Shown: positions 1 to 55,359 of the stretch, one piece after another
How the letters are laid out: each line of letters opens with the position of its first letter
Position numbering within the stretch: position 1 is the first letter of the stretch
Translations under genes and position numbers: made by a program
The notes under the pieces: generated by a model
What the model saw: the letters and a program-made list of their open reading frames with translations, nothing else
What the model was told of the DNA's origin: nothing
The model's database searches: none
Source of the DNA: a virus
Reading direction: 5' to 3' (one strand)
DNA length: 55,359 nucleotides
Virus record (IMG/VR): IMGVR_UViG_3300009177_000047
Location: 1 to 55,359 of that record

Positions 1-3000
1 CAGGAGCTTGTCGAACGCGCCCGGCGCCCCCTTCTGGTGGATCATGCCCTGATAGAATTCGAACTGTTCGACTTCCGAAAGCACGAGGCTCGACAGATAG
101 TCACGGCTGTCGTAGCCGATGACGTGACGCGCGTGGTCGCGCAGCGTCGCGTTGTCCGCCTTCTCGATATCAAACATGGTCAGCAGATCGACAGCCGCCT
201 TGTCGAAGTTCGAGGCGATATCGTTGTCCAGCAGAATGTAGCCGGGGATGTCCAAACGTCCGGCCCAATCGGTGGACCGGCGTGCGCTCAAACGCAGGCG
301 CGGTTGACGCAGATTGAACAGCGGCGAGTAGATGATGTCGTTGAAGATCGTCGTGTTGCTGAAGACCAGAACGTGTTCGATTTCACCAATGTTCACGCGG
401 GCTCCGAACACGTCGGAGTTCTTCGATAGCAGCATCGCTTCGCCGTCGATTCGGTTCACCACCACGTCTTCGCGACGGATCGGCATACCGGCGCGGTCGG
501 TCATTCCGTAGACGCCGTTGATCGGGCTCAGCACGTCGAGAATGGTGCCGTGATCGGTGCTGAATTTCACACCAGTGGAACCCGGCGACAGGGCGATGAA
601 GTTACCCGGCTGCCAGTTGACTTGCGCCCATGCGAGGAATTCCTTCGTCGCCAGAGACCAGTCGAGCGGCTCTTGCGTATCCGGGTTGATCTGGTCGAAC
701 ACCCAGCCATGCGACACGAGATAGCGTTCGTAGCCGAGCAGGAAATCCGCGACCTGTTGGAAGGTCGTGAACACGGTGCCGTAAGGGATTGCAACGACAG
801 TCGGCTCGCCACGACCGTAGGTCACGACGCGCGGAGCTTGGGTCGGAACGTTCGAAAAAACTTCCCAGTATTGCTGGTCGAAAGTCGAACTGCTCGTGTG
901 ACCCTTGATGCACTTGTAGGTGGTCGAGCCGATGATGACGTTGATGCCAACCGGGTAGTAAGTGTTCGGACGCCATGCGTTGACGACCGGCTCCGGTGTG
1001 GTGGCCAGAGAGATGACGCCCTTCGGGCCATTTTGCAGGCCGGGGATCATGTAGAAGGTCGGCGTGCGAGTGTCGTAGCCGATCACGCGCCAGCCCATGC
1101 CGGTCCATTCGATCACGACGCCGCTGTAGATTTCTTCGCGGGTGGACGGAGAACGATAGAGGCGGATGCCAACATCTTCGGCCGGGACCAAACCAAAATT
1201 GTCGGCCAAAACGCGCAGGTTGTCGGACGTGGTGAAGCCCGCCATCTTGTGCGCCAAGTGAACGGCCAAGCCGCGAATGGACTCACCAAAATTGGAGGGC
1301 GCTTGGCCGCGTCCAACCATGTAGTCGCTGACCCATTGCTGGACGCCTTGCGCAACGACCTTGGAGCCGTCGGCATTGAGTTCGCCATGCACATAGATCG
1401 TGCTGTCCAGCGGGCGGTTGCCCGTCGGTTTGAAAATCCACTGACCGGTGTCGTCCTGCACGAGATTGGTGGTGTCCCACCCTTGTTCGACGAAGCGAGC
1501 AGGCTTGATGAGGAAGCTGACTTGAGCTTGCGCGAACGAATAGGATTGCGACAAACGCCACAGGCTTTCGACCGGACCAACGTCGCCCTGCTTCCACGGC
1601 GCCGTGGCCTGCTGATAGGTCGGGTCGCTAGGGATGATGGTGCACTGAATCGGGTTCAGCAGGTTGCCTTCGTCGTCCACGGGGATGACGAGATCGAGGT
1701 CGGGGCGCGCATAGCGCACGTCGGTGCCAGCACGCACACCCTCGCGGATCACGCCTTCACGGAGATCGTCCCACAGCTTCGTGTTGCCGCGCGTATACGG
1801 GGCCGGGCCATACTCGGCTTGCCACCAATCGGGCTTGTCGCAGAAGCCAAGCATTTCCCACGGCGCAAGGTGCGGCCGGTCGGTGTCGAACCACAACAGG
1901 TAGATGCCGCGCCAGTTGCCGGGGACCGGATTGCCTTCGCGGTCTAGCGACGAACTGAAGTTCCATGTGAACGGATTGGACGGATCGTAGCCATTGTTCG
2001 CGCGGTAATCGAGGCCGTTGATTTGCGACCAACGTTGGAAGAACGGAGCGAGCATCGCGTCGATTTCATCGCGCGAATAATTCAGGCCGTCGTCGTCAAC
2101 GAACTTGCTGCGAAGGTAGTGCTGAAGGTCGAACAGTGGGCGGACTTCGGTTTTGAACTGCGCCGGAATGTTGTCGTAGATGCGCTGTTCGAGCGCCAAC
2201 ATGATCGGGTCACGCATGTCGCCGAACGCCGGAACCGCAGTGCCGTCGTGGCCGCGCACGAACGTGATCGGCGTGCTGTAGGTGTCGTCGGTGTAGATGA
2301 GCGGCTTGCTCACGCACGCCAGACCGAACGCGGATGGTGTGGACGGAATGAAATACTGGCCGCCAGCCATGGTGCTGCCCGAGAACGGGAAATCGCTGGT
2401 CTTGTTCAGGCGCAGTTGATTCAGGATCGCCTCAACCCACGCCTCCGGCGGATCGGTGTCGTGCAGCGTCCCGGTCGCGCGGAAGTCCAAGATCGTCTGC
2501 ACGAACTTGTTGCGGAAGCGGGAGTATTCTTGCTCAGCGTAGCGCAGCGAGGCGGGTAGATCGTAGTTGCCGTTTGCCGACATGAGCATGGTCTTCAGTA
2601 GCGGAGAACGGTGCTGAAGAATCTTGTTGCCGTTGCCCAGAACCTTGGCCGTGTCGCGCCAATTGTTGACACTGTAAGGGTGGCCTTCGAAGCCAACCTG
2701 TTGCGTCATGATCTCGCTGAAATGGTCGAACCATTCGTTGCGGCTGATCTCGGTGACTTCGAGGTTGCCGGGGTTCGCTTGCAGGTTCAGCGGAATTTCA
2801 TAGACGCCATTGACCAGCGCTTGCGTGCTGGCGTTGGCGACCGGGAACCAGTTGTTGGAGAACGCCCCCGTGGTCTCATTCAGGATGTGGTGATAGTAGT
2901 AGCCGCCGACTTCCCCCGCCGCGTAGGTCACGCGGTTGACCACAGAATCGATCACGAAAATCGGCTGGGCATACGAGTTGACAACGATGGGGAAACCAAG

Positions 3001-4830
3001 CACCGCATCGGCCGTTCCGGTGCCGACCTTGTAGCTGAACAGCTTGCTGCCTTGGAAGTCCGTCTCGGGGTAGACATTGGCGTCGTTGAGCGCGTTCTCC
3101 GACGAATCGTAGAGCATGAACAACGGAGCATTTTCTCCGGTCTGAGCGATCTGCCACGAGATACCGTCGAACCAATATTCGACGGGATCGGTGAACACGC
3201 TGTCGGTCGGATGACCCACGCGCACGATGTCGCCGCGCTCCGGCTGACCTTCGAGCACGAGTTCGATCACGTCGGCAGTGGCGCCGCTCGGAAGCGGAGT
3301 GTCCGGGTTGGAAACGACACGATAGATGAGGTTGTTCAGGGCCGGTTCGTTGGACACAGCTTGGCGCACGAACAGGCGGTCGTTCGGTTGCAGAACGTAG
3401 CCGTCGTCCACGACCACGGAGCCCACAATCGAGCCGTCACTCATATGTGCGAAGAACTGGCCGTTGACATGCGAGAGGTAAACCTTGCCGGTATCCCACA
3501 CGCCGCTGTCGAACCCGTTCAGGTCCCAGTTGTCAACGACATCGACCGTCGTGTTCGAGAGCACGCCTTGCACGTCTTCCAGACGACGGGTGCCATAGTT
3601 GAACAGTTCGATGTTCGGGAGGAACTCGATGATCGGGCGCTTGGCGCGGCGATCCGCAAAGTCGTTGCCCGTCCAATCCAGAGAAGATTGGTGGACCCAC
3701 AGGTTGCGGCGCGTCCACGGGCTATCATCTTTCGACCGGCGGTCGATGACGATGTAGCGCGGCTCGGAGCCGCCGACGTTCATCGAATAATCCGGGGTCA
3801 TGTTGATGGACTGACCGACGCCGTCGATGATGAAGGTGCGGGCAGTTTCGACCGTCGTGCCGACACCGTCGATCAGGCGCACACGCTGGCCAGAAGTAGC
3901 GTTCGCGGCGTTGACAGCCGGAGCCCAGTTCAGGATGTCGAGCAGGAAGCGCGCCGACGCAGTGTGATCCGCGATGCAGACCCACATGCGATCAACGTCA
4001 TCTTCCCCGCGCGCCCACGTCAGTTCGCCGACTTTGTATTCGCGCGACAGGACGACGTAGTCATTCGTGTCGTTCAGACCAGCGTAGGTTGATTGCCACG
4101 TTAGGAACGGGGCGTAGGCGAGCGTCGAGAGGCCATCCACCACAGCCGTAATGTCGCCGTAGCGGATCGTTTCGATGTAGTCGCCAACCGACAATCCCGA
4201 GGTCGAGATAATGCAGTCGCCCAGAGTGTTGAGGTTGAAGGGCGTCTGCTTGCCGTTCACCAGAACGACGGGAACTTCACCATGGCCTTCGAACACGGCG
4301 TCGGCCGGGGGTAGAGCATAGGCGGTGGTGGCGGCGTTGCCGTCATAGACATAGAGCGCGCGGCGCGCGCGCATGTCGATTTTGGACGCGGTGTTTTCCT
4401 CGTCGGTGAGCGCACCCATCCAGACGTATTGGACGAAGTTGTTCAGCTTATCGAGATCGACCGGCGGCGCCCACGAGTAGTAGTCGCCCTCAAACAGACG
4501 GCTGTGATTGTTCACGGCCGCGCCTTGGGATTGCAGATAGTTGATGAGGTCGTCGTAGCACAGCGTGTCGGTAACGACGCCACCAGAATTGGCGCTAATC
4601 ATGGCCGGTTCAAGCTGATAGGCAGCGCGGTCGGCCGTCGGCTCCGCGAGGTAGAAATCTTTGTCCGGGTTATAGTAAACCGGCTTCTGCCCGATGTATC
4701 CGCTGATCGCTTCCGACTCACCCGGCTGGAACAGTTCATCAACGGTCGCGGCAAAGAAGTTCTTCAACGTATCCGATTGAAGGACCGCAGGAAGTTGATT
4801 AACTAGACGACGCTTTGGAGTTTTGGCCAT
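1..4830 (-). CDS. giant virion structural protein, baseplate/tail region (partial, C-terminus outside window)
   Basis: The frame is open from an ATG at 4830 to the window edge, giving at least 1610 residues. By-eye translation shows features I associate with very large structural proteins of T4-like phages: a stretch with HLAPWEMLGFCDKP and WWQAEYG, another with RPDLDLVIPVDDEGN, and near the window edge EQFEFYQGMIHQKG. A segment near residue 1275 (YYPVGINVIIG followed by TYKCIKG) looks like a CBM5/12-type carbohydrate-binding fold. It lies downstream of the gp25 and gp6-like genes on the same strand, where T4 carries its gp7/gp8 wedge genes, so a baseplate wedge role is likely but unproven. 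Several plus-strand ORFs opposite it are shadows. Two late-like octamers precede the start. Confidence 0.75.
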   Translation of the reverse strand, partial: MAKTPKRRLVNQLPAVLQSDTLKNFFAATVDELFQPGESEAISGYIGQKPVYYNPDKDFYLAEPTADRAAYQLEPAMISANSGGVVTDTLCYDDLINYLQSQGAAVNNHSRLFEGDYYSWAPPVDLDKLNNFVQYVWMGALTDEENTASKIDMRARRALYVYDGNAATTAYALPPADAVFEGHGEVPVVLVNGKQTPFNLNTLGDCIISTSGLSVGDYIETIRYGDITAVVDGLSTLAYAPFLTWQSTYAGLNDTNDYVVLSREYKVGELTWARGEDDVDRMWVCIADHTASARFLLDILNWAPAVNAANATSGQRVRLIDGVGTTVETARTFIIDGVGQSINMTPDYSMNVGGSEPRYIVIDRRSKDDSPWTRRNLWVHQSSLDWTGNDFADRRAKRPIIEFLPNIELFNYGTRRLEDVQGVLSNTTVDVVDNWDLNGFDSGVWDTGKVYLSHVNGQFFAHMSDGSIVGSVVVDDGYVLQPNDRLFVRQAVSNEPALNNLIYRVVSNPDTPLPSGATADVIELVLEGQPERGDIVRVGHPTDSVFTDPVEYWFDGISWQIAQTGENAPLFMLYDSSENALNDANVYPETDFQGSKLFSYKVGTGTADAVLGFPIVVNSYAQPIFVIDSVVNRVTYAAGEVGGYYYHHILNETTGAFSNNWFPVANASTQALVNGVYEIPLNLQANPGNLEVTEISRNEWFDHFSEIMTQQVGFEGHPYSVNNWRDTAKVLGNGNKILQHRSPLLKTMLMSANGNYDLPASLRYAEQEYSRFRNKFVQTILDFRATGTLHDTDPPEAWVEAILNQLRLNKTSDFPFSGSTMAGGQYFIPSTPSAFGLACVSKPLIYTDDTYSTPITFVRGHDGTAVPAFGDMRDPIMLALEQRIYDNIPAQFKTEVRPLFDLQHYLRSKFVDDDGLNYSRDEIDAMLAPFFQRWSQINGLDYRANNGYDPSNPFTWNFSSSLDREGNPVPGNWRGIYLLWFDTDRPHLAPWEMLGFCDKPDWWQAEYGPAPYTRGNTKLWDDLREGVIREGVRAGTDVRYARPDLDLVIPVDDEGNLLNPIQCTIIPSDPTYQQATAPWKQGDVGPVESLWRLSQSYSFAQAQVSFLIKPARFVEQGWDTTNLVQDDTGQWIFKPTGNRPLDSTIYVHGELNADGSKVVAQGVQQWVSDYMVGRGQAPSNFGESIRGLAVHLAHKMAGFTTSDNLRVLADNFGLVPAEDVGIRLYRSPSTREEIYSGVVIEWTGMGWRVIGYDTRTPTFYMIPGLQNGPKGVISLATTPEPVVNAWRPNTYYPVGINVIIGSTTYKCIKGHTSSSTFDQQYWEVFSNVPTQAPRVVTYGRGEPTVVAIPYGTVFTTFQQVADFLLGYERYLVSHGWVFDQINPDTQEPLDWSLATKEFLAWAQVNWQPGNFIALSPGSTGVKFSTDHGTILDVLSPINGVYGMTDRAGMPIRREDVVVNRIDGEAMLLSKNSDVFGARVNIGEIEHVLVFSNTTIFNDIIYSPLFNLRQPRLRLSARRSTDWAGRLDIPGYILLDNDIASNFDKAAVDLLTMFDIEKADNATLRDHARHVIGYDSRDYLSSLVLSEVEQFEFYQGMIHQKGAPGAFDKLL

Positions 4831-4834
4831 ACTG

Positions 4835-4867
4835 TATTTACGCCCCGATAAAGGTCGTATATTTAGC
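4835..4867 (-). promoter_or_regulatory. two late-promoter-like octamers before the giant structural gene
   Basis: On the minus strand GCTAAATA (4860-4867) lies 29 nt before the ATG at 4830, and CGTAAATA (4835-4842) lies 4 nt before it. Both resemble the T4 late promoter TATAAATA. The upstream copy has the spacing expected of a promoter. The nearer copy would leave almost no leader. Confidence 0.5.
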
Positions 4868-4921
4868 TTGGCGCAAAATCGCGATGGCGCGGCAACCAAC
4901 CCCCGATACGCATGAGGCTAC

Positions 4922-5326
4922 GTGTTGATTTACGTTCTTGAACCCGAAGAAATGAACGTTTTTGAAAAAATCATTGACGCAGAACACCAAGCTGTTTCGC
5001 CACTTCGTGATTTTTTCAAAAATCGTTACACGCCGATCACTCTCCGCGAAATGACGGAAGCAGGCAGGGCGTTTGATGAGATTTTGAAAGGACTGGTAGA
5101 GCGGCGACTCGTATCGGTCAGTTCACCGGCTCGTCCGCGCTACGTGTGGTCAAACGATGATTTCAAATATCGAGTTCCTACCAGCCAATATGACACGGCC
5201 ATACAGTGGGTGAAAGACAACTGCAAAAATTCGGTGGGGAGAATCGTTGTCTCAGAAAGACGGCCAATGGTGTTTTTGTTTGAAGATAGGCATATCGCAA
5301 GCATAGCCAAACTTTTTTTGACTTGA
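4922..5326 (+). CDS. small protein with strand-acidic-helix C-terminus (family A)
   Basis: This 134-residue protein starts at GTG 4922, with GAGG about 5 nt upstream; an in-frame ATG at 4952 is an alternative. The N-terminal half is helical and charged. The C-terminus reads PMVFLFEDRHIASIAKLF: a hydrophobic strand, an acidic turn and a short helix ending in KLF. The same pattern ends several other small proteins here (for example 22775-23197, 30394-30864 and 33653-33946). The gene is visibly more A/T-rich than its neighbours and stands alone in orientation between structural genes, which suggests recent acquisition. No function is recognised. Confidence 0.6.
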   Translation: MLIYVLEPEEMNVFEKIIDAEHQAVSPLRDFFKNRYTPITLREMTEAGRAFDEILKGLVERRLVSVSSPARPRYVWSNDDFKYRVPTSQYDTAIQWVKDNCKNSVGRIVVSERRPMVFLFEDRHIASIAKLFLT

Positions 5327-5333
5327 AAGCAGC

Positions 5334-5361
5334 TTGACAACTGTCATTTCCATGAGAGGAT
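5334..5361 (+). promoter_or_regulatory. sigma70-like promoter
   Basis: TTGACA (5334-5339) is separated by 16 nt from GAGGAT (5356-5361), a weak -10. It lies just before the small gene at 5396 and argues for that start rather than the in-frame ATG at 5360, which would overlap the -10. Confidence 0.4.
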
Positions 5362-5395
5362 GAACTTCTACGGAAACTACGGAAAGGAACGAGAA

Positions 5396-5653
5396 ATGCT
5401 GACCACCCAAGACTGCGCCTACGACAAGGACACGGGTCATCTCTACCTTTCCAGCGAACACACCGCCGGGGGCTTTCCTCGTGAGATCGTGATCGAGAGC
5501 ACGCACACCGGCCGCAAGGTCACCTTCGTGCCGATTTCGTTCGATCACCCCCGCTACGACGAAGATGGTTGGGATGGCGAGATGGCGATCTACGAGCCGC
5601 GCGATGCGAAGGCCGTGAACGCCCGTCTGCTCATCATCAGCCACGAGACCTAA
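5396..5653 (+). CDS. small acidic protein, unknown
   Basis: This 85-residue protein begins MLTTQDCAYD. I chose ATG 5396 because AAGGAACG lies just upstream and because the earlier in-frame ATG at 5360 sits on the presumed promoter. It is predicted soluble and beta-rich, with an acidic stretch (DHPRYDEDGWDGEM) near residues 55-68. It is the first of two plus-strand genes inserted between minus-strand structural genes. No family is recognised. Confidence 0.6.
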   Translation: MLTTQDCAYDKDTGHLYLSSEHTAGGFPREIVIESTHTGRKVTFVPISFDHPRYDEDGWDGEMAIYEPRDAKAVNARLLIISHET

Positions 5654-5667
5654 AAACGGAGGTGGCA

Positions 5668-5946
5668 ATGAGCACATCTATCGTCACTGCACTGCTCATC
5701 CTCACGAGCAGCGGCCAGAGCCAGAAAATCGAGTTCATCGACGCGAAGTCGTGTGCGGCGGTGGTCTGCGACCATCAGGCCGCGTGTGAGACGCTCGCCA
5801 AGAACAATGACTTCTTCCCGAGGGGCGTGGTCGAGGCGAAGTGCGTCACGCAGGTTTCGGCGGACGAGAACGATGCGCCGAAGTTTTTCACCGGCCCGTC
5901 GCCGTGGCATCACGCGGCGACTGCGCGGAAGCGCCGCCATCGTTGA
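5668..5946 (+). CDS. small cysteine-containing protein, possible export signal
   Basis: This 92-residue protein starts at ATG 5668 behind a strong GGAGG. Residues 4-16 are hydrophobic (SIVTALLILTSSG), but there is no positive N-terminus, so a signal peptide is only possible. Four cysteines follow in the middle (CAAVVC, later CETL and KCVT), which would suit disulfides if exported. The C-terminus is basic (ARKRRHR). The stop codon lies inside the left arm of the inverted repeat 5941-5990. No family is recognised. Confidence 0.6.
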   Translation: MSTSIVTALLILTSSGQSQKIEFIDAKSCAAVVCDHQAACETLAKNNDFFPRGVVEAKCVTQVSADENDAPKFFTGPSPWHHAATARKRRHR

Positions 5947-5990
5947 TATTCACTGCGCAGCAAATATAGCCGTTAGAGCGAATATCAACG
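5941..5990. terminator. inverted repeat between convergent genes, probable bidirectional terminator
   Basis: Perfect 11-bp arms (cgttgatattc 5941-5951 and gaatatcaacg 5980-5990) flank a 28-nt loop containing the palindrome CTGCGCAG. The stop codons of both convergent genes (5668-5946 and 5985-6212) lie inside the arms. A closely similar architecture occurs at 54392-54441. Confidence 0.6.
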
Positions 5991-6212
5991 GCAGATATTG
6001 ATGTCGAAAACGTCGTCGAACAGCCTCCGCGTCAGCGGGAAGAATGTCTGTGTCAGACGTGTCCACACCAGTAGGGCGAGGCAGTAGAAAGCCAGCAAGA
6101 CCACGATGCAGACGAATGCGACGCACGTCATCGCGACGAGCATGGTCATGGTCGAGACGAAGTCAGAGAACCGATCCAAAAGCGACAAAGCTTGGCGGTC
6201 ACTGTAGGCCAT
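5985..6212 (-). CDS. small single-span membrane protein
   Basis: This 75-residue protein has one strong hydrophobic segment (about residues 20-50: TMTMLVAMTCVAFVCIVVLL and onward) long enough for one or two membrane passes, with a basic C-terminal side. Its ATG overlaps the stop of the upstream gene as TAATG, so it is translated as part of the baseplate operon. A small membrane protein at this place could be a lysis or superinfection factor, but nothing specific is seen. Confidence 0.65.
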   Translation of the reverse strand: MAYSDRQALSLLDRFSDFVSTMTMLVAMTCVAFVCIVVLLAFYCLALLVWTRLTQTFFPLTRRLFDDVFDINICR

Positions 6213-6970
6213 TACCGGATGCGGAGGTTTGTCGCAGTGTTGGACTGGATGATGGTCACGTCGGAGACCTGAGCCGTCGAAATGAAGATTTCATCGGATC
6301 GTGCGCGCACTTCGAAGCCGTCGCCGAAGTTGGCGTCGCCCACGGTAGGCACGAGCACAATCGAGGCGATGATGTTCGCAAGCTGCTGGTGAATGTAGGC
6401 GGCGAGTTCCGTGAAATAGAACGTCTCCCCGAAGTCCCACATGTTGACCGAGAAATAGTTGTTGATCGCGCGGATCACTTGGCTGCTGATCTCGCCATCG
6501 CTGAGCGTCGAGTTCGCGACCTTGACCACCTTGAACTTGGCCTTCAGTTGGTCGTCGGCGCCGTTGCCGAACAGGAACTTGTATTTCGCCGGGCGCCAGA
6601 CGATCTGGTCGGAGAACATGCGGAACTCTTCGAACTGCTCGAACGCGAGGCGTAGGTCGAGTTCGGTCGGAGGAACCGGTAGGTCAGCCGGGTCCGCGCC
6701 CGCCTTGATCCATAGGCGCGTCAGGTAGTCGTATTCCGATGTCAGCACGAACAGGTCGTGCACGTTGGTTCGCGCCGGGTCGATCCGATGATCGTTGGAG
6801 GCGAAGTGCTTCCATTGGAACAGGATCGGCGGATGCGCCGGGGGCTTTGTCGTTTCCACGCCGTTGGCGGGCGACGTGCCCTGCTGCTTCAGCCGATAGA
6901 AGCGACCATTGCTCGTGACGATGGTGCCGACCGGCTCATACTGCGAATTTGGGTTCCAAGCATCGACCAT
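6212..6970 (-). CDS. baseplate-associated structural protein with CBM5/12-like N-terminus
   Basis: This is a 252-residue protein. Residues 4-37 (AWNPNSQYEPVGTIVTSNG, then FYRLK) have the W...Y..G..V...G..Y pattern of CBM5/12 chitin-binding-like domains. The C-terminal third (ETFYFTELAAYIHQQL, later DEIFISTAQVSDVTII) resembles the C-termini of baseplate wedge proteins in marine T4-like phages, from memory. It follows the gp6-like gene by 9 nt on the same strand, and its start has AAGG upstream. It does not look like T4 gp53. A structural baseplate role is likely; the exact T4 equivalent is uncertain. Confidence 0.65.
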   Translation of the reverse strand: MVDAWNPNSQYEPVGTIVTSNGRFYRLKQQGTSPANGVETTKPPAHPPILFQWKHFASNDHRIDPARTNVHDLFVLTSEYDYLTRLWIKAGADPADLPVPPTELDLRLAFEQFEEFRMFSDQIVWRPAKYKFLFGNGADDQLKAKFKVVKVANSTLSDGEISSQVIRAINNYFSVNMWDFGETFYFTELAAYIHQQLANIIASIVLVPTVGDANFGDGFEVRARSDEIFISTAQVSDVTIIQSNTATNLRIR

Positions 6971-6979
6971 GACGGACCT

Positions 6980-9900
6980 TTACGTAGTGATTTTGATCGC
7001 GAACGGCTGGTCGGTGTAGACGACGGAATTCGCCGAACCGTAAGACGCGCGGAGCGTGAAGTTGATGACCGTATTGTTCGCAACGCCTTGCACGTTGGGC
7101 GAATACAGTTCTGCTGTGCGGATCGTCGTCGGCGGCGACGAAGGGACGGTGACCAAGTCGGGACCGAAGTTCAGGCCGTTGGCGAAGTAGACGTTGGCGT
7201 TCGCCAGCGGGCCTTGGCCTGCCACGATAGTCAGGTAAATGTTGTTGGCCGAGCCGTCCGAAGTCGGGAAGAAACCGTGCGGACCCAGCGAGGTGCCGAG
7301 ACGCGGGTTGTAACCGATTGTGGCGACGCCGTTCGAAACCTGTGCGTTCCAGACCGGCGGGGAGTGCGAGGTCAGATCGAGGCTGAACTTACGATCCGTG
7401 TAGGTGTAGCCGTTGTTGGCGCGCAGCGTGAAGACGTAGGTTTCCGAAATCTGCGTCGCGTTGGATACGAGCGGCATCGTGCCCTTGAGCACGCCGTCGG
7501 CCGTGAGGAAAATGCCCGCCGGGAAGCTACCAGACGATTTGGTGTAGGTGAGCAAACGGTTGTCCGGGTCGATGGCAGTGAACTGCATCGAGATGACAGT
7601 GTCGGGCAGGAATGCGCCGATGCTGCCGAAATCGGTTTGCCATTCGGGAGCCGGGACGGCCGCAGATGCACGGATCGAGAAGCTACGGGGCGCCGAGATC
7701 ACGCCGTTGGTTGCCTGAACGCCGAACGACCAAGTCTGATCGCCACCGTCCGCCAGAGGCAGCAGGCCGGAGAAGACGCCGGTGGTTGCATCGAGCACCA
7801 CACCGTTCGCATCTGTGCCGCCCGGCAGCAGTTGCGAGTTGGCGAGATAAGTGATGGGCAAGCCCTGCGGATCGGTCGCCAGCAAGGTGCCGAAGACCTG
7901 TGTGCCTTCGGTCACGTCGAGAAGCGATCCAGCCGGGGTGATCCAAGTTGGCGCCAAAATTTCCTCCCACCAGTCTTGCCAGTCGGGGCTATCGCCGTTC
8001 GGGTTGCCGGGCTCTTGCGGATTCGGTGCACCGGTCCACGTCGCAGCGATGTTCGGGCCGCGCCCGATGCCATAGGTGAAAGCTCCGGCGCGCTGGACGA
8101 CCCAGCCGTTTTCGGCGTTGGTGTCGCTGGTCTTGATCCAGAATGTGTTCTCGCGGGTGGTGACCGAGTTCGCGCTAATTTGGAAAGCGACCGAACCGTC
8201 AGGATACGCATCACCACCGAGGTCGCGACGTAGCTGCTCGGTTTCGAAAACGTTCACGACACCGATCAACGGCTGATAGCCGAGGTCGGTGTTCTGCCAG
8301 AATAGATAGCGGCCTTGGTTGTGCGGGTCCGAGACGGATTCGAACGTCGTCGGATCATCCGGGTAGCCATTGAGGTTGTAGTCGGCGAACGACACCGTGA
8401 CACGCTTCGGATCGGCCGATCCGTTGCGGTTGATGTAGATGCGCTTGACGGCGAGATCGTAATTTTTCGGCAGAGGTTCTCCACCGTGCGAGGCGAACGA
8501 TTCGTTCGTCTTCATCACGCGGACATAGTCCATCGTGTCGGCGCCGGTCTCGGCATCGACCGTGCGACGGCCATCGTTATACCACTGGACCTTCTTCAGG
8601 CTCTCGAAGACATAGCGCAGACCGTTGGCCACAATCGACCAAATGCCGCCCGCGCCATAATCCACAGTCATCACTTTGAAGGAGGTCGCGTTGGGGACGA
8701 AGTCGGTGGACACCGGTGGATCAGTGACGATCCACGACGACAGACCCGAGTTCGGGTCCACAGCATAATCGAACCACAACACGAACGACTGGTTGTCGGT
8801 CAGGTAGGTTTCGATCAGCGTCGTTGTGGTGGAATCCAGACCCGAGTTGAAGCGGGGAATCAGACGGGTGATGGTCGATTTGTCGGGAATGCTCAGCGAC
8901 AGCGTGACCGGACCAGCCGTTCCGGCCGGAGGCGGCTCGGTGCCGTCGCCCGACATGTTGGCGATAGTCGCCCACACGCGCGAACCGTTGGATTCGAACT
9001 CAACGATGGCGCCTTCGACGAGGTAGGTGCTGGCGTTGGAGAAATAGCCGGTGCTGCTGAAGCTCACGTCCGCGTCGGCGCGGTTCCAGATGATCCCGGC
9101 GGGTGAATTCACGTCCGCCAAAATTTCGTCCGACTGATGCAGCAGATAGTCTTGCGCGTAATTCACCACCTCTTGGCGGTTGAGGGTCGGCTGAATGTAG
9201 ATGGAGACGATTTCCCCAGCAGACTGGGCGAGCGACACCGGCACTTCGGTGTAAATGTTGTAGGGCTCGCGGAAGAAGATGCCGTCGTCGGCGAACACGT
9301 CCACGTCCTGATAGGTGCCGGTCGGATCGTTCAGGTCGATGAAGCGCGAGTGGCCGGAATAGACGCGGTTGATCGCCTTCAGTTTCACAGCCAAGTTGGA
9401 TTGCAGCGGGAAGGTGTTGTAGTCCTCACCCGAGACCATGCGGTTCTGCGTCGCGTAGACCGACGGGGCACGGGCCTTGACCTGATCGTCGGTTTCGCGC
9501 GGAACCGAGTTCGACACTGCGACTTGCAGCGAGAACGTGAGGGTCAGGTTCTTCTTCACGCCCCGACGGTTGTAGTAGGGCAGCACCAGCTTGAGGCGGC
9601 TCATGTCCGTCGGGCGGATTTGATATTGGAGGCCGTTCGACGTGCGATAGAAGACGCGGATGTTGCCCGTCGGGACGTTGCCGAAGCGGCCGTCGGAGAA
9701 GCGGACGCTGACCGCGTCGTCGGTGCGCGTCAGCACCGAGAAAATGTCACGGATCACCGGGTCGTAGTTGTTGTAGGTGATGTTCTCGTTGAAGATCGCG
9801 GGGACCTTCGACCACGACTTGATGACCGACCCGCTGTCGGTGACCGTCTGAACCCACACGTCGGTGTCGTTGACGTTCGTGGTGTCGATGTCGAGGACGT

Positions 9901-10726
9901 TGTTTTCAACCGGCGTCGGCAGGTTGAAGAGAGCGCGCTGAAGCGTGCCCTGCTTGAACATCATGAAGAAGCCGGTGGCGGACGAGGCGTTGCCGTTCCC
10001 GTCATTCCGGTAGAACAGGTTGAAGGCGTTGGCGTAGTCGGGCTCGCGCTCGAAGAAGCCGCCACCGTCGTCGAAGTCGGCGTTGACGATTTCGAAATCC
10101 ATCGCGGTGCCGCTGGCCTTGGCCGAGAAGCCCATGTTGGCTTCCGACATTTGGTTGTTCACGCGATAGAGTTGCGTGGCGACGGAGCCAACTTGGCCGT
10201 CCTTCAGAGGCACACCGAATTGGTTGGTCGAGATGAACGCGCTGTTGAGGACGAGGACGAAGCGCTCGAACCAATCGGGATCATCCGGGTTGTCCCACTG
10301 GATGGTCGTGCTGTTCAGGTTGGTGCCGAAGCCGTCTTGCACGTCGTCGTCGGTCATCACTTCGACCAGCTTGACGAGGCCCTGTGCGCACTGGTTGCGG
10401 CGCGGGTTGTAGGAGATGAAGCGGGCTAGACGCAGGATGCTTTCGCGGGCTTCGGCCGTTTCGAGGAAGCTTTCGCGGGCGTTCAGGTCGGTCTTGAACG
10501 CGAGGGTGCCTGCCAGCCACGACAACAGGTCGATGATGGCGACGAATTCCGACGACTCGATCCAGTCGTTGAAGTTTTCGGGATAGTTCTGTTGGATATA
10601 CGCACGCAGCGCGCGGTTGATCGACGGCGGATCGCTCGCGTTGAAGTTCACATCGGTGAACGCCCGGTAGAGAACCTGCCAGTCTTGACCGGCAAATAGC
10701 TCAGATTGGCGAATGGACTGCGACAT
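6980..10726 (-). CDS. 6: baseplate wedge protein, gp6/J-like, with C-terminal Ig-like domains
   Basis: This protein has 1248 residues. The N-terminal ~900 residues fit a gp6/J-like wedge protein: FNDWIESSEFVAIIDLLSWL, then LNARESFLETAEARESILRL, and later KARAPSVYATQNRMVSGEDY. It sits directly after gp25, as in T4-like baseplate clusters. T4 gp6 is 660 residues, so this one is nearly doubled. Residues ~925-1140 carry two putative Ig (He_PIG-type) domains, each starting near a PxW and ending in a strand like RSFSI or RKFSL, and a further beta-rich domain follows. Start ATG 10726 has AGAGG upstream, just after the gp25 stop. Confidence 0.8.
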   Translation of the reverse strand: MSQSIRQSELFAGQDWQVLYRAFTDVNFNASDPPSINRALRAYIQQNYPENFNDWIESSEFVAIIDLLSWLAGTLAFKTDLNARESFLETAEARESILRLARFISYNPRRNQCAQGLVKLVEVMTDDDVQDGFGTNLNSTTIQWDNPDDPDWFERFVLVLNSAFISTNQFGVPLKDGQVGSVATQLYRVNNQMSEANMGFSAKASGTAMDFEIVNADFDDGGGFFEREPDYANAFNLFYRNDGNGNASSATGFFMMFKQGTLQRALFNLPTPVENNVLDIDTTNVNDTDVWVQTVTDSGSVIKSWSKVPAIFNENITYNNYDPVIRDIFSVLTRTDDAVSVRFSDGRFGNVPTGNIRVFYRTSNGLQYQIRPTDMSRLKLVLPYYNRRGVKKNLTLTFSLQVAVSNSVPRETDDQVKARAPSVYATQNRMVSGEDYNTFPLQSNLAVKLKAINRVYSGHSRFIDLNDPTGTYQDVDVFADDGIFFREPYNIYTEVPVSLAQSAGEIVSIYIQPTLNRQEVVNYAQDYLLHQSDEILADVNSPAGIIWNRADADVSFSSTGYFSNASTYLVEGAIVEFESNGSRVWATIANMSGDGTEPPPAGTAGPVTLSLSIPDKSTITRLIPRFNSGLDSTTTTLIETYLTDNQSFVLWFDYAVDPNSGLSSWIVTDPPVSTDFVPNATSFKVMTVDYGAGGIWSIVANGLRYVFESLKKVQWYNDGRRTVDAETGADTMDYVRVMKTNESFASHGGEPLPKNYDLAVKRIYINRNGSADPKRVTVSFADYNLNGYPDDPTTFESVSDPHNQGRYLFWQNTDLGYQPLIGVVNVFETEQLRRDLGGDAYPDGSVAFQISANSVTTRENTFWIKTSDTNAENGWVVQRAGAFTYGIGRGPNIAATWTGAPNPQEPGNPNGDSPDWQDWWEEILAPTWITPAGSLLDVTEGTQVFGTLLATDPQGLPITYLANSQLLPGGTDANGVVLDATTGVFSGLLPLADGGDQTWSFGVQATNGVISAPRSFSIRASAAVPAPEWQTDFGSIGAFLPDTVISMQFTAIDPDNRLLTYTKSSGSFPAGIFLTADGVLKGTMPLVSNATQISETYVFTLRANNGYTYTDRKFSLDLTSHSPPVWNAQVSNGVATIGYNPRLGTSLGPHGFFPTSDGSANNIYLTIVAGQGPLANANVYFANGLNFGPDLVTVPSSPPTTIRTAELYSPNVQGVANNTVINFTLRASYGSANSVVYTDQPFAIKITT

Positions 10727-10736
10727 TTATATCCTC

Positions 10737-11138
10737 TTACTGGAAGCCGAGTTCGGCATCTTGGCGGGCATCGAAATCAACGAAGAAAGTCTCGACTACC
10801 GAGAAGGGGTCATAGCTGAGGGTCATTTCGACCCGCAGACCCGCGCCCAGCTTGAAGACCTGAACATTGGTGACGCTCACTCGACTATCAGACTCACAAA
10901 TTCGGATGGCCTCCGTGACGATCAGGTCACGAATGCCGTTGTTCAGGGGCTCCATCATGTAGTCCCAGATTTTGCATCCGTAGTCTGGACGCATGACTCT
11001 TTCACCCACCCGAGTATTGAAATGGTTCATCAAGTCGATCTTGATGAGTTCAATATCGTAGTAGGTCCAGTTTTTCGTCAGAGACCCAGCACTTGTGCTG
11101 AAACCCTTGAATATATTTTGACTATCACCGGTGGCCAT
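10737..11138 (-). CDS. 25: baseplate wedge protein gp25
   Basis: This 133-residue protein is the size of T4 gp25 (132) and belongs to the gp25/lysozyme-like baseplate family, which joins the wedge to the sheath-proximal baseplate. Diagnostic stretches are ERVMRPDYGCKIWDYMMEPL and the following DLIVTEAIRICE. In related baseplates the first of these carries the conserved core R..P.fGs..... motif. The ATG is at 11138 with AAGG upstream and a late-like octamer 24 nt upstream. The gp6-like gene follows after 10 nt. Confidence 0.9.
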   Translation of the reverse strand: MATGDSQNIFKGFSTSAGSLTKNWTYYDIELIKIDLMNHFNTRVGERVMRPDYGCKIWDYMMEPLNNGIRDLIVTEAIRICESDSRVSVTNVQVFKLGAGLRVEMTLSYDPFSVVETFFVDFDARQDAELGFQ

Positions 11139-11162
11139 GCGAAACCTTACTGTAGATGTAGT

Positions 11163-11170
11163 TATTTATT
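11163..11170 (-). promoter_or_regulatory. late-promoter-like octamer AATAAATA
   Basis: AATAAATA on the minus strand lies 24 nt upstream of the gp25 ATG, matching T4 late promoter TATAAATA at 7 of 8 positions. It would drive the whole baseplate operon gp25, gp6-like and onward. Confidence 0.6.
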
Positions 11171-11202
11171 TGAGCAATAACTCCTGCTTTATTGAGATCG
11201 CC

Positions 11203-11586
11203 ATGAAAACGCAGTCCTACGTAGTGACTATTCAGAAAAAGGACGGCAGCACCGGCTTTCTGCGGAAGATGGCGGTTTCCACTAAGCGCACGTTGGCGAA
11301 CACCGGTATCACGTCGGACCCGGCGTCTGCTCGACAGTTTGAATTGGATGTTGATAAAGCGGTGGTCATCGAGTGGATGGACCGTGAACGAGAGCATCTT
11401 GCTCGGTTCGCCGATGTTGACACGATGAAAATTGCGGTGTTTGAGTGGACCGTTCTTCCGATTTCTGAGGATGACATTGAGTGGCGCACGAGTCTTCAGC
11501 GCAGCGGAGTGAATAAGCTCTCGCGGTTGGAGATCGAGGCTCTTAGCCTTGAGAAATACGAGATTGAACGTAGGCTCAGCAAATAG
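11203..11586 (+). CDS. conserved-looking soluble protein, unknown
   Basis: This 127-residue protein starts MKTQSYVVTIQ at ATG 11203; only a weak GAGAT lies upstream. It is mixed alpha/beta with a charged helical C-terminus (RLEIEALSLEKYEIERRLSK). It is somewhat A/T-richer than the structural genes around it and runs opposite to them. A 54-residue gene follows after 9 nt. I do not recognise a family. Confidence 0.6.
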   Translation: MKTQSYVVTIQKKDGSTGFLRKMAVSTKRTLANTGITSDPASARQFELDVDKAVVIEWMDREREHLARFADVDTMKIAVFEWTVLPISEDDIEWRTSLQRSGVNKLSRLEIEALSLEKYEIERRLSK

Positions 11587-11595
11587 GAGGCGTCG

Positions 11596-11760
11596 GTGGA
11601 CGACTTCTCAGAGATCGACAAGCATATCTATTTCGAAGAGCGAAACGGCTACACCTATTACATCGTGTCCATGCCGGACGGGACCACGCAAGGTGTGTGG
11701 GACCTTGCGATTGCGCGCGCTATCGTGATGACGAAGTGCCTTACGACAGACGACTCTTGA
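11596..11760 (+). CDS. 54-residue protein, unknown
   Basis: GTG 11596 follows a near-perfect AGGAGG (11585-11590) at 5 nt, which is the best evidence that this short frame is real. The product begins VDDFSEIDKHIYFEERNGY and ends in TTDDS. It is acidic and soluble. It is in tandem with 11203-11586, whose stop overlaps its ribosome binding site, and its 3' end overlaps the end of the convergent tail-fibre gene by 20 nt. Confidence 0.6.
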   Translation: MDDFSEIDKHIYFEERNGYTYYIVSMPDGTTQGVWDLAIARAIVMTKCLTTDDS

Positions 11761-13249
11761 TCTCGTTGAGTTCGGCGCGGAGTTCCTTCACCGCTTCGAT
11801 CAGAACCGCCGTCAGGTTGCCATAGGCGACGCCCAGCAAACCATTCGGTTGCTCGTGCACGACTTGCGGCACGACTTCTTGCATCTCTTGAGCGATGACA
11901 CCGACTTGTTCCGGGTTGCCCGGTAGGTCAGCGCGGTTGAACACGACACCTCGCATCGCATCGACCTTGTCCAAGGCGTTTTCGATGGTCTGGATGTTAT
12001 ATTTCAGGCTCACGTCCGAGAAGGCGACCATGTCGCCGCTGACAGTCAGGTTGCCGGACTGGTCGAGCGTAAGGCGCTGCGAGGATGCATCACCGACGTA
12101 GAGGTTGCTGCTCCCGGTCGGATTCAGATAGATGTGGCCGGTCGATTCGATAGCCGTCGTGCGGAGGTTCGATTTCACGAGGAAATTCGTCGAACCGTAG
12201 GAGCCAGACGTTTGGTAGACTAGCTCGGTGTCCGAACCGCCGATGAACAGGATATTGCTGTTCGTGATGTCGAGGTTCGCGTTCATCGTCAGCGCGCCGG
12301 ACATTGTGTCGCCGGTCTTCTGGACCGCATTCGCATCGGTGCCGCCGACATTGGCTAGAAGACCAGCAAGGCCGATGACGTTGTTCGCGACCGTGAAGAC
12401 GTTGGAGACGCCGCCGTGGTCGTTGATGTAGGCGTTCGAGACGTAGTAGGCGAAATTGCTGTTGGTGTTCGCGATGGCGTTGGCGAGATCGCTGTCGCCT
12501 TGCTCGCGGTCGAGAATTTCTTGCGCCAGAGCGTTTGCCACGGCGTTGGAGGCAGCCAGTGCAGTGTTCGCCGCATCGAGCGCCGCGTCGAGGTCGGCTT
12601 CGGCTTCGTTGGCGATGAGCAGTGCGGCGTTGGCGTTCGTGGCGGCAGTGTTGGCCGTGTCTTCCGCGCGAACGACGGCGTTCATAACGTCGTCCAATGC
12701 CTGCTGGTTGACAAAGGTGTTGTCGATCTGGGCCTGAAGGTTTGCGTCGGCCGCGATACGCGCAGACTGCTCCGTGGCGTCGGCGTTGGTCAGCGTCAGG
12801 ACGTAGCTATCGACGTAGCTCTTCGGAACGGCGTCTGTCGGGTTGGTGGGCGAGAAGCCGAGCGTCAGGTTCGTGGTGACCGTGAGCAGCGGAAGCGTGA
12901 CCAGACCCGACGGGTCCTTGGCGATGACCGTGTTCCAGCCACCGTTGTAGAATTGGATCGAAGAGACCGTGGAACTGTAGCGGATCATGCCGGTAAGAGC
13001 CGTTCCGGGGCTTCCGGTCGGCAGCACCAGCCCGCCATCCTTGTAGGTGGCGTTCAAGATCACTTCGGCGCCGTTCATAGATGCGGTCACCGCCACAACA
13101 CTGCTGTTGTCGCTATGCATCGTCTGAAGACGTTCTGTGGCCGTCTTAATGATGGAGAAGTTGTCACGGAATTGCTGTGACGACTGATCCACGTTCGGCA
13201 GCGGGAATCCCGCGTCGAAAATAAGAGGTTGGCCGCTGTCGATGCTCAT
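11741..13249 (-). CDS. tail fibre protein with C-terminal S74 intramolecular chaperone domain
   Basis: This 502-residue protein begins with a fibre N-terminus (FPLPNVDQSSQQFRDNFSII) of the type that precedes coiled-coil fibre shafts. The middle is rich in Ala/Asn heptad-like sequence (residues ~180-280). The last ~100 residues form a Peptidase_S74 chaperone: FSDVSLKYNI, then VMRGVVFN-like DAMRGVVFNR, then GVIAQEMQEV. In this family the chaperone trimerises the fibre and cleaves itself off at the Ser of the SD motif, which is present. The C-terminal helix is a coiled coil. GGAAGAG lies before ATG 13249. Confidence 0.88.
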   Translation of the reverse strand: MSIDSGQPLIFDAGFPLPNVDQSSQQFRDNFSIIKTATERLQTMHSDNSSVVAVTASMNGAEVILNATYKDGGLVLPTGSPGTALTGMIRYSSTVSSIQFYNGGWNTVIAKDPSGLVTLPLLTVTTNLTLGFSPTNPTDAVPKSYVDSYVLTLTNADATEQSARIAADANLQAQIDNTFVNQQALDDVMNAVVRAEDTANTAATNANAALLIANEAEADLDAALDAANTALAASNAVANALAQEILDREQGDSDLANAIANTNSNFAYYVSNAYINDHGGVSNVFTVANNVIGLAGLLANVGGTDANAVQKTGDTMSGALTMNANLDITNSNILFIGGSDTELVYQTSGSYGSTNFLVKSNLRTTAIESTGHIYLNPTGSSNLYVGDASSQRLTLDQSGNLTVSGDMVAFSDVSLKYNIQTIENALDKVDAMRGVVFNRADLPGNPEQVGVIAQEMQEVVPQVVHEQPNGLLGVAYGNLTAVLIEAVKELRAELNEIKSRLS

Positions 13250-13285
13250 TAAAGCTCTTCCAATCTATCGAAGTCGTAGACTGGA

Positions 13286-13293
13286 TATTTATC
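13286..13293 (-). promoter_or_regulatory. late-promoter-like octamer GATAAATA
   Basis: GATAAATA lies 36 nt upstream of the tail-fibre ATG, within the near-palindrome GGATAAATATCC (13283-13294). It lies between the stop of the Ig-like protein gene and the fibre gene, so the fibre probably has its own late promoter. Confidence 0.6.
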
Positions 13294-13302
13294 CCGCGAC
13301 GA

Positions 13303-15387
13303 TCAGGCGCTTGTGGTGTTGTATTTCGGCCTGTTGATACGGAAGAACTTGCCCTGCGTATACACGAGCGTGTCGAGGCGAACCGTGTCGCTATCGAATG
13401 TAGTCTGGCCACCATCGAACGTCGTCTGGATGCCTTGCGTCTGGAACAGCATGAAATACTGATCGAACTCGATCTCGTGGCCATGGTTGACCGGATCGGC
13501 GCTGTCCGTCGGGCGAGCGGCCGGGGGAACGCGCACCGCTAGGCGATCCAGCACTCCGGCGCCTGCGCCGGGCTTCAGGTAGGCGATAACGACTGCCGGA
13601 ACGTATCCCAGAGCCGTTGACGCATCGGTCCCGACCTGCGGGCTGGTCATCCAAAGCGGGAGATTTTCCGGCCCCGAGGGCGTGATGTTGTGGGTCATCG
13701 TCGGGTCGAGCGACGGGAAACCTAGTTTGGAAATGAATTCGTAGCGAATGTTTTTCAGGCTCGTGGGATGGATGTATGTCAGATTTGGAGCCTTAGACTC
13801 GGGATAAACCACCGGAGCTTCGAGGGGTTCGTTGTTCTGCTCCGTCCAGCCGCCAGCTTTCGCGAGTGGATCGACTACTTCGCGGTAGAGAACTTCGTAG
13901 ACGGTCTGACCGTTGATCTTCGCATAGGCCACTTTGGTGTCGCCAAGATACAACTTGATCGGGCCGTCTAGGTTCGACTGGCGCACCGTTGTTTCCAAGG
14001 TGTTTGCGTCGCCGTGGAGTGCTCCGGCGAGGAAAATGTTCATCGACGACGAGACGCCCTGCGGCCCAAAGTTGGGGTCCGTGGTTCGGAAATATTCGGT
14101 GGTCAAAATCTGCGAACCGTAATATTCTGAGAGAGGTGAAACGTCCTTCACCCGCAGCTTAAGCGTCATGTTGAAAAACGTGGCGACCGTGTATCGCGTA
14201 ACCACCTTGATCGAGAACTGGCGGTCTTGGAACGTATCGCTGACTTTCGCCCGGATCGTGAACGTGAACGTTCGGTCGGCCGGAATGTGGGCGATGATGC
14301 CCTCGATATCGCCCGTGACGGTGTTCAGCGTAAGGCCCGGCGGCAAGGGCGCGTTGGTGGAAGCGAGCGAATAGCGCACCGGCTCACCGGTCGTGCAAGT
14401 GGCGCGAACTCCCATCGGAAAAGCGCGTGCCTCTTCCATCGTGGCCAAAAGTCCGGCGGGAGTTGTCCAGATGATGAAACGCAACGGTTCTAGCGCGCTG
14501 TAAGGCGGCGCGACTTCGATCATGAAGGTCTTCGGCGTGGCGCCGGAGCCGGTCAGGATTGGATCACCATGGTTGTCGAGCATCACGACGGTGAAGAAGT
14601 ATTTTCCGAGCGCAGCATCCGTATCGACGCTGCCGCTGATGACGCCGGTGTGCTGATCGAGCACCAGACCGGGCGGCATGGTGTTGAACGGCGCGACGAT
14701 GTCGGTGGCGCCGATGAACGTTTGGACCACCAGAGTGGGCGGCAGGCCGCCAGCTTGCGTAATCCCGATTTGGAACAGGAACGGTTTTCCGCGAGTGGTG
14801 GAACCAGCGGGAACGAAATCGAACGGAGCGGGTTGTGCAGGTTGTGTCTGTTCAGGTGGAAGATTGCCCCACGACGGCGGGGTAACCTGCGTGACGGACG
14901 GTTCTGCGACGATGGAGAAGCTTCGATCCCTAAAAGTGCTGCCGTCCGTGATTCGCACGCCAAATCCGTAGGTGAGCGACGGCCCATCAGTGGGCAGGAT
15001 ACCAACCGTCCCCTCGATCACGCCCGCGCCGCTGAGAGCCAGCCCCGGCGGCAAATTGTCATGCAGCATCGTGAACGTGATTGGTTCACTGGTGGTCACG
15101 TCCACCACATCGGTGGCCGACAGGGTTTGGTGAAACTGGATCGCATTCGTAATCAGCGTGAAGCCCGTATTGGCGACAGGCTGGCTGTTAATTTCGACGG
15201 CCGTGACAAAAGCCGCGCTCGGGCCGATCAGAGCGATGGTGTTTCCCAGAGCCACAATGGTGTCGGAATCATCCCCCATGAATTTCGCCTTGCGAGAGGC
15301 GAGCAAGGTTTCGGACACGAGATCGTTCTCGGAAACCGAAGGCAGGCTGCCTGCGGGCGTTGTCCAAACGGGATAGAAGTTGACCAT
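13303..15387 (-). CDS. Ig-like repeat virion protein (tail fibre or surface decoration)
   Basis: The ATG at 15387 gives 694 residues; an upstream GTG-type extension is possible but lies across the octamer. Three putative Ig (He_PIG-like) domains are visible by repeating signatures: NLPPGLALSGAGVIEG, MPPGLVLDQHTGVISG and LPPGLTLNTVTGDIEG, each followed by a strand like RDRSFSIV or QDRQFSIKV. WTTPAG recurs at domain starts, as it does in the gp6-like extension (PTWITPAGSL). The C-terminal ~270 residues are a different, non-repeated domain. It is probably a virion surface protein that binds host or glycan; the receptor is unknown. Confidence 0.7.
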   Translation of the reverse strand: MVNFYPVWTTPAGSLPSVSENDLVSETLLASRKAKFMGDDSDTIVALGNTIALIGPSAAFVTAVEINSQPVANTGFTLITNAIQFHQTLSATDVVDVTTSEPITFTMLHDNLPPGLALSGAGVIEGTVGILPTDGPSLTYGFGVRITDGSTFRDRSFSIVAEPSVTQVTPPSWGNLPPEQTQPAQPAPFDFVPAGSTTRGKPFLFQIGITQAGGLPPTLVVQTFIGATDIVAPFNTMPPGLVLDQHTGVISGSVDTDAALGKYFFTVVMLDNHGDPILTGSGATPKTFMIEVAPPYSALEPLRFIIWTTPAGLLATMEEARAFPMGVRATCTTGEPVRYSLASTNAPLPPGLTLNTVTGDIEGIIAHIPADRTFTFTIRAKVSDTFQDRQFSIKVVTRYTVATFFNMTLKLRVKDVSPLSEYYGSQILTTEYFRTTDPNFGPQGVSSSMNIFLAGALHGDANTLETTVRQSNLDGPIKLYLGDTKVAYAKINGQTVYEVLYREVVDPLAKAGGWTEQNNEPLEAPVVYPESKAPNLTYIHPTSLKNIRYEFISKLGFPSLDPTMTHNITPSGPENLPLWMTSPQVGTDASTALGYVPAVVIAYLKPGAGAGVLDRLAVRVPPAARPTDSADPVNHGHEIEFDQYFMLFQTQGIQTTFDGGQTTFDSDTVRLDTLVYTQGKFFRINRPKYNTTSA

Positions 15388-15744
15388 ACCCTTATTTATG
15401 AGCAGCGAAAAATACACCCAGCCCATCAAATGACAGAGACTCTAAGGTCTAGCTTGAGGCTTTCTGGTGTGGACCAGTCAAGTCGCTTACCAGTGCCGAG
15501 TGACGATCCATTCATCTGGGGTTTTTTGGGATACCACTTGATCGTAAACCAAAATTCGGTTAAACGATTCAGTTACGGGCAAAATATGTCGCCCGGTGGG
15601 AACTCCCAACGTGTCCTGCGTCGCTTATTGATGGATGCATTTTCACCACTCGCTTTATCCAAACGGCTCTTCCCAATGGTGGGAATGGCCAACCAAACCC
15701 CCGCACAAAGTGTGCGCGGACAAAGACAAGGATGAGGTTCAGCG
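15388..15744. other. intergenic divergent region
   Basis: About 350 nt separate the minus-strand Ig-like gene from the plus-strand gene at 15745, with no credible ORF. It holds the octamer at 15393, a GTAAACCA motif at 15544-15551 (plus), a small inverted repeat ttccca/tgggaa (15670-15685) and a hairpin cgcaca-aag-tgtgcg (15702-15716) just before the ribosome binding site of the next gene. Confidence 0.5.
15393..15400 (-). promoter_or_regulatory. octamer CATAAATA directly before an ATG
   Basis: CATAAATA is followed by AGGGT and then the ATG at 15387. Transcription from this octamer would give a nearly leaderless message, so it may instead be an A/T-rich translation-initiation context. The same geometry occurs at 17975 and 21338. 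Confidence 0.35.
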
Positions 15745-16662
15745 ATGAATTTCAAGCTCACCTTCAATCGGCCCGCCGTTCGACAGTTCATTGAGGGCGG
15801 CGAAGGCCGTGGCCTCAAGATCAAGATCGAGAACGGGACCGTCATGTTCTCGCCTTCGCCGACCCCGGATGGGGAAGATGTGGCGAGCCTCGCTCCCAGA
15901 ACGCGCGGTGGATATGAGTCCATCGTCGAAGGGACCAGCGCCAATGAGGTGTTGAAGCACCTCAAGAACCCCGCCGGACCCTTCTTCACTCTGCGCCGCG
16001 TCGGCAAGGACTGGGTCGCCGCCGAGCCCTACAAGGGCAAGGATGCTCCCCCGAAGTTCGAACCCCACGTTCGGGTCTGGCACTCTTCTCAACCCAAGCA
16101 ATCGGTCAAGGCCACTGCGGCTCCCAAGCGCGCCGCTACCCCCAAGACCCAAGTGACCCACACCCCGGAACCGGTGGACATCGCCGAACGAGTCCGGTGG
16201 GCCTACGCCAAGCTCGGCGAAGATCGTCGCCCCGGCCGCCCGTCCCGCGAGATCGCCGAAGCCCGGCAGATCAAGGAATCGTTCGAGGCCATGGCCATGG
16301 AGTTCATCTCGAACCCCAACGGCAGCAGCATCGACGTGAAGGCGGCGGTGGATGCCTACAACCAACTCGGCGCCTTCCTGCGCACGGTGGCTCCTGAAGC
16401 CATTCGAAATGCGGAACCGAAGCCCATGGCTCCTGTTCCGATGGCACCGGCGCCCCGGCGGGGACCGAAGGCCAAGAACTTCGTCACACCGCCGACGGCC
16501 AAGGCCGCGAAGGTGACCCCGAGCCACGACGACGAGGAAGCCGAAGCTCAACGCAAAGAGGCCATGAAGAAACTTGGCCTCGAAGAGCGCGCCGTTCCGG
16601 TCTCCAAGCGCTCTCGGTCGGTCAACACCCGCGCCTTCGGCGGCGAGCGCCTGATCGCCTAG
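15745..16662 (+). CDS. Pro/Ala/Lys-rich protein, unknown
   Basis: This 305-residue protein starts at ATG 15745 with GAGG 8-9 nt upstream. Residues 1-115 look like a folded alpha/beta domain. Residues ~120-145 and 205-255 are Pro/Ala/Lys-rich linkers (for example KPMAPVPMAPAPRRGPKAKN), and a helical domain lies between them. The C-terminus is charged (DDEEAEAQRKEAMKKLGLEE). The linkers suggest a flexible, perhaps nucleic-acid-binding protein; that is inference. A strong terminator follows it, so it is a single-gene unit. Confidence 0.7.
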   Translation: MNFKLTFNRPAVRQFIEGGEGRGLKIKIENGTVMFSPSPTPDGEDVASLAPRTRGGYESIVEGTSANEVLKHLKNPAGPFFTLRRVGKDWVAAEPYKGKDAPPKFEPHVRVWHSSQPKQSVKATAAPKRAATPKTQVTHTPEPVDIAERVRWAYAKLGEDRRPGRPSREIAEARQIKESFEAMAMEFISNPNGSSIDVKAAVDAYNQLGAFLRTVAPEAIRNAEPKPMAPVPMAPAPRRGPKAKNFVTPPTAKAAKVTPSHDDEEAEAQRKEAMKKLGLEERAVPVSKRSRSVNTRAFGGERLIA

Positions 16663-16692
16663 TTTCGATACCCCTTCATGTGTGAACTTGGC

Positions 16693-16724
16693 GGCGTGTC
16701 CTTCGGGACGCGCCGTTTTTGTTT
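16693..16724 (+). terminator. rho-independent terminator
   Basis: Stem ggcgtgtcc (16693-16701) pairs with ggacgcgcc (16706-16714), with one G-T pair and a TTCG tetraloop, and is followed by gtttttgttt. It ends the 15745-16662 unit and abuts the promoter of the next gene. Confidence 0.85.
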
Positions 16725-16750
16725 GACCCGACGACACCGGTCTGTAATTT
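16723..16750 (+). promoter_or_regulatory. sigma70-like promoter for the synthetase-like gene
   Basis: TTGACC (16723-16728) lies 16 nt before TAATTT (16745-16750), directly after a strong terminator and 24 nt before the start of the next gene. The placement supports independent, probably host-polymerase-driven expression. Confidence 0.5.
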
Positions 16751-16773
16751 GGGGAACCAAATTGGAGCCCGTT

Positions 16774-17511
16774 ATGAGTCACGCTTTTTACAACGTCGGT
16801 GGTCTGCGCTTTTGGACGGAGCGAGAAATTCGCGTCCGTGACCAAGCGATTGCCACGTTGCAAGGAGAACTCAGCGCGGCTCTTCTGGGATTGAACTCGG
16901 CTTGGACTTTCCACCGCATGGAAGGCCCCCTGCTGACCCCCAGATCGTTCATCAGCCCTGCTTACGATGATAGCGACATCTTCCTGCTCGAAGCCAAGTT
17001 GGGCGACCAGCAAGCCGCTCTGAGGGCCGAGACGACGGCGTCCAGCTACCTCTACGCCGAACACCTCCTGAAGAACGGTGTGCGGCCTCCTGTGTGCGTC
17101 TGGCAGGCAGGTAAGTCGTTCCGGCGGGAAACGAACGACGGCGCCCGTGCGTCCGAACTTCGCTTCAACGAGTTCTACCAGATCGAGTTTCAGTGCATCT
17201 TCAAGTCGGACACCAAGGCCGACTACCGGGCGTGCGCTGAAGAAGCGATCTCGAAGGCGATCAAGAACATCGTCCGGGCGCCGGAGCTTCGTATGGTGGA
17301 TAGCGACCGTCTGCCCGCCTACTCGCAGCAGACGCGGGACGTGGAAGTGCCCTACGGCTATGAGCGTGTCGGCATCGCCACGAAGCTTCCGAAGTGGAAG
17401 GAGATGTGCTCCATCTCCACCCGCACGGATTTCCCGGTCGAGAACATGCTCGTGCTAGAAGTGGCTGTCGGCCTTGACCGACTGGTGGTCGTGGAGAGCG
17501 AGGCAGACTGA
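16774..17511 (+). CDS. class II aminoacyl-tRNA synthetase core, glycyl-type
   Basis: This 245-residue protein aligns by eye with the catalytic core of bacterial/archaeal-type GlyRS. It has LRAET (83-87; LRPET in GlyRS), motif 2 as QAGKSFRRET (111-120) followed by ELRFNEFYQIEF (128-139), STRTDF (215-220; QRTDF in GlyRS) and motif 3 as EVAVGLDRLVV (229-239). The motif 2 and motif 3 arginines are present. GlyRS is normally over 450 residues; the anticodon-binding domain is absent. It may be an aminoacylating or adenylating enzyme acting on a non-tRNA or minihelix target. GGAG precedes ATG 16774, and tRNA genes lie ~550 nt downstream. Confidence 0.75.
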   Translation: MSHAFYNVGGLRFWTEREIRVRDQAIATLQGELSAALLGLNSAWTFHRMEGPLLTPRSFISPAYDDSDIFLLEAKLGDQQAALRAETTASSYLYAEHLLKNGVRPPVCVWQAGKSFRRETNDGARASELRFNEFYQIEFQCIFKSDTKADYRACAEEAISKAIKNIVRAPELRMVDSDRLPAYSQQTRDVEVPYGYERVGIATKLPKWKEMCSISTRTDFPVENMLVLEVAVGLDRLVVVESEAD

Positions 17512-17807
17512 TGGCCTTCGGCCTGCTGAAGCAAAATTTTCCGGTCGGCCAGTTCGTCCGTATCGGCCAAACCACCAGTCCAGAACTCGACGGAATGATC
17601 TGCCGGGTTCTGGGCACCGCCAATTCGACCCCCGAATGCGACTTTTACATTGTCGCTTTCTCCAAGGCGCTTTCGTTCACCGACGATGTGGCCGGGGTCA
17701 TTATCGAAAGCTGCTTGGAGCCCGCCGATGACGTTGAATGCCGGAGAATGGGTGCGGCTGGAACAGGCCCTCTCGGAAGTGACGGTCAGCGGCGAGCATT
17801 TCCCTGA
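17511..17807 (+). CDS. small protein following the synthetase-like gene
   Basis: This 98-residue protein overlaps the preceding stop as TGATG, so it is translationally coupled. The first ~72 residues look folded, with beta strands (FVRIGQTTSPELDGMICRV). The last ~26 residues (RRMGAAGTGPLGS and onward) lie in an 80-nt overlap with the next gene and look like out-of-frame translation of it, so the true coding end may differ. No family is recognised. Confidence 0.5.
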   Translation: MAFGLLKQNFPVGQFVRIGQTTSPELDGMICRVLGTANSTPECDFYIVAFSKALSFTDDVAGVIIESCLEPADDVECRRMGAAGTGPLGSDGQRRAFP

Positions 17808-17970
17808 ATGCTTGCGTTACCGGCACGCCCACCGTGCCAGCAGATGGGACGAACTCTCGCTCGAAGCCCGCGTGGGCACTGCCGCCGAGTTCCTTTTCCA
17901 CAACGGAGTGATGACCGGATCAGCTTCAATAATCCACAACGCATACTTAAAGCTTTGTCGTAGCGGCTGA
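17728..17970 (+). CDS. small protein, unknown
   Basis: This 80-residue protein starts at ATG 17728 with GGAG 7 nt upstream. It begins MTLNAGEWVRLEQALSEV and is mostly helical. It overlaps the end of the preceding frame by 80 nt, which is long for this phage. It is the last protein gene before the tRNA pair. No function is recognised. Confidence 0.5.
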   Translation: MTLNAGEWVRLEQALSEVTVSGEHFPECLRYRHAHRASRWDELSLEARVGTAAEFLFHNGVMTGSASIIHNAYLKLCRSG

Positions 17971-17974
17971 ACGT

Positions 17975-17982
17975 GCTAAATA
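17975..17982 (+). promoter_or_regulatory. late-promoter-like octamer before the tRNA genes
   Basis: GCTAAATA is followed by GAGGT and an ATG at 17988. It may be a promoter for the tRNA unit or an initiation context for the tiny ORF at 17988. Confidence 0.4.
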
Positions 17983-17987
17983 GAGGT

Positions 17988-18032
17988 ATGACCAACCCGG
18001 TGCACATTTCGAGCAACAGGCGAAGAGCCTAA
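17988..18032 (+). CDS. possible 14-residue leader peptide with AGG-CGA-AGA codons
   Basis: ATG 17988 follows GAGG closely and opens MTNPVHISSNRRRA. Its three consecutive Arg codons are AGG, CGA and AGA. AGG and AGA are the codons read by the two tRNAs encoded directly downstream. A GC-rich hairpin with a GCAA loop (18042-18059) lies between the peptide and the first tRNA. The arrangement resembles an attenuation leader, but a 14-codon ORF can occur by chance. Confidence 0.25.
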   Translation: MTNPVHISSNRRRA

Positions 18033-18041
18033 CTTGCTGCC

Positions 18042-18059
18042 GACGGCCGCAAGGCCGTC
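18042..18059 (+). terminator. hairpin before tRNA genes
   Basis: gacggcc (18042-18048), GCAA loop, ggccgtc (18053-18059) form a perfect 7-bp stem with a GNRA tetraloop. There is no U-run, so it is a weak terminator at best and may be an RNA-processing or attenuation element. Confidence 0.4.
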
Positions 18060-18064
18060 TCTGT

Positions 18065-18140
18065 GCGCCTATAGCTCAATTGGAAGAGCGACCGGTTTCT
18101 ACCCGGTAGGTTGGGAGTTCGAGCCTCTCTAGGCGTGCCA
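18065..18140 (+). tRNA. tRNA-Arg (anticodon UCU)
   Basis: The 76-nt sequence folds as a full cloverleaf. The acceptor is GCGCCTA/TAGGCGT (first pair G-T), the D arm GCTC/GAGC, the anticodon stem ACCGG/CCGGT with loop TTTCTAC, and the T arm GGGAG/CTCTC with loop TTCGAGC. CCA is encoded. The anticodon TCT reads AGA, a codon generally rare in high-GC bacteria. Confidence 0.95.
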
Positions 18141-18148
18141 TTTCCTGT

Positions 18149-18224
18149 GATCCCGTAGCTCAACAGGAAGAGCGCGCGTTTCCTAAACACGAGGTTGCTG
18201 GTTCGAGCCCAGCCGGGGTTGCCA
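18149..18224 (+). tRNA. tRNA-Arg (anticodon CCU)
   Basis: The 76-nt cloverleaf has acceptor GATCCCG/CGGGGTT (two wobble pairs), D arm GCTC/GAGC, anticodon loop TTCCTAA and T arm GCTGG/CCAGC. CCA is encoded. The anticodon stem CGCGT/ACACG has one C-A mismatch at its centre. The anticodon CCT reads AGG. It lies 8 nt after the tRNA-Arg(UCU), so the two are probably co-transcribed. Confidence 0.9.
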
Positions 18225-18431
18225 ATCTTCAGTTTTGCGCTGACGCTCGCCACGCTTCTTGGGCGTGTATGGCGGTAAACCAAGTAGAGCGTTCTCTTGG
18301 TTGCGGCGCTCCCGCCACCGTTGCCAATGAGCAGTTGCGGCGCGGCTATTGTTGTTCGACATCGTGGCCCCCATTCCAAGCGTTACCTTATGAAATGATG
18401 CTGCCATATATCGCTGATATGTCAAATGGTA

Positions 18432-18647
18432 TTAGCTTAAGGGGTAGTAGCGGGGTTCGTGGTAGTCCACACCGCCAAACGTTTTCAGCAACACCGCCTC
18501 ATGAGCCGGGAGATGGAAGACGATGCCACCGCCCATGAAGAACGTTTCCCTGTTGTAGTAGCGTTCTTTCTTCAGGCGAACGATCAACATCTCGACCGCA
18601 GGATCGTCCAAGACTTCCGTGGGGACGAGAATTTCAAACTCAGTCAT
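18432..18647 (-). CDS. small protein with strand-turn-helix C-terminus (family G), last gene of the M16 operon
   Basis: This 71-residue protein begins MTEFEILVPTEV at ATG 18647, overlapping the preceding stop by 8 nt. Residues 39-56 (GGGIVFHLPAHEAVLLKT) match the strand-turn-[DE]A-helix pattern found at the C-terminus of several other proteins of this phage. Here 15 further residues (ending RYYPLS) follow. It is the sixth gene of the M16 operon. The function is unknown. Confidence 0.6.
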   Translation of the reverse strand: MTEFEILVPTEVLDDPAVEMLIVRLKKERYYNRETFFMGGGIVFHLPAHEAVLLKTFGGVDYHEPRYYPLS

Positions 18648-18795
18648 AGTCGAAGGGATTCCAACCTGACGCCCGGCGATCACGCTCCGCATCATGGAAG
18701 TTGTCCTGACAGGCGAGGCAACGCCCATCGACGAGATCATCCGCATCGAACGTCTCGAAGTCGCAATCGGTGCAATAATAGGTCGGGAAATTCAT
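18640..18795 (-). CDS. small zinc-ribbon protein
   Basis: This 51-residue protein begins MNFPTYYC if ATG 18795 is used; that start overlaps the upstream stop as ATGA. An in-frame ATG at 18807 is possible. Two CxxC knuckles (CTDC at 8-11 and CLAC at 31-34) with ~20 residues between them fit a four-cysteine zinc ribbon. The C-terminus is acidic (ASGWNPFDYD). It is coupled to the membrane-protein genes of the M16 operon and may be an adaptor or nucleic-acid binder. Confidence 0.65.
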   Translation of the reverse strand: MNFPTYYCTDCDFETFDADDLVDGRCLACQDNFHDAERDRRASGWNPFDYD

Positions 18796-19157
18796 TTTAG
18801 TGTCCATATCGTCATAACCGGAACGACCAAACCCAAATAGCAAGCACCATAAAGGGCCAGACTTACGATGATTTTAGTTCGAAGAGGAAGGTGCGCAGCC
18901 CCACCAGAAAATCTGGAATAACCGGGAATCAATAATTCGGTGACGGCGTAGAACCTATTTCTAAACCATATAAACATCATGGCCAGCGTGCAAATAGCCA
19001 TCGCTATGACAATCGCACTATTCGTTTTTTCGGCGGCGTAACACACCAGCGAGGTAAGACACATTCGTTTCAAATACTCAAACCACGGATCAACTATTAG
19101 CTCTTTGCCATGCTGAAGAAGCCATTCGCAGGTTTTCTCATACGAAAACTTTACCAT
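18792..19157 (-). CDS. membrane protein, paralog 2 of the M16 operon
   Basis: With ATG 19157, overlapping the upstream stop, this is 121 residues. The sequence IVDPWFEYLKR (about residues 19-29) is shared with the gene just upstream (ISDPWFEYLKR), and the rest aligns along its length: SLVCYA with SLVYYA, MFIWFRNR with MGIWVRDR, and a hydrophobic C-terminus. Three membrane segments are likely (~30-45, 45-65, 95-118). A tandem duplication is the simplest explanation. It is more A/T-rich than the peptidase gene. Confidence 0.7.
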   Translation of the reverse strand: MVKFSYEKTCEWLLQHGKELIVDPWFEYLKRMCLTSLVCYAAEKTNSAIVIAMAICTLAMMFIWFRNRFYAVTELLIPGYSRFSGGAAHLPLRTKIIVSLALYGACYLGLVVPVMTIWTLK

Positions 19158-19633
19158 GTCTTTGTAGCCCAAAAAGAATAACTGGGGAGACCTATCAAAA
19201 AAATCCAAGCACTATACGCGAGCCACCTGACGAAGCATCGCGCACGCCACGGAAGTGGGTCCACAAACGGGCGCAGACTTTCGGCTAGGTCAATAATGCG
19301 GTCTCTGACCCAGATACCCATGAGAGAGCAAGTAATTGCCGACGCAACCCACAGGACCCACATGATCCAACGGTCGTGCGTCTTTGCCGTTGCATAGTAA
19401 ACGAGAGAAACGGCCGCCAACCGTTTAAGGTATTCGAACCACGGATCGCTAATCAGCGATTTGTGATTTTCAGAAACCCATGCTCGCATTGCTGCGCTAA
19501 GCACCGGTGCCTTGGTGCCTGCATACTTTTCTCGAATGGTTCCCGCCGGGGTGGGTTCTCCCGGTTCACCCCACCATATTTTTACAGCGATGCACGCATC
19601 GCTCCACCATGCTTTGGCCAAACTGACGAACAT
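19151..19633 (-). CDS. membrane protein, paralog 1 of the M16 operon
   Basis: This 160-residue protein starts at ATG 19633, overlapping the upstream stop as TGATG. A soluble N-terminal half (residues 1-65, with WWSDACIAVKIWWGEP) is followed by ISDPWFEYLKR and about three hydrophobic segments ending ...LIGLPSYSFWATKTW. The C-terminal ~100 residues are homologous by eye to the following gene. The position next to an M16 zinc peptidase suggests a membrane partner or target; that is inference. Confidence 0.7.
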   Translation of the reverse strand: MFVSLAKAWWSDACIAVKIWWGEPGEPTPAGTIREKYAGTKAPVLSAAMRAWVSENHKSLISDPWFEYLKRLAAVSLVYYATAKTHDRWIMWVLWVASAITCSLMGIWVRDRIIDLAESLRPFVDPLPWRARCFVRWLAYSAWIFLIGLPSYSFWATKTW

Positions 19634-19953
19634 CAGACGCTTTCGAGCTTGATCCCGACGATGACAGCCAATGCCTGCATGATGTCGCCGCCATAGCAAT
19701 GGCCGGAGCCGTAGCCCCCGTCACCGAGACGCGGACTGAAGGTGTCGTCGGAGCAGGCGAGTTCGTTCGCCTTCTCCCACTTGTCATAGTCGCGCCAGCG
19801 TTTCGCCTCTTGCGCTTCCGTCTCGCCCTCCTTGCCGTCTTCGAACGGGTTTTCGGAGGGGTGGTGCTTGTAGAGATACCAGCAGTCGTTGTCGATGATG
19901 GCGACGCAGCCGGGATTGTCCTTCAGGAGACGGATCAGATTCTTTTTAGCCAT
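19633..19953 (-). CDS. soluble protein downstream of the M16 peptidase
   Basis: This 106-residue protein has AAGGA 4 nt before ATG 19953, and the ATG overlaps the peptidase stop. It begins MAKKNLIRLLKDNPGCVAII. The middle is highly charged (ENPFEDGKEGETEAQEAKRW), and the C-terminus has a Gly/Tyr-rich segment (GDGGYGSGHCYGGD) and a final hydrophobic helix. It is translationally coupled to the peptidase, so the products may act together. No family is recognised. Confidence 0.65.
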   Translation of the reverse strand: MAKKNLIRLLKDNPGCVAIIDNDCWYLYKHHPSENPFEDGKEGETEAQEAKRWRDYDKWEKANELACSDDTFSPRLGDGGYGSGHCYGGDIMQALAVIVGIKLESV

Positions 19954-21253
19954 TGAGTCCTTCAGCAACCAAAGCCGTGTAGTCCTTGTCGGCGGCGTTG
20001 CCTGCCACGACCACGGTCGGGTTCAGGGTCAACAGGGTCTTGGCTGCCGCGATCACATCGTCGCGGGTCACCTTGTTGTAGCGCTCGACCTGCTCGCTCA
20101 TGGTCCGCACCTTGCCGCCGGTCTGCATATCGGAGGCGACTTGCTGCGCGACCGCAATCGGCTTTTCCGAGCGCGAGACGATCTGGCGAACCGTTTGGTT
20201 CAGAGCCCGCGTCCAATCATCGTCACTGATCTCGCCCTTGGCGATCTTGGCCAGTTCGGCGCACGCCGTGACGAGGAACTCATCCACGTTCTCGGCTGTG
20301 GTCGCGCCGTTGAGCAGGAACAGGCTGGAATCGGGCTGCGGAGACATTCCGGCGCCGATTGAGTAGCAGAGGCCGCGCTCTTCGCGGACCTGCTGGAAGA
20401 GCGGGGACGACATGCCGCCGCCCAGAACGTCCGACAGCAGATCGTAGACGGCGTAGTCGTCATCCATCGTGCCCGGCGCCGGGAACGCGATGAAGAGGTG
20501 AGCTTGGTCGTAACGATCATCGCGGACGACAGCTTGACCACCGGCGTAGATTGGGGCCACGGCGGTGATCTTCTCGCCGGGCTGAATGTCACCGAACCGC
20601 TCGGCGGTCAGGCGCACGAATTCCTCGTGATCGACGTTGCCCACGGCGATGACGGTCAGCGCGGCGGCGTGATAGTGCCGGGCCATATATTCAGCCACCA
20701 TGTCGTGGTCGAAGTTGCGAACGTTTTCCTCGGGACCGAGGATCGAACGGCCGAGCGGTTGGTTCGGATAGGCCGTGGCCGAGAGAGCGTCGATGGCGAT
20801 GTCGCGGATGTCGTCCGCGCTCTCGTGGATTTCTTGAACGACGACGTTCTGCTCGCGGCTGATCTCTTCGTCGTCCAGCGTCGAGTTCTTCAGCACGTCG
20901 GACAGAATGTCGAGGGCCGGGGCAATGTGCGACGGCAGGCCGACCACATAGTAGGCGGTGTTTGACCGGCTGGTGAAGGCGTTGATGTCGGCGCCGAGGC
21001 GTTCGATCTCGACGACGATATCCTTCGGCGACCGCGTGGTGGTGCCCTTGAAGGCCATGTGTTCGAGAAAGTGGGAGATGCCGTTCTCGGCTTCGGTCTC
21101 ATACCGCGCGCCGACCTTGGCGAACACGGACACCAACACAGTGTGGATCGGCTTGCGAGCGGTGGCCACCGTCACCCCGTTGGGAAGAACGGTGATTTGG
21201 ACCGCTTCGGCGGCCGTTTCAAAGCTCGTGTGATCCAGACTGAAATTCGGCAT
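19946..21253 (-). CDS. M16-family zinc metallopeptidase
   Basis: This 435-residue protein is full length for the processing-peptidase/PqqL-like branch of M16. The inverted zinc motif HFLEH is at 61-65, followed by MAFKGT, and the third ligand is probably Glu141 (VVVQEIHE), 76 residues on. The C-terminal half has the conserved REERGLCYSIGAG. All catalytic parts are present, so it is probably active. M16 peptidases cleave short or unfolded polypeptides, are common in bacteria and are unusual in phages. GGGAG precedes ATG 21253. It heads a six-gene operon from a TTGACC promoter and was probably acquired from a host. Confidence 0.9.
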   Translation of the reverse strand: MPNFSLDHTSFETAAEAVQITVLPNGVTVATARKPIHTVLVSVFAKVGARYETEAENGISHFLEHMAFKGTTTRSPKDIVVEIERLGADINAFTSRSNTAYYVVGLPSHIAPALDILSDVLKNSTLDDEEISREQNVVVQEIHESADDIRDIAIDALSATAYPNQPLGRSILGPEENVRNFDHDMVAEYMARHYHAAALTVIAVGNVDHEEFVRLTAERFGDIQPGEKITAVAPIYAGGQAVVRDDRYDQAHLFIAFPAPGTMDDDYAVYDLLSDVLGGGMSSPLFQQVREERGLCYSIGAGMSPQPDSSLFLLNGATTAENVDEFLVTACAELAKIAKGEISDDDWTRALNQTVRQIVSRSEKPIAVAQQVASDMQTGGKVRTMSEQVERYNKVTRDDVIAAAKTLLTLNPTVVVAGNAADKDYTALVAEGLNG

Positions 21254-21280
21254 GAGACTCCCTTCGCACTATGAACTTTC

Positions 21281-21310
21281 ATCCTATGGTCATTAAGAGT
21301 TTTGGTCAAC
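21281..21310 (-). promoter_or_regulatory. GTTGACCA promoter of the M16 operon
   Basis: On the minus strand GTTGACCA (21310-21303) supplies a TTGACC -35, and TAGGAT (21286-21281) lies 17 nt further on as a 4/6 match -10. The motif ends 50 nt before the peptidase ATG. Confidence 0.6.
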
Positions 21311-21337
21311 CAAATTCAGTCGCCGTTTGGCGGCGCA

Positions 21338-21345
21338 GATAAATA
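21338..21345 (+). promoter_or_regulatory. octamer GATAAATA directly before an ATG
   Basis: GATAAATA is followed by AGGTG and ATG 21351. As at 15393 and 17975, the octamer is too close to give a normal leader, so it is either a leaderless late start or an initiation context. Confidence 0.4.
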
Positions 21346-21350
21346 AGGTG

Positions 21351-21947
21351 ATGGCCGCACTTGATCTCCAAAAAATCCAAGACTCCCCGCACCTTCTGGA
21401 CATTTTGCTTCAGATGGAGGACGTGCTCGACTCGTTGGATGTCTACGTTTTCAAGAACTGGTATCTAGGAGAGATTGCCGAAGGCCCGACGGTTCGGCGC
21501 TACTGGCTCGATTTCACCCTCAAGTATCCCTACGACAAGATGCCCGACCCGAAGGCGGCCCTGCGCCTCCTGAAGCACGGCATTCGCGTGGACTTCTGGA
21601 AGGCCAAGATCGAGGACGGTGAATTCAAAGACGCCGACGAGGCTGAAGCCGATGCAGAAGCCGACGAAGGCCCCGAGAGCGATCCGGCCGACGATCCGGT
21701 GAAGAACACCGTGTGGCTGGTCCGCATCAGTATCCCGCGCCGTCTGGCCGCCCAGATGTCGTCCGAGGAAATGGACTTCTACGACGACGAAGTGGACGTG
21801 GACGACGTTGAGGACGCCAAGGACACCGGCATCGACGACGAGAGCGCCTACATGTCTGGCGAAGATGGCCAGCAGGCGGCGGGTGACCCGAACGCGGAAC
21901 CTTCGCCTGAAGAAGAACAACCGGCACCGGGAGGCCCCAATGGTTAA
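21351..21947 (+). CDS. acidic conserved phage protein, probably virion-related
   Basis: ATG 21351 gives 198 residues; an upstream in-frame TTG lies across the octamer and was rejected. Residues 1-100 are folded (MEDVLDSLDVYVFKNWYLGE, then YPYDKMPDPKAALRLLKHG). The rest is very acidic and low in complexity (EAEADAEADEGPESDPADD and a later D/E-rich run). It overlaps the next gene by 8 nt and is coupled to it. I recall this pair in other T4-like phages without a known function. Confidence 0.65.
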   Translation: MAALDLQKIQDSPHLLDILLQMEDVLDSLDVYVFKNWYLGEIAEGPTVRRYWLDFTLKYPYDKMPDPKAALRLLKHGIRVDFWKAKIEDGEFKDADEAEADAEADEGPESDPADDPVKNTVWLVRISIPRRLAAQMSSEEMDFYDDEVDVDDVEDAKDTGIDDESAYMSGEDGQQAAGDPNAEPSPEEEQPAPGGPNG

Positions 21948-22716
21948 GCTGACCGAAGGGATGCGCCCCGGCGATCTAGAGGACTTGGTCCTCCCGATGC
22001 TGACCATCGACGAGTATGAGAGCAAGATCGACAACGACGCCGTCGTGATGGGTTTCTATGTCAGCGACAAGGACGCCGCAGGCGATCTGAACCGCTACAT
22101 CCAAAAGTCCCCGGTCCAGCTTTTGGACACCGAGGTGTCTCCGGCGCCCGACCAGCACGGCTACTACATCGTGTTCGTCGAGCTTCTCAACGACATTCGG
22201 ATCGTGGACAACATGAAAGCGATCCTCGACGAAGTGAGTCCACTGGCCGACATTGACGAGTGGCAAATGCGGTTGCGTGGCAATGATGAAGGCGTAATGC
22301 CGTTCTCCGAGAAGGTGCTAAACCACCGTATGACGGAACTTCGAGCCGAAAACGTTGATGGCGATGATGGAGACACTGACGGAGACGCTGACGACACTGA
22401 GAATCAGGTCATGGAGTTCTTCCGCCCGAGTGATTTGGGCGACGTAGTTTTCGAAGGCTCCCAACTGGTTTTGGTCGGTGGCGCGGGCAAGCTTCAGGGC
22501 GAAATCGTGGCGTTCGGCCCGGCGGAAAGCTTGCTGATCGACCATCAATTGACAGAGAATGCCATGGCGATGGGCCTTACAGATGTCGCAACGTCTCTAA
22601 AGATGACCCGTCTGCTCGGTGACGGTTGGATGTCTAGCCGAATGGGAGATTGTTCTATTATTCAGCGCGTTGGCTCCGACTCTGCACTCCTGCTGCGGAA
22701 CGCCAGCTTCATCTAG
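21940..22716 (+). CDS. conserved phage protein coupled to 21351, probably virion-related
   Basis: This 258-residue protein starts at ATG 21940 with GGGAGG upstream. It has two halves: residues ~1-125 with AAGDLNRYIQKSP and EVSPAPDQHGYYIVFVELL, and a C-terminal ~100 residues with hydrophobic strands. They are separated by an Asp-rich linker (DGDDGDTDGDADDTENQ). The shared acidic character with its upstream partner suggests the two products act together. A hairpin follows the stop. Confidence 0.65.
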   Translation: MVKLTEGMRPGDLEDLVLPMLTIDEYESKIDNDAVVMGFYVSDKDAAGDLNRYIQKSPVQLLDTEVSPAPDQHGYYIVFVELLNDIRIVDNMKAILDEVSPLADIDEWQMRLRGNDEGVMPFSEKVLNHRMTELRAENVDGDDGDTDGDADDTENQVMEFFRPSDLGDVVFEGSQLVLVGGAGKLQGEIVAFGPAESLLIDHQLTENAMAMGLTDVATSLKMTRLLGDGWMSSRMGDCSIIQRVGSDSALLLRNASFI

Positions 22717-22720
22717 TGTC

Positions 22721-22737
22721 AAGCGGATTATCCGCTT
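22721..22737 (+). terminator. hairpin terminator after 22716
   Basis: aagcgga (22721-22727), loop tta, tccgctt (22731-22737) form a perfect 7-bp stem 4 nt after the stop. A short T-run (attttg) appears only about 9 nt further on, so termination may be partial. Confidence 0.5.
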
Positions 22738-22774
22738 CGGTTGCAAATTTTGACGTAGCTCAACGTCCAGCGGC

Positions 22775-23197
22775 GTGATTAAGTTCCCCAATGGGAGCGC
22801 CTCGCCGCGCGCCCACGATACAATCAAGGGGGTTCCTGTGGGCGTCGAGATCGTTGAGATTGGCTGTAACTGGCGAAGTGTGGCCAATCTGCGGTCCAGC
22901 CGCGAAACCCTCTGGCCCGGCATCGAAATCCTGCGGGAACAAGGCATCCCGATCTGCGAAAAACCCACCAGCATCCTTCTTCCCCTCCATGTCCGCGAAG
23001 ACATCAGGACCGTGGAACTGCGCGACTGGCTCGACGGCCGTGCAAAAGAGAAGAAAAGAGAACGCGGTTGGGTGAAAATGTTCAATCGTTTCAACTATGA
23101 CGAGCAAAAGTTCCAGATCAAAAGAGCCTATTTGGGCGTGAACTTCCGGTTCGAAGAGTCCGAAGACGCGTTTCTTTTCAAAATGTTCTACTATTGA
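22775..23197 (+). CDS. small protein with strand-acidic-helix C-terminus (family B)
   Basis: GTG 22775 gives 140 residues; GTG 22837 behind GGGGG is a good alternative. The N-terminal part has a folded alpha/beta look (SIL LPLHVREDIRTVELRDW region). The protein ends AYLGVNFRFEESEDAFLFKM-FYY: strand, acidic turn, [DE]A, helix with FKM. This is one of the clearest copies of the family signature. It lies between virion-like genes and the PAS operon. The function is unknown. Confidence 0.65.
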   Translation: MIKFPNGSASPRAHDTIKGVPVGVEIVEIGCNWRSVANLRSSRETLWPGIEILREQGIPICEKPTSILLPLHVREDIRTVELRDWLDGRAKEKKRERGWVKMFNRFNYDEQKFQIKRAYLGVNFRFEESEDAFLFKMFYY

Positions 23198-23223
23198 CCG
23201 AATAAAAACCGCTCAAGCCACCG

Positions 23224-23257
23224 CTCTGACCCTCGCTAAATAATGGGAGGGTCAGAG
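23224..23257 (+). promoter_or_regulatory. 11-bp hairpin with late-promoter octamer in its loop
   Basis: ctctgaccctc (23224-23234) and gagggtcagag (23247-23257) are perfect inverted repeats. The 12-nt loop contains GCTAAATA (23235-23242), a late-like octamer 26 nt before GTG 23269. A late transcript would start beyond the left arm and lack the hairpin, while read-through RNA would fold it. Confidence 0.6.
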
Positions 23258-23268
23258 TAGGTGTTTCA

Positions 23269-23517
23269 GTGGAAGGTATTATTGGGTCGATTTTGAGTGT
23301 ATTGACGAGCGGGAACGGCACACAAGCCCTCCCGATCATCATGGGGCTCATTATCTGGCATCTGCTTGAAGAGAACAAAAGGCTCAAAGCAGACAACCAG
23401 AAAAAAGACGAACGCATTGACAAAATCGTTGAGGACTACCATCGCGGCAATTTGACGCTCACCGAGGCGTTGAATTCGTTGAAGCTTGTCCTGTTCGAGA
23501 TCAAGGGCAAAATCTAA
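23269..23517 (+). CDS. small membrane-anchored coiled-coil protein, holin-like
   Basis: This 82-residue protein starts at GTG 23269 with AGGTG upstream. Residues ~4-30 are hydrophobic (including ALPIIMGLIIWHLL), followed by a charged helical region (EENKRLKADNQKKDERIDKI) that should form a coiled coil. Size and layout fit small phage holins or membrane anchors, but no conserved holin motif is visible. Its stop overlaps the PAS gene start as TAATG. Confidence 0.6.
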   Translation: MEGIIGSILSVLTSGNGTQALPIIMGLIIWHLLEENKRLKADNQKKDERIDKIVEDYHRGNLTLTEALNSLKLVLFEIKGKI

Positions 23518-24725
23518 TGCGTTGGCCGTTTAGCTCATCCAGCAAACGGCAGGAAGCGCGTGCCCGCGAGGTCATGCGCGATTTGATGGTGGCTGAGAGT
23601 CAGGAGGCTCTTCTCGAAGCCGCCATCACCACGGCGGACGCCGCCAACTTCGTGACCAATCGCCTGCGCTCCAAGCTGCAAGACAGCGTGGCGCAGTTCG
23701 AATCGACCGCTCGCATCCTCAACGACGCGTTGGTGATCTGCGACGAGAAGGGCTTGATCCAAGCCTTCAACCCAGCGGCCGAAGCCATGTTCGAGGTGAG
23801 CGCCGAGACCACAATCAACACGTTCGTTGGCGATCTGCTTCAGAGCACCAACCACACCATCGACATGGCGTCGGATATCTGGGCCATGCTGGACAACGTC
23901 GATAAGGCCGAAGACGACCATGACCTTCATGGGGTCCGGGGAGATCACCTCTTCCCGCTGGACGTGAACCACACCCGGCTGGACCGTTCGGACGGCGCGA
24001 CAATCGTGCTGCTTATCATGCGAGACATCTCGTGCTCGAAAGAAGGGGCGAAGCTGCGGGGCTATCGCTCCATTTTTGAATCCAGCTTCGACGGCATCCT
24101 CGTGCTGAAGGACGGCGCCATCGTCGCCGCCAACCCGGCCGCCACAGGCGTGTTCGGCTACAACGTTGAGGAATTGCTCTCCAAGTCCCTAGAGGCCCTG
24201 TTCATGTGCGGGCGCGACGGTGTGACCGCCGATGAGGACGAAGTGGTCAAGTGCGAAGCCAAGCACCGCGACGGCCACCTCATGGAAATGTTCTTCACCA
24301 CCACGACCATTTCGTGGAACGGCGAGCAAGCCACGCTCATCACCATCAAGGACATCACCCCGGCGCCGAACGCCCCGTCCATGAAGGACGCGGCCGTGAT
24401 GATCTGCTGCTTCGACGCCAACTATCACATCACGTTCGTGAACGCCGCCTATGCTGCCTATTACGGCCGCAAGCGCGAGACGCTGATCGGTCAGGACATT
24501 CGCGAACTGATCCCCACGGACGAGTGCAGCCCGTTCCTGATCCACATCAACAGCCTCACTCCGGCCGAGCCGACTCGCCGAATGCAGCTTCGCTCAACCG
24601 GACCCGATGGCGAGCAGCGTCTTCAAGTCTGGACGGACCACGCTTCGTTCGACGACAAGGAAGTGGAATATCAGCGGATCGGCCGCGACATTTCCAGCAC
24701 GATCACGACCACAGTCCAGTCCTGA
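23517..24725 (+). CDS. triple-PAS-domain protein
   Basis: This 402-residue protein has a short basic N-terminus, a helical stretch and three PAS domains. PAS1 is ~65-170 (ALVICDEKGLIQAFNPAAEA), PAS2 ~180-280 (SFDGILVLKDGAIVAANPAA) and PAS3 ~290-395 (VMICCFDANYHITFVNAAY). Each shows the typical D.dg.I...N.A...g pattern. There is no kinase, GGDEF, HTH or other output domain, so it would sense a ligand or redox state and act through protein contacts. It is coupled to the holin-like gene and overlaps the convergent next gene by 23 nt. PAS proteins are uncommon in phages. Confidence 0.85.
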   Translation: MRWPFSSSSKRQEARAREVMRDLMVAESQEALLEAAITTADAANFVTNRLRSKLQDSVAQFESTARILNDALVICDEKGLIQAFNPAAEAMFEVSAETTINTFVGDLLQSTNHTIDMASDIWAMLDNVDKAEDDHDLHGVRGDHLFPLDVNHTRLDRSDGATIVLLIMRDISCSKEGAKLRGYRSIFESSFDGILVLKDGAIVAANPAATGVFGYNVEELLSKSLEALFMCGRDGVTADEDEVVKCEAKHRDGHLMEMFFTTTTISWNGEQATLITIKDITPAPNAPSMKDAAVMICCFDANYHITFVNAAYAAYYGRKRETLIGQDIRELIPTDECSPFLIHINSLTPAEPTRRMQLRSTGPDGEQRLQVWTDHASFDDKEVEYQRIGRDISSTITTTVQS

Positions 24726-25458
24726 TCGACACCAGCAGTTCCAGCATAGCCTGGTCCTGCGCATCATAAAAATCCAACGTCTTCCGCGACAGGTCCATCG
24801 CTGCGCGCCACTTCGGGTCACGGTTGTTCAGCGTGGAAAAGATGTTGCGGCGCCCGCGCTTGCGGTCGATGCCTTCCCAGATACGTTTGTCGGTATGCGG
24901 GTCCATCCGACTTGGCCGCTCGACGGTCCACCACAGATAGAGGCGCTTGGTAAGCTCGGCGTGCTCTGCCTGCTCGGGTGATTGCATCCTGACTTCGGGG
25001 TCGGTAATCTCCCAGTCGAGATATGCGAGGCCGGGCTCGGGACCGAGCTTTCGGGGCCAGTGGTTGCGGATGAACTTCGGAAGCTTCTGCGGCTCCCGGT
25101 CTTCGTGCCATTGGAAATTTTTGCTCGCGAGCCCGATCTCGACATGCTGCACCAGCAGGTCGAAATTCATGTGGAGCATCATACGATCTTCGTCGTAATA
25201 GCCGGGCTTCAGCGACTTGACTTTGAAGACATGGTTCCGGTTCGTGGTGCGATAACGCACCCACCAGATCGCATCGTTGACCCGACGCTTCCTGATGCGC
25301 ACCCACATTGGGAACGTTTTTTGAAGGAACACGCGAACCGGATAGCGGTGTCTGTGGTAGCGTTCGATGCGCTCCCAAACCTCTCCCGTCGCCGCCGTGG
25401 GCTGGGTGAGGAAAAACCACTCGAAGCCTTTCGGTTTCGTGCCCCTCTTGAGTCTCAT
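24703..25458 (-). CDS. conserved phage protein (WW..RP.R family), unknown function
   Basis: This 251-residue protein carries patterns I know from many tailed-phage hypothetical proteins: SPEQAEHAELTKRLYLWWTV followed by ERPSRMDP, and the C-terminus LDFYDAQDQAMLELLVSIRT ending GLW. The N-terminal 100 residues are basic and aromatic. In other phages this family lies among replication and virion genes with no assigned role. Its start overlaps the stop of the upstream gene. A protein or nucleic-acid binding role is possible only as a guess. Confidence 0.75.
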   Translation of the reverse strand: MRLKRGTKPKGFEWFFLTQPTAATGEVWERIERYHRHRYPVRVFLQKTFPMWVRIRKRRVNDAIWWVRYRTTNRNHVFKVKSLKPGYYDEDRMMLHMNFDLLVQHVEIGLASKNFQWHEDREPQKLPKFIRNHWPRKLGPEPGLAYLDWEITDPEVRMQSPEQAEHAELTKRLYLWWTVERPSRMDPHTDKRIWEGIDRKRGRRNIFSTLNNRDPKWRAAMDLSRKTLDFYDAQDQAMLELLVSIRTGLWS

Positions 25459-25892
25459 TCGACGATTTCGAAGTCCGGCCCCACGACACGGAGGCGGACA
25501 GGGCGGCCACGGTAGCGGAAATAGTCGCGACCACCATCAACCATGGCGGTCTCATCGCTGCTCACGCGGTTGTCGTGGCGGAACCGGCTGAAGATGATCT
25601 CGCCGTTGTCGGCTTCGGCACCTTCCCAGAAACCCTCGGTGATGCTGATCCCGTTGACCACAAACACCTGACCGTTGCGGCCTTGGAGCCCAAAATAATG
25701 GGTGTATTCCGGCTTGGTCAGAATGGGCGTCCAAAAAACCGCGAAGGGTTCATCGGTCCAGTTTCCGTGGTCGTCACGAAGGCACAGGTCCGCGACGTAT
25801 TCGGCGTTGTAGCGGGCTTCGACAAGCTCGATGCGCGCCGCCACGATCTGGGCGCCCTTGTTGATCCAGCGATTAGCCAAACTTCCCACCAT
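25455..25892 (-). CDS. beta-rich protein, unknown
   Basis: ATG 25892 gives 145 residues; the longer open frame upstream overlaps other genes and lacks a ribosome site. The N-terminus is MVGSLANRWINKGAQIVAAR. The rest is strand-rich (PFAVFWTPILTKPEYTHYFG, GQVFVVNGISI). The C-terminus (FRYRGRPVRLRVVGPDFEIVE) recalls small phage proteins. It overlaps its neighbours on both sides (20 nt and 4 nt), so it belongs to the operon running down from the FEN nuclease gene. Confidence 0.65.
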   Translation of the reverse strand: MVGSLANRWINKGAQIVAARIELVEARYNAEYVADLCLRDDHGNWTDEPFAVFWTPILTKPEYTHYFGLQGRNGQVFVVNGISITEGFWEGAEADNGEIIFSRFRHDNRVSSDETAMVDGGRDYFRYRGRPVRLRVVGPDFEIVE

Positions 25893-26103
25893 CAACACGA
25901 AGTTGGGAACCGATGAGACTCTCGGTTTCCCTGATTTGTTCCACCAGAGCCAGATTGCGAGCGATGATCTGGCCAATCGCGGCGGCCAGTTCGTAGCCTT
26001 CCGGCATGGGAATACGAAGCTCTTTTGAACCCATCCTCGACGCTTGTCGAGCACGAGTCATAAATGTTTCGAGAACCTCGGTGTTGATTTTATCGTTAGC
26101 CAT
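25873..26103 (-). CDS. small helical protein, unknown
   Basis: This 76-residue protein starts at ATG 26103 with GAGG 7 nt upstream. It is helical throughout; residues 10-30 (VLETFMTRARQASRMGSKEL) are basic and the C-terminal helix is charged. It overlaps the following gene by 20 nt. No family is recognised. Confidence 0.6.
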   Translation of the reverse strand: MANDKINTEVLETFMTRARQASRMGSKELRIPMPEGYELAAAIGQIIARNLALVEQIRETESLIGSQLRVDGGKFG

Positions 26104-26105
26104 AG

Positions 26106-26258
26106 TCACGCCTCACGGACCCGCAGGTTTCGGTAATAGCCTTGCTCGGTGGCGAGACGCTCGGCAGTCGCTTGATCGGCCGCGAGGACGTAGTCGGTCA
26201 GCCAGCGCACTTCGTAGGGCCAAGTGATGTTCGACACGCCGATTTGCCATTTCTTCAT
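26106..26258 (-). CDS. 50-residue protein, unknown
   Basis: ATG 26258 has AGGAGA at 6 nt and opens MKKWQIGVSNITWPYEVRW, ending RNLRVREA. The ribosome site, high-GC third positions and tight fit (9 nt after the nuclease stop, 2 nt before the next ATG) make it a real gene. It is basic and has the look of a small DNA- or protein-binding factor, but no family is recognised. Confidence 0.65.
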   Translation of the reverse strand: MKKWQIGVSNITWPYEVRWLTDYVLAADQATAERLATEQGYYRNLRVREA

Positions 26259-26267
26259 CGTTCTCTC

Positions 26268-27497
26268 CTAAGCGGCGTAGGGCGCGTTGAGATAGGTTGC
26301 GTGGTCAGTAGCTTCTTTGGCGAGAGCCGGGAGGCCGTTGCGATCACAGAACCGAAGGAAGTGGATGCCGACGTTGCCGACGGGGTCCTTCTGGACGGCC
26401 TGCACGATGACCGTATCCATCAGAGCCTTGATGTTGTCCGGCTGTTTCGTCAGGTCGATCAGGCTTTCGTTGAACTTATATTCGTCGATGACCCGCACTT
26501 CCTTCTTGATGGCGTTGCCGTTCTCGTCGGTGCCGACGAGCTTCTCCCAACGCTGAAGCATGAAGTTGTTCCAGTTGTAGCCCTGCGTCGCGCGATCTTC
26601 CCACGCTTCAAGGATACCCACCCGGTTCTTCGTGCCGTCATACCGCGCGCCGGGACAGGCCGAGAAAATGCCGTCACCGGTGTCGCCACGGATCAGCTTC
26701 ACGAACAACGCTTTGCGCCACCACTCGGGCTCAGGAACGAAGGAAAATTCTTTCCAGACGTAATCCACGGCGACGAACGGGATCGGCTTGTAGCCGGGTT
26801 CCGTGTCAGCCTTCTGCTTCTGGTAGGCGTCGAAAGCCTTCTTGCGGTCGCGCTCGGCCGCGTTGTGCTTTCGCTCGTTTTCCTTCTGCTCCTTGTCGTG
26901 CTTGATGCGAGCTTCTTCGATGGTCGGGCCGACCTTGATTTTGCCGCTGTCCCCCTTGACGTTGAACACCAGCGGGCGCCCACGGTCATCAAACACCCCG
27001 TCCACGGTCAGCAGACGCATGTCCACACCGTTGTAGATCGAGACGTTCGGAGCGATCAGTTGGATGAAGTCGGAGTCGCCGGAGAGGATGAAATGCTCAT
27101 CGTTCGGGTGAAGCTGAATCCAGCGGGCGATGAAATCGTCGCCTTCGACGCCGGGGCTTTGCAGCACGGTGCAGCGGGTCTTCTCGGCCATGTAATCTTG
27201 GAAGTCGTTCATCACCGCGTTGAAGGCTTCTTCCTCTTCCCGCTCGGCGGGCGTTGAGGTGGCCACCATGCGGTCGAGCTTGCGCTTGGCCTTGTATTGC
27301 GGGAACACGTCGAACCGCCAGCTTTTGCCCTCAATGCAGAGGACAATGTGGTCGGCCTTGAACTCACGATGGAGTTTCTTCAGGCTGCGGAAGACGATGG
27401 AGAGCGCCATACCCGCCTTCGTGTAGGCGTCGCCCCGCACCACATGGCGAGCGCGATAGAACAGGTTGGCGACATCAACGATTGCGTAGCGGGTCAT
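26268..27497 (-). CDS. rnh: FEN-family 5'-3' exonuclease / RNase H (T4 Rnh-like)
   Basis: ATG 27497 gives 409 residues. PIN/FEN features are IVDVANLFYRARH (6-18), RFDVFPQYKAKR (61-72), GVEGDDFIA (116-124), ILSGDSDFIQLI (137-148) and a helical-clamp region with GDTGDGIFSACPG. The acidic metal ligands are present. T4 Rnh (305 residues) removes RNA primers from Okazaki fragments. This protein is longer because of a charged Lys/Glu-rich insert (~200-250). It fits the replication region beside clamp and polymerase. Its Shine-Dalgarno is buried in an 11-bp hairpin (27502-27534). Confidence 0.85.
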   Translation of the reverse strand: MTRYAIVDVANLFYRARHVVRGDAYTKAGMALSIVFRSLKKLHREFKADHIVLCIEGKSWRFDVFPQYKAKRKLDRMVATSTPAEREEEEAFNAVMNDFQDYMAEKTRCTVLQSPGVEGDDFIARWIQLHPNDEHFILSGDSDFIQLIAPNVSIYNGVDMRLLTVDGVFDDRGRPLVFNVKGDSGKIKVGPTIEEARIKHDKEQKENERKHNAAERDRKKAFDAYQKQKADTEPGYKPIPFVAVDYVWKEFSFVPEPEWWRKALFVKLIRGDTGDGIFSACPGARYDGTKNRVGILEAWEDRATQGYNWNNFMLQRWEKLVGTDENGNAIKKEVRVIDEYKFNESLIDLTKQPDNIKALMDTVIVQAVQKDPVGNVGIHFLRFCDRNGLPALAKEATDHATYLNAPYAA

Positions 27498-27501
27498 GCA
27501 T

Positions 27502-27534
27502 CCTCCGAGAAGTCCCATAATGGCTTCTCGGAGG
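27502..27534 (-). promoter_or_regulatory. hairpin sequestering the nuclease ribosome binding site
   Basis: On the minus strand an 11-bp perfect stem (CCTCCGAGAAG with CTTCTCGGAGG) encloses an 11-nt loop. The 3' arm contains the GGAGG Shine-Dalgarno of the gene starting at 27497, so read-through RNA would hide it. The loop holds the -10 (CATTAT) of a promoter whose transcript would begin without the 5' arm. Confidence 0.6.
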
Positions 27535-27545
27535 GGCTATGTCAA
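27517..27545 (-). promoter_or_regulatory. promoter with TTGACA and CATTAT, and adjacent GGTTAACC palindrome
   Basis: TTGACA (27545-27540) and CATTAT (27522-27517) are spaced 17 nt. The palindrome ctggttaaccag (27549-27560) directly upstream contains GTTAACCA in both orientations. It lies between the stop of the 27563 gene and the nuclease gene. Confidence 0.55.
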
Positions 27546-27562
27546 AATCTGGTTAACCAGAA

Positions 27563-28291
27563 TCAGGAGTATTCCGTGCCACCATTATCGCCACGATGGC
27601 GGTTGATGACCCGGCCGGAGTTGAACGGGATCGGCTCGTTGGTTTCGACCGGCGTTTCTTCCGCCTGCGAGCGGCACACGTCGGAGAACCACTGCTCGAC
27701 GATCTGTTCGTCGGTGGTGCCATGGTAGCCGTTCTTGCGGAGGAACTTGACCCAGTCTTCGTTCCAGTCGAGTTCGAAATAGAGACCGTTGACGCCTTGG
27801 TCCGAATCGAAGCCGTTGTCCACGATTCCGACCCACGGTTCGCCCTTGGCGGTCGCGGCCGTCTTCTCGTATTCGAGAGTCTCGATCTTCCCGTGGTCGT
27901 GGTCGGCCTTCAGAACCGCCAACTGCCGGTCAAGGCTGTCGTAGTCGGGGAACTCGATCTCGGCCAGCTTCAGATCGTGCTCGTAGCCGTCGATCTTCTT
28001 GTGGCGAAGGTCGATAGCCAGCTTGATCTTCGGGTCGAGCGTTTCCGTCGAGCCGAGCAGCGTCGCTTCCTTGATCTCGTAGTCGTAATCGTCCAGCCAG
28101 CCCAGACGCTTGTCCAGCTTCAGATGCTCGTGCTGGCACTCGATGCCGCTGTAGTTGATGTTGATGAGGCGCCGCTCTAGCTCTTCGCCTTCGAGTTCGT
28201 AGTTCGCCTTGGCCTCTTCATACGGGCGGCCTTTCAGCCCCCAGCTTGCCGGTAGCCATTCGAACGGAATCAGTTTGTTCTTCTTACCCAT
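27563..28291 (-). CDS. conserved phage protein (GEPWV / DVCR family), unknown function
   Basis: This 242-residue protein has several stretches seen in a widespread tailed-phage family: LPASWGLKGRPYEEAKANYE, then LERRLININYSG, then AKGEPWVGIVDNGFD, then GLYFELDWNEDWVKFLRKNG and EQWFSDVCRS. The function is unknown in all relatives I recall. It is acidic and mixed alpha/beta. It lies in the replication operon 1 nt after the SEWERF gene, and its own stop precedes the nuclease promoter. Confidence 0.75.
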   Translation of the reverse strand: MGKKNKLIPFEWLPASWGLKGRPYEEAKANYELEGEELERRLININYSGIECQHEHLKLDKRLGWLDDYDYEIKEATLLGSTETLDPKIKLAIDLRHKKIDGYEHDLKLAEIEFPDYDSLDRQLAVLKADHDHGKIETLEYEKTAATAKGEPWVGIVDNGFDSDQGVNGLYFELDWNEDWVKFLRKNGYHGTTDEQIVEQWFSDVCRSQAEETPVETNEPIPFNSGRVINRHRGDNGGTEYS

Positions 28292-28292
28292 A

Positions 28293-28643
28293 TCAATCCT
28301 CCTGAGACATCCGCAGCATCATGGCGAATCTCTCCCATTCACTTGTGAGCATCACGTCGGCCTTGACGGCTTCCATGAGCGTGTCGAAATCTTTGCCCAT
28401 CGCTGCGTATCTAGCGCAGAGCTTTGCCACCGCTTGGTTATCCAAATTTGTCTTCACCGGGACACGCTTTTGTTGGAGAGCCACCAGAACTTGGCGGCCG
28501 ATTTCCAGCAAACATTTATCATGGCCGACTTGAGCATCGACCGTTCGTTGGAAATGCTTGGCTGCGCGATTGCGCTCTTCGGTCAGAGCCTCGCGCACTG
28601 CCTTGTCGATCTGCGCTTGAACGGTGGGAACAGGATCATACAT
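28293..28643 (-). CDS. SEWERF-family protein 1
   Basis: ATG 28643 gives 116 residues. A charged helical N-terminal half (IDKAVREALTEERNRAAKHF) is followed by a helical C-terminus with DFDTLMEAVKADVMLTSEWE then RFAMMLRM. The same C-terminal signature occurs in the next gene upstream and in 38072-38392. AGGAAT precedes the start and overlaps the upstream stop, so the two paralogs are co-translated. Confidence 0.7.
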   Translation of the reverse strand: MYDPVPTVQAQIDKAVREALTEERNRAAKHFQRTVDAQVGHDKCLLEIGRQVLVALQQKRVPVKTNLDNQAVAKLCARYAAMGKDFDTLMEAVKADVMLTSEWERFAMMLRMSQED

Positions 28644-28645
28644 GG

Positions 28646-29113
28646 CTATTCCTGACACATCCGCAGCGTGACCAAGAATCGCTCCCACTCGCTTACGAGC
28701 ATGGGATGATCTTTGATCGCCTGAAGGATGATTTCGAAGTCGCGGCCCATCTCGATGTAGGTGATGGTCGCATCGACGATTTCAGTCACCGCGTCTTCGT
28801 CGATTTCGTTTGCGGGCGGGGTTCCGCCGATGGAGACCGTCAAACCGGGATTGATGTTCGGGTAGAGTGACGGGATGACGACGTTCTTGTTGTGCAAAGC
28901 GCTCTGGGCAGCCTGCCCGATTTTGGCTTGCGCCGTCCGCATTGCATCCCGAGATTCCCACTGTTTGCGGAGAACTTCTTCTTGTTCTCGGAACTGCTCA
29001 AGCCACCTTTTTTCGATGGCCTGCTCGCGTTCGAAGATTTGATCTTGGGTCATAGGGGTAGCGTCGATTGCCAACGCCTCCATGATTTCCTTAGTATAAA
29101 CAGTCCTGCTCAT
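28646..29113 (-). CDS. SEWERF-family protein 2
   Basis: This 155-residue protein starts at ATG 29113 with AAAGGA 5 nt upstream and a late-like octamer 26 nt upstream. Residues 22-75 form a charged coiled-coil-like helix (FEREQAIEKRWLEQFREQEE), followed by a Gly/Pro linker and a C-terminus DFEIILQAIKDHPMLVSEWE then RFLVTLRM. The adjacent gene and 38072-38392 share this C-terminus. The function is unknown. Confidence 0.7.
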   Translation of the reverse strand: MSRTVYTKEIMEALAIDATPMTQDQIFEREQAIEKRWLEQFREQEEVLRKQWESRDAMRTAQAKIGQAAQSALHNKNVVIPSLYPNINPGLTVSIGGTPPANEIDEDAVTEIVDATITYIEMGRDFEIILQAIKDHPMLVSEWERFLVTLRMCQE

Positions 29114-29139
29114 GTGTCCTTTGAGGTAATGTGCGGAGT

Positions 29140-29147
29140 TATTTAGG
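29140..29147 (-). promoter_or_regulatory. late-promoter-like octamer CCTAAATA
   Basis: CCTAAATA lies 26 nt before ATG 29113 on the minus strand, downstream of the hairpin 29164-29191. Confidence 0.55.
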
Positions 29148-29163
29148 CTTTCTCAACGAGAAT

Positions 29164-29191
29164 GAGGGGCTCGCCCGCAGACGAACCCCTC
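29164..29191 (-). terminator. hairpin between 29289 gene and SEWERF genes
   Basis: gaggggctcg (29164-29173) and cgaacccctc (29182-29191) form a 10-bp stem with one G-T pair in the RNA and an 8-nt loop. No U-run follows. It separates the clamp-side transcription unit from the late octamer at 29140. The rest of 29114-29288 shows no gene. Confidence 0.5.
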
Positions 29192-29288
29192 TGTCGCAAT
29201 GGGACAACTGTGAGCTATCCCGCTGCTACGGCCACCCGCGTGTGATTACTCACCTCCCTTTTTGGATGCTGGCAGAGCGGCTGATTTG

Positions 29289-29585
29289 TTAGCGTTGCAT
29301 AGTGTAATGGGGGTCGGCCGTGTAGGGGTCGATGAAGGTGGGAAAGAGAATTTCCAACACTTCTTCCACCGTTTCATTGACTTCAATTGCGTGTCCACCG
29401 TTGGTAAACACACGAGAACCAATTTTTGCGGGGATGGTTGTTGTGGCCGCACCGGCGCGGCCGTGGTGGCTTGGAACACTGATGTCCTGCACAGCAACAA
29501 CATTCTTGCTGTTAACAAGAACGGGGCGGGGCTGCTTGCTAATCGGATCGACCGGAGTGGTCAATGTTTTGAAATCATCTTTCAC
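29289..29585 (-). CDS. small beta-strand protein, FlbD-like fold possible
   Basis: This 98-residue protein starts at GTG 29585, with AAGGA upstream at a loose spacing. The order VLVNSKNVVAVQDISV, a Gly-rich turn, KIGSRVFTNGGHAIEVNETV and EEVLEILFP resembles the FlbD-like pattern (I....I..I......i.l.nG....V.Es.eEv) seen in small phage proteins. That is a fold-level impression only. It lies 12 nt after the clamp gene and is probably co-transcribed with it. Confidence 0.6.
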   Translation of the reverse strand: MKDDFKTLTTPVDPISKQPRPVLVNSKNVVAVQDISVPSHHGRAGAATTTIPAKIGSRVFTNGGHAIEVNETVEEVLEILFPTFIDPYTADPHYTMQR

Positions 29586-29597
29586 GATATTTTTTCC

Positions 29598-30332
29598 TTA
29601 TTTGTTCGCACGAAGGAAGTAGTTGTAGATGCCGTGCGGCGTCTCGACTTCGACCGACAGAACACCACGGCTGGTGATCTTCATCGTGGTCGGATGCGCG
29701 CCCGTCAGCTTCATGATCGAGAGGAATTGGTGGGTGTTCCACGACAGGCTGCCCTTCAGGTCGCCCTTGACGCCAGCTTCGAACACCATGCTCACGCGGT
29801 GGGTCGAGGACTCTTCGTCACCGATGTAGAATTGCAGGTCGCCATTGACCGTCCGGGCACCGAAGGTCTTGTCACCCACACCCGCGAACAGAGCCGTCAG
29901 TTGTTGGAACTCGGCCACCTTCGATTTCGTCGGCGTGACGATCACGTCCCACGGGATGTTCGGAATGGTCGCCTGATCGGGGACGTGCTTCGGGTCCATC
30001 ATGCGGAAGTCGGCGTCGTTGCCGGTGACCTTGTTGCGGAACTCGAATTGTTCCACGGTCATGGCGCCATCGCGCTCGCGCTTCTTCACGTTGAAGGTCG
30101 CGTCATCCGTCAGATAGTTGGTGAAGTTCAGCAGGCCGCTGAGCAGGTTGATGTTGGTGACACCAAACTCGCCCTCGAACTCGGCCAAGGGCTGCTTCAG
30201 GGTCGCTTCGATGAACAGCGTCTTGTCTGCATCGCAACCCTTGATGACCGTGGCTTCCGCCGTGCCGGTCACGCGGAGGGCTTCGGTCAGCCCGCCAGTC
30301 TGCTTGACCAAGTCAAGAAGAACTTCTCTCAT
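29598..30332 (-). CDS. 45: DNA polymerase sliding clamp (T4 gp45-like)
   Basis: This 244-residue protein is close to the 228 of T4 gp45, the trimeric processivity clamp that also couples replication to late transcription. Supporting stretches are EATLKQPLAEFEGEFGVTNI, LSGLLNFTNY and the C-terminal TSRGVLSVEVETPHGIYNYF, typical of gp45-type clamps. GGAGAT precedes ATG 30332. It lies two genes after the polymerase on the same strand. gp45 is a required co-activator at T4 late promoters, which fits the octamers in this genome. Confidence 0.88.
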   Translation of the reverse strand: MREVLLDLVKQTGGLTEALRVTGTAEATVIKGCDADKTLFIEATLKQPLAEFEGEFGVTNINLLSGLLNFTNYLTDDATFNVKKRERDGAMTVEQFEFRNKVTGNDADFRMMDPKHVPDQATIPNIPWDVIVTPTKSKVAEFQQLTALFAGVGDKTFGARTVNGDLQFYIGDEESSTHRVSMVFEAGVKGDLKGSLSWNTHQFLSIMKLTGAHPTTMKITSRGVLSVEVETPHGIYNYFLRANK

Positions 30333-30375
30333 AGGTATCTCCGTTCAATATATGTAGTGTAAATGGGATAGAGCC

Positions 30376-30395
30376 GACGAAGCAATATCTTCGTC
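30376..30395 (-). terminator. weak hairpin after the 30394 gene
   Basis: gacgaag (30376-30382) and cttcgtc (30389-30395) form a 7-bp stem overlapping the stop codon of the family C gene. There is no U-run. Confidence 0.35.
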
Positions 30396-30864
30396 AGATT
30401 TGGAACAGCTTGAAGAACATCGCTGCTTCGAGGTTCTCAAAAGAAAACATGAGAAACGAGTGCTTCGGGCGGCGGCGTTTGTCTGCGAGGACTTTCATGG
30501 TCCACTTGCCAGTCGTCTGGCCGTGAATCCAATCGGAGATCGACCCGAAATCATATTCAGAGGTGATCCGCTTATAGATCACGTTCTCAAAATTCTGGTC
30601 GGGCACATACCGCGTCATGCTCTCGGGAGAGCAATCCATGATGATCCGAAGCCGTTGGGTGTGTTCCCAATTTCGGCTATGGCGGATCGTTTCGAAGTCT
30701 TGTTCGATTTCTGGGGCTTCGAGTTTCAGGATGTGACACGGACGCTCGCCCCGAAAACGGTGACCGAGATCGGTGGTGGAGAGGATGACGTAGCCACCCT
30801 CCTTGACCAGTTCTTCGATTGCGTCGTTTGTCAGTTCGTCATCAAGAGAAGACAAAGAACTCAT
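30394..30864 (-). CDS. small protein with strand-acidic-helix C-terminus (family C)
   Basis: ATG 30864 gives 156 residues and overlaps the end of the polymerase gene by 23 nt in another frame. The GGAG is very close to the ATG, so initiation may depend on coupling. The body is alpha/beta. The C-terminus SFLMFSFENLEAAMFFKLFQ is the family signature (strand, acidic turn, helix FKLF). It lies between polymerase and clamp genes. The function is unknown; a nucleic-acid or replisome contact is a guess. Confidence 0.65.
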   Translation of the reverse strand: MSSLSSLDDELTNDAIEELVKEGGYVILSTTDLGHRFRGERPCHILKLEAPEIEQDFETIRHSRNWEHTQRLRIIMDCSPESMTRYVPDQNFENVIYKRITSEYDFGSISDWIHGQTTGKWTMKVLADKRRRPKHSFLMFSFENLEAAMFFKLFQI

Positions 30865-33646
30865 CTCCAAGGCGTTCAACGGTGACGGACAGGTCCCACT
30901 TCAGAACTCCGAGCAGGTTGTCCAGCTTGTTGTCGATGATCGTCTGTTCCATCGCGTCGTGGTCGAACGGCAGGTTCTTGAACCACTGCGGAATGTGTGG
31001 CTCGTCGATGGGGTAGGCGATGCTGTCGATCTTCATCAGGTTCGGCTTGAGCTTGCACACGATGATCTTGGCGCCGTCACCGATCCGCATCGAATAGCGG
31101 TCGCCTTGGGTTTCGCACATCGTGTTCCAGTTCATCGCGGCCTTGACGTGGCCCGGCATGTTGACCTTGGCCTTGAAACCCGACTTCATCTTCGACGCTT
31201 CGATCAGGCTCATGTTGCGGCCAGTCGCATAGCGCTGGACGTAATCGGTCAAGGCCGACACCTTCTTCGGTGTGCCCTTTTCCCAGCCCGGCCGCGTCGA
31301 GAACTCCTTGCGGAATGTTCTGATCTGGCCGAACAGGTTTTCTTGCTCGACGCCGCAAAGCAGGTCCATCAGGAGTTTCTCAAGGAACGCCTGCATGAAC
31401 TTCGGCGTGTCGGCGCGCTTCAGGTCGAGGCCCATGGCCTTCAGCTTGCCGGGCTTGCCCTTCACGTCCAGACGCTTGCCGTCCTTGTCATACATGAGCA
31501 CGGCATACTTCTTCTTCTTGATGAAGAGTGCCTTCGAGGCCACGAGTTCGCGGCCAGCGGCGATGATGCCGCCACGTTCGAGGGTGCAGTTGAAGGTCCG
31601 GTTCATGAACTCGGGGAAGCTGGCGTTCACCTCTTCCGCGATGGCATCGTAGAGCGTGATGATGTTTTCGCGCGACCACTCGAATTCGGCGTAGCGCGGA
31701 TCGTTCTTCAGAACCTCGTAGGCGCTGAAGTAGGAGCTATCGGTGTCGGCATAATAGATCGCCGCGCCCTTGTAGTCGTATTCGCCGGTGATGACTTCGT
31801 TGATCTTGCCGTTCATGTGGCGGGCGATGGAGCGGCCGGTCAGCGTGACCGACTGGCCCAGACGTTCGTCATAGAACCGGAGACCCTCGTTCAGCAGGGC
31901 GCCGTAGAGCGAGTTCAACAGAATCTTGCGGGCCTGTTGGCGCTGGTTCCAGAACCCGGCCCAGAAGAGGTGTTCCTTCTTCTTGACGGGGTCGGTCTCG
32001 GCGTCCGCCAGATTTTCGAAGGCGACTTGCTTGCCCTGCATCTCCTGACGTTCGGAATACCACTTCGCCAGCAGCATCGGGATCATCCCTTCCTTGTCCG
32101 TGCGGAACAAGGTGCCGTTGGCGGTGACGCAAACGTGGTTCTTCGGATTGAAGATGTAGTCGTAGAAATCGCGGCCGGACATCGTCTTGGTCACGCCGTC
32201 TTCGAAATCAATGGTCAGCGGCGCCCCGTCGCGGGCGTGCATGTGGTCGATTTCGAGGCCGCAGAAAATGCCTTCCCACGCCGAGGCGCGGTCGATGCCG
32301 CTGATGATCCGCTGCTGAACAAGCGCCATCGTCTCATCCAGCCGAACTTGGCCGATGATCGTTTCCGGGCTCATGTTCAGGGCGCGGATGGTGGACGGAT
32401 ACAGGGAGTTGATGTCGCAGCAGCCGATTTCGTCGTGGAGACCCTTTTTCGGGTCAGCGACGTAGGCGCCGACAACCGGGGTTCGCCCGTCGTCGTCATC
32501 TTCCTCGTCATCATCGTCGTCCTTGTCGAGCGCGAATTCCTTGGCGCGACGGTTGGGGACGACGAATCCCATGGCGTGCATTTCGTTGATGATCGCTTGC
32601 TCGACGAGAGCGACCGAACCCATGGTGGTCTTCAACTGGACGCAGTTCGCGTGGGCGATCTGGTTGGCCAGTTCGATGAACTTCTTCTTCTCGTCGATCT
32701 TGACCAGCAGCATGGTGTCCTGCCGGTTGTATTCGATGAAGCGCTTGAAATCCTTCTTGTAGAGATCGTCGAGCGTGCCTTCGTAGGCAGTCTTGTTTTC
32801 ACCGACTTCGATTTCGCCGACGTAGTCGAGGCGATACGAGTGAAGCTGCTGGGGATTGTGCTTCTGGTAGAGTTCCAGATAGTCGAGGTGCACCCGACCC
32901 ACGAGATCGTAGGTGACGTGCATCCGCTTGAACTTCATATACTCGCGGACCCGAGGAAGCTGGTTCCACAGGCAGAGTTGGCGGGTCGTATCCTTGTCCA
33001 TGACCCGCGTGATGCGGTTCACGAGATAGGGAATATCGAAGCCCGTCGAGTTCCAGCCCGAGAGCACATCCACGTCGTCGATCAGTTCGAGGAACGCCTT
33101 CAGGAGTTCCGTTTCGCTGTCGAACAGGACCGTGTCTTGGAACTCTTCACAAATTTTGTGCGCCTCAGCCAAGTCATAGGTCGGCGGACAGAGCACAAGC
33201 GTCAGCAGCCGTTGACCCAGCGTCGTGTGCAGGGAAATGGCGGTTACCGGGTTGAAGGGATCGTCGGTGGGCGCGAACCCGCGCTTGGGGTCGAAGTCCA
33301 CTTCAATGTCGAAGAAGCCGACGTTCAGTGTCGGGGCATCAATGCCACGATAGTGGGTCGCCAGCGAGCGGAACACCGGGTTGATGTCGCTCTCGAAAAT
33401 GCGGGGAGGCTGCCGGTTGATCGGCGCCGACGAGATGCGGGCGAGTTCCTTGCGGAACTTTTGACCGCTCGTGGTAGTGAACTTGCGGCAGCTATCGCCG
33501 AAAATCGACGTGTGGCCGCCTTGGGGGTGCTCGTAGTAGAAGACGTGCTCTGCGTCGAACTCGGTCAGGACTCGTTCGCCATTGACCCGTTCCGCTACGA
33601 AGATTTTGTCTTTGTTCCGGTCGAAGATGGCGTCAACGTATGACAT
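30842..33646 (-). CDS. 43: family B DNA polymerase (T4 gp43-like)
   Basis: This 934-residue protein compares with 898 for T4 gp43. Proofreading exonuclease: Exo I FFDIEVDFD (D113, E115), Exo II GWNSTGFDIPYL (~197-207), Exo III YNRQD (306-310). Polymerase: motif A DINSLYPS (411-418), motif B KILLNSLYG (574-582), motif C YADTDS (632-637). All catalytic residues are present. An acidic insert (DDDDDEEDDDD, ~375-386) precedes motif A and is unusual. The C-terminus carries a PIP-like tail (GDEFFVFS) for clamp binding. AGGA lies 5 nt before the ATG. A 946-residue ORF on the opposite strand is a shadow. Confidence 0.97.
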   Translation of the reverse strand: MSYVDAIFDRNKDKIFVAERVNGERVLTEFDAEHVFYYEHPQGGHTSIFGDSCRKFTTTSGQKFRKELARISSAPINRQPPRIFESDINPVFRSLATHYRGIDAPTLNVGFFDIEVDFDPKRGFAPTDDPFNPVTAISLHTTLGQRLLTLVLCPPTYDLAEAHKICEEFQDTVLFDSETELLKAFLELIDDVDVLSGWNSTGFDIPYLVNRITRVMDKDTTRQLCLWNQLPRVREYMKFKRMHVTYDLVGRVHLDYLELYQKHNPQQLHSYRLDYVGEIEVGENKTAYEGTLDDLYKKDFKRFIEYNRQDTMLLVKIDEKKKFIELANQIAHANCVQLKTTMGSVALVEQAIINEMHAMGFVVPNRRAKEFALDKDDDDDEEDDDDGRTPVVGAYVADPKKGLHDEIGCCDINSLYPSTIRALNMSPETIIGQVRLDETMALVQQRIISGIDRASAWEGIFCGLEIDHMHARDGAPLTIDFEDGVTKTMSGRDFYDYIFNPKNHVCVTANGTLFRTDKEGMIPMLLAKWYSERQEMQGKQVAFENLADAETDPVKKKEHLFWAGFWNQRQQARKILLNSLYGALLNEGLRFYDERLGQSVTLTGRSIARHMNGKINEVITGEYDYKGAAIYYADTDSSYFSAYEVLKNDPRYAEFEWSRENIITLYDAIAEEVNASFPEFMNRTFNCTLERGGIIAAGRELVASKALFIKKKKYAVLMYDKDGKRLDVKGKPGKLKAMGLDLKRADTPKFMQAFLEKLLMDLLCGVEQENLFGQIRTFRKEFSTRPGWEKGTPKKVSALTDYVQRYATGRNMSLIEASKMKSGFKAKVNMPGHVKAAMNWNTMCETQGDRYSMRIGDGAKIIVCKLKPNLMKIDSIAYPIDEPHIPQWFKNLPFDHDAMEQTIIDNKLDNLLGVLKWDLSVTVERLGDEFFVFS

Positions 33647-33652
33647 GCGGTC

Positions 33653-33946
33653 CTATCGGTAATAGCCTTTGTCCTTCTGACCTGCGATGTCATCGGACCA
33701 ATACAATTTGAACGCTGTGGCATCGGTAAGGTCGTTCAAGTAAACGACAGCCCGAACGTCAAAATATGACCGGCGGCCCAGCGAGAGGGTTCGGTAGTTC
33801 CCTCTGGTATTTGCTTTCAACCAGTCCTGCATTGGCTTCATATCTGAGCCACGCTGGACGAAGTTGCCTTCACACGTCTTGATCCTGATCTCGAAGCGGA
33901 AATCTCCGTTCCGACGCCTTCTTGGACGGCCATACAGGTAAGACAT
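33653..33946 (-). CDS. small basic protein with strand-acidic-helix signature (family D)
   Basis: This 97-residue protein has a very basic N-terminus (YGRPRRRRNGDFRFEIRIK). It carries the family signature VRAVVYLNDLTDATAFKLYW followed by a short charged tail. It lies immediately upstream of the polymerase gene; its stop overlaps the polymerase ribosome binding site, so the two are coupled. Basic charge suggests nucleic-acid binding; that is inference. GAGA precedes ATG 33946. Confidence 0.7.
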   Translation of the reverse strand: MSYLYGRPRRRRNGDFRFEIRIKTCEGNFVQRGSDMKPMQDWLKANTRGNYRTLSLGRRSYFDVRAVVYLNDLTDATAFKLYWSDDIAGQKDKGYYR

Positions 33947-33956
33947 GGTGGGTCTC

Positions 33957-33964
33957 TATTTATC
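33957..33964 (-). promoter_or_regulatory. late-promoter-like octamer GATAAATA
   Basis: GATAAATA lies 10 nt before ATG 33946, right after the hairpin 33966-33995. The short leader makes promoter function less sure than for the 24-37 nt cases. Confidence 0.45.
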
Positions 33965-33965
33965 T

Positions 33966-33995
33966 GTGGGAGAGACCATTTTCGGCCTCTCCCAC
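33966..33995 (-). terminator. 12-bp hairpin after the DsbA-like gene
   Basis: gtgggagagacc (33966-33977) and ggcctctcccac (33984-33995) form a 12-bp stem (one wobble) with loop attttc. It follows the stop of the gene ending at 34008 and directly precedes an octamer. There is no U-run. Confidence 0.55.
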
Positions 33996-34007
33996 CGACA
34001 ATTCGGC

Positions 34008-34271
34008 TTAGCGGCGGCCGGTGACTTCGAGAATTTCTTCGACGGTGTCGAACTGAATCTTCTCTTCTTCGATGGACGCCTTGTAGGCGACACGGGCGGC
34101 CTTCATCAGGGTGCCCGGCTTCCAGCCGAACTCTTCGGCGATGGCCTTGGCGGTGTCCTTCAGACCGGCCTTCAGGTCGTCGGTCTCTTGGAACACGCGC
34201 ATCGCGGAATCCATGAAGTCCTTCAGCTTGACGCGGTCGGTCGAGGTCAGGGTTTCGGTGTCAATGGCCAT
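34008..34271 (-). CDS. small DNA-binding protein, DsbA-like (T4)
   Basis: This 87-residue helical protein matches the size of T4 DsbA (89), a dsDNA-binding protein that binds near late promoters. The layout is similar: helices with LKAGLKDTAKAIAEEFGWKP, then VAYKASIEEEKIQFDTVEEI, comparable to the KQERDVFEAETEEVVELY region of DsbA. The match is from memory and weak in detail. It is an operon leader upstream of family D and polymerase. A GTTTACCA/TTGACA promoter region and direct repeats lie upstream. Confidence 0.55.
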   Translation of the reverse strand: MAIDTETLTSTDRVKLKDFMDSAMRVFQETDDLKAGLKDTAKAIAEEFGWKPGTLMKAARVAYKASIEEEKIQFDTVEEILEVTGRR

Positions 34272-34338
34272 TGGGGCAATTTCCTAATCAAAATGGGTAG
34301 ACGGTGCCGGGCAATTCCGGCTGACTTTTGGAGCTTAT

Positions 34339-34372
34339 CGACTCTCCGAGCGCCTTGTCAAATATGGTAAAC
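34339..34372 (-). promoter_or_regulatory. GTTTACCA motif with TTGACA promoter
   Basis: On the minus strand GTTTACCA (34372-34365) is followed by TTGACA (34360-34355) and, 16 nt later, GATAAG (34338-34333 region). It would transcribe the DsbA-like gene, whose ATG is about 65 nt further on. Confidence 0.4.
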
Positions 34373-34376
34373 GAAA

Positions 34377-34427
34377 AATGTCCGTCAGAATCGCATAGGG
34401 ATCGAGAATGTCCGTCAGAATCCCATA
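34377..34427. repeat. two 21-bp direct repeats between divergent promoters
   Basis: aatgtccgtcagaatcgcata at 34377-34397 recurs at 34407-34427 with one substitution (20 of 21 identical), offset 30 bp. The copies lie exactly between the minus promoter (34372) and the plus promoter (34436), so they look like tandem operators. No third copy is seen nearby. Confidence 0.65.
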
Positions 34428-34435
34428 AGACTTTA

Positions 34436-34464
34436 GTTGACCAACGGCAAAACCGTGAGACAAT
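34436..34464 (+). promoter_or_regulatory. GTTGACCA promoter
   Basis: GTTGACCA (34436-34443) contains a TTGACC -35, and GACAAT (34459-34464, 4/6) lies 16 nt further on. It drives the gene at 34497, 54 nt after the motif. Confidence 0.6.
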
Positions 34465-34496
34465 CCAAGAATAGAAACAACAACGGAGTGGCACCC

Positions 34497-34853
34497 ATGA
34501 GCTTCGCGCAACGTCTCACCGATGGTCAACTCGACTGCTGCATCACCGAGTTCAAGGAACGCGTGGCCGTAGTCATGACCCGTGAGCAAGTCCGCGACAT
34601 GCTCCGTGGCCACGCCCAACGCCGGTTCTGCCGGATGCTGCTGCGCGGCTACCCCGATGCCACCCCCGGTGCCGCCCACGGGCTGGACACCTACGAACGC
34701 GACTATCTGTTCGACATCTTTGCCGAACGGATCGCTGGCGTGTCCCACTGGCCGTTCAACGGCGACACCGCCGAATACAGCCAGACGTTCATCGACGGTA
34801 TCCGGGCCGCCAACAAGGCTGGCAAGATCAAGATCGTCGAAGATGCTGCCTGA
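34497..34853 (+). CDS. conserved phage protein (WPFNGD family)
   Basis: This 118-residue protein starts MSFAQRLTDGQLDCC. The second half, LDTYERDYLFDIFAERIAG then HWPFNGDTAEYSQTFIDGIR, matches a widespread small phage protein family (LDT..RDYL..... WP.NGDS.EY...F). The function is unknown. GGAG lies 9 nt before the ATG. Its end overlaps the next gene by 11 nt. Confidence 0.7.
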   Translation: MSFAQRLTDGQLDCCITEFKERVAVVMTREQVRDMLRGHAQRRFCRMLLRGYPDATPGAAHGLDTYERDYLFDIFAERIAGVSHWPFNGDTAEYSQTFIDGIRAANKAGKIKIVEDAA

Positions 34854-35145
34854 AGACGCCACCGCCGACGAAATCCGTCTGCTCACCGACGAGAACATCC
34901 TTCACGCCGAGAAGATGGCGATAGCGAAAGCCATCTTCATCGGCCTGAATCCCACCGACCGAAAGCCCATCGTGGACATGTTCCTCTCCCTGTATGCGGA
35001 GCGAACCGTCCTGAAGCGGCGCGTTTGGGCGCTCGAAACCATGCGTGAGCAGGATGCCGAGCGTCGCAAATTCGGCCTCAACGAGTCGCCGTGGCAAACC
35101 TACGAACGGCTCCGCAAGATCGTCGTGAAGCGCGGCTACGAATAA
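34843..35145 (+). CDS. small helical protein, unknown
   Basis: ATG 34843 gives 100 residues, starting MLPEDATADEIRLLTDENI. It is almost all helical, with a basic second half (ERTVLKRRVWALETMREQD and ending KIVVKRGYE). It overlaps the preceding stop, so it is probably coupled. It converges on the minus-strand gene ending at 35146, with no spacer and no visible terminator. No family is recognised. Confidence 0.6.
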   Translation: MLPEDATADEIRLLTDENILHAEKMAIAKAIFIGLNPTDRKPIVDMFLSLYAERTVLKRRVWALETMREQDAERRKFGLNESPWQTYERLRKIVVKRGYE

Positions 35146-35376
35146 TCAGAGCGTCTTCGCTTCGTTCTGAAAATCTTCCAGCGTCACTTTCTCGTAGGCA
35201 TCCAATTCACCAACGTGCTCTTCGAGCCGTTTGAGAAGGGCTTCCGCTTGATCCTGCCCAGACAACTGAGCAAGGCGGACGAATCCCAACATCACCAAGG
35301 CTTCGAGCCGAAGACAGGCTTCTTCGTGGGTGGGACTTTCCGCGATATACTGGTTGACGGTCTCGTGCAGTTCCAT
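35146..35376 (-). CDS. small helical protein downstream of thyX
   Basis: This 76-residue acidic helical protein begins MELHETVNQYIAES and has ALLKRLEEHVGELDAYEKVT near its end. AGGGAA precedes ATG 35376, 15 nt after the thyX stop, so it is co-transcribed with thyX. No family is recognised. Confidence 0.6.
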   Translation of the reverse strand: MELHETVNQYIAESPTHEEACLRLEALVMLGFVRLAQLSGQDQAEALLKRLEEHVGELDAYEKVTLEDFQNEAKTL

Positions 35377-35391
35377 TGGGTTCCCTCGCGA

Positions 35392-36495
35392 TTAATCGAA
35401 GACCTTTGTGGGCTTGGGCGGGCGCGGGGGCGGCGCCGGGGGCTTCTTCGCAGTCGCCTTCCGCTTTGCCTTGACCTTGTTCGGCACACCCGGTGTTTCC
35501 GGGTTGTCGATGGACGACAGCACCGCCGGAGCCTGCTTGAACGTAGGCAGACCCCATTTGTCGGTGAAATCGCGCAGTTCCCGAAGCGACAGTTCGTGAA
35601 GTTCAGCGAACGCCTTGTCTCCACCAGCCGACATCAAGGCGCCCGCGAAGGCCACCCGTGCAGGAGCGTCAGACGACAGCAGCATCTTCAACACGCTGGT
35701 TTCCATGCGCGAGTTTGAAGTCGCCTCACGGATATAGTCGTCGAACGCCTGAAGAGCTTCAGGATAGATCGGCTGGATCAGATCGAAGACCGCCTGCGCG
35801 AACACCCTGATCTCATACTGGGCGTGCGGATCGAGTCGCAGCTTCAGAAGGTGCATCATGTTGTGCAAATTCTGGGTCCAGTAGAGTTCGGTGTAGTTGC
35901 CCACCGGCAGAACCGAGCGGGCCATCTCCCGAGCGATGCCGCCGAACTCGTCATCGAACAGAGCATCGTCGGGGTCGTAGGGGTCGTAGATCAGGTCGGG
36001 GTTCTCCCGTCCTTCACCCAACAGAGCCTCATAGATGTCGTAGGAGTGCCGGTAAGCGGCATCCATCATCCAACGCACCCCAGTGGTGTTGGTGACGCCC
36101 AGCGTGCCCGCACGGCCCTGCTTGTTGTCCTTGCTCTGAGGTTGGATCACCTCCGGCTCGGGCAGGTAGAATTCGTCGGTCATCACCGAGTAGCGGCCCG
36201 AATATTCGTTCAGGCTGGCCGTCCGGTGGCGCACCCACTGGCGCATCACGAAGATCGGCATCTTGATATGAAGCTTGATCTGGCACATCTCGAAGGGCGA
36301 GGTGTGCTTGTGGCGCATCAGGTAGCGGATCAGGCCACGGTCTTCGAGGACCGTCTTGGTGCCATCGCCGTAGGAAACGCGGGCGGCCTGCACGATAGAG
36401 GCGTCGGTGCCCATGGTGTCCACGACACCAACGAAACCGTGGTCGAGGACCGTGACATATTTGGGGTCGGCGGCAACTTCAGCCTGCTTCGTCAT
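35392..36495 (-). CDS. thyX: flavin-dependent thymidylate synthase ThyX
   Basis: The signature RHRTASLNEYSGRY (89-102) matches the ThyX motif RHRxxSxNExSxRY, and PFEMCQIKLHIKMP and RQWVRH precede it. ThyX makes dTMP from dUMP using methylenetetrahydrofolate, FAD and NADPH, supporting phage DNA synthesis. At 367 residues it is longer than typical ThyX (~220-310). The last ~75 residues include a Pro/Lys-rich tail (KRKATAKKPPAPPPRPPKPT) with no known role. The ribosome site is weak. Confidence 0.95.
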   Translation of the reverse strand: MTKQAEVAADPKYVTVLDHGFVGVVDTMGTDASIVQAARVSYGDGTKTVLEDRGLIRYLMRHKHTSPFEMCQIKLHIKMPIFVMRQWVRHRTASLNEYSGRYSVMTDEFYLPEPEVIQPQSKDNKQGRAGTLGVTNTTGVRWMMDAAYRHSYDIYEALLGEGRENPDLIYDPYDPDDALFDDEFGGIAREMARSVLPVGNYTELYWTQNLHNMMHLLKLRLDPHAQYEIRVFAQAVFDLIQPIYPEALQAFDDYIREATSNSRMETSVLKMLLSSDAPARVAFAGALMSAGGDKAFAELHELSLRELRDFTDKWGLPTFKQAPAVLSSIDNPETPGVPNKVKAKRKATAKKPPAPPPRPPKPTKVFD

Positions 36496-36571
36496 AATGG
36501 ATTTTCTCGAAAATGATTTGGATAACTAATAGAAATCAGAATGCACCACGGGGCCGGATTTTTCAATTTTC

Positions 36572-36796
36572 ATGGACTTCACGATTTCACTTTTCGTCGG
36601 TGTGGCGGCTTGCATCCTCGTCATTTACGGACTGAGGAAGGCGCTCAAGGAATTTGACGAGGCGATCACCAAGCTCAAGCTCACGCGGTTTGCCGACGCG
36701 CTCTGGTGGCTATTCCCGTTCTTCTTCCTCTACGTCGTGATCGAACTCGTTCAGAAAATCGTTCAGTTCATCGACCCGTCGATCTCGTTCGATTGA
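36572..36796 (+). CDS. small two-span membrane protein
   Basis: This 74-residue protein has two hydrophobic segments, about residues 5-22 (ISLFVGVAACILVIYGL) and 45-62 (LWWLFPFFFLYVVIELV), joined by a charged helix (KALKEFDEAITKLKLTR). No Shine-Dalgarno is clear at ATG 36572. It overlaps the convergent galE gene by 34 nt. The composition strongly suggests a real membrane protein, perhaps a lysis or exclusion factor. Confidence 0.6.
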   Translation: MDFTISLFVGVAACILVIYGLRKALKEFDEAITKLKLTRFADALWWLFPFFFLYVVIELVQKIVQFIDPSISFD

Positions 36797-37743
36797 TGCC
36801 ACTTCCACGCGCTCTCCACGATCTCGTGGATTGACGACTGCGTGGGCTCCCAACCGAGCACCGTTTTGGCCTTTGCGTTAGAGGCCACGAGCACCGGGGG
36901 ATCACCTTCACGACGTGGTCCGTAGACCTTGTCGATGGTTCGGCCGGACACATCCTCAATGGCCGAGAGCACTTCAGCAACGGAGGTGCCGGATGCGGTG
37001 CCGAGGTTCAGCGCGTCCGTGGCGCCACCTTTCAACAAATATTCTGCCGAGAGCACATGCGCTCGGCCAATGTCCGAGACGTGGACGTAGTCTCGGATTG
37101 CAGTCCCGTCAGGAGTGTCAAAATCGTTGCCGAAAACCGTGAACGGCTTTCCTTGAAGCAATCGCTGCATGGCCAACGGGATCAAATGGGTCTCGGGTTC
37201 ATGGCGCTCGCCAATGTCGCCAGCAGCGCCCGCCGCGTTGAAGAAGCGGAGGGACAGAGACGTGATCCCGTAGGCGCGGCCGTAGTCGGCCAGCATCCGT
37301 TCGACCGCCAGTTTCGTGGCGCCGTAGGGATTGATGGGATGCTGGGGATGATCTTCGGTGACCGGCTCGGTTCCGGCGACGCCGTATGTCGCGGCCGTGG
37401 ACGAGAACACAATGTGCTTCGTGCCATGTTTGCGCATGGCGTCCAGCACGTTCATGGTGCCGGTGATGTTGTTGCGATAGTAGAGCGCCGGGTCGGATAC
37501 CGATTCGCCGACGTATGTCATGGCGGCGAGATGCGCGACAACATCGGGTTGGACCACGGGAAACACCCAGTCGAGCGTGTTCATGTCGAGGATTGATCCC
37601 TCGATAAACCCACCCCACCGAACCGCGTCTTTCCATCCTCGACTCAGATCGTCGAGAGTGACGACTTCCCAGCCCTTATCGGAAAATTCTTTGCAGCAAT
37701 GGCTCCCGATGTATCCCGCCCCGCCGATGACGAGAACTCGCAC
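36763..37743 (-). CDS. galE: UDP-glucose 4-epimerase-like SDR
   Basis: This 326-residue protein is typical of GalE (~330-340). It has the NAD-binding GGAGYIGS (7-14), LDDLSRG after strand 2, SSTAATYG (114-121) and the catalytic Y140-x3-K144 (PYGATK). The substrate stretch RFFNAAGAAGD is also GalE-like. GalE interconverts UDP-glucose and UDP-galactose, and a phage copy may alter host surface sugars or feed glycosylation. The start is GTG 37743, directly after the preceding stop. Family members with other UDP-sugar specificity cannot be excluded. Confidence 0.92.
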   Translation of the reverse strand: MRVLVIGGAGYIGSHCCKEFSDKGWEVVTLDDLSRGWKDAVRWGGFIEGSILDMNTLDWVFPVVQPDVVAHLAAMTYVGESVSDPALYYRNNITGTMNVLDAMRKHGTKHIVFSSTAATYGVAGTEPVTEDHPQHPINPYGATKLAVERMLADYGRAYGITSLSLRFFNAAGAAGDIGERHEPETHLIPLAMQRLLQGKPFTVFGNDFDTPDGTAIRDYVHVSDIGRAHVLSAEYLLKGGATDALNLGTASGTSVAEVLSAIEDVSGRTIDKVYGPRREGDPPVLVASNAKAKTVLGWEPTQSSIHEIVESAWKWHQSNEIDGSMN

Positions 37744-38064
37744 TTACGGGCAACCCTCTCCGTCCAGACCACAGGTCGGGAACTCTTCCCCGCTGGAATC
37801 TTCGCCAGTTTCGCGGTCGGGCTGCTCGACTCCGTCGATCACGTCCCATTCCACGTCGCCGTGGGTGCTGCCTTCTCCCTTGTCTGCCTGTCGCAGAAGG
37901 GATTCGCCCAGAGCTTTGGCAGCTTGCCGCGTCAGGGCATGAGTGGTCGTGTTGTTGCCACTGCGGATTTCGAGTTCAAGGCCGAACTGGCTGCCTCGAA
38001 TTTGCACGGAAGTCGCCCACGGGGCGGCGCATCGTGCGTAGAACTGTTCGAGAATCTCAATCAT
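37744..38064 (-). CDS. small protein upstream of galE, unknown
   Basis: ATG 38064 with AGGG at 4-5 nt gives 106 residues beginning MIEILEQFYARCAAPWATSV. The N-terminal 55 residues look folded. The C-terminal 50 are acidic and probably disordered (ETGEDSSGEEFPTCGLDGEG). It abuts galE with no gap and is co-translated. No family is recognised. Confidence 0.6.
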   Translation of the reverse strand: MIEILEQFYARCAAPWATSVQIRGSQFGLELEIRSGNNTTTHALTRQAAKALGESLLRQADKGEGSTHGDVEWDVIDGVEQPDRETGEDSSGEEFPTCGLDGEGCP

Positions 38065-38071
38065 TTTTCCC

Positions 38072-38392
38072 TCAATACATGTGCGGAAGGAAAGCAACGT
38101 CTTCGGGGACGGGAGGCGCATCGAGCTTCTTCGGCGGCTTTTCGTGTTCGATGTCATCGACACTGGCCATCTTCAGCATGGAGCAAAACCGCTCCCACTC
38201 CGACTGCAACATCGGGTTGGCGACGATGGCGGCCTGAAGCTGATAGTAGAACGAAGCCGCCTTCATATTTCGACGGTGGTCGCCTATATCGTTTTGATAG
38301 CGATCCTCGGACTCTCGCAAGTCTTTCCGAAGCTTCGTGATCTGATGCGCTTGCGCTTCGATCATCGCAGCTTGTTGATCCCAGCCAGACAT
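38072..38392 (-). CDS. SEWERF-family protein 3
   Basis: This 106-residue protein starts at ATG 38392 with AGGA 5 nt upstream. An N-terminal coiled-coil-like helix (IEAQAHQITKLRKDLRESED) is followed by FYYQLQAAIVANPMLQSEWE and RFCSMLKM, the same signature as at 28293-28643 and 28646-29113. A Pro-rich tail (EKPPKKLDAPPVPEDV) follows. Its distance (9 kb) from the other two copies shows the family is dispersed. Confidence 0.7.
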   Translation of the reverse strand: MSGWDQQAAMIEAQAHQITKLRKDLRESEDRYQNDIGDHRRNMKAASFYYQLQAAIVANPMLQSEWERFCSMLKMASVDDIEHEKPPKKLDAPPVPEDVAFLPHMY

Positions 38393-38407
38393 GGTTTCCT
38401 ATTCCAA

Positions 38408-38425
38408 GATATGGTAAACCATATC
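38408..38425. promoter_or_regulatory. 18-bp palindrome GATATGGT-AA-ACCATATC
   Basis: The 8-bp arms are perfect, around a central AA. The arms contain GTAAACCA on the plus strand and GTTTACCA on the minus strand, so it is a double copy of the recurrent motif. It lies 15 nt before ATG 38392 and just after the stop at 38437. It looks like an operator. Confidence 0.5.
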
Positions 38426-38436
38426 AAGTATTCGGA

Positions 38437-38784
38437 TCAGTTGTCGCTATCTTTCGGCTCGTCGGGGTCGGAGTTGTCGGTGAAACCGCCGAAAGTAATG
38501 ACCCCGTTGTCTTCGTCCTCTTGAACACGACGATTGATCTCGTCGTAGATTTCGTTGACGCCACGTTGGATCGCATAGCGAATTTTTTGGACATTGAGGA
38601 TAACGCGAGCTTCGGCGAGCTTCTTGCGTTCCGGGCCGCGCATGACACGGGCCAGTTCGTCCCCACGGAGAATTCGTTCGTTGCCAGCGAAGTCAGTAAC
38701 TTTCGCTAGAACGATGAATTCCAAGGGAACTTCATCGGGATCAATGTTCTGAATGATGTCGTCAAACAAATCAATAGGACTCAT
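38437..38784 (-). CDS. conserved phage protein, unknown function
   Basis: This 115-residue protein begins MSPIDLFDDIIQNIDPDEVP and continues FIVLAKVTDFAGNERILRGD and EARVILNVQKIRYAIQRGVN. I recall similar small proteins in other large myoviruses, with no assigned role. The tail is acidic (DNSDPDEPKDSDN). AAGGAG lies 8 nt before ATG 38784, and a late-like octamer in a hairpin loop lies 24 nt before it. Confidence 0.7.
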   Translation of the reverse strand: MSPIDLFDDIIQNIDPDEVPLEFIVLAKVTDFAGNERILRGDELARVMRGPERKKLAEARVILNVQKIRYAIQRGVNEIYDEINRRVQEDEDNGVITFGGFTDNSDPDEPKDSDN

Positions 38785-38801
38785 GGGAAAGTCTCCTTAC
38801 T

Positions 38802-38821
38802 CATGGAATATTTATCCCATG
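38802..38821 (-). promoter_or_regulatory. hairpin with late-promoter octamer in its loop
   Basis: On the minus strand CATGGGA, loop TAAATA, TTCCATG form a 7-bp stem (one G-U). The octamer GATAAATA (38816-38809) spans the loop and lies 24 nt before ATG 38784. Confidence 0.5.
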
Positions 38822-38845
38822 GAAAGAGAACTCTCCGGCTTCCCG

Positions 38846-39112
38846 TTACCGAAGAGTTCCTGAATCACGCATACTGGCACAGTTCTCAAGAGCCGCCAGA
38901 ATCACTGCTGCGGCCTTGACCATGTCTGCTTCGAAATCGGCAGCAATCGGCTTGGTGTGCTTCCTGCTGGAACCGCTCGTCAGGTAGGTCGCCGCGATGG
39001 CGATCCAGTCATTCGGGCTGTTCTGAACGTCCCATTCCGAGCCGGGGAGGTTGAAATGCCTCTCCCGCTCGACGATGATTCGGTCAACGATTTCTTGCCG
39101 ACGTTGGGACAC
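38846..39112 (-). CDS. conserved phage protein (DWxAI / VKAAAVILAALE family)
   Basis: GTG 39112, 1 nt after the upstream stop, gives 88 residues; an upstream extension rich in Arg overlaps the neighbour and was rejected. Stretches SEWDVQNSPNDWIAIAATYL and FEADMVKAAAVILAALENC match a very common small phage protein family of unknown function. It is translationally coupled to the gene upstream. Confidence 0.65.
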   Translation of the reverse strand: MSQRRQEIVDRIIVERERHFNLPGSEWDVQNSPNDWIAIAATYLTSGSSRKHTKPIAADFEADMVKAAAVILAALENCASMRDSGTLR

Positions 39113-39113
39113 C

Positions 39114-39875
39114 TTAGCCCGTGGCCTTCTTCGCGCGCGACGGCGCGGCACGGCGCTTGGCCGGTGCAGCCTTAGCTTTGGCCTTCACTGCCTTGGCTTC
39201 GACTGCCACAGGAGCGGCGGCCTTCGCCGGGGGCGGAACGCGCTTCGGCTGCGGGCGCAGATGCGGGGCGTGCTGGTAGGCACGTTCACGCTTGGCGGCA
39301 GCGTCGTTTTCCAGCATTTGAGCTTCCATCAGCAGGCCGTTGGCGATGCCGATGTCGTTCTCGCTGGCTTGAGCGTTCTGGTTCGAGGTGTGCGGGTTGA
39401 ACTTCGGCTGAGCGAAGGGATCAACCGGGTTCCGATGCTGGCCGACCGGAGACGACTTCGGTGCGGCGGGGGCCGGAGCCTTGGCGGCTTCGTTGATCTT
39501 GTCCACGGCATCGTATTCGTCCGGCAGAATGCGACCCATCGCTTGCAGGATTTGACGCAGAGCGAACGGACGGTTCGGCTCAGGGAACATGACGACGTTG
39601 TTCACCGGCACCGGGATCAGCAGGCCCGCGTTGTGCAGGGAAGTCAGAACCGTGTCGGTGGTGTCCGGCATCAGGCGCCGTGCGAGCACGTTGCCGAGAT
39701 CGGGATCGCCTTGGCCTTCGGGGCTTTCGACGATGGACATGAGAGCCTGTTCCCAGCGCGGGGGCAGGTTGTCCGTGGAGACCACGAGTGCGTGGTCCTC
39801 ACGGTCGGGGATTTGCATGAACACGACAACGATACGTTGGTCGGTGTTCGAGATGCGTGCGAGGTGTCTTTTCAT
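39114..39875 (-). CDS. conserved phage protein with basic Ala/Pro/Lys tail
   Basis: This 253-residue protein begins MKRHLARISNTDQRIVVVFM, followed by DREDHALVVSTDNLPPRWEQ. Later stretches KFNPHT and GIANGLLMEAQMLENDAAAK then RERAYQHAPHLRP recur in homologs I recall from other phages. The last ~55 residues are Ala/Pro/Lys-rich, histone-like (KAVKAKAKAAPAKRRAAPSR), suggesting contact with DNA. GGGAG lies before ATG 39875. The function is unknown. Confidence 0.7.
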   Translation of the reverse strand: MKRHLARISNTDQRIVVVFMQIPDREDHALVVSTDNLPPRWEQALMSIVESPEGQGDPDLGNVLARRLMPDTTDTVLTSLHNAGLLIPVPVNNVVMFPEPNRPFALRQILQAMGRILPDEYDAVDKINEAAKAPAPAAPKSSPVGQHRNPVDPFAQPKFNPHTSNQNAQASENDIGIANGLLMEAQMLENDAAAKRERAYQHAPHLRPQPKRVPPPAKAAAPVAVEAKAVKAKAKAAPAKRRAAPSRAKKATG

Positions 39876-39901
39876 TTGGTCTCCCAGAGGGGTGAATGGC
39901 C

Positions 39902-40150
39902 TTATTCGGCCGCTGCTGCTTCTTCGGCCGGAGCTTCGATAGCAGCGGGCACATCTTCAGCCGGGGCCGGATTGGCTTCGGCGAAGGCCACGAACGCCGC
40001 GATCTTGCCGCGCACCGTGCGAACCTGTTCGATGGTGTTCCAGCCCTTGAAGGCGCCCTGCTCGCACGCGAAGTCGATGATCTTCAGGGCGTTTTGAATG
40101 TCCTGAAGGCCCAACGAGGGTTCTTCGGTCGTTTCGGTGGCAGTAGTCAT
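39902..40150 (-). CDS. conserved small phage protein, unknown
   Basis: This 82-residue protein carries LGLQDIQNALKIIDFACEQG, AFKGWNTIEQVRTVRGKIAA and FVAFAEANP, typical of a small helical phage family (L.L.DL..AL.iID....RGAf). It ends in an Ala/Glu-rich tail. It is the first gene of the unit 40150 to 38846. A GTAAACCA motif (40194-40201, minus) lies 44 nt upstream. Confidence 0.7.
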   Translation of the reverse strand: MTTATETTEEPSLGLQDIQNALKIIDFACEQGAFKGWNTIEQVRTVRGKIAAFVAFAEANPAPAEDVPAAIEAPAEEAAAAE

Positions 40151-40193
40151 TTAGAAAAATCTCCTAAAAGGATGTGTTACTGTTCAACCTATA

Positions 40194-40201
40194 TGGTTTA
40201 C
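40194..40201 (-). promoter_or_regulatory. GTAAACCA motif
   Basis: GTAAACCA on the minus strand ends 44 nt before ATG 40150, the spacing seen for the other motif copies. The -10 is not clear. Confidence 0.4.
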
Positions 40202-40233
40202 GAACAGCAAGTCAAAATTAATCAACAGCAACA

Positions 40234-40253
40234 ACGGCAGAAATACTTGCCGT
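40234..40253 (-). terminator. hairpin after the methyltransferase gene
   Basis: acggca (40234-40239) and tgccgt (40248-40253) form a 6-bp stem at the stop of the gene, followed on the minus strand by a T/G-rich stretch. It is a weak terminator. Confidence 0.4.
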
Positions 40254-40951
40254 CATTTAACGCATTTCACGTAAATCCATTGATTGTGGTCGTCGCTCCA
40301 CGAACCGGTGATCGTGGTCTGAATATCCTTGAAGCCGATCTCGGTGAGATCATTGACCAGTTGTTCCGGCGCCGTGACCCTGACATCGTGGGCTGAATTG
40401 GTGGACAGTGCGTCGTAGACGTTGTCGTAATACTCAGCGGCGTTCCGGTGACCGTCTCCAAAACCCATTTGGAAAGACAGGATGCCGCCTTCCTTCATGA
40501 CTCGATACATGTCGGTCATGATGCTCTTCCTGATAGAGTGACAAGGAATGTGCTGAAGAACGACCGTGGACATGATGAAATCATACTTGTCCGATTCGAG
40601 CGGACTCAGTGAATTTGCTTCGTTGGTGAAGAAATCGCTGTTCGCGAACCCCTTATCCACCATCAATTCTTTGCAGGCGATGATGTTGTTGGAACTCACG
40701 TCGCAACCGTGAGCTTCCTTCACCTTGAAAGTGTTCAAAATGTTCAGGACATTTCGGCCGCAGCCGCAGCCAAAGTCTAGCGTGTTTTTTTCCGACCAGT
40801 CGCCGACCTTCAACGGCCCGAGCAGGATGCTCCAATATTCCGGGTTGGCGTTGTGAACCGCATGGCCACCTTCGCCGGTCGCTTTCATTCTCGGTGTTTC
40901 GTTCTCGAAGAACGTCTTGAGCATCGAGATATAGTCTTGTTCGGTGGCCAC
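40253..40951 (-). CDS. class I SAM-dependent methyltransferase
   Basis: The GTG at 40951 gives 232 residues. Motif I LDFGCGCGRN (~58-67), an acidic residue ending strand 2 (HGCDVSS) and DFIMSTVVLQHI (strand 4) define the Rossmann methyltransferase fold; YRVMKEGGILSFQ follows. These features resemble small-molecule or surface-sugar methyltransferases (Methyltransf_11/25), and no DNA-methylase DPPY/NPPF motif is present. It is more A/T-rich than its neighbours, suggesting transfer. A late-like octamer lies 32 nt upstream. Confidence 0.85.
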   Translation of the reverse strand: MATEQDYISMLKTFFENETPRMKATGEGGHAVHNANPEYWSILLGPLKVGDWSEKNTLDFGCGCGRNVLNILNTFKVKEAHGCDVSSNNIIACKELMVDKGFANSDFFTNEANSLSPLESDKYDFIMSTVVLQHIPCHSIRKSIMTDMYRVMKEGGILSFQMGFGDGHRNAAEYYDNVYDALSTNSAHDVRVTAPEQLVNDLTEIGFKDIQTTITGSWSDDHNQWIYVKCVK

Positions 40952-40983
40952 TTTGCATGTTCTCCCAAAGGATTATGGATGGG

Positions 40984-40991
40984 TATTTATG
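40984..40991 (-). promoter_or_regulatory. late-promoter-like octamer CATAAATA
   Basis: CATAAATA lies 32 nt before GTG 40951, just downstream of the strong terminator 41007-41043, so the methyltransferase is its own late unit. Confidence 0.6.
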
Positions 40992-41006
40992 CTTGTGAAC
41001 TGGCCA

Positions 41007-41043
41007 CAAAAAAGAAACGGCTTGAGAGTTTCCCCTCAAGCCG
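41007..41043 (-). terminator. rho-independent terminator of the HNH gene
   Basis: On the minus strand CGGCTTGAG and CTCAAGCCG form a perfect 9-bp stem with an 8-nt loop, followed by TTTCTTTTTTGT. The stem overlaps the end of the HNH gene. Confidence 0.88.
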
Positions 41044-41638
41044 CCGCTAGTTGTTCGAATGTCACCGACGCGTTTTTGGACTTGCCGCGCCTCTTGGGCT
41101 TGATGAGGATGTTTTCCTCGGGCCACTGAAGGTGCTCCACCCACGAGTGGTGGGGGACGGCAAGCGGGAACTCGCGGCGCCGCGCGACCATCTCGTAATA
41201 GGACGGCCGGTGCGGCTTGATCTTGGGCTGGATACGGAAGTCGCAGCCCTTTTTGTTGTTGCAGTCGTAGCAGGCCGAAGTGAGGTTCTCCCACGTCGAA
41301 CGGCCGCCGAAGGTTCTCGGCGTGACGTGGTCGAGGTTCAGATCGTCCTCATGGAACTGCCCCTGACAGTAGGCGCACCGGTAGCGGTCCCGCAGCTTGA
41401 TGTTGTCCGGGCTAAGCTGGACACCAAGCGTCGGGCGGATATAGCGCGTCGTCATCACGACGGACGGGACGTGCATTTCCATGCTCGGGCTGTGGACCAC
41501 CCAGTCTTCGTAGGAGGCCAGCACGTTGACCGATTGCAGCCAGATGGCCTTAACCGCGTCTTGCCAGATCAGAGAGGAAACGGGAAGGACGCTCACAGGC
41601 AGTCCATCGGCGTTGAGAACCAGCGTATCACCAACCAT
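41036..41638 (-). CDS. HNH endonuclease
   Basis: This 200-residue protein has an HNH core: RYRCAYC (85-91), LNLDHVTPRTFGG (101-112), STWENLTSACYDCN (114-127). It contains the paired CxxC knuckles, the DH of the catalytic strand and the N residues. The N-terminal half (LVLNADGLPVSVLPVSSL) resembles cellular 5-methylcytosine-type HNH proteins rather than homing endonucleases. It has its own late octamer and terminator. It may degrade host DNA or act in packaging; this is inference. Confidence 0.88.
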   Translation of the reverse strand: MVGDTLVLNADGLPVSVLPVSSLIWQDAVKAIWLQSVNVLASYEDWVVHSPSMEMHVPSVVMTTRYIRPTLGVQLSPDNIKLRDRYRCAYCQGQFHEDDLNLDHVTPRTFGGRSTWENLTSACYDCNNKKGCDFRIQPKIKPHRPSYYEMVARRREFPLAVPHHSWVEHLQWPEENILIKPKRRGKSKNASVTFEQLAAA

Positions 41639-41654
41639 TTTCTCTCTCCTTTCT

Positions 41655-41695
41655 CAGTGTCTTCTTGGGGATATTTATGCCCCGAAGAACCACTG
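41655..41695 (-). promoter_or_regulatory. 14-bp bulged hairpin with late-promoter octamer in its loop
   Basis: cagtg/cactg, tcttc/gaaga and gggg/cccc pair in succession with two 2-nt bulges. The 9-nt loop contains the octamer CATAAATA (41679-41672, minus), 33 nt before ATG 41638. It lies between the stop at 41706 and the HNH gene. Confidence 0.55.
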
Positions 41696-41705
41696 GTCTA
41701 AGGAG

Positions 41706-42920
41706 CTAGTGCTTGGTGAAGTTCTCCATTTTGAGACCTTCCGGGGTGAATCGCAGATCGACGGATGACAGGTATCCGCCCTTTCCACTTCCCGTATCGA
41801 GGAAGACGGCTCGGCCGCCATTCTCGTTTGTTTGGGTAATGGGGGACACATACGAGCGTGCGTCATGGCCCACGAACACGGTTGTGTCCGATGGCACTGC
41901 TTCAACCCAGTTATAGGTCCGGCGCGGACGATCCTGCGCCGTGAAACGAGTGGGCGAAGGTTCGAACTCACCGAACAAGGAAAAGTTTTCCATGCTCTTG
42001 TGGTCCTGTGCCCCGGTCCACCACGAAGGGTGAACGGCGGCATGTGTGAATACGTAGTTATCCAAAGTGAGCGTCAGCGAGGAACGGGCCACCAGTCCGC
42101 GAAAGCGGGACATCCAACGCTCTCGGCGCGGGTTGCCCAAATTGCTCAGCGCATTCGTGGTGACCTTATTGCCGTCACTCAACTTCATCATATGCCTGCC
42201 GCGATCCGATTGGTCAATCCATCTCACGATTTTTCTCTCGTGATTGCCAACAATCAGTTCGCCGTTGCCGCGCATTACTGTCCGATAAACCTCGTCAGCG
42301 CACTCAAGCGTGCCGGGTCCATAGTCAACAATGTCCCCCAGAAACACAATAAAGTGCCTACGGAGGCGAGCCCAGTCGATGGCAGCCAGAAGTGCGTGAT
42401 GCATTCCATGGATATCACCGATCACCGTGATACCACTGAATTTCTCTTTCAGTGTATCAAGGGACTGCGACGACAACTTACGCACGGGATCGAGATCACA
42501 TGTGCGTAGGTCGATTACTTCAGCCACGCCGTCACCCCGAAGGATATCGCGCTCGGCCGAGAGGAAACGTTGCCGAAGAGATTCTTCAGCATTCGGATTG
42601 TCGCAAACCAAATAGAAGACCGGCACGCCGAGTTCGAGGCCGATGTTGGCGAGCGCCATACGACCGTCGCGACGAAGGTTCGCCGCGTTGACGATCACGC
42701 GTTCGCCGAGCTTCAGTTTAGTTTCAGTCCGCCTATGGATTTCGGAGAACACAACACCGTCGATATCTCGACGATTGGCGTCTCCCCCTAGTTCATATCG
42801 AACCGCATCTGCACTAATAATGTCGTAGGCCGGGAAGGTCTCCGACAACATCTTTTCATTCACGGAAGGTGTAGGGCCAACCGTGATGACTAGACAGTGC
42901 AGGGGAACAAGTTTCTTCAT
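41706..42920 (-). CDS. kinase-like (P-loop lost) plus calcineurin-like phosphoesterase fusion
   Basis: This 404-residue protein has two modules. Residues ~8-130 follow the polynucleotide-kinase/AAA_33 plan (strand, loop, DIISADAVRYEL, VVFSEIHRRTE, ERVIVNAANLRRDGR), but the Walker A loop reads GPTPSVNE (15-22) with no GK[ST]. Residues ~163-400 are a metallophosphoesterase: GDIHG (168-172), GDIVDYGPG (195-203), GNHE (225-228), later HAAVHPSW and GHDARS. The order matches bacterial Pnkp RNA-repair enzymes without the ligase. The phosphatase looks intact and the kinase dead or altered. A perfect TATAAT lies ~15 nt upstream of the ATG. Confidence 0.82.
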   Translation of the reverse strand: MKKLVPLHCLVITVGPTPSVNEKMLSETFPAYDIISADAVRYELGGDANRRDIDGVVFSEIHRRTETKLKLGERVIVNAANLRRDGRMALANIGLELGVPVFYLVCDNPNAEESLRQRFLSAERDILRGDGVAEVIDLRTCDLDPVRKLSSQSLDTLKEKFSGITVIGDIHGMHHALLAAIDWARLRRHFIVFLGDIVDYGPGTLECADEVYRTVMRGNGELIVGNHERKIVRWIDQSDRGRHMMKLSDGNKVTTNALSNLGNPRRERWMSRFRGLVARSSLTLTLDNYVFTHAAVHPSWWTGAQDHKSMENFSLFGEFEPSPTRFTAQDRPRRTYNWVEAVPSDTTVFVGHDARSYVSPITQTNENGGRAVFLDTGSGKGGYLSSVDLRFTPEGLKMENFTKH

Positions 42921-43000
42921 GATTGCACTGTATTATACTCGAATCTGGTTGTCTATTTACCAAGCTTTCATCTCGTAAACGAATATGCTATGCTGGTGGC

Positions 43001-43645
43001 ATGAAAGAAAAAGCGATCTATCTCGATCTGGACGGCGTCATGGCCGACTACGACGCCGGGTTCCGGCGCGATCACCCGACCTTCCCGCACGATCCTTCGT
43101 TGAACCGTTCGTCGCATTTGCTGCCGGGCTCGGGCTCTGCGAAGAAGCGCGCGGCCTACGAACTGGTGAAGGGCACGACCTTCTACGCTGACCTACCGAT
43201 GATGCCCGGCGCCGCGAAGCTCTACAATTTCGTGCGCGAAGCTCGCCCGATCATCCTCACGGCCGCCCCGAAATACGGCGCCACCGAGGAAGACTTCCAT
43301 CTCAACCCTCACTGGTTGGGGGCAGCCTTCCACAAGCGCAACTGGGTCGAGTGCGTGTTGCTTCCGACAGCCGCCTATGAGCGGTCTCCGCTTTGGAAGA
43401 AAGCCCTGACCAGCATCGTCTACGATCAGGCGTCCACGCCCCGCCCGCGTATCCGTATCGCGGATGAACGGTTCATCTGCACGACCAGTTCTCGGAAGCA
43501 TCAATTCATGCATCGGAAAAAGTCGGAGCACCAAATTTTGGTTGACGACAGGCCCGACAACATCGAAGCTTGGAGAAATGCTGGTGGGATCGGAATCCTT
43601 CACACCAGTGCCGAAGATTCCATTCAGCAACTCAAGGCTCTGTGA
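43001..43645 (+). CDS. HAD-superfamily phosphatase, 5'-nucleotidase-like
   Basis: ATG 43001 gives 214 residues. The HAD nucleophile motif is YLDLDGVMADYD (7-18), motif II is ILTAAP, and the Mg-binding motif is QILVDDRPDNIEAW followed by GGIGILH. The layout resembles 5'(3')-deoxyribonucleotidases found in phages, which would help balance nucleotides. Family members differ in substrate, so this is provisional. It is divergent from the phosphoesterase fusion and heads the plus-strand run 43001-43975. Confidence 0.8.
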   Translation: MKEKAIYLDLDGVMADYDAGFRRDHPTFPHDPSLNRSSHLLPGSGSAKKRAAYELVKGTTFYADLPMMPGAAKLYNFVREARPIILTAAPKYGATEEDFHLNPHWLGAAFHKRNWVECVLLPTAAYERSPLWKKALTSIVYDQASTPRPRIRIADERFICTTSSRKHQFMHRKKSEHQILVDDRPDNIEAWRNAGGIGILHTSAEDSIQQLKAL

Positions 43646-43648
43646 ACC

Positions 43649-43975
43649 ATGGAACTGAACGCTACCACCCAAGCTAACGCCAAGGCGTTTGCCGTCCAGC
43701 TTCGCTCCATCCGAGACAAGATCGTGGCAGACGAGTTCGCCATCGACAACTCCGGTGATTCGCTGCGGGCCATCGTGGGCATGGTCGTTCAGTCCCTCGG
43801 GTCCGATGTCTACGAAGGCGCGCGGGCCAAGGTTGATGCCGCCAGCGGCGAGAAGGGCAAGATCGTGGTTCTGTTGGATCGCGTGCTCGACCACATCGAC
43901 CAACTCAACGCCATGAACGATCAAACGCTGAGCCTCGCCCAACAGTTGGGCGTCAGCGGCATCAAGTGGGTCTAA
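43649..43975 (+). CDS. small helical protein, unknown
   Basis: This 108-residue protein begins MELNATTQANAKAFAVQLRS 3 nt after the HAD gene stop, and is therefore co-transcribed. It is all helical, with a hydrophobic middle (SLRAIVGMVVQSLG) that is too short and polar for a clear membrane span. No family is recognised. Confidence 0.65.
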   Translation: MELNATTQANAKAFAVQLRSIRDKIVADEFAIDNSGDSLRAIVGMVVQSLGSDVYEGARAKVDAASGEKGKIVVLLDRVLDHIDQLNAMNDQTLSLAQQLGVSGIKWV

Positions 43976-43990
43976 AACCACTCGAATATT

Positions 43991-44020
43991 GTTGACCAGA
44001 CTCGAAAGCGTGAGAAACTT
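43991..44020 (+). promoter_or_regulatory. GTTGACCA promoter
   Basis: GTTGACCA (43991-43998) gives TTGACC, with GAAACT or AAACTT 16-17 nt later as a weak -10. The motif ends 48 nt before ATG 44047. Confidence 0.5.
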
Positions 44021-44046
44021 CCTCATCAACTGCTGAGGGAGTTCTC

Positions 44047-44379
44047 ATGTCGCGCGAACAAATCATCGCTCAAACGATCCTCGAACAACTCGGCGGCAAC
44101 CGTTTCATCGTGATGACCGGCGCGAAGAACTTCCTTCGCGACGACCGCGACGGCCTCGTTTCCCTGTCGTTCAACATCGGGCGCAACAGCAGCCGCGCCA
44201 ACAAGGTCAAGATCACGCTGGAAACCAGCGACACCTACACCGTTCGGTTCTCGCGCTTCAGCCGCAAGGGCATGTCCTACGAGGACAAGGAACTGCTGCT
44301 GGTGACCGATGTCTACGCCGACACGCTGCGCGAGGTGTTCACCGACTTCACCGGCCTCTACACCAGCCTGCGGGGCTAA
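44047..44379 (+). CDS. conserved small phage protein (LGGNRF..MTGAKNF family)
   Basis: This 110-residue protein has TILEQLGGNRFIVMTGAKNF, SLSFNIGRNSSRANKVKITL, and YTVRFSRFSRKG then VYADTLREVFTDFTGL. This is a family found across many phages and some mobile elements; the function is unknown. It is the first of a coupled run of four plus-strand genes from the GTTGACCA promoter. Confidence 0.8.
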   Translation: MSREQIIAQTILEQLGGNRFIVMTGAKNFLRDDRDGLVSLSFNIGRNSSRANKVKITLETSDTYTVRFSRFSRKGMSYEDKELLLVTDVYADTLREVFTDFTGLYTSLRG

Positions 44380-44380
44380 A

Positions 44381-44665
44381 ATGTTTCTGGCCGCCCTAGC
44401 TCTCTCAGCCTCGATCTGCGCCTCGGCGCGCGAAACGGACCAGTTCCTTCGGGAGACTGCCGTGACGCAGCGTGAGACGTTGCGCCTCACTCACGAAACG
44501 CAGGCGATCTTGGAAGCCGACGAGAGCGCCAAGGACCCTCGAATGGCTCCCCTGCTCCAACAGGCGCGGGTGGACATCGCCGAAGCGGACAAGGCCGTGG
44601 CCGACGTTGAAAAGGCCGCCCACGCCGCGCACAAGCAATTTGTCATCGACTGTGGAGGTAAGTGA
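44381..44665 (+). CDS. secreted or periplasmic small helical protein
   Basis: ATG 44381 gives 94 residues. Residues 1-16 (MFLAALALSASICASA) look like a cleavable signal peptide with an A-x-A-type end. The remainder is a charged helix, coiled-coil-like (RETLRLTHETQAILEADE, VDIAEADKAVADVEKAAH). It could be a periplasmic spanin-like or adhesin-blocking factor, but there is no lipobox. It overlaps the next start as TGATG. Confidence 0.6.
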   Translation: MFLAALALSASICASARETDQFLRETAVTQRETLRLTHETQAILEADESAKDPRMAPLLQQARVDIAEADKAVADVEKAAHAAHKQFVIDCGGK

Positions 44666-44856
44666 TGCTGCAAGCCGAGTTCACCACCAATCGCGATGGC
44701 GACGAGTTTTTCCACGTCGGCGGGCGCGTCAAGGATGCGGTCAACCGCTGCGAGGGAGAGATCGTGGGCATCGCCAGTGAGGGCGTCGTCTGTGTCAGGC
44801 CCGATGACGGCGACCCCGACTACGACGTGACGGTCAACTACCTCTTCGCGCTCTGA
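44665..44856 (+). CDS. small beta-rich protein, unknown
   Basis: ATG 44665, preceded by GGAGG at 6 nt, gives 63 residues. The pattern GGRVKDAVNRCEGEIVGIAS then GVVCVRPDDG looks like a small SH3/KOW-like beta barrel, common in short phage proteins. It overlaps its neighbours at both ends as TGATG. The function is unknown. Confidence 0.65.
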   Translation: MLQAEFTTNRDGDEFFHVGGRVKDAVNRCEGEIVGIASEGVVCVRPDDGDPDYDVTVNYLFAL

Positions 44857-45344
44857 TGGACGCCAGTCTCCCAAAGGAAAAAGACATCGCGCCGGATTTC
44901 TGGACGCTGAACGACGAGTCGCGCGCCGCGCTCCGCTCGGCGAATGATCTGCAATGGATCATGACTTCGGTGTCGAGAGACCTGCGGGTGAACTGTGGGA
45001 TCGGCCGGAGCGACCAGTGGAACGGCCTGACGTGGTCGAACACCATCCTTCACGGTGACGCGGAGGAATTCACCAGTGGGTGGACCTTCGGCCTGCATTG
45101 TAGGGTGAAACCCCCGAACAGCCCCGGCGTCATCCGTGACCGGCTCTTGCTGAGTCGGATTCACGTCAGCGGCAGCGACCACCGCATCTCTTTCGACAAC
45201 GGAGGCCGGAACATCGTCCTGCGATGCTACATGCTCGCGGACGAGTTCCCCACGCTCATGCTCTGGCGCAAGAGCCACGGTATGGATCAGGCCCCCGGTC
45301 CCACACCGAGCCGGGTGCCCAAATCCGTTGCCAGCCGGGTCTAA
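44856..45344 (+). CDS. unknown protein at end of coupled run
   Basis: This 162-residue protein starts MDASLPKEKDIAPDFWTLND, overlapping the preceding stop. It is mixed alpha/beta with Trp-rich stretches (SDQWNGLTWSNTILHG). The C-terminus is Pro/Ser-rich (APGPTPSRVPKSVASRV). It converges on the ParB-like gene, with 1 nt between stops and no visible terminator. No family is recognised. Confidence 0.6.
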   Translation: MDASLPKEKDIAPDFWTLNDESRAALRSANDLQWIMTSVSRDLRVNCGIGRSDQWNGLTWSNTILHGDAEEFTSGWTFGLHCRVKPPNSPGVIRDRLLLSRIHVSGSDHRISFDNGGRNIVLRCYMLADEFPTLMLWRKSHGMDQAPGPTPSRVPKSVASRV

Positions 45345-45345
45345 C

Positions 45346-46269
45346 TCACCAAGCGGCTCGGACCATCTCCCTCGTCGCCGTGGGGATTTCCGAGAAGTAG
45401 GGCTGCACGCCCCGTTCCGTCGCCAGCTTGGCCAGCTTGTTGCCGTTCAGGTGATGGAGAAGAGCGCGCTGGGTGTAATACCAGACCACCGATTGCTCTG
45501 GTCGCCGCAGGCGGTCGTAGTTCATCGCGATCAGCTTGTTGCGGAAAATCAGCCGGGGATCGCCGTCCGCGAGATTGGCGCCGCTGGCGACGCCATGGAC
45601 GAAGTCAGCCACTTGCTCCCCGGCATCACCCTCACCGAACCGAGAGGCGATGACGCAGCAAGCCACCGCAACGGAACGGCCAAGGTTGAACAGACACCCG
45701 AAGCTCGTGGCGTATTTCTCGATCTCGGGGTGACGTTCGACGGCTTCTTCGATCTGCTGCGGCGAACAGGGGCGATTGATCGAGGCCCCGTCCTTGTAGT
45801 TGAGCATCATGCGGGTCATGGCCGCGACGTGGTTGAAATTGGTCACGCCGTTCATCGCGAGCACATCGCCAGCCGTGCGGTTGATCCCGGCATCCATCGT
45901 AGCGAAGGCAGCCTCATCAACCCCTTCGGTCAACATCATGTAGGCGGGGGTGTTCGAGCGGATCACCGCGTGCAAGCGGTGCTGGCCGTTCATCAGGTTG
46001 CCTTTGTCGGACAGGATGATCGGTTCGCCGTTGAGCTTCCAGCGGCCTTCGACCATGTCAAGGGCGTAGCGCTCTATGCGAGAGGGGCGAAGGTGGCGAT
46101 TGCGCGTGTTTCGGCCCAAAAGTTGCTGAGCCATTTCGGGTGTTATCAAAACGGGACGCGAGGTGACTTCGGGCGGCTCAGCCACTATGGGCTGGGGGAC
46201 GAACTCCAAAACTGGGGCGCTCTTGGGCGCGCGGGTAGGGGGTTTGGGCTTAACGCTCGTGCGAGTCAT
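45346..46269 (-). CDS. ParB-like phage protein
   Basis: This is a 307-residue protein. A Pro-rich N-terminal ~45 residues precede ITPEMAQQLLGRN, MVEGRWKLNGEPIILSD and LMNGQHRLHAVIRS, then FATMDAGINRTAGDVLAMNG. This is the ParB/sulfiredoxin-type domain (NGxHRL) of a common phage family, often of unknown role. Relatives bind DNA or hydrolyse nucleotides or DNA. No plasmid partition genes are nearby, so partitioning is unlikely. Confidence 0.8.
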   Translation of the reverse strand: MTRTSVKPKPPTRAPKSAPVLEFVPQPIVAEPPEVTSRPVLITPEMAQQLLGRNTRNRHLRPSRIERYALDMVEGRWKLNGEPIILSDKGNLMNGQHRLHAVIRSNTPAYMMLTEGVDEAAFATMDAGINRTAGDVLAMNGVTNFNHVAAMTRMMLNYKDGASINRPCSPQQIEEAVERHPEIEKYATSFGCLFNLGRSVAVACCVIASRFGEGDAGEQVADFVHGVASGANLADGDPRLIFRNKLIAMNYDRLRRPEQSVVWYYTQRALLHHLNGNKLAKLATERGVQPYFSEIPTATREMVRAAW

Positions 46270-46355
46270 CGAACTTTCCTGTTGCGTTTCAACGGGGTGA
46301 GAATCCCACTCGCAAATTGAGCGAGGGTCGTCAATGCTGCTAGAGGGGAAACTCC

Positions 46356-46733
46356 ATGATTAACGCTGAAGCCGTCAGAGCTTTGATGGGTGAGGTGCTC
46401 AGTGAGCATGGTGCGCTCGTTCAGGGCTTCGTCCATACATATGGCATCGACGTTGCCAAATTGGAACGGGACCGCGACCTCGTGCGCAGTTGGATCACCG
46501 AGCTTCCGGCCGAGTTTCTCGAAGAGGTTGGCGGCGGGTGGTCGGCCTTGAACCTGTGCCAAACCAACACGGGTGAGGCGTGGACCGGGGCGCAGATGAC
46601 CACCGAGTCGCTGTTCGTGCTGGCGGCCGGGCTGGGGCTCGCCAAGCACCTTCTGCCGAAGGAGATGTGGGGTTCGCTGCCGGGCGGGATGCCCTACGTA
46701 GTTTTCACGCTTCGCGAGAAGCTTGGCGCCTAA
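46356..46733 (+). CDS. conserved phage protein (PGGMPY family), unknown
   Basis: This 125-residue protein starts at ATG 46356 with AGGGGAAA upstream. The second half, VGGGWSALNLCQTNTGEAWT and LLPKEMWGSLPGGMPYVV, matches a very common small phage protein of unknown function. It is alone on the plus strand and overlaps the convergent HAD gene by 4 nt. Confidence 0.75.
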   Translation: MINAEAVRALMGEVLSEHGALVQGFVHTYGIDVAKLERDRDLVRSWITELPAEFLEEVGGGWSALNLCQTNTGEAWTGAQMTTESLFVLAAGLGLAKHLLPKEMWGSLPGGMPYVVFTLREKLGA

Positions 46734-47212
46734 CCGAGGAAGTCAAGGGGATCGAACAGTTTGATCCCATATTTCGCGCAGCCCTGCTGGACGTGATCGA
46801 CCTTGTCGTCCACGAGCACGGGTAGGCTGTTGTTGGCGCAGACCATGCCCTTCCACTCGTTGTAGTAGACCTCTGCCGGGCGTTGGGGACCTTTGAGGGT
46901 GCCCATCTCCCGAGCCTGTTCACAGCGTGTGAAGGCCACCCAAGCGTCTTCTTCGATGTGGAGGAAGTCGGCGAAGTTCGCCTGCGTCAGCCCTACCGGG
47001 TAGCGGGCCAGATCGCTCCACACCCGGTTCACTAGACCATGGGTGCGGAAGGTCACGATGACGTGGCGGATTTGGGGGTTCGCGGCAATGAACTGTTGAA
47101 GGACCAGCGAGGCAGGCGAATCCACGAGAGTGAGATCGAAATCCCAGCCGATGGCCGGGAAGCTTTGCAGTTCTTTCAGACGGGGATTGCCCTGAAGTTC
47201 GGTCGCGCGCAT
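46730..47212 (-). CDS. HAD-like phosphatase domain protein
   Basis: This is a 160-residue protein. IGWDFDLTLVDS (21-32) is the DxDxT nucleophile motif of HAD phosphatases, HVIVTFRTHG fits motif II, and LPVLVDDKVDHVQQGCAKYG fits the acidic motif III/IV. It is short and has a minimal cap, like polynucleotide-phosphatase or magnesium-dependent phosphatase domains. It is distinct from the HAD protein at 43001. GGGG lies immediately before ATG 47212. Confidence 0.75.
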   Translation of the reverse strand: MRATELQGNPRLKELQSFPAIGWDFDLTLVDSPASLVLQQFIAANPQIRHVIVTFRTHGLVNRVWSDLARYPVGLTQANFADFLHIEEDAWVAFTRCEQAREMGTLKGPQRPAEVYYNEWKGMVCANNSLPVLVDDKVDHVQQGCAKYGIKLFDPLDFLG

Positions 47213-47225
47213 CCCCTATTTAACG

Positions 47226-47468
47226 TCAGTCGAGGTTGGGCAGGTTCAGCTTCAGAACGCGGACGTGCTCCATCACTTCATCCATGCTCTTCTGCATCCC
47301 CTTGAGGACGCTTTCGAGGGTGAGCAGTTCGAACTTGAGCAGTTCGTTGACCCCGCGCACGGTCGCGCGGTCGGTCTTCAGGTCAGCGATCTCCTGATCC
47401 TTCTCGGCCATTGCCGCCTCATGCTTGCGCTGAAGGCGGGTGAGCGGCGTGTCAATCCTGTCGGTCAT
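47226..47468 (-). CDS. small coiled-coil protein
   Basis: This 80-residue protein is almost wholly helical with heptad-like spacing (LQRKHEAAMAEKDQEIADLK, LLKFELLTLESVLKGM). ATG 47468 overlaps the upstream stop by 17 nt. It may be a scaffold or oligomerising factor. No family is recognised. Confidence 0.65.
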   Translation of the reverse strand: MTDRIDTPLTRLQRKHEAAMAEKDQEIADLKTDRATVRGVNELLKFELLTLESVLKGMQKSMDEVMEHVRVLKLNLPNLD

Positions 47469-47796
47469 AACCGTCTCGGCCCCAAAACATCATGAAAAGC
47501 GTGGCGTCCCGTTGATCTTCGACGAAGAAGGTAGCCCCGCCGCCGTATTTTCTAGCCGCCGAGCCGGGAAGATGTTCGCTCCCCCGGAGGTAGGTATCGT
47601 GATAGCAACCCTCGTCCAACTTGTAGTCGAACCTACTAATCATATGGAGGTGCGGGACGCGGAAATTGTCCCAGCACCACTCATACATCTCACAATAGTC
47701 TTCACCGAGCATACGATCCTTGGTTCGGATCGCAAACCATCCACGCTTCGCGGCATAGGCGGCGCGGACTTCGTCGTTGTCTCTATAGAGACTCAC
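47452..47796 (-). CDS. small protein with strand-acidic-helix C-terminus (family E)
   Basis: GTG 47796 overlaps the previous stop as GTGA and gives 114 residues. The N-terminus MSLYRDNDEVRAAYAAKRGW is helical. The C-terminus GGGATFFVEDQRDATLFMMF-W is the family signature (strand, acidic turn, DA, helix), followed by a short charged tail. It is directly downstream of the SH3-like gene and next but one to the double-copy protein at 48140. Confidence 0.7.
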   Translation of the reverse strand: MSLYRDNDEVRAAYAAKRGWFAIRTKDRMLGEDYCEMYEWCWDNFRVPHLHMISRFDYKLDEGCYHDTYLRGSEHLPGSAARKYGGGATFFVEDQRDATLFMMFWGRDGYDRQD

Positions 47797-48143
47797 GCGG
47801 CCTCGACGACCTTGGCGCGCGGGCGGCGACCACGACGCTTCCCTTGGTCGATCTTGCCGCCACTGGCGTTGATGCCGTAGATGCTGCCGAGCCGGTCGAT
47901 GGGCATCCCATCCACGGCCACCACGTCGGGCGACTTCACGGTGCGCTTGTGGCCGTCCACGGTGCTGACAGTCTCGAAGATGACGGTTTCGCCGAGCACC
48001 TTCACTGCCTGCACGAAGAAGGTGCCACGGGTGCGGGCGATGGGACGCCCCGAAATATCCACACCCATGTAGTAGGCATCGAGTTCGGTGTTCTGGCGGA
48101 TGACTTGAGCTTCGATGAGCTTGCGAACGAGGGAAATGTTCAT
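47793..48143 (-). CDS. small basic beta-rich protein
   Basis: This 116-residue protein begins MNISLVRKLIEAQVIRQNTE. It has several strands (TFFVQAVKVLGETVIFETVS) and a basic C-terminus (GKIDQGKRRGRRPRAKVVEA) of AT-hook-like composition (RGRRPR). A nucleic-acid binding role is plausible. It overlaps the following and preceding genes by 4 nt each. No family is recognised. Confidence 0.65.
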   Translation of the reverse strand: MNISLVRKLIEAQVIRQNTELDAYYMGVDISGRPIARTRGTFFVQAVKVLGETVIFETVSTVDGHKRTVKSPDVVAVDGMPIDRLGSIYGINASGGKIDQGKRRGRRPRAKVVEAA

Positions 48144-48820
48144 TGTGAAATGTCTTTCTTCAAAAGTGCTTCTGTCTGGCTCCCAAAATGTTCGTAGAGA
48201 GCCAGCTTGACGTAAAAAATGTCGTTTTCGTTCTTCAGGTAGAGACGGCGCCGTCTTCCGGCGGCGCTGTAGAGGTAGCGCTTGGAATTCTTCTTGTTGT
48301 GGAAGAGTTCGAGCACTCGCTCGTCGAGGCGAACTTCTGCCTCCTTGCCGCGCTGCTCCTTAAATTCGATGCAGAAGCGGTATTTGTTCCAGAACAGTCG
48401 CTCCTTGAGGACCAGCTTCCGGTCTTGGGCGAGGGCCGCGATCTGGGCCTCGGTTTCCGGCCGGAACACCTTGGTGATGTGTTTGCGGTTCCGGGTGATG
48501 AAGTGCTTGGCGTCCGTAGCGTCTTTGAAAAAGAAGCTGAAGGTGTGGCCGCCATTGTTCATCGAGCGCCACAGCGAAGTGTCTTTGGGGCAGTGGCGCA
48601 TTCGCGCGTAGTAGAATTTCTTGCGCTCTTTGCGATGTTCGAGCCACGCTTCATAGATGGCCTTATCGCGAGCGGACTGGCCGCCCCAGCTTGTTTCCTT
48701 CGGCCTCGGGAGGTTCTCAAACACGAGCACCTTGTAGGGAAACTCGTTCCAAAAAATTCGCGCGATAGGCTGGTAACAAATGCTGGAATGTTCGTCGAAG
48801 TCGCCAATAAGGCTAGTCAT
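48140..48820 (-). CDS. protein with two copies of the strand-acidic-helix signature (family F)
   Basis: This 226-residue protein carries the signature twice: HTFSFFFKDATDAKHFITRN (about residues 91-110) and RRLYLKNENDIFYVKLALYE (about 190-210). The spacing suggests two tandem copies of one ~100-residue unit. It is basic, with KEQRGKEAEVRLDERVLELF between them. It heads the minus-strand run 48820 to 46730. A GTTAACCA motif (48857-48850) lies 30 nt upstream. The function is unknown. Confidence 0.7.
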   Translation of the reverse strand: MTSLIGDFDEHSSICYQPIARIFWNEFPYKVLVFENLPRPKETSWGGQSARDKAIYEAWLEHRKERKKFYYARMRHCPKDTSLWRSMNNGGHTFSFFFKDATDAKHFITRNRKHITKVFRPETEAQIAALAQDRKLVLKERLFWNKYRFCIEFKEQRGKEAEVRLDERVLELFHNKKNSKRYLYSAAGRRRRLYLKNENDIFYVKLALYEHFGSQTEALLKKDISQ

Positions 48821-48901
48821 ATCAATCTCTTGAATGAATACTCAGATCATGGTTAACGCCACGATCCTTGAAAAAAGCACCGAAAATTGGTGCCCTAGAT
48901 C

Positions 48902-48931
48902 ATCCCCGAGGCCAAAATAGACCTCGGGGAT
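48902..48931 (-). terminator. hairpin after clpA
   Basis: atccccgagg (48902-48911) and cctcggggat (48922-48931) form a perfect 10-bp stem with a 10-nt loop, 17 nt after the clpA stop. No U-run follows. GTTAACCA copies flank it (48934-48941 plus; 48850-48857 minus). Confidence 0.6.
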
Positions 48932-48947
48932 TAGTTAACCAGAAACG

Positions 48948-51212
48948 TCAGCCGGTGACCACAATATTTTCGTCAACGACATCGACCTTGGCCACGCCAC
49001 CCTTCGAAAGGGTGCCGGTGACCATCAGCCGCGACAGAGGCTTCTTGATGTTGTCGTTGATGACCCGCTTCAGCGGCCGGGCTCCCATATCCTCGTCGAA
49101 GCCGTTCTTCGCCAGCCATTCGCGGGCCGGGTCGCTCAGTTCGACGGTGACGTTGCGGTGGCTCGCCATCTCCGAAAGCTGGGTGATGAACTTGTCCACG
49201 ATGACGCGGATGTGCTCGGGCTTCAGGCGGTCGAACTTCACGATGGCGTCGAGGCGGTTGCGGAATTCCGGCGAGAACATCCGCTTGATGACCGGTTCGT
49301 CGGCGTCATTGCTCTTCTGGGAACCGAAGCCGATCTTGTTCTTGCCCAGTTCGGCCGCACCGGCATTCGAAGTCATGATGAGGATGATGTTGCGGAAATC
49401 GACCCGCTTGCCGCTGGCCGAAGTCAGCGCGCCGTCGTCCATCACTTGAAGCAGGACGTTGAACACGTCCGGGTGGGCCTTCTCGATCTCGTCCAGCAGC
49501 AGCACCGCGTGCGGGTGCGTGTCCACTTCGTTGGTCAGCTTGCCACCACCAGAGTCACCTTCACCGTATCCAACATAGCCGGGAGGGGCGCCGATCAGCT
49601 TGGCGACAGAGTGCTTCTCCATGTATTCCGACATGTCATACTTCAGCAGCGGGATACCGAGCGTCTTGGCCAGCGTCCGAGCGGCTTCCGTCTTGCCGAC
49701 ACCCGTGGGGCCGGTGAACAGATAGGAGCCCGCCGGGAGGTTGGTCTCGCGCAGACCGGCGCGCTGGACAAACACGGCGTCAGTCAACGCCAACAAAGCC
49801 GCATCTTGGCCGATGACGTTGAGGCGCAGGTCCGTTTCGAGGCGGCTCAACTTTTCGTTTTCATCTTCACCGACTTCACGAGCCGGAATGTGGGCGACCT
49901 TTGCCACTTCGACTTCGATCTCCGTCAGGCCGATCTCGGTCTTGCGTTGATCCGCCGGAAGGATGCGTTGCCGGGCGCCAGCATTGTCGATCACGTCAAT
50001 CGCCTTGTCGGGCAGTTGCGAGTTCGTGACGTAGCGATTCGTCAGGTCCACGGCCGCGTCGAGCGCTTCGTCGGTGTAGGTGATTCCGTGGAACGTTTCA
50101 TAGTTGGTCTTCAGGCCGCGCAGGATGAGCTTGGCGTCTTCGACCGACGGTTCCGCGATTTCCACCTTCTTGAAGCGACGCTTCAGCGCGCCGTCCTTCT
50201 CGAAGTGCTTGCGGTATTCCTCCTGCGTGGTCGAGCCCATGCAGCGCAGGGTGCCCTTCGCCAGCGCAGGCTTCAGCAGGTTGGCCACGTCCAGCGAACC
50301 TTGGCTGCCCGAACCGGCGCCCATCACCGTGTGGATTTCGTCGATGAACAGGATCGCGCCGGGGATCATCTCCACGGCCTTGATGACTTGCTTCATCCGC
50401 TCTTCGAAATCACCCCGGAAGCGGGTGCCCGCCACGAGACTGCCGATGTCGAGGGAGAACACGGTCGAGTTCTCGATGACTTCCGGCACTTCCTTGCGGA
50501 CGATCTTCAGGGCCAGACCTTCGGCCAGAGCCGTCTTGCCGACGCCGGGTTCGCCGACCAGCACCACGTTGTTCTTGGTCCGGCGAGCGACGATCTGGAT
50601 GATCGCCATGATCTCGTCGGTGCGGCCGATCAGCGGGTCGATCTTCGACTCGGCGGCCTGCTTGTTCAGGTTGATCGCATACTGTTCGAGGAAGGCTTCC
50701 GCCTCTTCCCGATTGGACATCTGGGTTTGCTGGGTCGGACCCTCAGCCCCAGCGTGCTCGCGCCGGTCGCCGCGCTTCGTGCCATGGGACAGTTGCTTCT
50801 TCACGGCGAGCGGAGTGACGCCCATCTTCAGCAGCAGAGTGACGGCGAAGCTGTCCTCGTGCGGCATTTCCAGAAGGTGCAGGAACAAATCGGTCGGGGT
50901 GGCCTTGCCACGACCACTCATCGCGGCGTAGCCGACGGCCTTGGTGACGATCTCGTCAAGGCTGGCGGTCGGGCGGGGCTGCGTGAAGGTGACCGGGATC
51001 GCGTCCGAGACGAGGTAGACATTCACCTCTTCGAGGACTTCGGAAGCGCTGGCGTTGATCGCCGAAAGGGTCTGGATGATTTCCGCGCGCTCAAGCAGCG
51101 CTGCCAGAAGGTGTTCCATCGTCACATACTCGTGGCCCTTGGAGCCCGCCACGGTTTGCGCCCGATAGATCGTCTCAATGGTATTTTCATCGGGGCCGAT
51201 GTGCTTGGTCAT
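48948..51212 (-). CDS. clpA: ClpA-like AAA+ unfoldase
   Basis: This 754-residue protein is the length of E. coli ClpA (758). A Clp N-terminal repeat domain (~1-145) is followed by D1 with GEPGVGKT (220-227) and LFIDEIH, and D2 with GPTGVGKT (~505) and LLLDEIEKAH. The D2 loop NKIGFGSQ carries an IGF tripeptide, the ClpP-docking signature, so it could drive host ClpP. No ClpP gene is in the window. Near-complete ClpA is unusual in a phage, and it may redirect host proteolysis. It is last in the unit starting with the spanins. Confidence 0.95.
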   Translation of the reverse strand: MTKHIGPDENTIETIYRAQTVAGSKGHEYVTMEHLLAALLERAEIIQTLSAINASASEVLEEVNVYLVSDAIPVTFTQPRPTASLDEIVTKAVGYAAMSGRGKATPTDLFLHLLEMPHEDSFAVTLLLKMGVTPLAVKKQLSHGTKRGDRREHAGAEGPTQQTQMSNREEAEAFLEQYAINLNKQAAESKIDPLIGRTDEIMAIIQIVARRTKNNVVLVGEPGVGKTALAEGLALKIVRKEVPEVIENSTVFSLDIGSLVAGTRFRGDFEERMKQVIKAVEMIPGAILFIDEIHTVMGAGSGSQGSLDVANLLKPALAKGTLRCMGSTTQEEYRKHFEKDGALKRRFKKVEIAEPSVEDAKLILRGLKTNYETFHGITYTDEALDAAVDLTNRYVTNSQLPDKAIDVIDNAGARQRILPADQRKTEIGLTEIEVEVAKVAHIPAREVGEDENEKLSRLETDLRLNVIGQDAALLALTDAVFVQRAGLRETNLPAGSYLFTGPTGVGKTEAARTLAKTLGIPLLKYDMSEYMEKHSVAKLIGAPPGYVGYGEGDSGGGKLTNEVDTHPHAVLLLDEIEKAHPDVFNVLLQVMDDGALTSASGKRVDFRNIILIMTSNAGAAELGKNKIGFGSQKSNDADEPVIKRMFSPEFRNRLDAIVKFDRLKPEHIRVIVDKFITQLSEMASHRNVTVELSDPAREWLAKNGFDEDMGARPLKRVINDNIKKPLSRLMVTGTLSKGGVAKVDVVDENIVVTG

Positions 51213-51217
51213 AAAAA

Positions 51218-51715
51218 TTACCTCTTTTTCAAATACTTGAGACGGCGGCCTTGCGCCGTCTTTAGAGACATCGGTCCAACCAAATCCACGAAACGGACCC
51301 CGTTGAGGTGGTCGGTCTCATGAAGGTAGCAGCGTGCCTCCATATTATCAAACTTTTCGTTTACGAGATTCCCCGCCAAATTCGTGAACCGAGCCTCGAC
51401 GAACAAGGGTCTCTTCACGGCCAGCCAAAGATGGGGGAAACTGAGGCATCCTTCGACGCCTTTTTCCGTCTCTGTGGAGATCGAAATCACTTCTGGATTG
51501 AAACACGGCTGAGCCACACCATTGATAAGCATGACAAAAAGCCGCAGGGACAGCCCGACTTGCGGGGCGGCAAGGCCGACGCCCTGAAACTCGTGCATCG
51601 TCTCGATCATGTCGGCCACCAAAGTGGCTGGATCGGACGGTGGGTTTTGAAAATCAAACGGGACGGCGACTTGCTTCAAAATCGGGTCGTTCTCGTCAAC
51701 CAACTTCAGAAGCAT
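51218..51715 (-). CDS. def: peptide deformylase
   Basis: This 165-residue protein carries all three deformylase motifs: GVGLAAPQVG (45-54), EGCLSFP (88-94) and HETDHLNG (132-139), with the Cys and two His metal ligands. It removes the N-formyl group from new proteins. Phage deformylases are known from marine phages. This one has a basic tail (GRRLKYLKKR). GGGTG precedes ATG 51715. It lies 5 nt before clpA and 1 nt after the secreted-protein gene. Confidence 0.95.
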   Translation of the reverse strand: MLLKLVDENDPILKQVAVPFDFQNPPSDPATLVADMIETMHEFQGVGLAAPQVGLSLRLFVMLINGVAQPCFNPEVISISTETEKGVEGCLSFPHLWLAVKRPLFVEARFTNLAGNLVNEKFDNMEARCYLHETDHLNGVRFVDLVGPMSLKTAQGRRLKYLKKR

Positions 51716-51716
51716 A

Positions 51717-52187
51717 TCACCCTTTCAGCCCAACCGGGTTGTCCACCATGATCGCGCTGACGATGCCCACGGCACGGTCGCGGAGATCGTTGCACTGCTG
51801 GACGTTGCCGGTCGTCACGGCCCGGCGAAGAACCTGCCGAACGAGATAGGTCTCATCGAAGAGCTTGCTTCGAATGATCGAGGATTCTTGGAAGGTGAGC
51901 ACGCCGCCACGGGACTGCTCATGCTGGGTCACATACCACGAGGCCCGGCCGATAGCCCGGCCCACAGCCTTGTCGGCTGCGTCACAGGCGGTTTGATCCG
52001 CTGCTCTGACCGGGCGGCGCTGCTCCGGCGGAAGATGGTTGTCGGTGTAGACGGTGGTCGGTGTGGAGAAACAGGCCGCATACTCGGCGCAGCGATGATC
52101 CAGAACATCATCAAGCGAGCGCGATTGTGCTGAGGCGGTCGTCGCCGTCAGGGCCAACACTCCCGTAAGGATCACCTTCCCGATCAC
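51717..52187 (-). CDS. secreted cysteine-containing protein
   Basis: GTG 52187 with GGAGG at 4 nt gives 156 residues. Residues 1-22 form a signal peptide (KVILTGVLALTATTASAQS, AxA-type site). The mature part has four cysteines (CAEYAAC, ACDAAD, QQCND), consistent with two disulfides in the periplasm. No lysozyme motif is seen. It may be a periplasmic inhibitor or lysis factor; its place after spanins and DnaJ fits late expression. Confidence 0.65.
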   Translation of the reverse strand: MIGKVILTGVLALTATTASAQSRSLDDVLDHRCAEYAACFSTPTTVYTDNHLPPEQRRPVRAADQTACDAADKAVGRAIGRASWYVTQHEQSRGGVLTFQESSIIRSKLFDETYLVRQVLRRAVTTGNVQQCNDLRDRAVGIVSAIMVDNPVGLKG

Positions 52188-52234
52188 GCTGCCTCCTTGT
52201 CGCAATTTCGTATACCAAAAGATAATACAAAATC

Positions 52235-53080
52235 TCAGTTTGACAAGGACTTAATTTCGCGGAGAAGCTCCATTTGCCGATCTGTCAAGCCTGTATTTGT
52301 CTTGATGTTGATCGTGACAACATGGTCGCCACGAGCGTCGCTGCCGATGATCGGCATCCCGCGTCCCGAGATGCGCATCTGGTGGCCGTTTTGGATACCG
52401 GGGTTGGCTTCCATCTCGATGGTGTCCCCGTCGATGGTCTGCACCTTGATCTTGGCGCCAAGGATGGCGTCGATGGCATCCACATCAACCGTGGAAAACA
52501 GGAATTTGCCGTCGCGGCCGAACGGTAGGTCGGGGCGGATCATGATAGTCACGTAGAGATCGCCCGGCGGATTTTCCGGGTGGACGTTCTCTCCGGCGCC
52601 CTGAACGCGAATGCGTGTGCCATTGTCCACGCCCGGCGGGACCTTCAGGCGGATTTCTTTTTCTTCGAGCTTGAGGCTCACCTCACACCCACGGAAGGCT
52701 TCCATCATGCCGATGGCGCATTGCGCGGTGTAGTGGCGGTTCCGAACTGTTTGAGCCCGGTGCATCTCCCGCAGGATTTCTTCCATGTTGGGAGGCATAC
52801 CCGGCCCGCCCCAACTGAACTCGAAGCCGCCGGGGTGCATCTGTGCGCCGCCCGGCCGGAACCCTTGGAAACGAGGACCCGGATTGTTGAGCGCGGCGCG
52901 CTTATCGGCTGTCTTCACCGATTCGTAAGCGGAATTGATCTCTTTGAAACGAGCCTCAGCCGAAGCGTCACCCGGATTCGCATCCGGGTGATGCTGCTTC
53001 GCCAAATTTCGGAAAGCAGCTTTGACCTGCTCATCGGTCGCATCCCTCGACACACCGAGAACAGAAAAAGGATCACTCAT
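52235..53080 (-). CDS. DnaJ/CbpA-like co-chaperone
   Basis: This 281-residue protein has an N-terminal J domain (FSVLGVSRDATDEQVKAAFR, HPD at 31-33), a Gly/Phe/Pro-rich linker (~75-95) and C-terminal substrate-binding beta domains (VPPGVDNGTRIRVQGAGE, GDLYVTI). There is no zinc-finger CxxCxG repeat, so it is CbpA-like (type II). It would recruit host DnaK, perhaps for capsid or tail assembly. Its ATG overlaps the upstream stop as ATGA. Confidence 0.92.
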   Translation of the reverse strand: MSDPFSVLGVSRDATDEQVKAAFRNLAKQHHPDANPGDASAEARFKEINSAYESVKTADKRAALNNPGPRFQGFRPGGAQMHPGGFEFSWGGPGMPPNMEEILREMHRAQTVRNRHYTAQCAIGMMEAFRGCEVSLKLEEKEIRLKVPPGVDNGTRIRVQGAGENVHPENPPGDLYVTIMIRPDLPFGRDGKFLFSTVDVDAIDAILGAKIKVQTIDGDTIEMEANPGIQNGHQMRISGRGMPIIGSDARGDHVVTINIKTNTGLTDRQMELLREIKSLSN

Positions 53081-53457
53081 TTGTGGGTAGCCGCTGCCTC
53101 GTTCGCAAGCCGACTGGGATCGTTCACCACCCCTGCTAGGAAGTTGATGATCGCGGATTGCTGCTTGATGTAAGTTTTAACATCAACCAGATTGTCGTTC
53201 AACTTCTTAAAGTTGTCTTCGTCGAGGGTGAACAGGGTCACCGTTCCGCCATTTGCTTGAAGCTGGGCGCCGAGAGCTTTGAGTTCATCGGCGTTGTAGA
53301 CCTTCCAGTGAATGGGCTGCGGATTGACCGGATCAGCCTTCGGAATATCGACGTGAGGAACCAACGTGACGGGCTGAACGACCGTCTTCGTGGTGTGAGC
53401 GCAAGCTGCAAGACTTGTGGCGAGCGCGGCGATCATCAAAAAACGAGGCATTCTCAT
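53077..53457 (-). CDS. outer-membrane lipoprotein, probable o-spanin
   Basis: This 126-residue protein has a lipoprotein signal (MPRFLMIAALATSLAAC, lipobox LAAC with Cys19). A Pro-rich segment (HVDIPKADPVNPQPIHW) is followed by VYNADELKALGAQL and a helical end. It overlaps the upstream inner-membrane coiled-coil gene as ATGA. That pair matches the separate o-spanin/i-spanin architecture used to disrupt the outer membrane at lysis. It is longer than many Rz1 proteins, so the role is likely but not certain. Confidence 0.72.
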   Translation of the reverse strand: MRMPRFLMIAALATSLAACAHTTKTVVQPVTLVPHVDIPKADPVNPQPIHWKVYNADELKALGAQLQANGGTVTLFTLDEDNFKKLNDNLVDVKTYIKQQSAIINFLAGVVNDPSRLANEAAATHK

Positions 53458-53849
53458 TTGGTGATATCCTTGATGTCAGAGAAAATGCCGTTGGTCGTGT
53501 CGTTGGCCCATTTCTCGACTGCATCGGGATGGGCGACAGCGATGGTCTCGGCGTCATAGTTGTCGATGGTGTGGTGCTGGACCACGGCATCCTGTCGGAT
53601 GTCCGCGATCTGCTTGTTCGTCACGGCCTCGGCGGCGGCGACACGCGCAGCTTCTTCTTCGGCTGCCTTCTTGGCAGCAGCGACCGTGTCGGCTTGCGCC
53701 TCTGCCATGCCGGAGGCGTGCGCATCGGAAATTTCCTTGGCGATGTGGGCCTCATAGGCTTGATAAGCCTTGTAGGCGCCGAAGATCAGACCCATGACGG
53801 CCATTCCGATGGCGATCTTGAGCCCCCATTTTTTAAGTCCGCTGAACAT
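53454..53849 (-). CDS. membrane-anchored coiled-coil protein, probable i-spanin
   Basis: ATG 53849 with GGAGG at 7 nt gives 131 residues. One N-terminal transmembrane segment (KIAIGMAVMGLIFGAYKAYQ, ~10-30) is followed by a long Ala/Glu-rich helix (AAAKKAAEEEAARVAAAEAV), typical of Rz-like i-spanins. Its stop overlaps the lipoprotein start. A late-like octamer lies 23 nt upstream, fitting late lysis expression. A longer upstream extension was rejected. Confidence 0.75.
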   Translation of the reverse strand: MFSGLKKWGLKIAIGMAVMGLIFGAYKAYQAYEAHIAKEISDAHASGMAEAQADTVAAAKKAAEEEAARVAAAEAVTNKQIADIRQDAVVQHHTIDNYDAETIAVAHPDAVEKWANDTTNGIFSDIKDITK

Positions 53850-53872
53850 GGTGAACCTCCACGAGTGTCCCC

Positions 53873-53880
53873 TATTTAGT
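53873..53880 (-). promoter_or_regulatory. late-promoter-like octamer ACTAAATA
   Basis: ACTAAATA lies 23 nt before the i-spanin ATG and would transcribe the spanin, dnaJ, secreted-protein, def and clpA unit. Confidence 0.6.
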
Positions 53881-53891
53881 CGGTGTTTATC

Positions 53892-53920
53892 GTTGACCAA
53901 AGAGACTTCTGGGGTAGCAT
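53892..53920 (+). promoter_or_regulatory. GTTGACCA promoter
   Basis: GTTGACCA (53892-53899) with TTGACC and, 16 nt later, TAGCAT (53915-53920, 4/6 to TATAAT) drives the gene at 53956. It overlaps no minus-strand coding sequence and is divergent from the octamer at 53873. Confidence 0.65.
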
Positions 53921-53955
53921 GAAAATGTCTTTCGTTTTCAAGAGGGAGGCCCGAA

Positions 53956-54378
53956 TTGCTCGCAGTCGTGATTATAGCCGCCCTTTTGGCCCTCGTTCCG
54001 CGCATGGTGTGGAAGGTGATCGGTTACACCCTACTGGGTGCTTTCATCATCGCATGGATAGCCGAGCCGCCCACAGCGGCCGAGCGCTATGGGCATGTGG
54101 TGCTCCATAAGGTGGATGATCGCCAGATCGCGACACACCTGAACATGGACACGAACGGGACTCACACGGTCACGGTGACGAACAACAGCGATCTGCTGAT
54201 CCAAAATATTCTCATGAATTGCACGGATGGTGGACGGGATTATCAAATCCGTCTGAACGTCATGGTCTATCCGCATTCTTCCGAGTCCGACTCGGTCTAC
54301 GACTATCGTGGTGGTGAAACAGCGCAATGCGTCATCGCTGACTGGGACAATTACCGAGCGAGTCCGAAGGCGAACTAG
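53956..54378 (+). CDS. membrane-anchored extracytoplasmic protein
   Basis: TTG 53956 is chosen because GGGAGG lies 6 nt upstream; the product has 140 residues. Residues 1-36 hold two hydrophobic stretches (LAVVIIAALLALVP, VIGYTLLGAFIIAWI), anchoring the rest outside the cytoplasm. The body has Asn/Asp/Ser-rich strands (THTVTVTNNSDLLIQNILMN, CTDGGRDYQIRL), perhaps an Ig-like fold. It could be a superinfection-exclusion or envelope factor expressed early; no family is recognised. A hairpin overlaps its stop. Confidence 0.65.
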   Translation: MLAVVIIAALLALVPRMVWKVIGYTLLGAFIIAWIAEPPTAAERYGHVVLHKVDDRQIATHLNMDTNGTHTVTVTNNSDLLIQNILMNCTDGGRDYQIRLNVMVYPHSSESDSVYDYRGGETAQCVIADWDNYRASPKAN

Positions 54379-54391
54379 CGTCCGCCTTCGG
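54364..54391 (+). terminator. hairpin overlapping the 54378 stop
   Basis: ccgaaggcg (54364-54372) and cgccttcgg (54383-54391) form a perfect 9-bp stem with a 10-nt loop containing the TAG stop. It is followed immediately by a second, larger inverted repeat. Confidence 0.6.
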
Positions 54392-54441
54392 GGATCAGTG
54401 AGTCTTTGTGCTCTCTGCGTTCGCAGTCGTCTCACTGATCC
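54392..54441. terminator. large inverted repeat with inner hairpin
   Basis: ggatcagtgag (54392-54402) and ctcactgatcc (54431-54441) are perfect 11-bp arms around a 28-nt loop that itself contains CTGCG-TT-CGCAG. The geometry (11-bp arms, 28-nt loop, inner CTGCG/CGCAG palindrome) repeats that at 5941-5990. Confidence 0.6.
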
Positions 54442-54479
54442 ATATTTCAGAGAGCCGATGAGAAGAATGAACGTTATAT

Positions 54480-55070
54480 CCTAGATTTTATGTTGCCTTT
54501 CTCTCCCCTGCACAGCCCCAAAGGGGCGGCAAAAGAGAGAATTGTCGGCTACATCCTGAGTTTCGTAGCTGCTCAACCCGTGGTTTCCGACCTCTCGGAA
54601 GCTGGCGGTTCCCCGATACCAGCTATGGCCACGCAATCTCGATCTGACACACCGGAGTGTCGGGCTAGGGGCCTGTCGAAGGATGTGGCAAACAGCCTTT
54701 TGCATCCCGCCGACGCCTTGCGCCCTCGGTTGTCACTAATGATCTGAACGGTTTTGTATCCCACATGCCCGCCGGTTGAGAAACGGTCATGCGCGGGGAG
54801 GCGCCAAATTGCTCAAGGCACACTTCCCCTCTTTTCATAATTGCGATTTCGTGAACCAATGGGTCCACCGAGCTTGCCCACCCAGTGACGTTCGCAAACA
54901 TGGAGTTGCACCATGCCGGACATCAGTGTTGGTCTCGTTTCGGCGCGCTGCCGACGAACCGGTCTCTATAACCGGTCGGTCTTGATGGGTGGGGAGAACC
55001 CGAGTAGATGGTCCCCTGCGCAATATGTGTTTCGCCCCGGTAAGGGCGAGCTAGTGATCGGACTGTAGAA
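54480..55070 (+). ncRNA. candidate large structured RNA region without credible ORF
   Basis: About 590 nt contain no ORF with a ribosome site and plausible protein, but many local inverted repeats. They include gcccc-aaa-ggggc (54515-54527), flanked by crossing pairs ttgcc/ggcaa (54493-54497 with 54528-54532) and ttctctc/gagagaa (54499-54505 with 54535-54541) that would form a pseudoknot. Others are gctac/gtagc (54548-54569), agctgg/ccagct (54600-54624), acac-cgga-gtgt (54649-54660), ggatg/catcc (54681-54707), cccgc/gcggg (54768-54797), accggt/accggt (54958-54976) and cgccc/gggcg (55033-55048). The strand is assumed from the flanking genes. It is not a recognised family. Confidence 0.35.
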
Positions 55071-55079
55071 TCGAGTCGA

Positions 55080-55359
55080 ATGATGAGTCAAAATGAATCA
55101 TGGAGGAAGGTTCTAGTTAACCATAGGCCGCCGGATACTGAACCGGGAGCCGAGCACCGGTATTTCAAAGACTACATGGGCAAATTTCGCCTTAGAGACA
55201 TGTATATGGCGTCATATGCTCTAGTGGCCCGGACCAATTTTCGACACGATCCGCCCTACCGCTACGCCTTCCTGAAAAATCGAGCGGGCTACAGTCCCGA
55301 AGCCATTTTGGAGTATGGGCCGAACTGTCCCGAGATGGGCGTTCTGATGCTCATCGTGC
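55080..55359 (+). CDS. partial ORF running off the window end
   Basis: ATG 55080 (ATG ATG AGT...) opens at least 93 residues to the window edge: MMSQNESWRKVLVNHRPPDT, later YFKDYMGKFRLRDMYMASYA. There is no strong ribosome site. A GTTAACCA motif (55116-55123), elsewhere intergenic, lies inside the proposed coding start, so a start at ATG 55176 is also possible. No family is recognised from this fragment. Confidence 0.45.
   Translation, partial: MMSQNESWRKVLVNHRPPDTEPGAEHRYFKDYMGKFRLRDMYMASYALVARTNFRHDPPYRYAFLKNRAGYSPEAILEYGPNCPEMGVLMLIV

Follow-up and report, generated by a model that had tools for sequence, protein, structure and literature searches.

The virus record analyzed here, a stretch of 55,359 bases (the window), encodes a conserved, catalytically complete zinc peptidase of family M16B that belongs to phages of up to 578 kb and is apparently expressed early. 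A first-pass annotation had placed this gene in a six-gene system with two membrane proteins and a zinc ribbon; we dropped that system in favor of the peptidase itself. We consider it probable that a cytosolic, homodimeric M16B enzyme is made early, is alone under selection, and cleaves peptides during host takeover, with cargo genes behind it. The identity of its substrate would reveal how very large phages benefit from a duplicate of a housekeeping peptidase of their hosts.

Source phage and operon structure

Judging from its genes, the window belongs to a jumbo myophage that is T4-like and falls in the RaK2/Atu_ph07 kindred. It encodes a baseplate wedge protein (PHROG 10646, 1e-240) and a B-family DNA polymerase with 56% and 52% identity to those of Sinorhizobium phage Phosso and Agrobacterium phage Atu_ph07, respectively. 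The nearest cultured phages infect rhizobia and Agrobacterium. Phosso and Atu_ph07 share the kindred and the same virion gene with the window phage, but unlike it, they have no detected M16 gene.

The features of the region are listed in Table 1. A single sigma70-like promoter (GTTGACCA) precedes six minus-strand genes that overlap one another between 21253 and 18432; this layout was confirmed on the sequence, and the promoter is real and conserved. The peptidase is intact, as had been proposed, with both domains, HFLEH at residues 61 to 65, and the complete catalytic set, and a CxxC/CxxC zinc ribbon is encoded in its operon. An alignment of TM1 with TM2 gave 36% identity over 115 aa (1e-17), which confirms them as paralogues. 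Of the longer motif that they were said to share, DPWFEYLKR is common to both, but the leading serine occurs only in TM1 (SDP, versus VDP in TM2). Membership of the 71-aa protein in a signature family was not confirmed, and a regular expression for C-terminal DA..FK.. matched another window gene, at 23197. P111, TM1, the ribbon, and the 71-aa protein had no match among reference phages and nothing above chance in Pfam, PHROGs, NCBIfam, or PADLOC. Neither the PDB nor BFVD contained a credible fold match to an AlphaFold model of P111 (pLDDT 73), and the TM1 model (pLDDT 55) was too poor for use.

TABLE 1 Coordinates of the M16 operon and neighboring features in the window
Feature	Position	Strand	Remarks
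M16B zinc peptidase, 435 aa	19946-21253	-	One PF00675 (7e-41) and one PF05193 (2e-42) domain, Pfam
P111, 106 aa	19633-19953	-	8-nt overlap with M16
TM1, small membrane protein, 160 aa	19151-19633	-	TGATG overlap with P111
TM2, small membrane protein, 121 aa, TM1 paralogue	18792-19157	-	7-nt overlap with TM1
Zinc-ribbon protein, 51 aa, CxxC/CxxC	18640-18795	-	ATGA overlap with TM2
71-aa protein	18432-18647	-	8-nt overlap with zinc ribbon
Sigma70-like promoter of M16 operon, TTGACC-N17-TAGGAT	21281..21309	-	Matched by a site upstream of M16 in each of the seven near lineages
Two tRNA-Arg genes (TCT, CCT), border of variable cargo region	18065..18224	+	
P305 protein, outside M16 operon	15745..16662	+	Convergent to M16 in deep relatives
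Virion structural protein gene (VSP), PHROG 12928	21351..21947	+	Divergent from M16
ATAAATA, T4-type late-promoter-like motif, before VSP	21339..21345	+	Strand opposite M16

The peptidase is a bacterial-type M16B enzyme

An M16B chain has a mass of about 45 to 50 kDa and consists of one M16 and one M16_C domain, and two such chains form a clam shell. The window protein shows this single-chain architecture (Table 1). It also has the HXXEH motif and the distal glutamate expected of M16 (clan ME), with a spacing of 76 between H65 and E141, and the R/Y pair that marks the C-terminal half of M16 enzymes, here R290 and Y297. The zinc ligands (H61, H65, and E141), the catalytic base (E64), and R290/Y297 were invariant across 13 viral sequences. 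No signal peptide was apparent at the N terminus.

By sequence, the closest solved structure was that of the homodimeric Bacillus halodurans processing protease (BHP; BH2405, PDB 3hdi; 1e-65), followed by mitochondrial MPP-beta. Like the window enzyme, BHP is a single-chain M16B protein with HFLEH, the R/Y pair, and a distal glutamate at the same spacing (H50 to E126, likewise 76; PMC12731061), whereas the window enzyme is viral and lies on a separate branch. The R/Y pair has been described as a motif that MPP lacks (PMC12731061); because it is present here, the window protein is, on its sequence, a bacterial-type M16B enzyme.

Since each of the 13 viral records had one M16_C match and the window one M16 gene, the viral enzyme probably acts as a homodimer. 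HFLEH and the R/Y pair lie in one and the same chain, as a homodimer of the BHP type needs. Neither the window nor any of the 13 viral records yielded a further M16 copy, although a partner may be hidden where records are incomplete. MPP pairs an alpha subunit, which carries a glycine-rich loop, with a beta subunit. The presence of the R/Y pair and the lack of a second M16 gene in the searched records speak against identity with MPP.

A mostly viral branch of M16B peptidases

Pattern-based scans of IMG/VR, in which very near kin may be missed and the records compared are fragments, returned 19 M16 loci with the single protein as query and 47 with an alignment. The M16-bearing contigs reach 578 kb, and 13 of them exceed 200 kb; the relatives derive from many unrelated metagenomes. 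M16 was uncommon among reference phages, in line with the rarity assumed in the first-pass annotation: of 50,697 records, 25 had a match, 11 of them covering at least 80%, and most were unannotated fecal fragments. No PHROGs family matched the peptidase.

A maximum-likelihood tree separated the window sequence from 78 M16B proteins of alphaproteobacterial type and placed it, with support of 100/97, together with one 12-kb MAG contig and 12 further viral sequences. The nearest cellular sequences, which are alphaproteobacterial, were about 38 to 41% identical to the window M16. According to this tree, the window enzyme belongs to a distinct, mostly viral branch of M16B. Many giant phages have kept the enzyme. 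The M16 copies of Bacillus phage G and Microcystis phage MaAM05 were very distant, on long, unsure branches outside the viral clade. The 12-kb contig within the clade (L033) is binned as a Rhodospirillales MAG and is possibly a misbinned phage contig.

Literature searches on phage M16 found no published account of this clade. The words phage and virus do not occur in a 2025 review of M16 (PMC12731061), and a review of jumbo phages never names M16 or insulinase.

The peptidase keeps its place while the genes behind it change

M16 is oriented divergently to the gene series VSP-VSP2-P140-P82-P402 in the window and in L001, L002, L003/L004, L005, L007, and L118. The genes that follow M16 on its own strand vary among these phages. 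The nearest relative, L001 (a 415-kb contig), has the order M16-P111-ribbon-71 aa, its last gene encoding a homologue of the 71-aa protein; five further lineages have M16 at the same position without the P111-TM1-TM2-ribbon-71-aa cargo. M16 is followed in L002 and L005 by a different zinc-ribbon protein (58% identical between the two), with several other small genes in L005, and by no gene on its strand in L003. tRNA-Arg genes close the region in the window, L001, L002, and L005. Since the downstream genes change from phage to phage and tRNA-Arg genes form a border, the stretch between M16 and these tRNA genes looks like a slot for variable cargo. P111 was found elsewhere only in L001 (72% identity). 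Its gene is coupled to M16 in these two nearest phages, so that it may be a genuine partner of the peptidase in both.

The membrane-protein pair appears to be the latest entry in this slot. In L001, P111 is joined directly to the ribbon by TGATG; the window and L001 are identical over 20 bases (AAGCTCGAAAGCGTCTGATG) around the P111 stop and then diverge, into TM1 and the ribbon, respectively. In the window it is TM2 that joins the ribbon, by ATGA. The GC content of TM1 (0.52) and TM2 (0.44) is lower than that of M16 (0.62) and P111 (0.59), as is GC3 (0.55 and 0.48 versus 0.81 and 0.79). The simplest account would be a recent two-gene insertion. Loss of the pair from L001 is a possible alternative, but the low GC of TM1 and TM2 favors gain in the window; the exact pair-free junction comes from one relative, L001.

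These observations bear on the first-pass proposal that the M16 peptidase acts jointly with the membrane pair and the zinc ribbon, on a substrate that is exported or lies in the membrane, and thereby changes the envelope or keeps out other phages. The tight overlaps, the single promoter, and the true paralogy of TM1 and TM2 speak for such a unit, and the intact peptidase and the close coupling of the genes stand. Functional unity of the six genes does not: relatives of the pair were found nowhere outside the window (IMG/VR, eight other M16-bearing records, reference phages, and fetched phage loci), so that co-occurrence with M16 was not seen elsewhere, and the conserved neighborhood exists for M16 alone, which largely undoes the proposal. 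The direct P111-ribbon junction of L001 and the GC contrast also count against it, as does the finding that none of the six proteins matched a described defense protein in PADLOC. We saw no sign of a changed envelope or of exclusion of phages and regard the six-gene system as very improbable; action on peptides by the viral M16 is conceivable, because M16 enzymes do act in this way.

In deep relatives, M16 lies inside other operons. P305 follows M16 on the opposite strand, convergently, in L003, L009, L010, L016, and L123. This protein, which adjoins M16 in deep relatives, has an N-terminal F.LTFNKPA motif and no Pfam match.

Several translation-related genes were noticed near M16. Beside the tRNA-Arg genes of the window, positions 16678-17511 (+) encode a class II aminoacyl-tRNA synthetase-like core of about 250 aa (NCBIfam glycine--tRNA ligase, 3e-10; Pfam tRNA-synt_2d, 1e-4) with no evident anticodon-binding domain; it is 88% identical in L001 and 72% identical in L002. 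By eye, a peptide chain release factor-like ORF was seen near M16 in three viral contigs (L011-L013; e.g., L012 2964-3527), and an aspartyl-tRNA synthetase-like ORF directly upstream of M16 in a 517-kb contig (L127 541-2352, minus strand).

Promoter motifs suggest early expression

The motif TTGAC-N17/18-TAnnnT precedes M16 in all seven near lineages (expected, 0.007 to 0.025 per 120 nt); these lineages share ancestry, and their sites are not independent. The early-type promoter is known from this near group only. A second motif, ATAAATA, occurred eight times in the window, compared with 0.75 expected and with none of 100 shuffles reaching this count. Every copy, including those at 21339(+), 15399(-), and 13292(-), lay 9 to 43 nt upstream of a same-strand ORF start, which by chance holds for 38% of positions. 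ATAAATA precedes VSP, a virion protein, and a tail fiber; no copy precedes M16. The T4 late promoter is TATAAATA, which ATAAATA resembles. Because a sigma70-like motif stands before M16 and ATAAATA before VSP, M16 looks like an early gene and the neighboring VSP like a late one. CTAAATA likewise appears, in part, as a T4-type late-promoter-like motif of the window phage.

The neighborhood could also suggest a maturation protease that processes head, tail, or internal proteins from the divergent virion cluster. M16 is constantly beside virion genes across seven lineages, gp2 of phage G, another M16, adjoins a terminase gene, and no S77 protease was found in the 415-kb contig (G001), which is possibly incomplete. 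We nevertheless judge this role unlikely, because the motif before M16 is sigma70-like and not late, because five M16-bearing contigs of 424 to 578 kb carry a separate S77 prohead protease, and because Atu_ph07 and Phosso carry the same virion genes without a detected M16. The S77 proteases of the five contigs were 66 to 75% identical to that of G004. The separate presence of S77 in these contigs speaks against M16 as a replacement prohead protease.

Possible function in host takeover

In the reading that we favor, the unit under selection would be the peptidase alone, an enzyme of the bacterial processing-peptidase/MPP-beta type. It would be made early from a host sigma70-type promoter in alphaproteobacterial RaK2/Atu_ph07-like jumbo phages, and its clam-shell chamber would enclose unfolded N termini or peptides that are small, extended, and probably basic. 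By cleaving these during takeover of the host, the enzyme may remove peptide fragments or serve the processing of early proteins. Between M16 and tRNA-Arg, the genes would be changeable cargo, with the TM pair as the newest. The substrates of bacterial M16B enzymes are poorly defined, and a Rickettsia M16B enzyme favors basic peptides (PMC12731061). SapA of Sinorhizobium meliloti, a predicted homodimeric M16B peptidase, interacts with host-derived (symbiotic) peptides (PMC8175422). As described, SapA resembles the window enzyme in that it is M16B, is a predicted homodimer, comes from an alphaproteobacterium, and may have peptides as substrates, but it is encoded by a chromosomal housekeeping gene of the core genome.

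Counter-defense, in which M16 would destroy cationic antimicrobial or signaling peptides or degrade peptide toxins, appears improbable to us. Rhizobia and Agrobacterium host the nearest cultured phages, and rhizobial HrrP destroys plant NCR peptides. The peptide interactions of SapA (PMC8175422) and the basic preference of the Rickettsia enzyme (PMC12731061) would also fit, but no linked defense or toxin gene was found, PADLOC gave no match, the N terminus lacks an apparent signal peptide, and the relatives are scattered over many unrelated metagenomes.

A further possibility, which we consider rather unlikely, is that the viral enzymes are an ancient, megaphage-own clade of MPP/BPP-like processing peptidases which, expressed early, cut specific host or phage precursors or defense peptides and so reprogram the cell. 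If true, viruses would have their own equivalent of the protein processing of organelles.

Other jumbo phages also have M16 peptidases: gp2 of Bacillus phage G and the zinc proteases of Microcystis phage MaAM05. They are just 26 to 27% identical to the window M16, and their neighborhoods differ; MaAM05 carries a tandem pair of M16-like zinc protease genes (L024 5914-8682), beside Smc/ScpAB genes. The window phage itself carries a second proteolysis gene, for a ClpA-like AAA+ protease ATPase (48948-51212, minus strand; PHROG 4871, 1e-261).

Follow-up and report, generated by a model that had tools for sequence, protein, structure and literature searches.

The locus and its features

The stretch of DNA analyzed here (the window) is a virus record 55 kb in length. 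Its B-family DNA polymerase was closest to that of Sinorhizobium phage Phosso (56%), followed by that of Agrobacterium phage Atu_ph07 (52%), and because these are phages of 470 to 490 kb, the window is, on sequence grounds, a jumbo-phage fragment related to Atu_ph07 and Phosso. By inference, its host is most likely alphaproteobacterial. A gap between genes, which encodes the RNA described here, adjoins a pair of spanin genes, genes resembling those for DnaJ and peptide deformylase (the latter so labeled from its position and its similarity to what is annotated in Phosso), and a minus-strand Clp ATPase. A plus-strand ORF at 55080-55359 is cut off; it starts within the promoter region of the RNA and reads away from it, and a similar ORF of unknown family was identified in another jumbo phage (L004, 6099-6488). 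Elsewhere in the window, 2 tandem tRNA-Arg genes (anticodons TCT and CCT) were identified at 18065-18224. The features of the RNA locus are as follows.

55062-55091, minus strand: sigma-70-type promoter (TTGACT at 55091-55086, 18-nt spacer, TACAGT at 55067-55062)
54364-55056, minus strand: structured RNA of about 690 nt, with full-length nhmmer and CM matches in phages and bacteria (folding z = -4.4)
54747-54833, minus strand: middle domain (A5 alignment), with a GAGG..CCUC stem containing an inner UGUC/GACA hairpin, a long GCAUG..CAUGC stem, a small hairpin, and then the invariant single strand AACCGU
54746-54749, minus strand: 5' strand of a long-range helix, GUUN, directly after AACC
54585-54733, minus strand: core domain (R1), with an ACC..GGU closing helix, a GGAUG..CAUCC helix, a GCUGG..CCAGC hairpin, and a CCG..CGG hairpin
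54608-54611, minus strand: 3' strand of the long-range helix, NRAC, in the apical loop GGGNRACC
54550-54560, minus strand: direct repeat copy 1, CUCAGG followed by AUGUA
54498-54541, minus strand: long 3' stem-loop (UUCUCUC...GAGAGAA), the nested hairpin of the sequence-only reading; the stem is kept in other copies and its length varies
54475-54485, minus strand: direct repeat copy 2, UCUAGG followed by AUAUA
54392-54441, minus strand: 3' hairpin enclosing a GCGAAC/GCGAG-type motif, near the 3' end of most copies (from sequence and fold of the 3' regions)
54364-54391, minus strand: GC-rich stem-loop closing the RNA, with the same position in most copies, where the 3' end probably lies

Conservation, strand, and limits of the RNA

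The sequence-only reading had seen no credible gene between 54480 and 55070, and our scoring agrees: with a codon model trained on the window, ORFs overlapping this region all scored negative or near zero (-2 to -23), whereas real genes scored about +10 to +550. A coding region was rejected, the ORFs overlapping the RNA region having no coding character. To compare the locus among phages, we used jumbo-phage contigs gathered with a Clp protein scan. Positions 54357-55100 were 82.7% identical (blastn) to the syntenic place in L004, above the 72% to 77% identity of the coding genes flanking the RNA there, and a distant contig whose Clp is only 52% identical (L034) retained the RNA region at the same position.

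The RNA is encoded on the minus strand, from about 55056 down to 54364 (~690 nt); the limits first proposed, 54480-55070 (~590 nt), were off, the start lying near 55056 and the other end beyond 54480, at about 54364. We inferred the 5' end from the promoter, the sole promoter-like site found in 54250-55200, and the 3' end from the last conserved hairpin. The promoter end of most phage copies conserves TTTGAC-N-GATTCTAT in the minus-strand sense, according to the alignments. No long U-tract was found at the final stem-loop (54364-54391), nor a consensus terminator with a T-run. Within the originally proposed limits, the folding energy gave z = -1.2 on the plus strand and z = -2.9 on the minus strand. 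With the corrected limits, 54364-55056, these values became z = -2.0 and z = -4.4, respectively (0 of 20 shuffles for the minus strand), so that folding energy no lower than that of shuffled sequence, which had been named as a possible refutation, does not apply to the correct strand. In the A4 alignment, G-U pairs outnumbered A-C mispairs (35 vs 15), with about 20 of the 35 coming from 1 conserved U-G pair, and in L079 the long-range helix is preserved by U-G and G-U pairs, which would be mismatches on the opposite strand. An RNA read from the plus strand was rejected on its weaker fold, the lack of a promoter, and A-C in place of G-U at several pairs.

Covariation and the long-range helix

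The sequence-only reading had proposed compensatory change among relatives as a check on the fold, and such change was abundant. For the middle domain, an alignment of 22 sequences (A5) made by MAFFT with no structure supplied had both sides changed in 20 of 23 pairs, with 113 such cells, and 94.1% of its cells were paired, compared with 26% to 44% in slid controls. The core domain, with 23 distinct sequences in A4, had both-sides changes in 23 of 28 pairs (123 such cells vs 33 in shuffles) and 93.1% of cells paired (30% to 47% in slid controls). The A4 alignment was fitted to the model and so leans towards structure; the slid and shuffle controls nonetheless remained far below it. We also applied a home-made covariation test similar to R-scape, in which substitutions were redistributed on the tree as the null. 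At E<=1, canonical pairs made up 7 of 8, 10 of 11, and 10 of 11 of the top pairs in 3 alignments, in helices along the RNA, and 3 canonical pairs reached E<=0.05 in 1 run. There is hardly any room for doubt, in our judgment, that this is a real structured RNA family.

A 4-bp helix, GUUN (or GUCN):NRAC, joins the end of the middle domain to the apical loop of the core. Read by hand, it was canonical in 88 of 88 cells across 22 copies, all of which have the complete pairing, and its fourth and last pair occurred as UA, CG, GC, AU, and GU, that is, as all 4 Watson-Crick types plus GU. The pair 54746-54611 was among the top covarying pairs under the phylogeny-preserving null. We defined the family by AACCGUUN and GGGNRACC with GUUN:NRAC pairing together with an R1 match, all of which the window meets. 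We did not retain a reading of GGGNRACC as a GNRA tetraloop, since the NRAC bases within it are paired to GUUN upstream. The earlier suggestion of an RNA with a pseudoknot therefore holds in a different place from the one named: a pseudoknot-type long-range helix is present (54749-54746 with 54611-54608), but the crossing helices originally drawn at 54493-54541 (UUGCC/GGCAA) are unsupported, being confined to the window and its closest relative, L004, and absent from L070, L074, and the other copies. GUUN:NRAC may be an intramolecular pseudoknot or a bridge between molecules, which sequence cannot discriminate.

An internal direct repeat with concerted variation

The RNA carries 2 related motifs, CUCAGG (54560-54555 in the window) and UCUAGG (54485-54480), spaced 71 to 126 nt apart across the family. 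Within most RNAs, the 5 to 8 bases after CUCAGG and after UCUAGG were the same or nearly so, while differing between RNAs; the segments occurring twice include GUGUGAAC in L127, GUACGAGA in L125, and UUGAUGA in L083. Agreement over 8 bases was 5.3 within RNAs and 2.6 between them (0 of 20,000 shuffles), with 2 offsets set by hand in this test. The top covarying columns 54554/54479 were rejected as a base pair and belong to the direct repeat. The RNA and its locus yielded no consistently placed third sequence complementary to the repeat. Either both segments recognize 1 partner in trans, or a process at the DNA level keeps them equal.

Copies in phages and bacteria

We identified 13 phage copies, with 1 to 4 per genome. 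A 3-sequence profile recovered a full-length copy in L044 as well as further copies elsewhere in the same genomes. Counted with R1, a covariance model of the core domain, 2 copies were present in a 415-kb contig, 4 in a 578-kb contig, 2 in a 561-kb contig, and 2 in a 607-kb contig; the window itself scored 138.8 bits, its sequence being within the seed alignment. Further, a 240-kb contig had 2 RNA copies, and a 79-kb contig had 1 that was near-identical to one of these. No homolog was detectable with R1 in Phosso or Atu_ph07, and in Atu_ph07 the syntenic gap is occupied by a tRNA-Ser and lacks every motif of the family. Annotated phage and plasmid collections gave no match in blastn searches with single copies, which are less sensitive than the model. 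Loci that had come up in pattern scans with only 1 short motif (L054-L061, L064-L068, L089, L091, L093, L096, L102, L105, and L107) were set aside as mostly chance.

A locus with spanin, DnaJ, and Clp neighbors (locus A) was common to several jumbo phages, and another (locus B) lay beside a small HAD-like gene in 2 phages, with other shared neighbors in the remaining phages. Because these 2 loci with shared neighbors are kept across several jumbo phages, the RNA is selected for. In a rough tree, copies from the same genome tended to pair (L079/L083, L094/L095, L073/L085, and L044/L082), although separate loci share neighbors between phages; this pattern suggests concerted evolution or repeated duplication of same-genome copies. 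When the neighbors of the phage copies were compared in sequence with the bacterial recombinases, no recombinase was recognized, and scans of 13 phage loci turned up no tRNA. In the 607-kb phage contig, a gene for a class I tRNA synthetase (E/Q type, Pfam tRNA-synt_1c) lies close to 1 RNA copy (L139, 8067-8954).

About 9 full-length bacterial copies were found, in Alphaproteobacteria (Azospirillum, Microvirga, and their kin). A pattern scan of a genome collection placed homologs in Alphaproteobacteria only, namely Azospirillum sp. TSH64, A. brasilense, Microvirga sp. VF16, and M. lupini. Model searches identified copies in 3 of 82 genomes of the order containing Azospirillum sp. TSH64, in 6 of 199 genomes of the family containing Microvirga sp. 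VF16, and in 1 of 385 genomes of a class-wide sample, where the search scored only a few candidates per genome; bacterial copies are thus sporadic. A site-specific recombinase adjoined most bacterial copies: a tyrosine integrase was nearby in 5 of 10 bacterial loci and a Tn3-type serine resolvase in 5 of 10, with both in 2 of them, and a tRNA-Leu stood beside the integrase at 1 locus. Within a few kilobases of at least 3 bacterial copies, we identified the defense genes BrxC (BREX), HamA/HamB (Hachiman), and a candidate system, PDC-M68; the loci L124, L125, and L132 combine the RNA, a recombinase, and defense genes (BrxC, PDC-M68, or HamA/HamB). The bacterial loci look like integrated mobile elements with defense genes.

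Comparison with known RNAs

Among large ornate RNAs, GOLLD and ROOL are often encoded near tRNAs, GOLLD also inside tRNA clusters; ROOL assembles as a homo-octameric cage and GOLLD as a homo-oligomeric one. In a cmscan of the window at gathering thresholds, no Rfam family was found except the 2 tRNAs, and the region and 19 family loci, compared with Rfam down to E = 5, gave only chance matches to microRNA and small-RNA models. Since there is no Rfam match, the RNA is not a detectable GOLLD, ROOL, or OLE by sequence or structure. No Rfam model of introns or known ribozymes matched the window, the region, or the 19 loci either. The initial proposal of a large structured phage noncoding RNA that matches no known type is borne out by the compensated fold and by the covariance search of Rfam without a match. 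Its suggestion of tRNA proximity is not, as this is no feature of the family: the tRNA-Arg genes of the window are 36 kb off, and the other phage loci scanned have no tRNA.

GOLLD is large and highly structured, has no reading frame, is encoded by phages and prophages, has no known function, and shows covarying pseudoknot-type contacts (PMC12286853). The new RNA is likewise large, structured, noncoding, and present in phages, with bacterial copies near integrases; in contrast to GOLLD, it lacks an Rfam match, lies away from tRNAs, occurs in several copies per genome, and is found in jumbo phages and alphaproteobacterial integrative elements. ROOL is ornate, pseudoknotted, phage- and prophage-borne, and without a known protein partner, and both GOLLD and ROOL form RNA-only cages of unknown purpose (PMC12286853). 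The new RNA resembles ROOL in a pseudoknotted ornate fold backed by covariation (the long-range helix in 88 of 88 cells) but has neither an Rfam match nor a tRNA island. OLE, a large structured bacterial RNA that forms a homodimer (PMC12286853), is of comparable kind, whereas the new RNA has no Rfam match and a phage and mobile-element setting. In the open-access literature, with subscription journals and preprints outside the scope, we found no paper on such a jumbo-phage RNA. We take it to be a new, previously undescribed RNA family of jumbo phages and of the mobile DNA of soil bacteria; that the family is real is near certain.

Possible functions

To our knowledge, very few bacterial or phage RNAs of such size and intricacy have been described, and what the phage-borne ones do is unknown. 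The limits of the present RNA are clear, it has a promoter and a core backed by covariation, about 22 diverged copies are available, and its homologs lie in the chromosomes of Azospirillum and Microvirga strains that may be tractable in the laboratory; for these reasons, the role of large ornate RNAs in phages and mobile elements becomes open to ordinary genetics.

The interpretation we consider most likely, at about even odds and with the function inferred, is that of an ornate free-standing RNA working like GOLLD and ROOL but unrelated to them, with an unknown cargo or partner. Host RNA polymerase would transcribe it independently of other genes, either during infection or from an integrated element, and it would fold into a compact multidomain particle. 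GUUN:NRAC might then lock the fold as an intramolecular pseudoknot or bridge 2 molecules, as some pseudoknot-like contacts of GOLLD and ROOL do, and the RNA might act in trans, either as a scaffold or cage or by offering a host factor a platform, from which the phage or mobile element would profit. Its size, its phage and mobile-element setting, and its pseudoknot resemble those of GOLLD and ROOL (PMC12286853). Against this mode stand the lack of expression data, the absence of evidence for oligomers, cages, or a partner, the distance from tRNAs, and the final hairpin without a U-tract.

Other readings account for part of the evidence. Conserved single-stranded motifs (AACCGUU, AAAGGCA, CUCAGG, and UCUAGG) could make the RNA a decoy that sequesters a host factor during infection, with RNA polymerase or a regulatory or ribosomal protein as conceivable targets to be diverted. 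Unpaired invariant motifs do lie between the covarying helices, and some genomes carry several copies, but a simple repeated binding motif like that of CsrB is lacking, conservation of the fold equals that of the motifs, and the partner is unknown; we consider a decoy unlikely while keeping it in view. A ribozyme, or a self-splicing or processing element with CUCAGG-x and UCUAGG-x as processing or ligation sites, would fit the compact pseudoknotted fold and the 2 x segments, which are identical in concert (0 of 20,000 shuffles). Rfam ribozyme and intron families nevertheless do not match, the RNA sits between genes rather than within one, and neither a reverse transcriptase nor a homing gene was recognized next to it, which leaves this explanation highly improbable. 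High conservation at the DNA level, and inverted repeats that can fold as DNA too, would also be expected of a conserved DNA element (an origin, packaging, or recombination site), and the region might be an unrecognized coding one. We discount the absence of an RNA almost entirely: G-U pairs and a strand-specific promoter speak against a DNA element, and indels and compensatory changes are incompatible with coding, as is the lack of coding character in the ORFs.

The bacterial setting beside recombinases and defense genes could signal a quite different role from that of a GOLLD- or ROOL-like RNA. The RNA might serve recombination, regulation, defense, or anti-defense of integrative elements, with jumbo phages keeping copies against host systems. 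The tyrosine integrases and serine resolvases (each close in 5 of 10 bacterial loci), the BrxC, HamA/HamB, and PDC-M68 genes near 3 copies, and the concerted direct repeat within the RNA all favor such a role, yet the phage copies have no recognized recombinase alongside, the neighboring defense systems vary by locus as those of islands in general would, and the loci yielded no sequence that could partner the repeat. We regard this role as possible, if rather unlikely. More speculatively, and with considerable doubt on our part, the RNA may represent a new phage and mobile-element class in which the 2 repeat segments recognize the same element-specific partner in trans, making it an adaptor with sequence specificity and not just a scaffold, with several co-evolving copies per jumbo-phage genome. 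The recombinase and defense neighborhood and the concerted internal repeat offer concrete, testable hypotheses.

At the bacterial loci themselves, L127 (5356-14664) carries 2 identical RNA copies in inverted orientation, separated by about 8.5 kb and flanked by mirrored sets of genes that include the resolvase; this pair is either a large inverted duplication or an assembly artifact. A second RNA copy in Microvirga sp. VF16 (L125, 351-614), partial and decayed, was identified about 9 kb from the full one.
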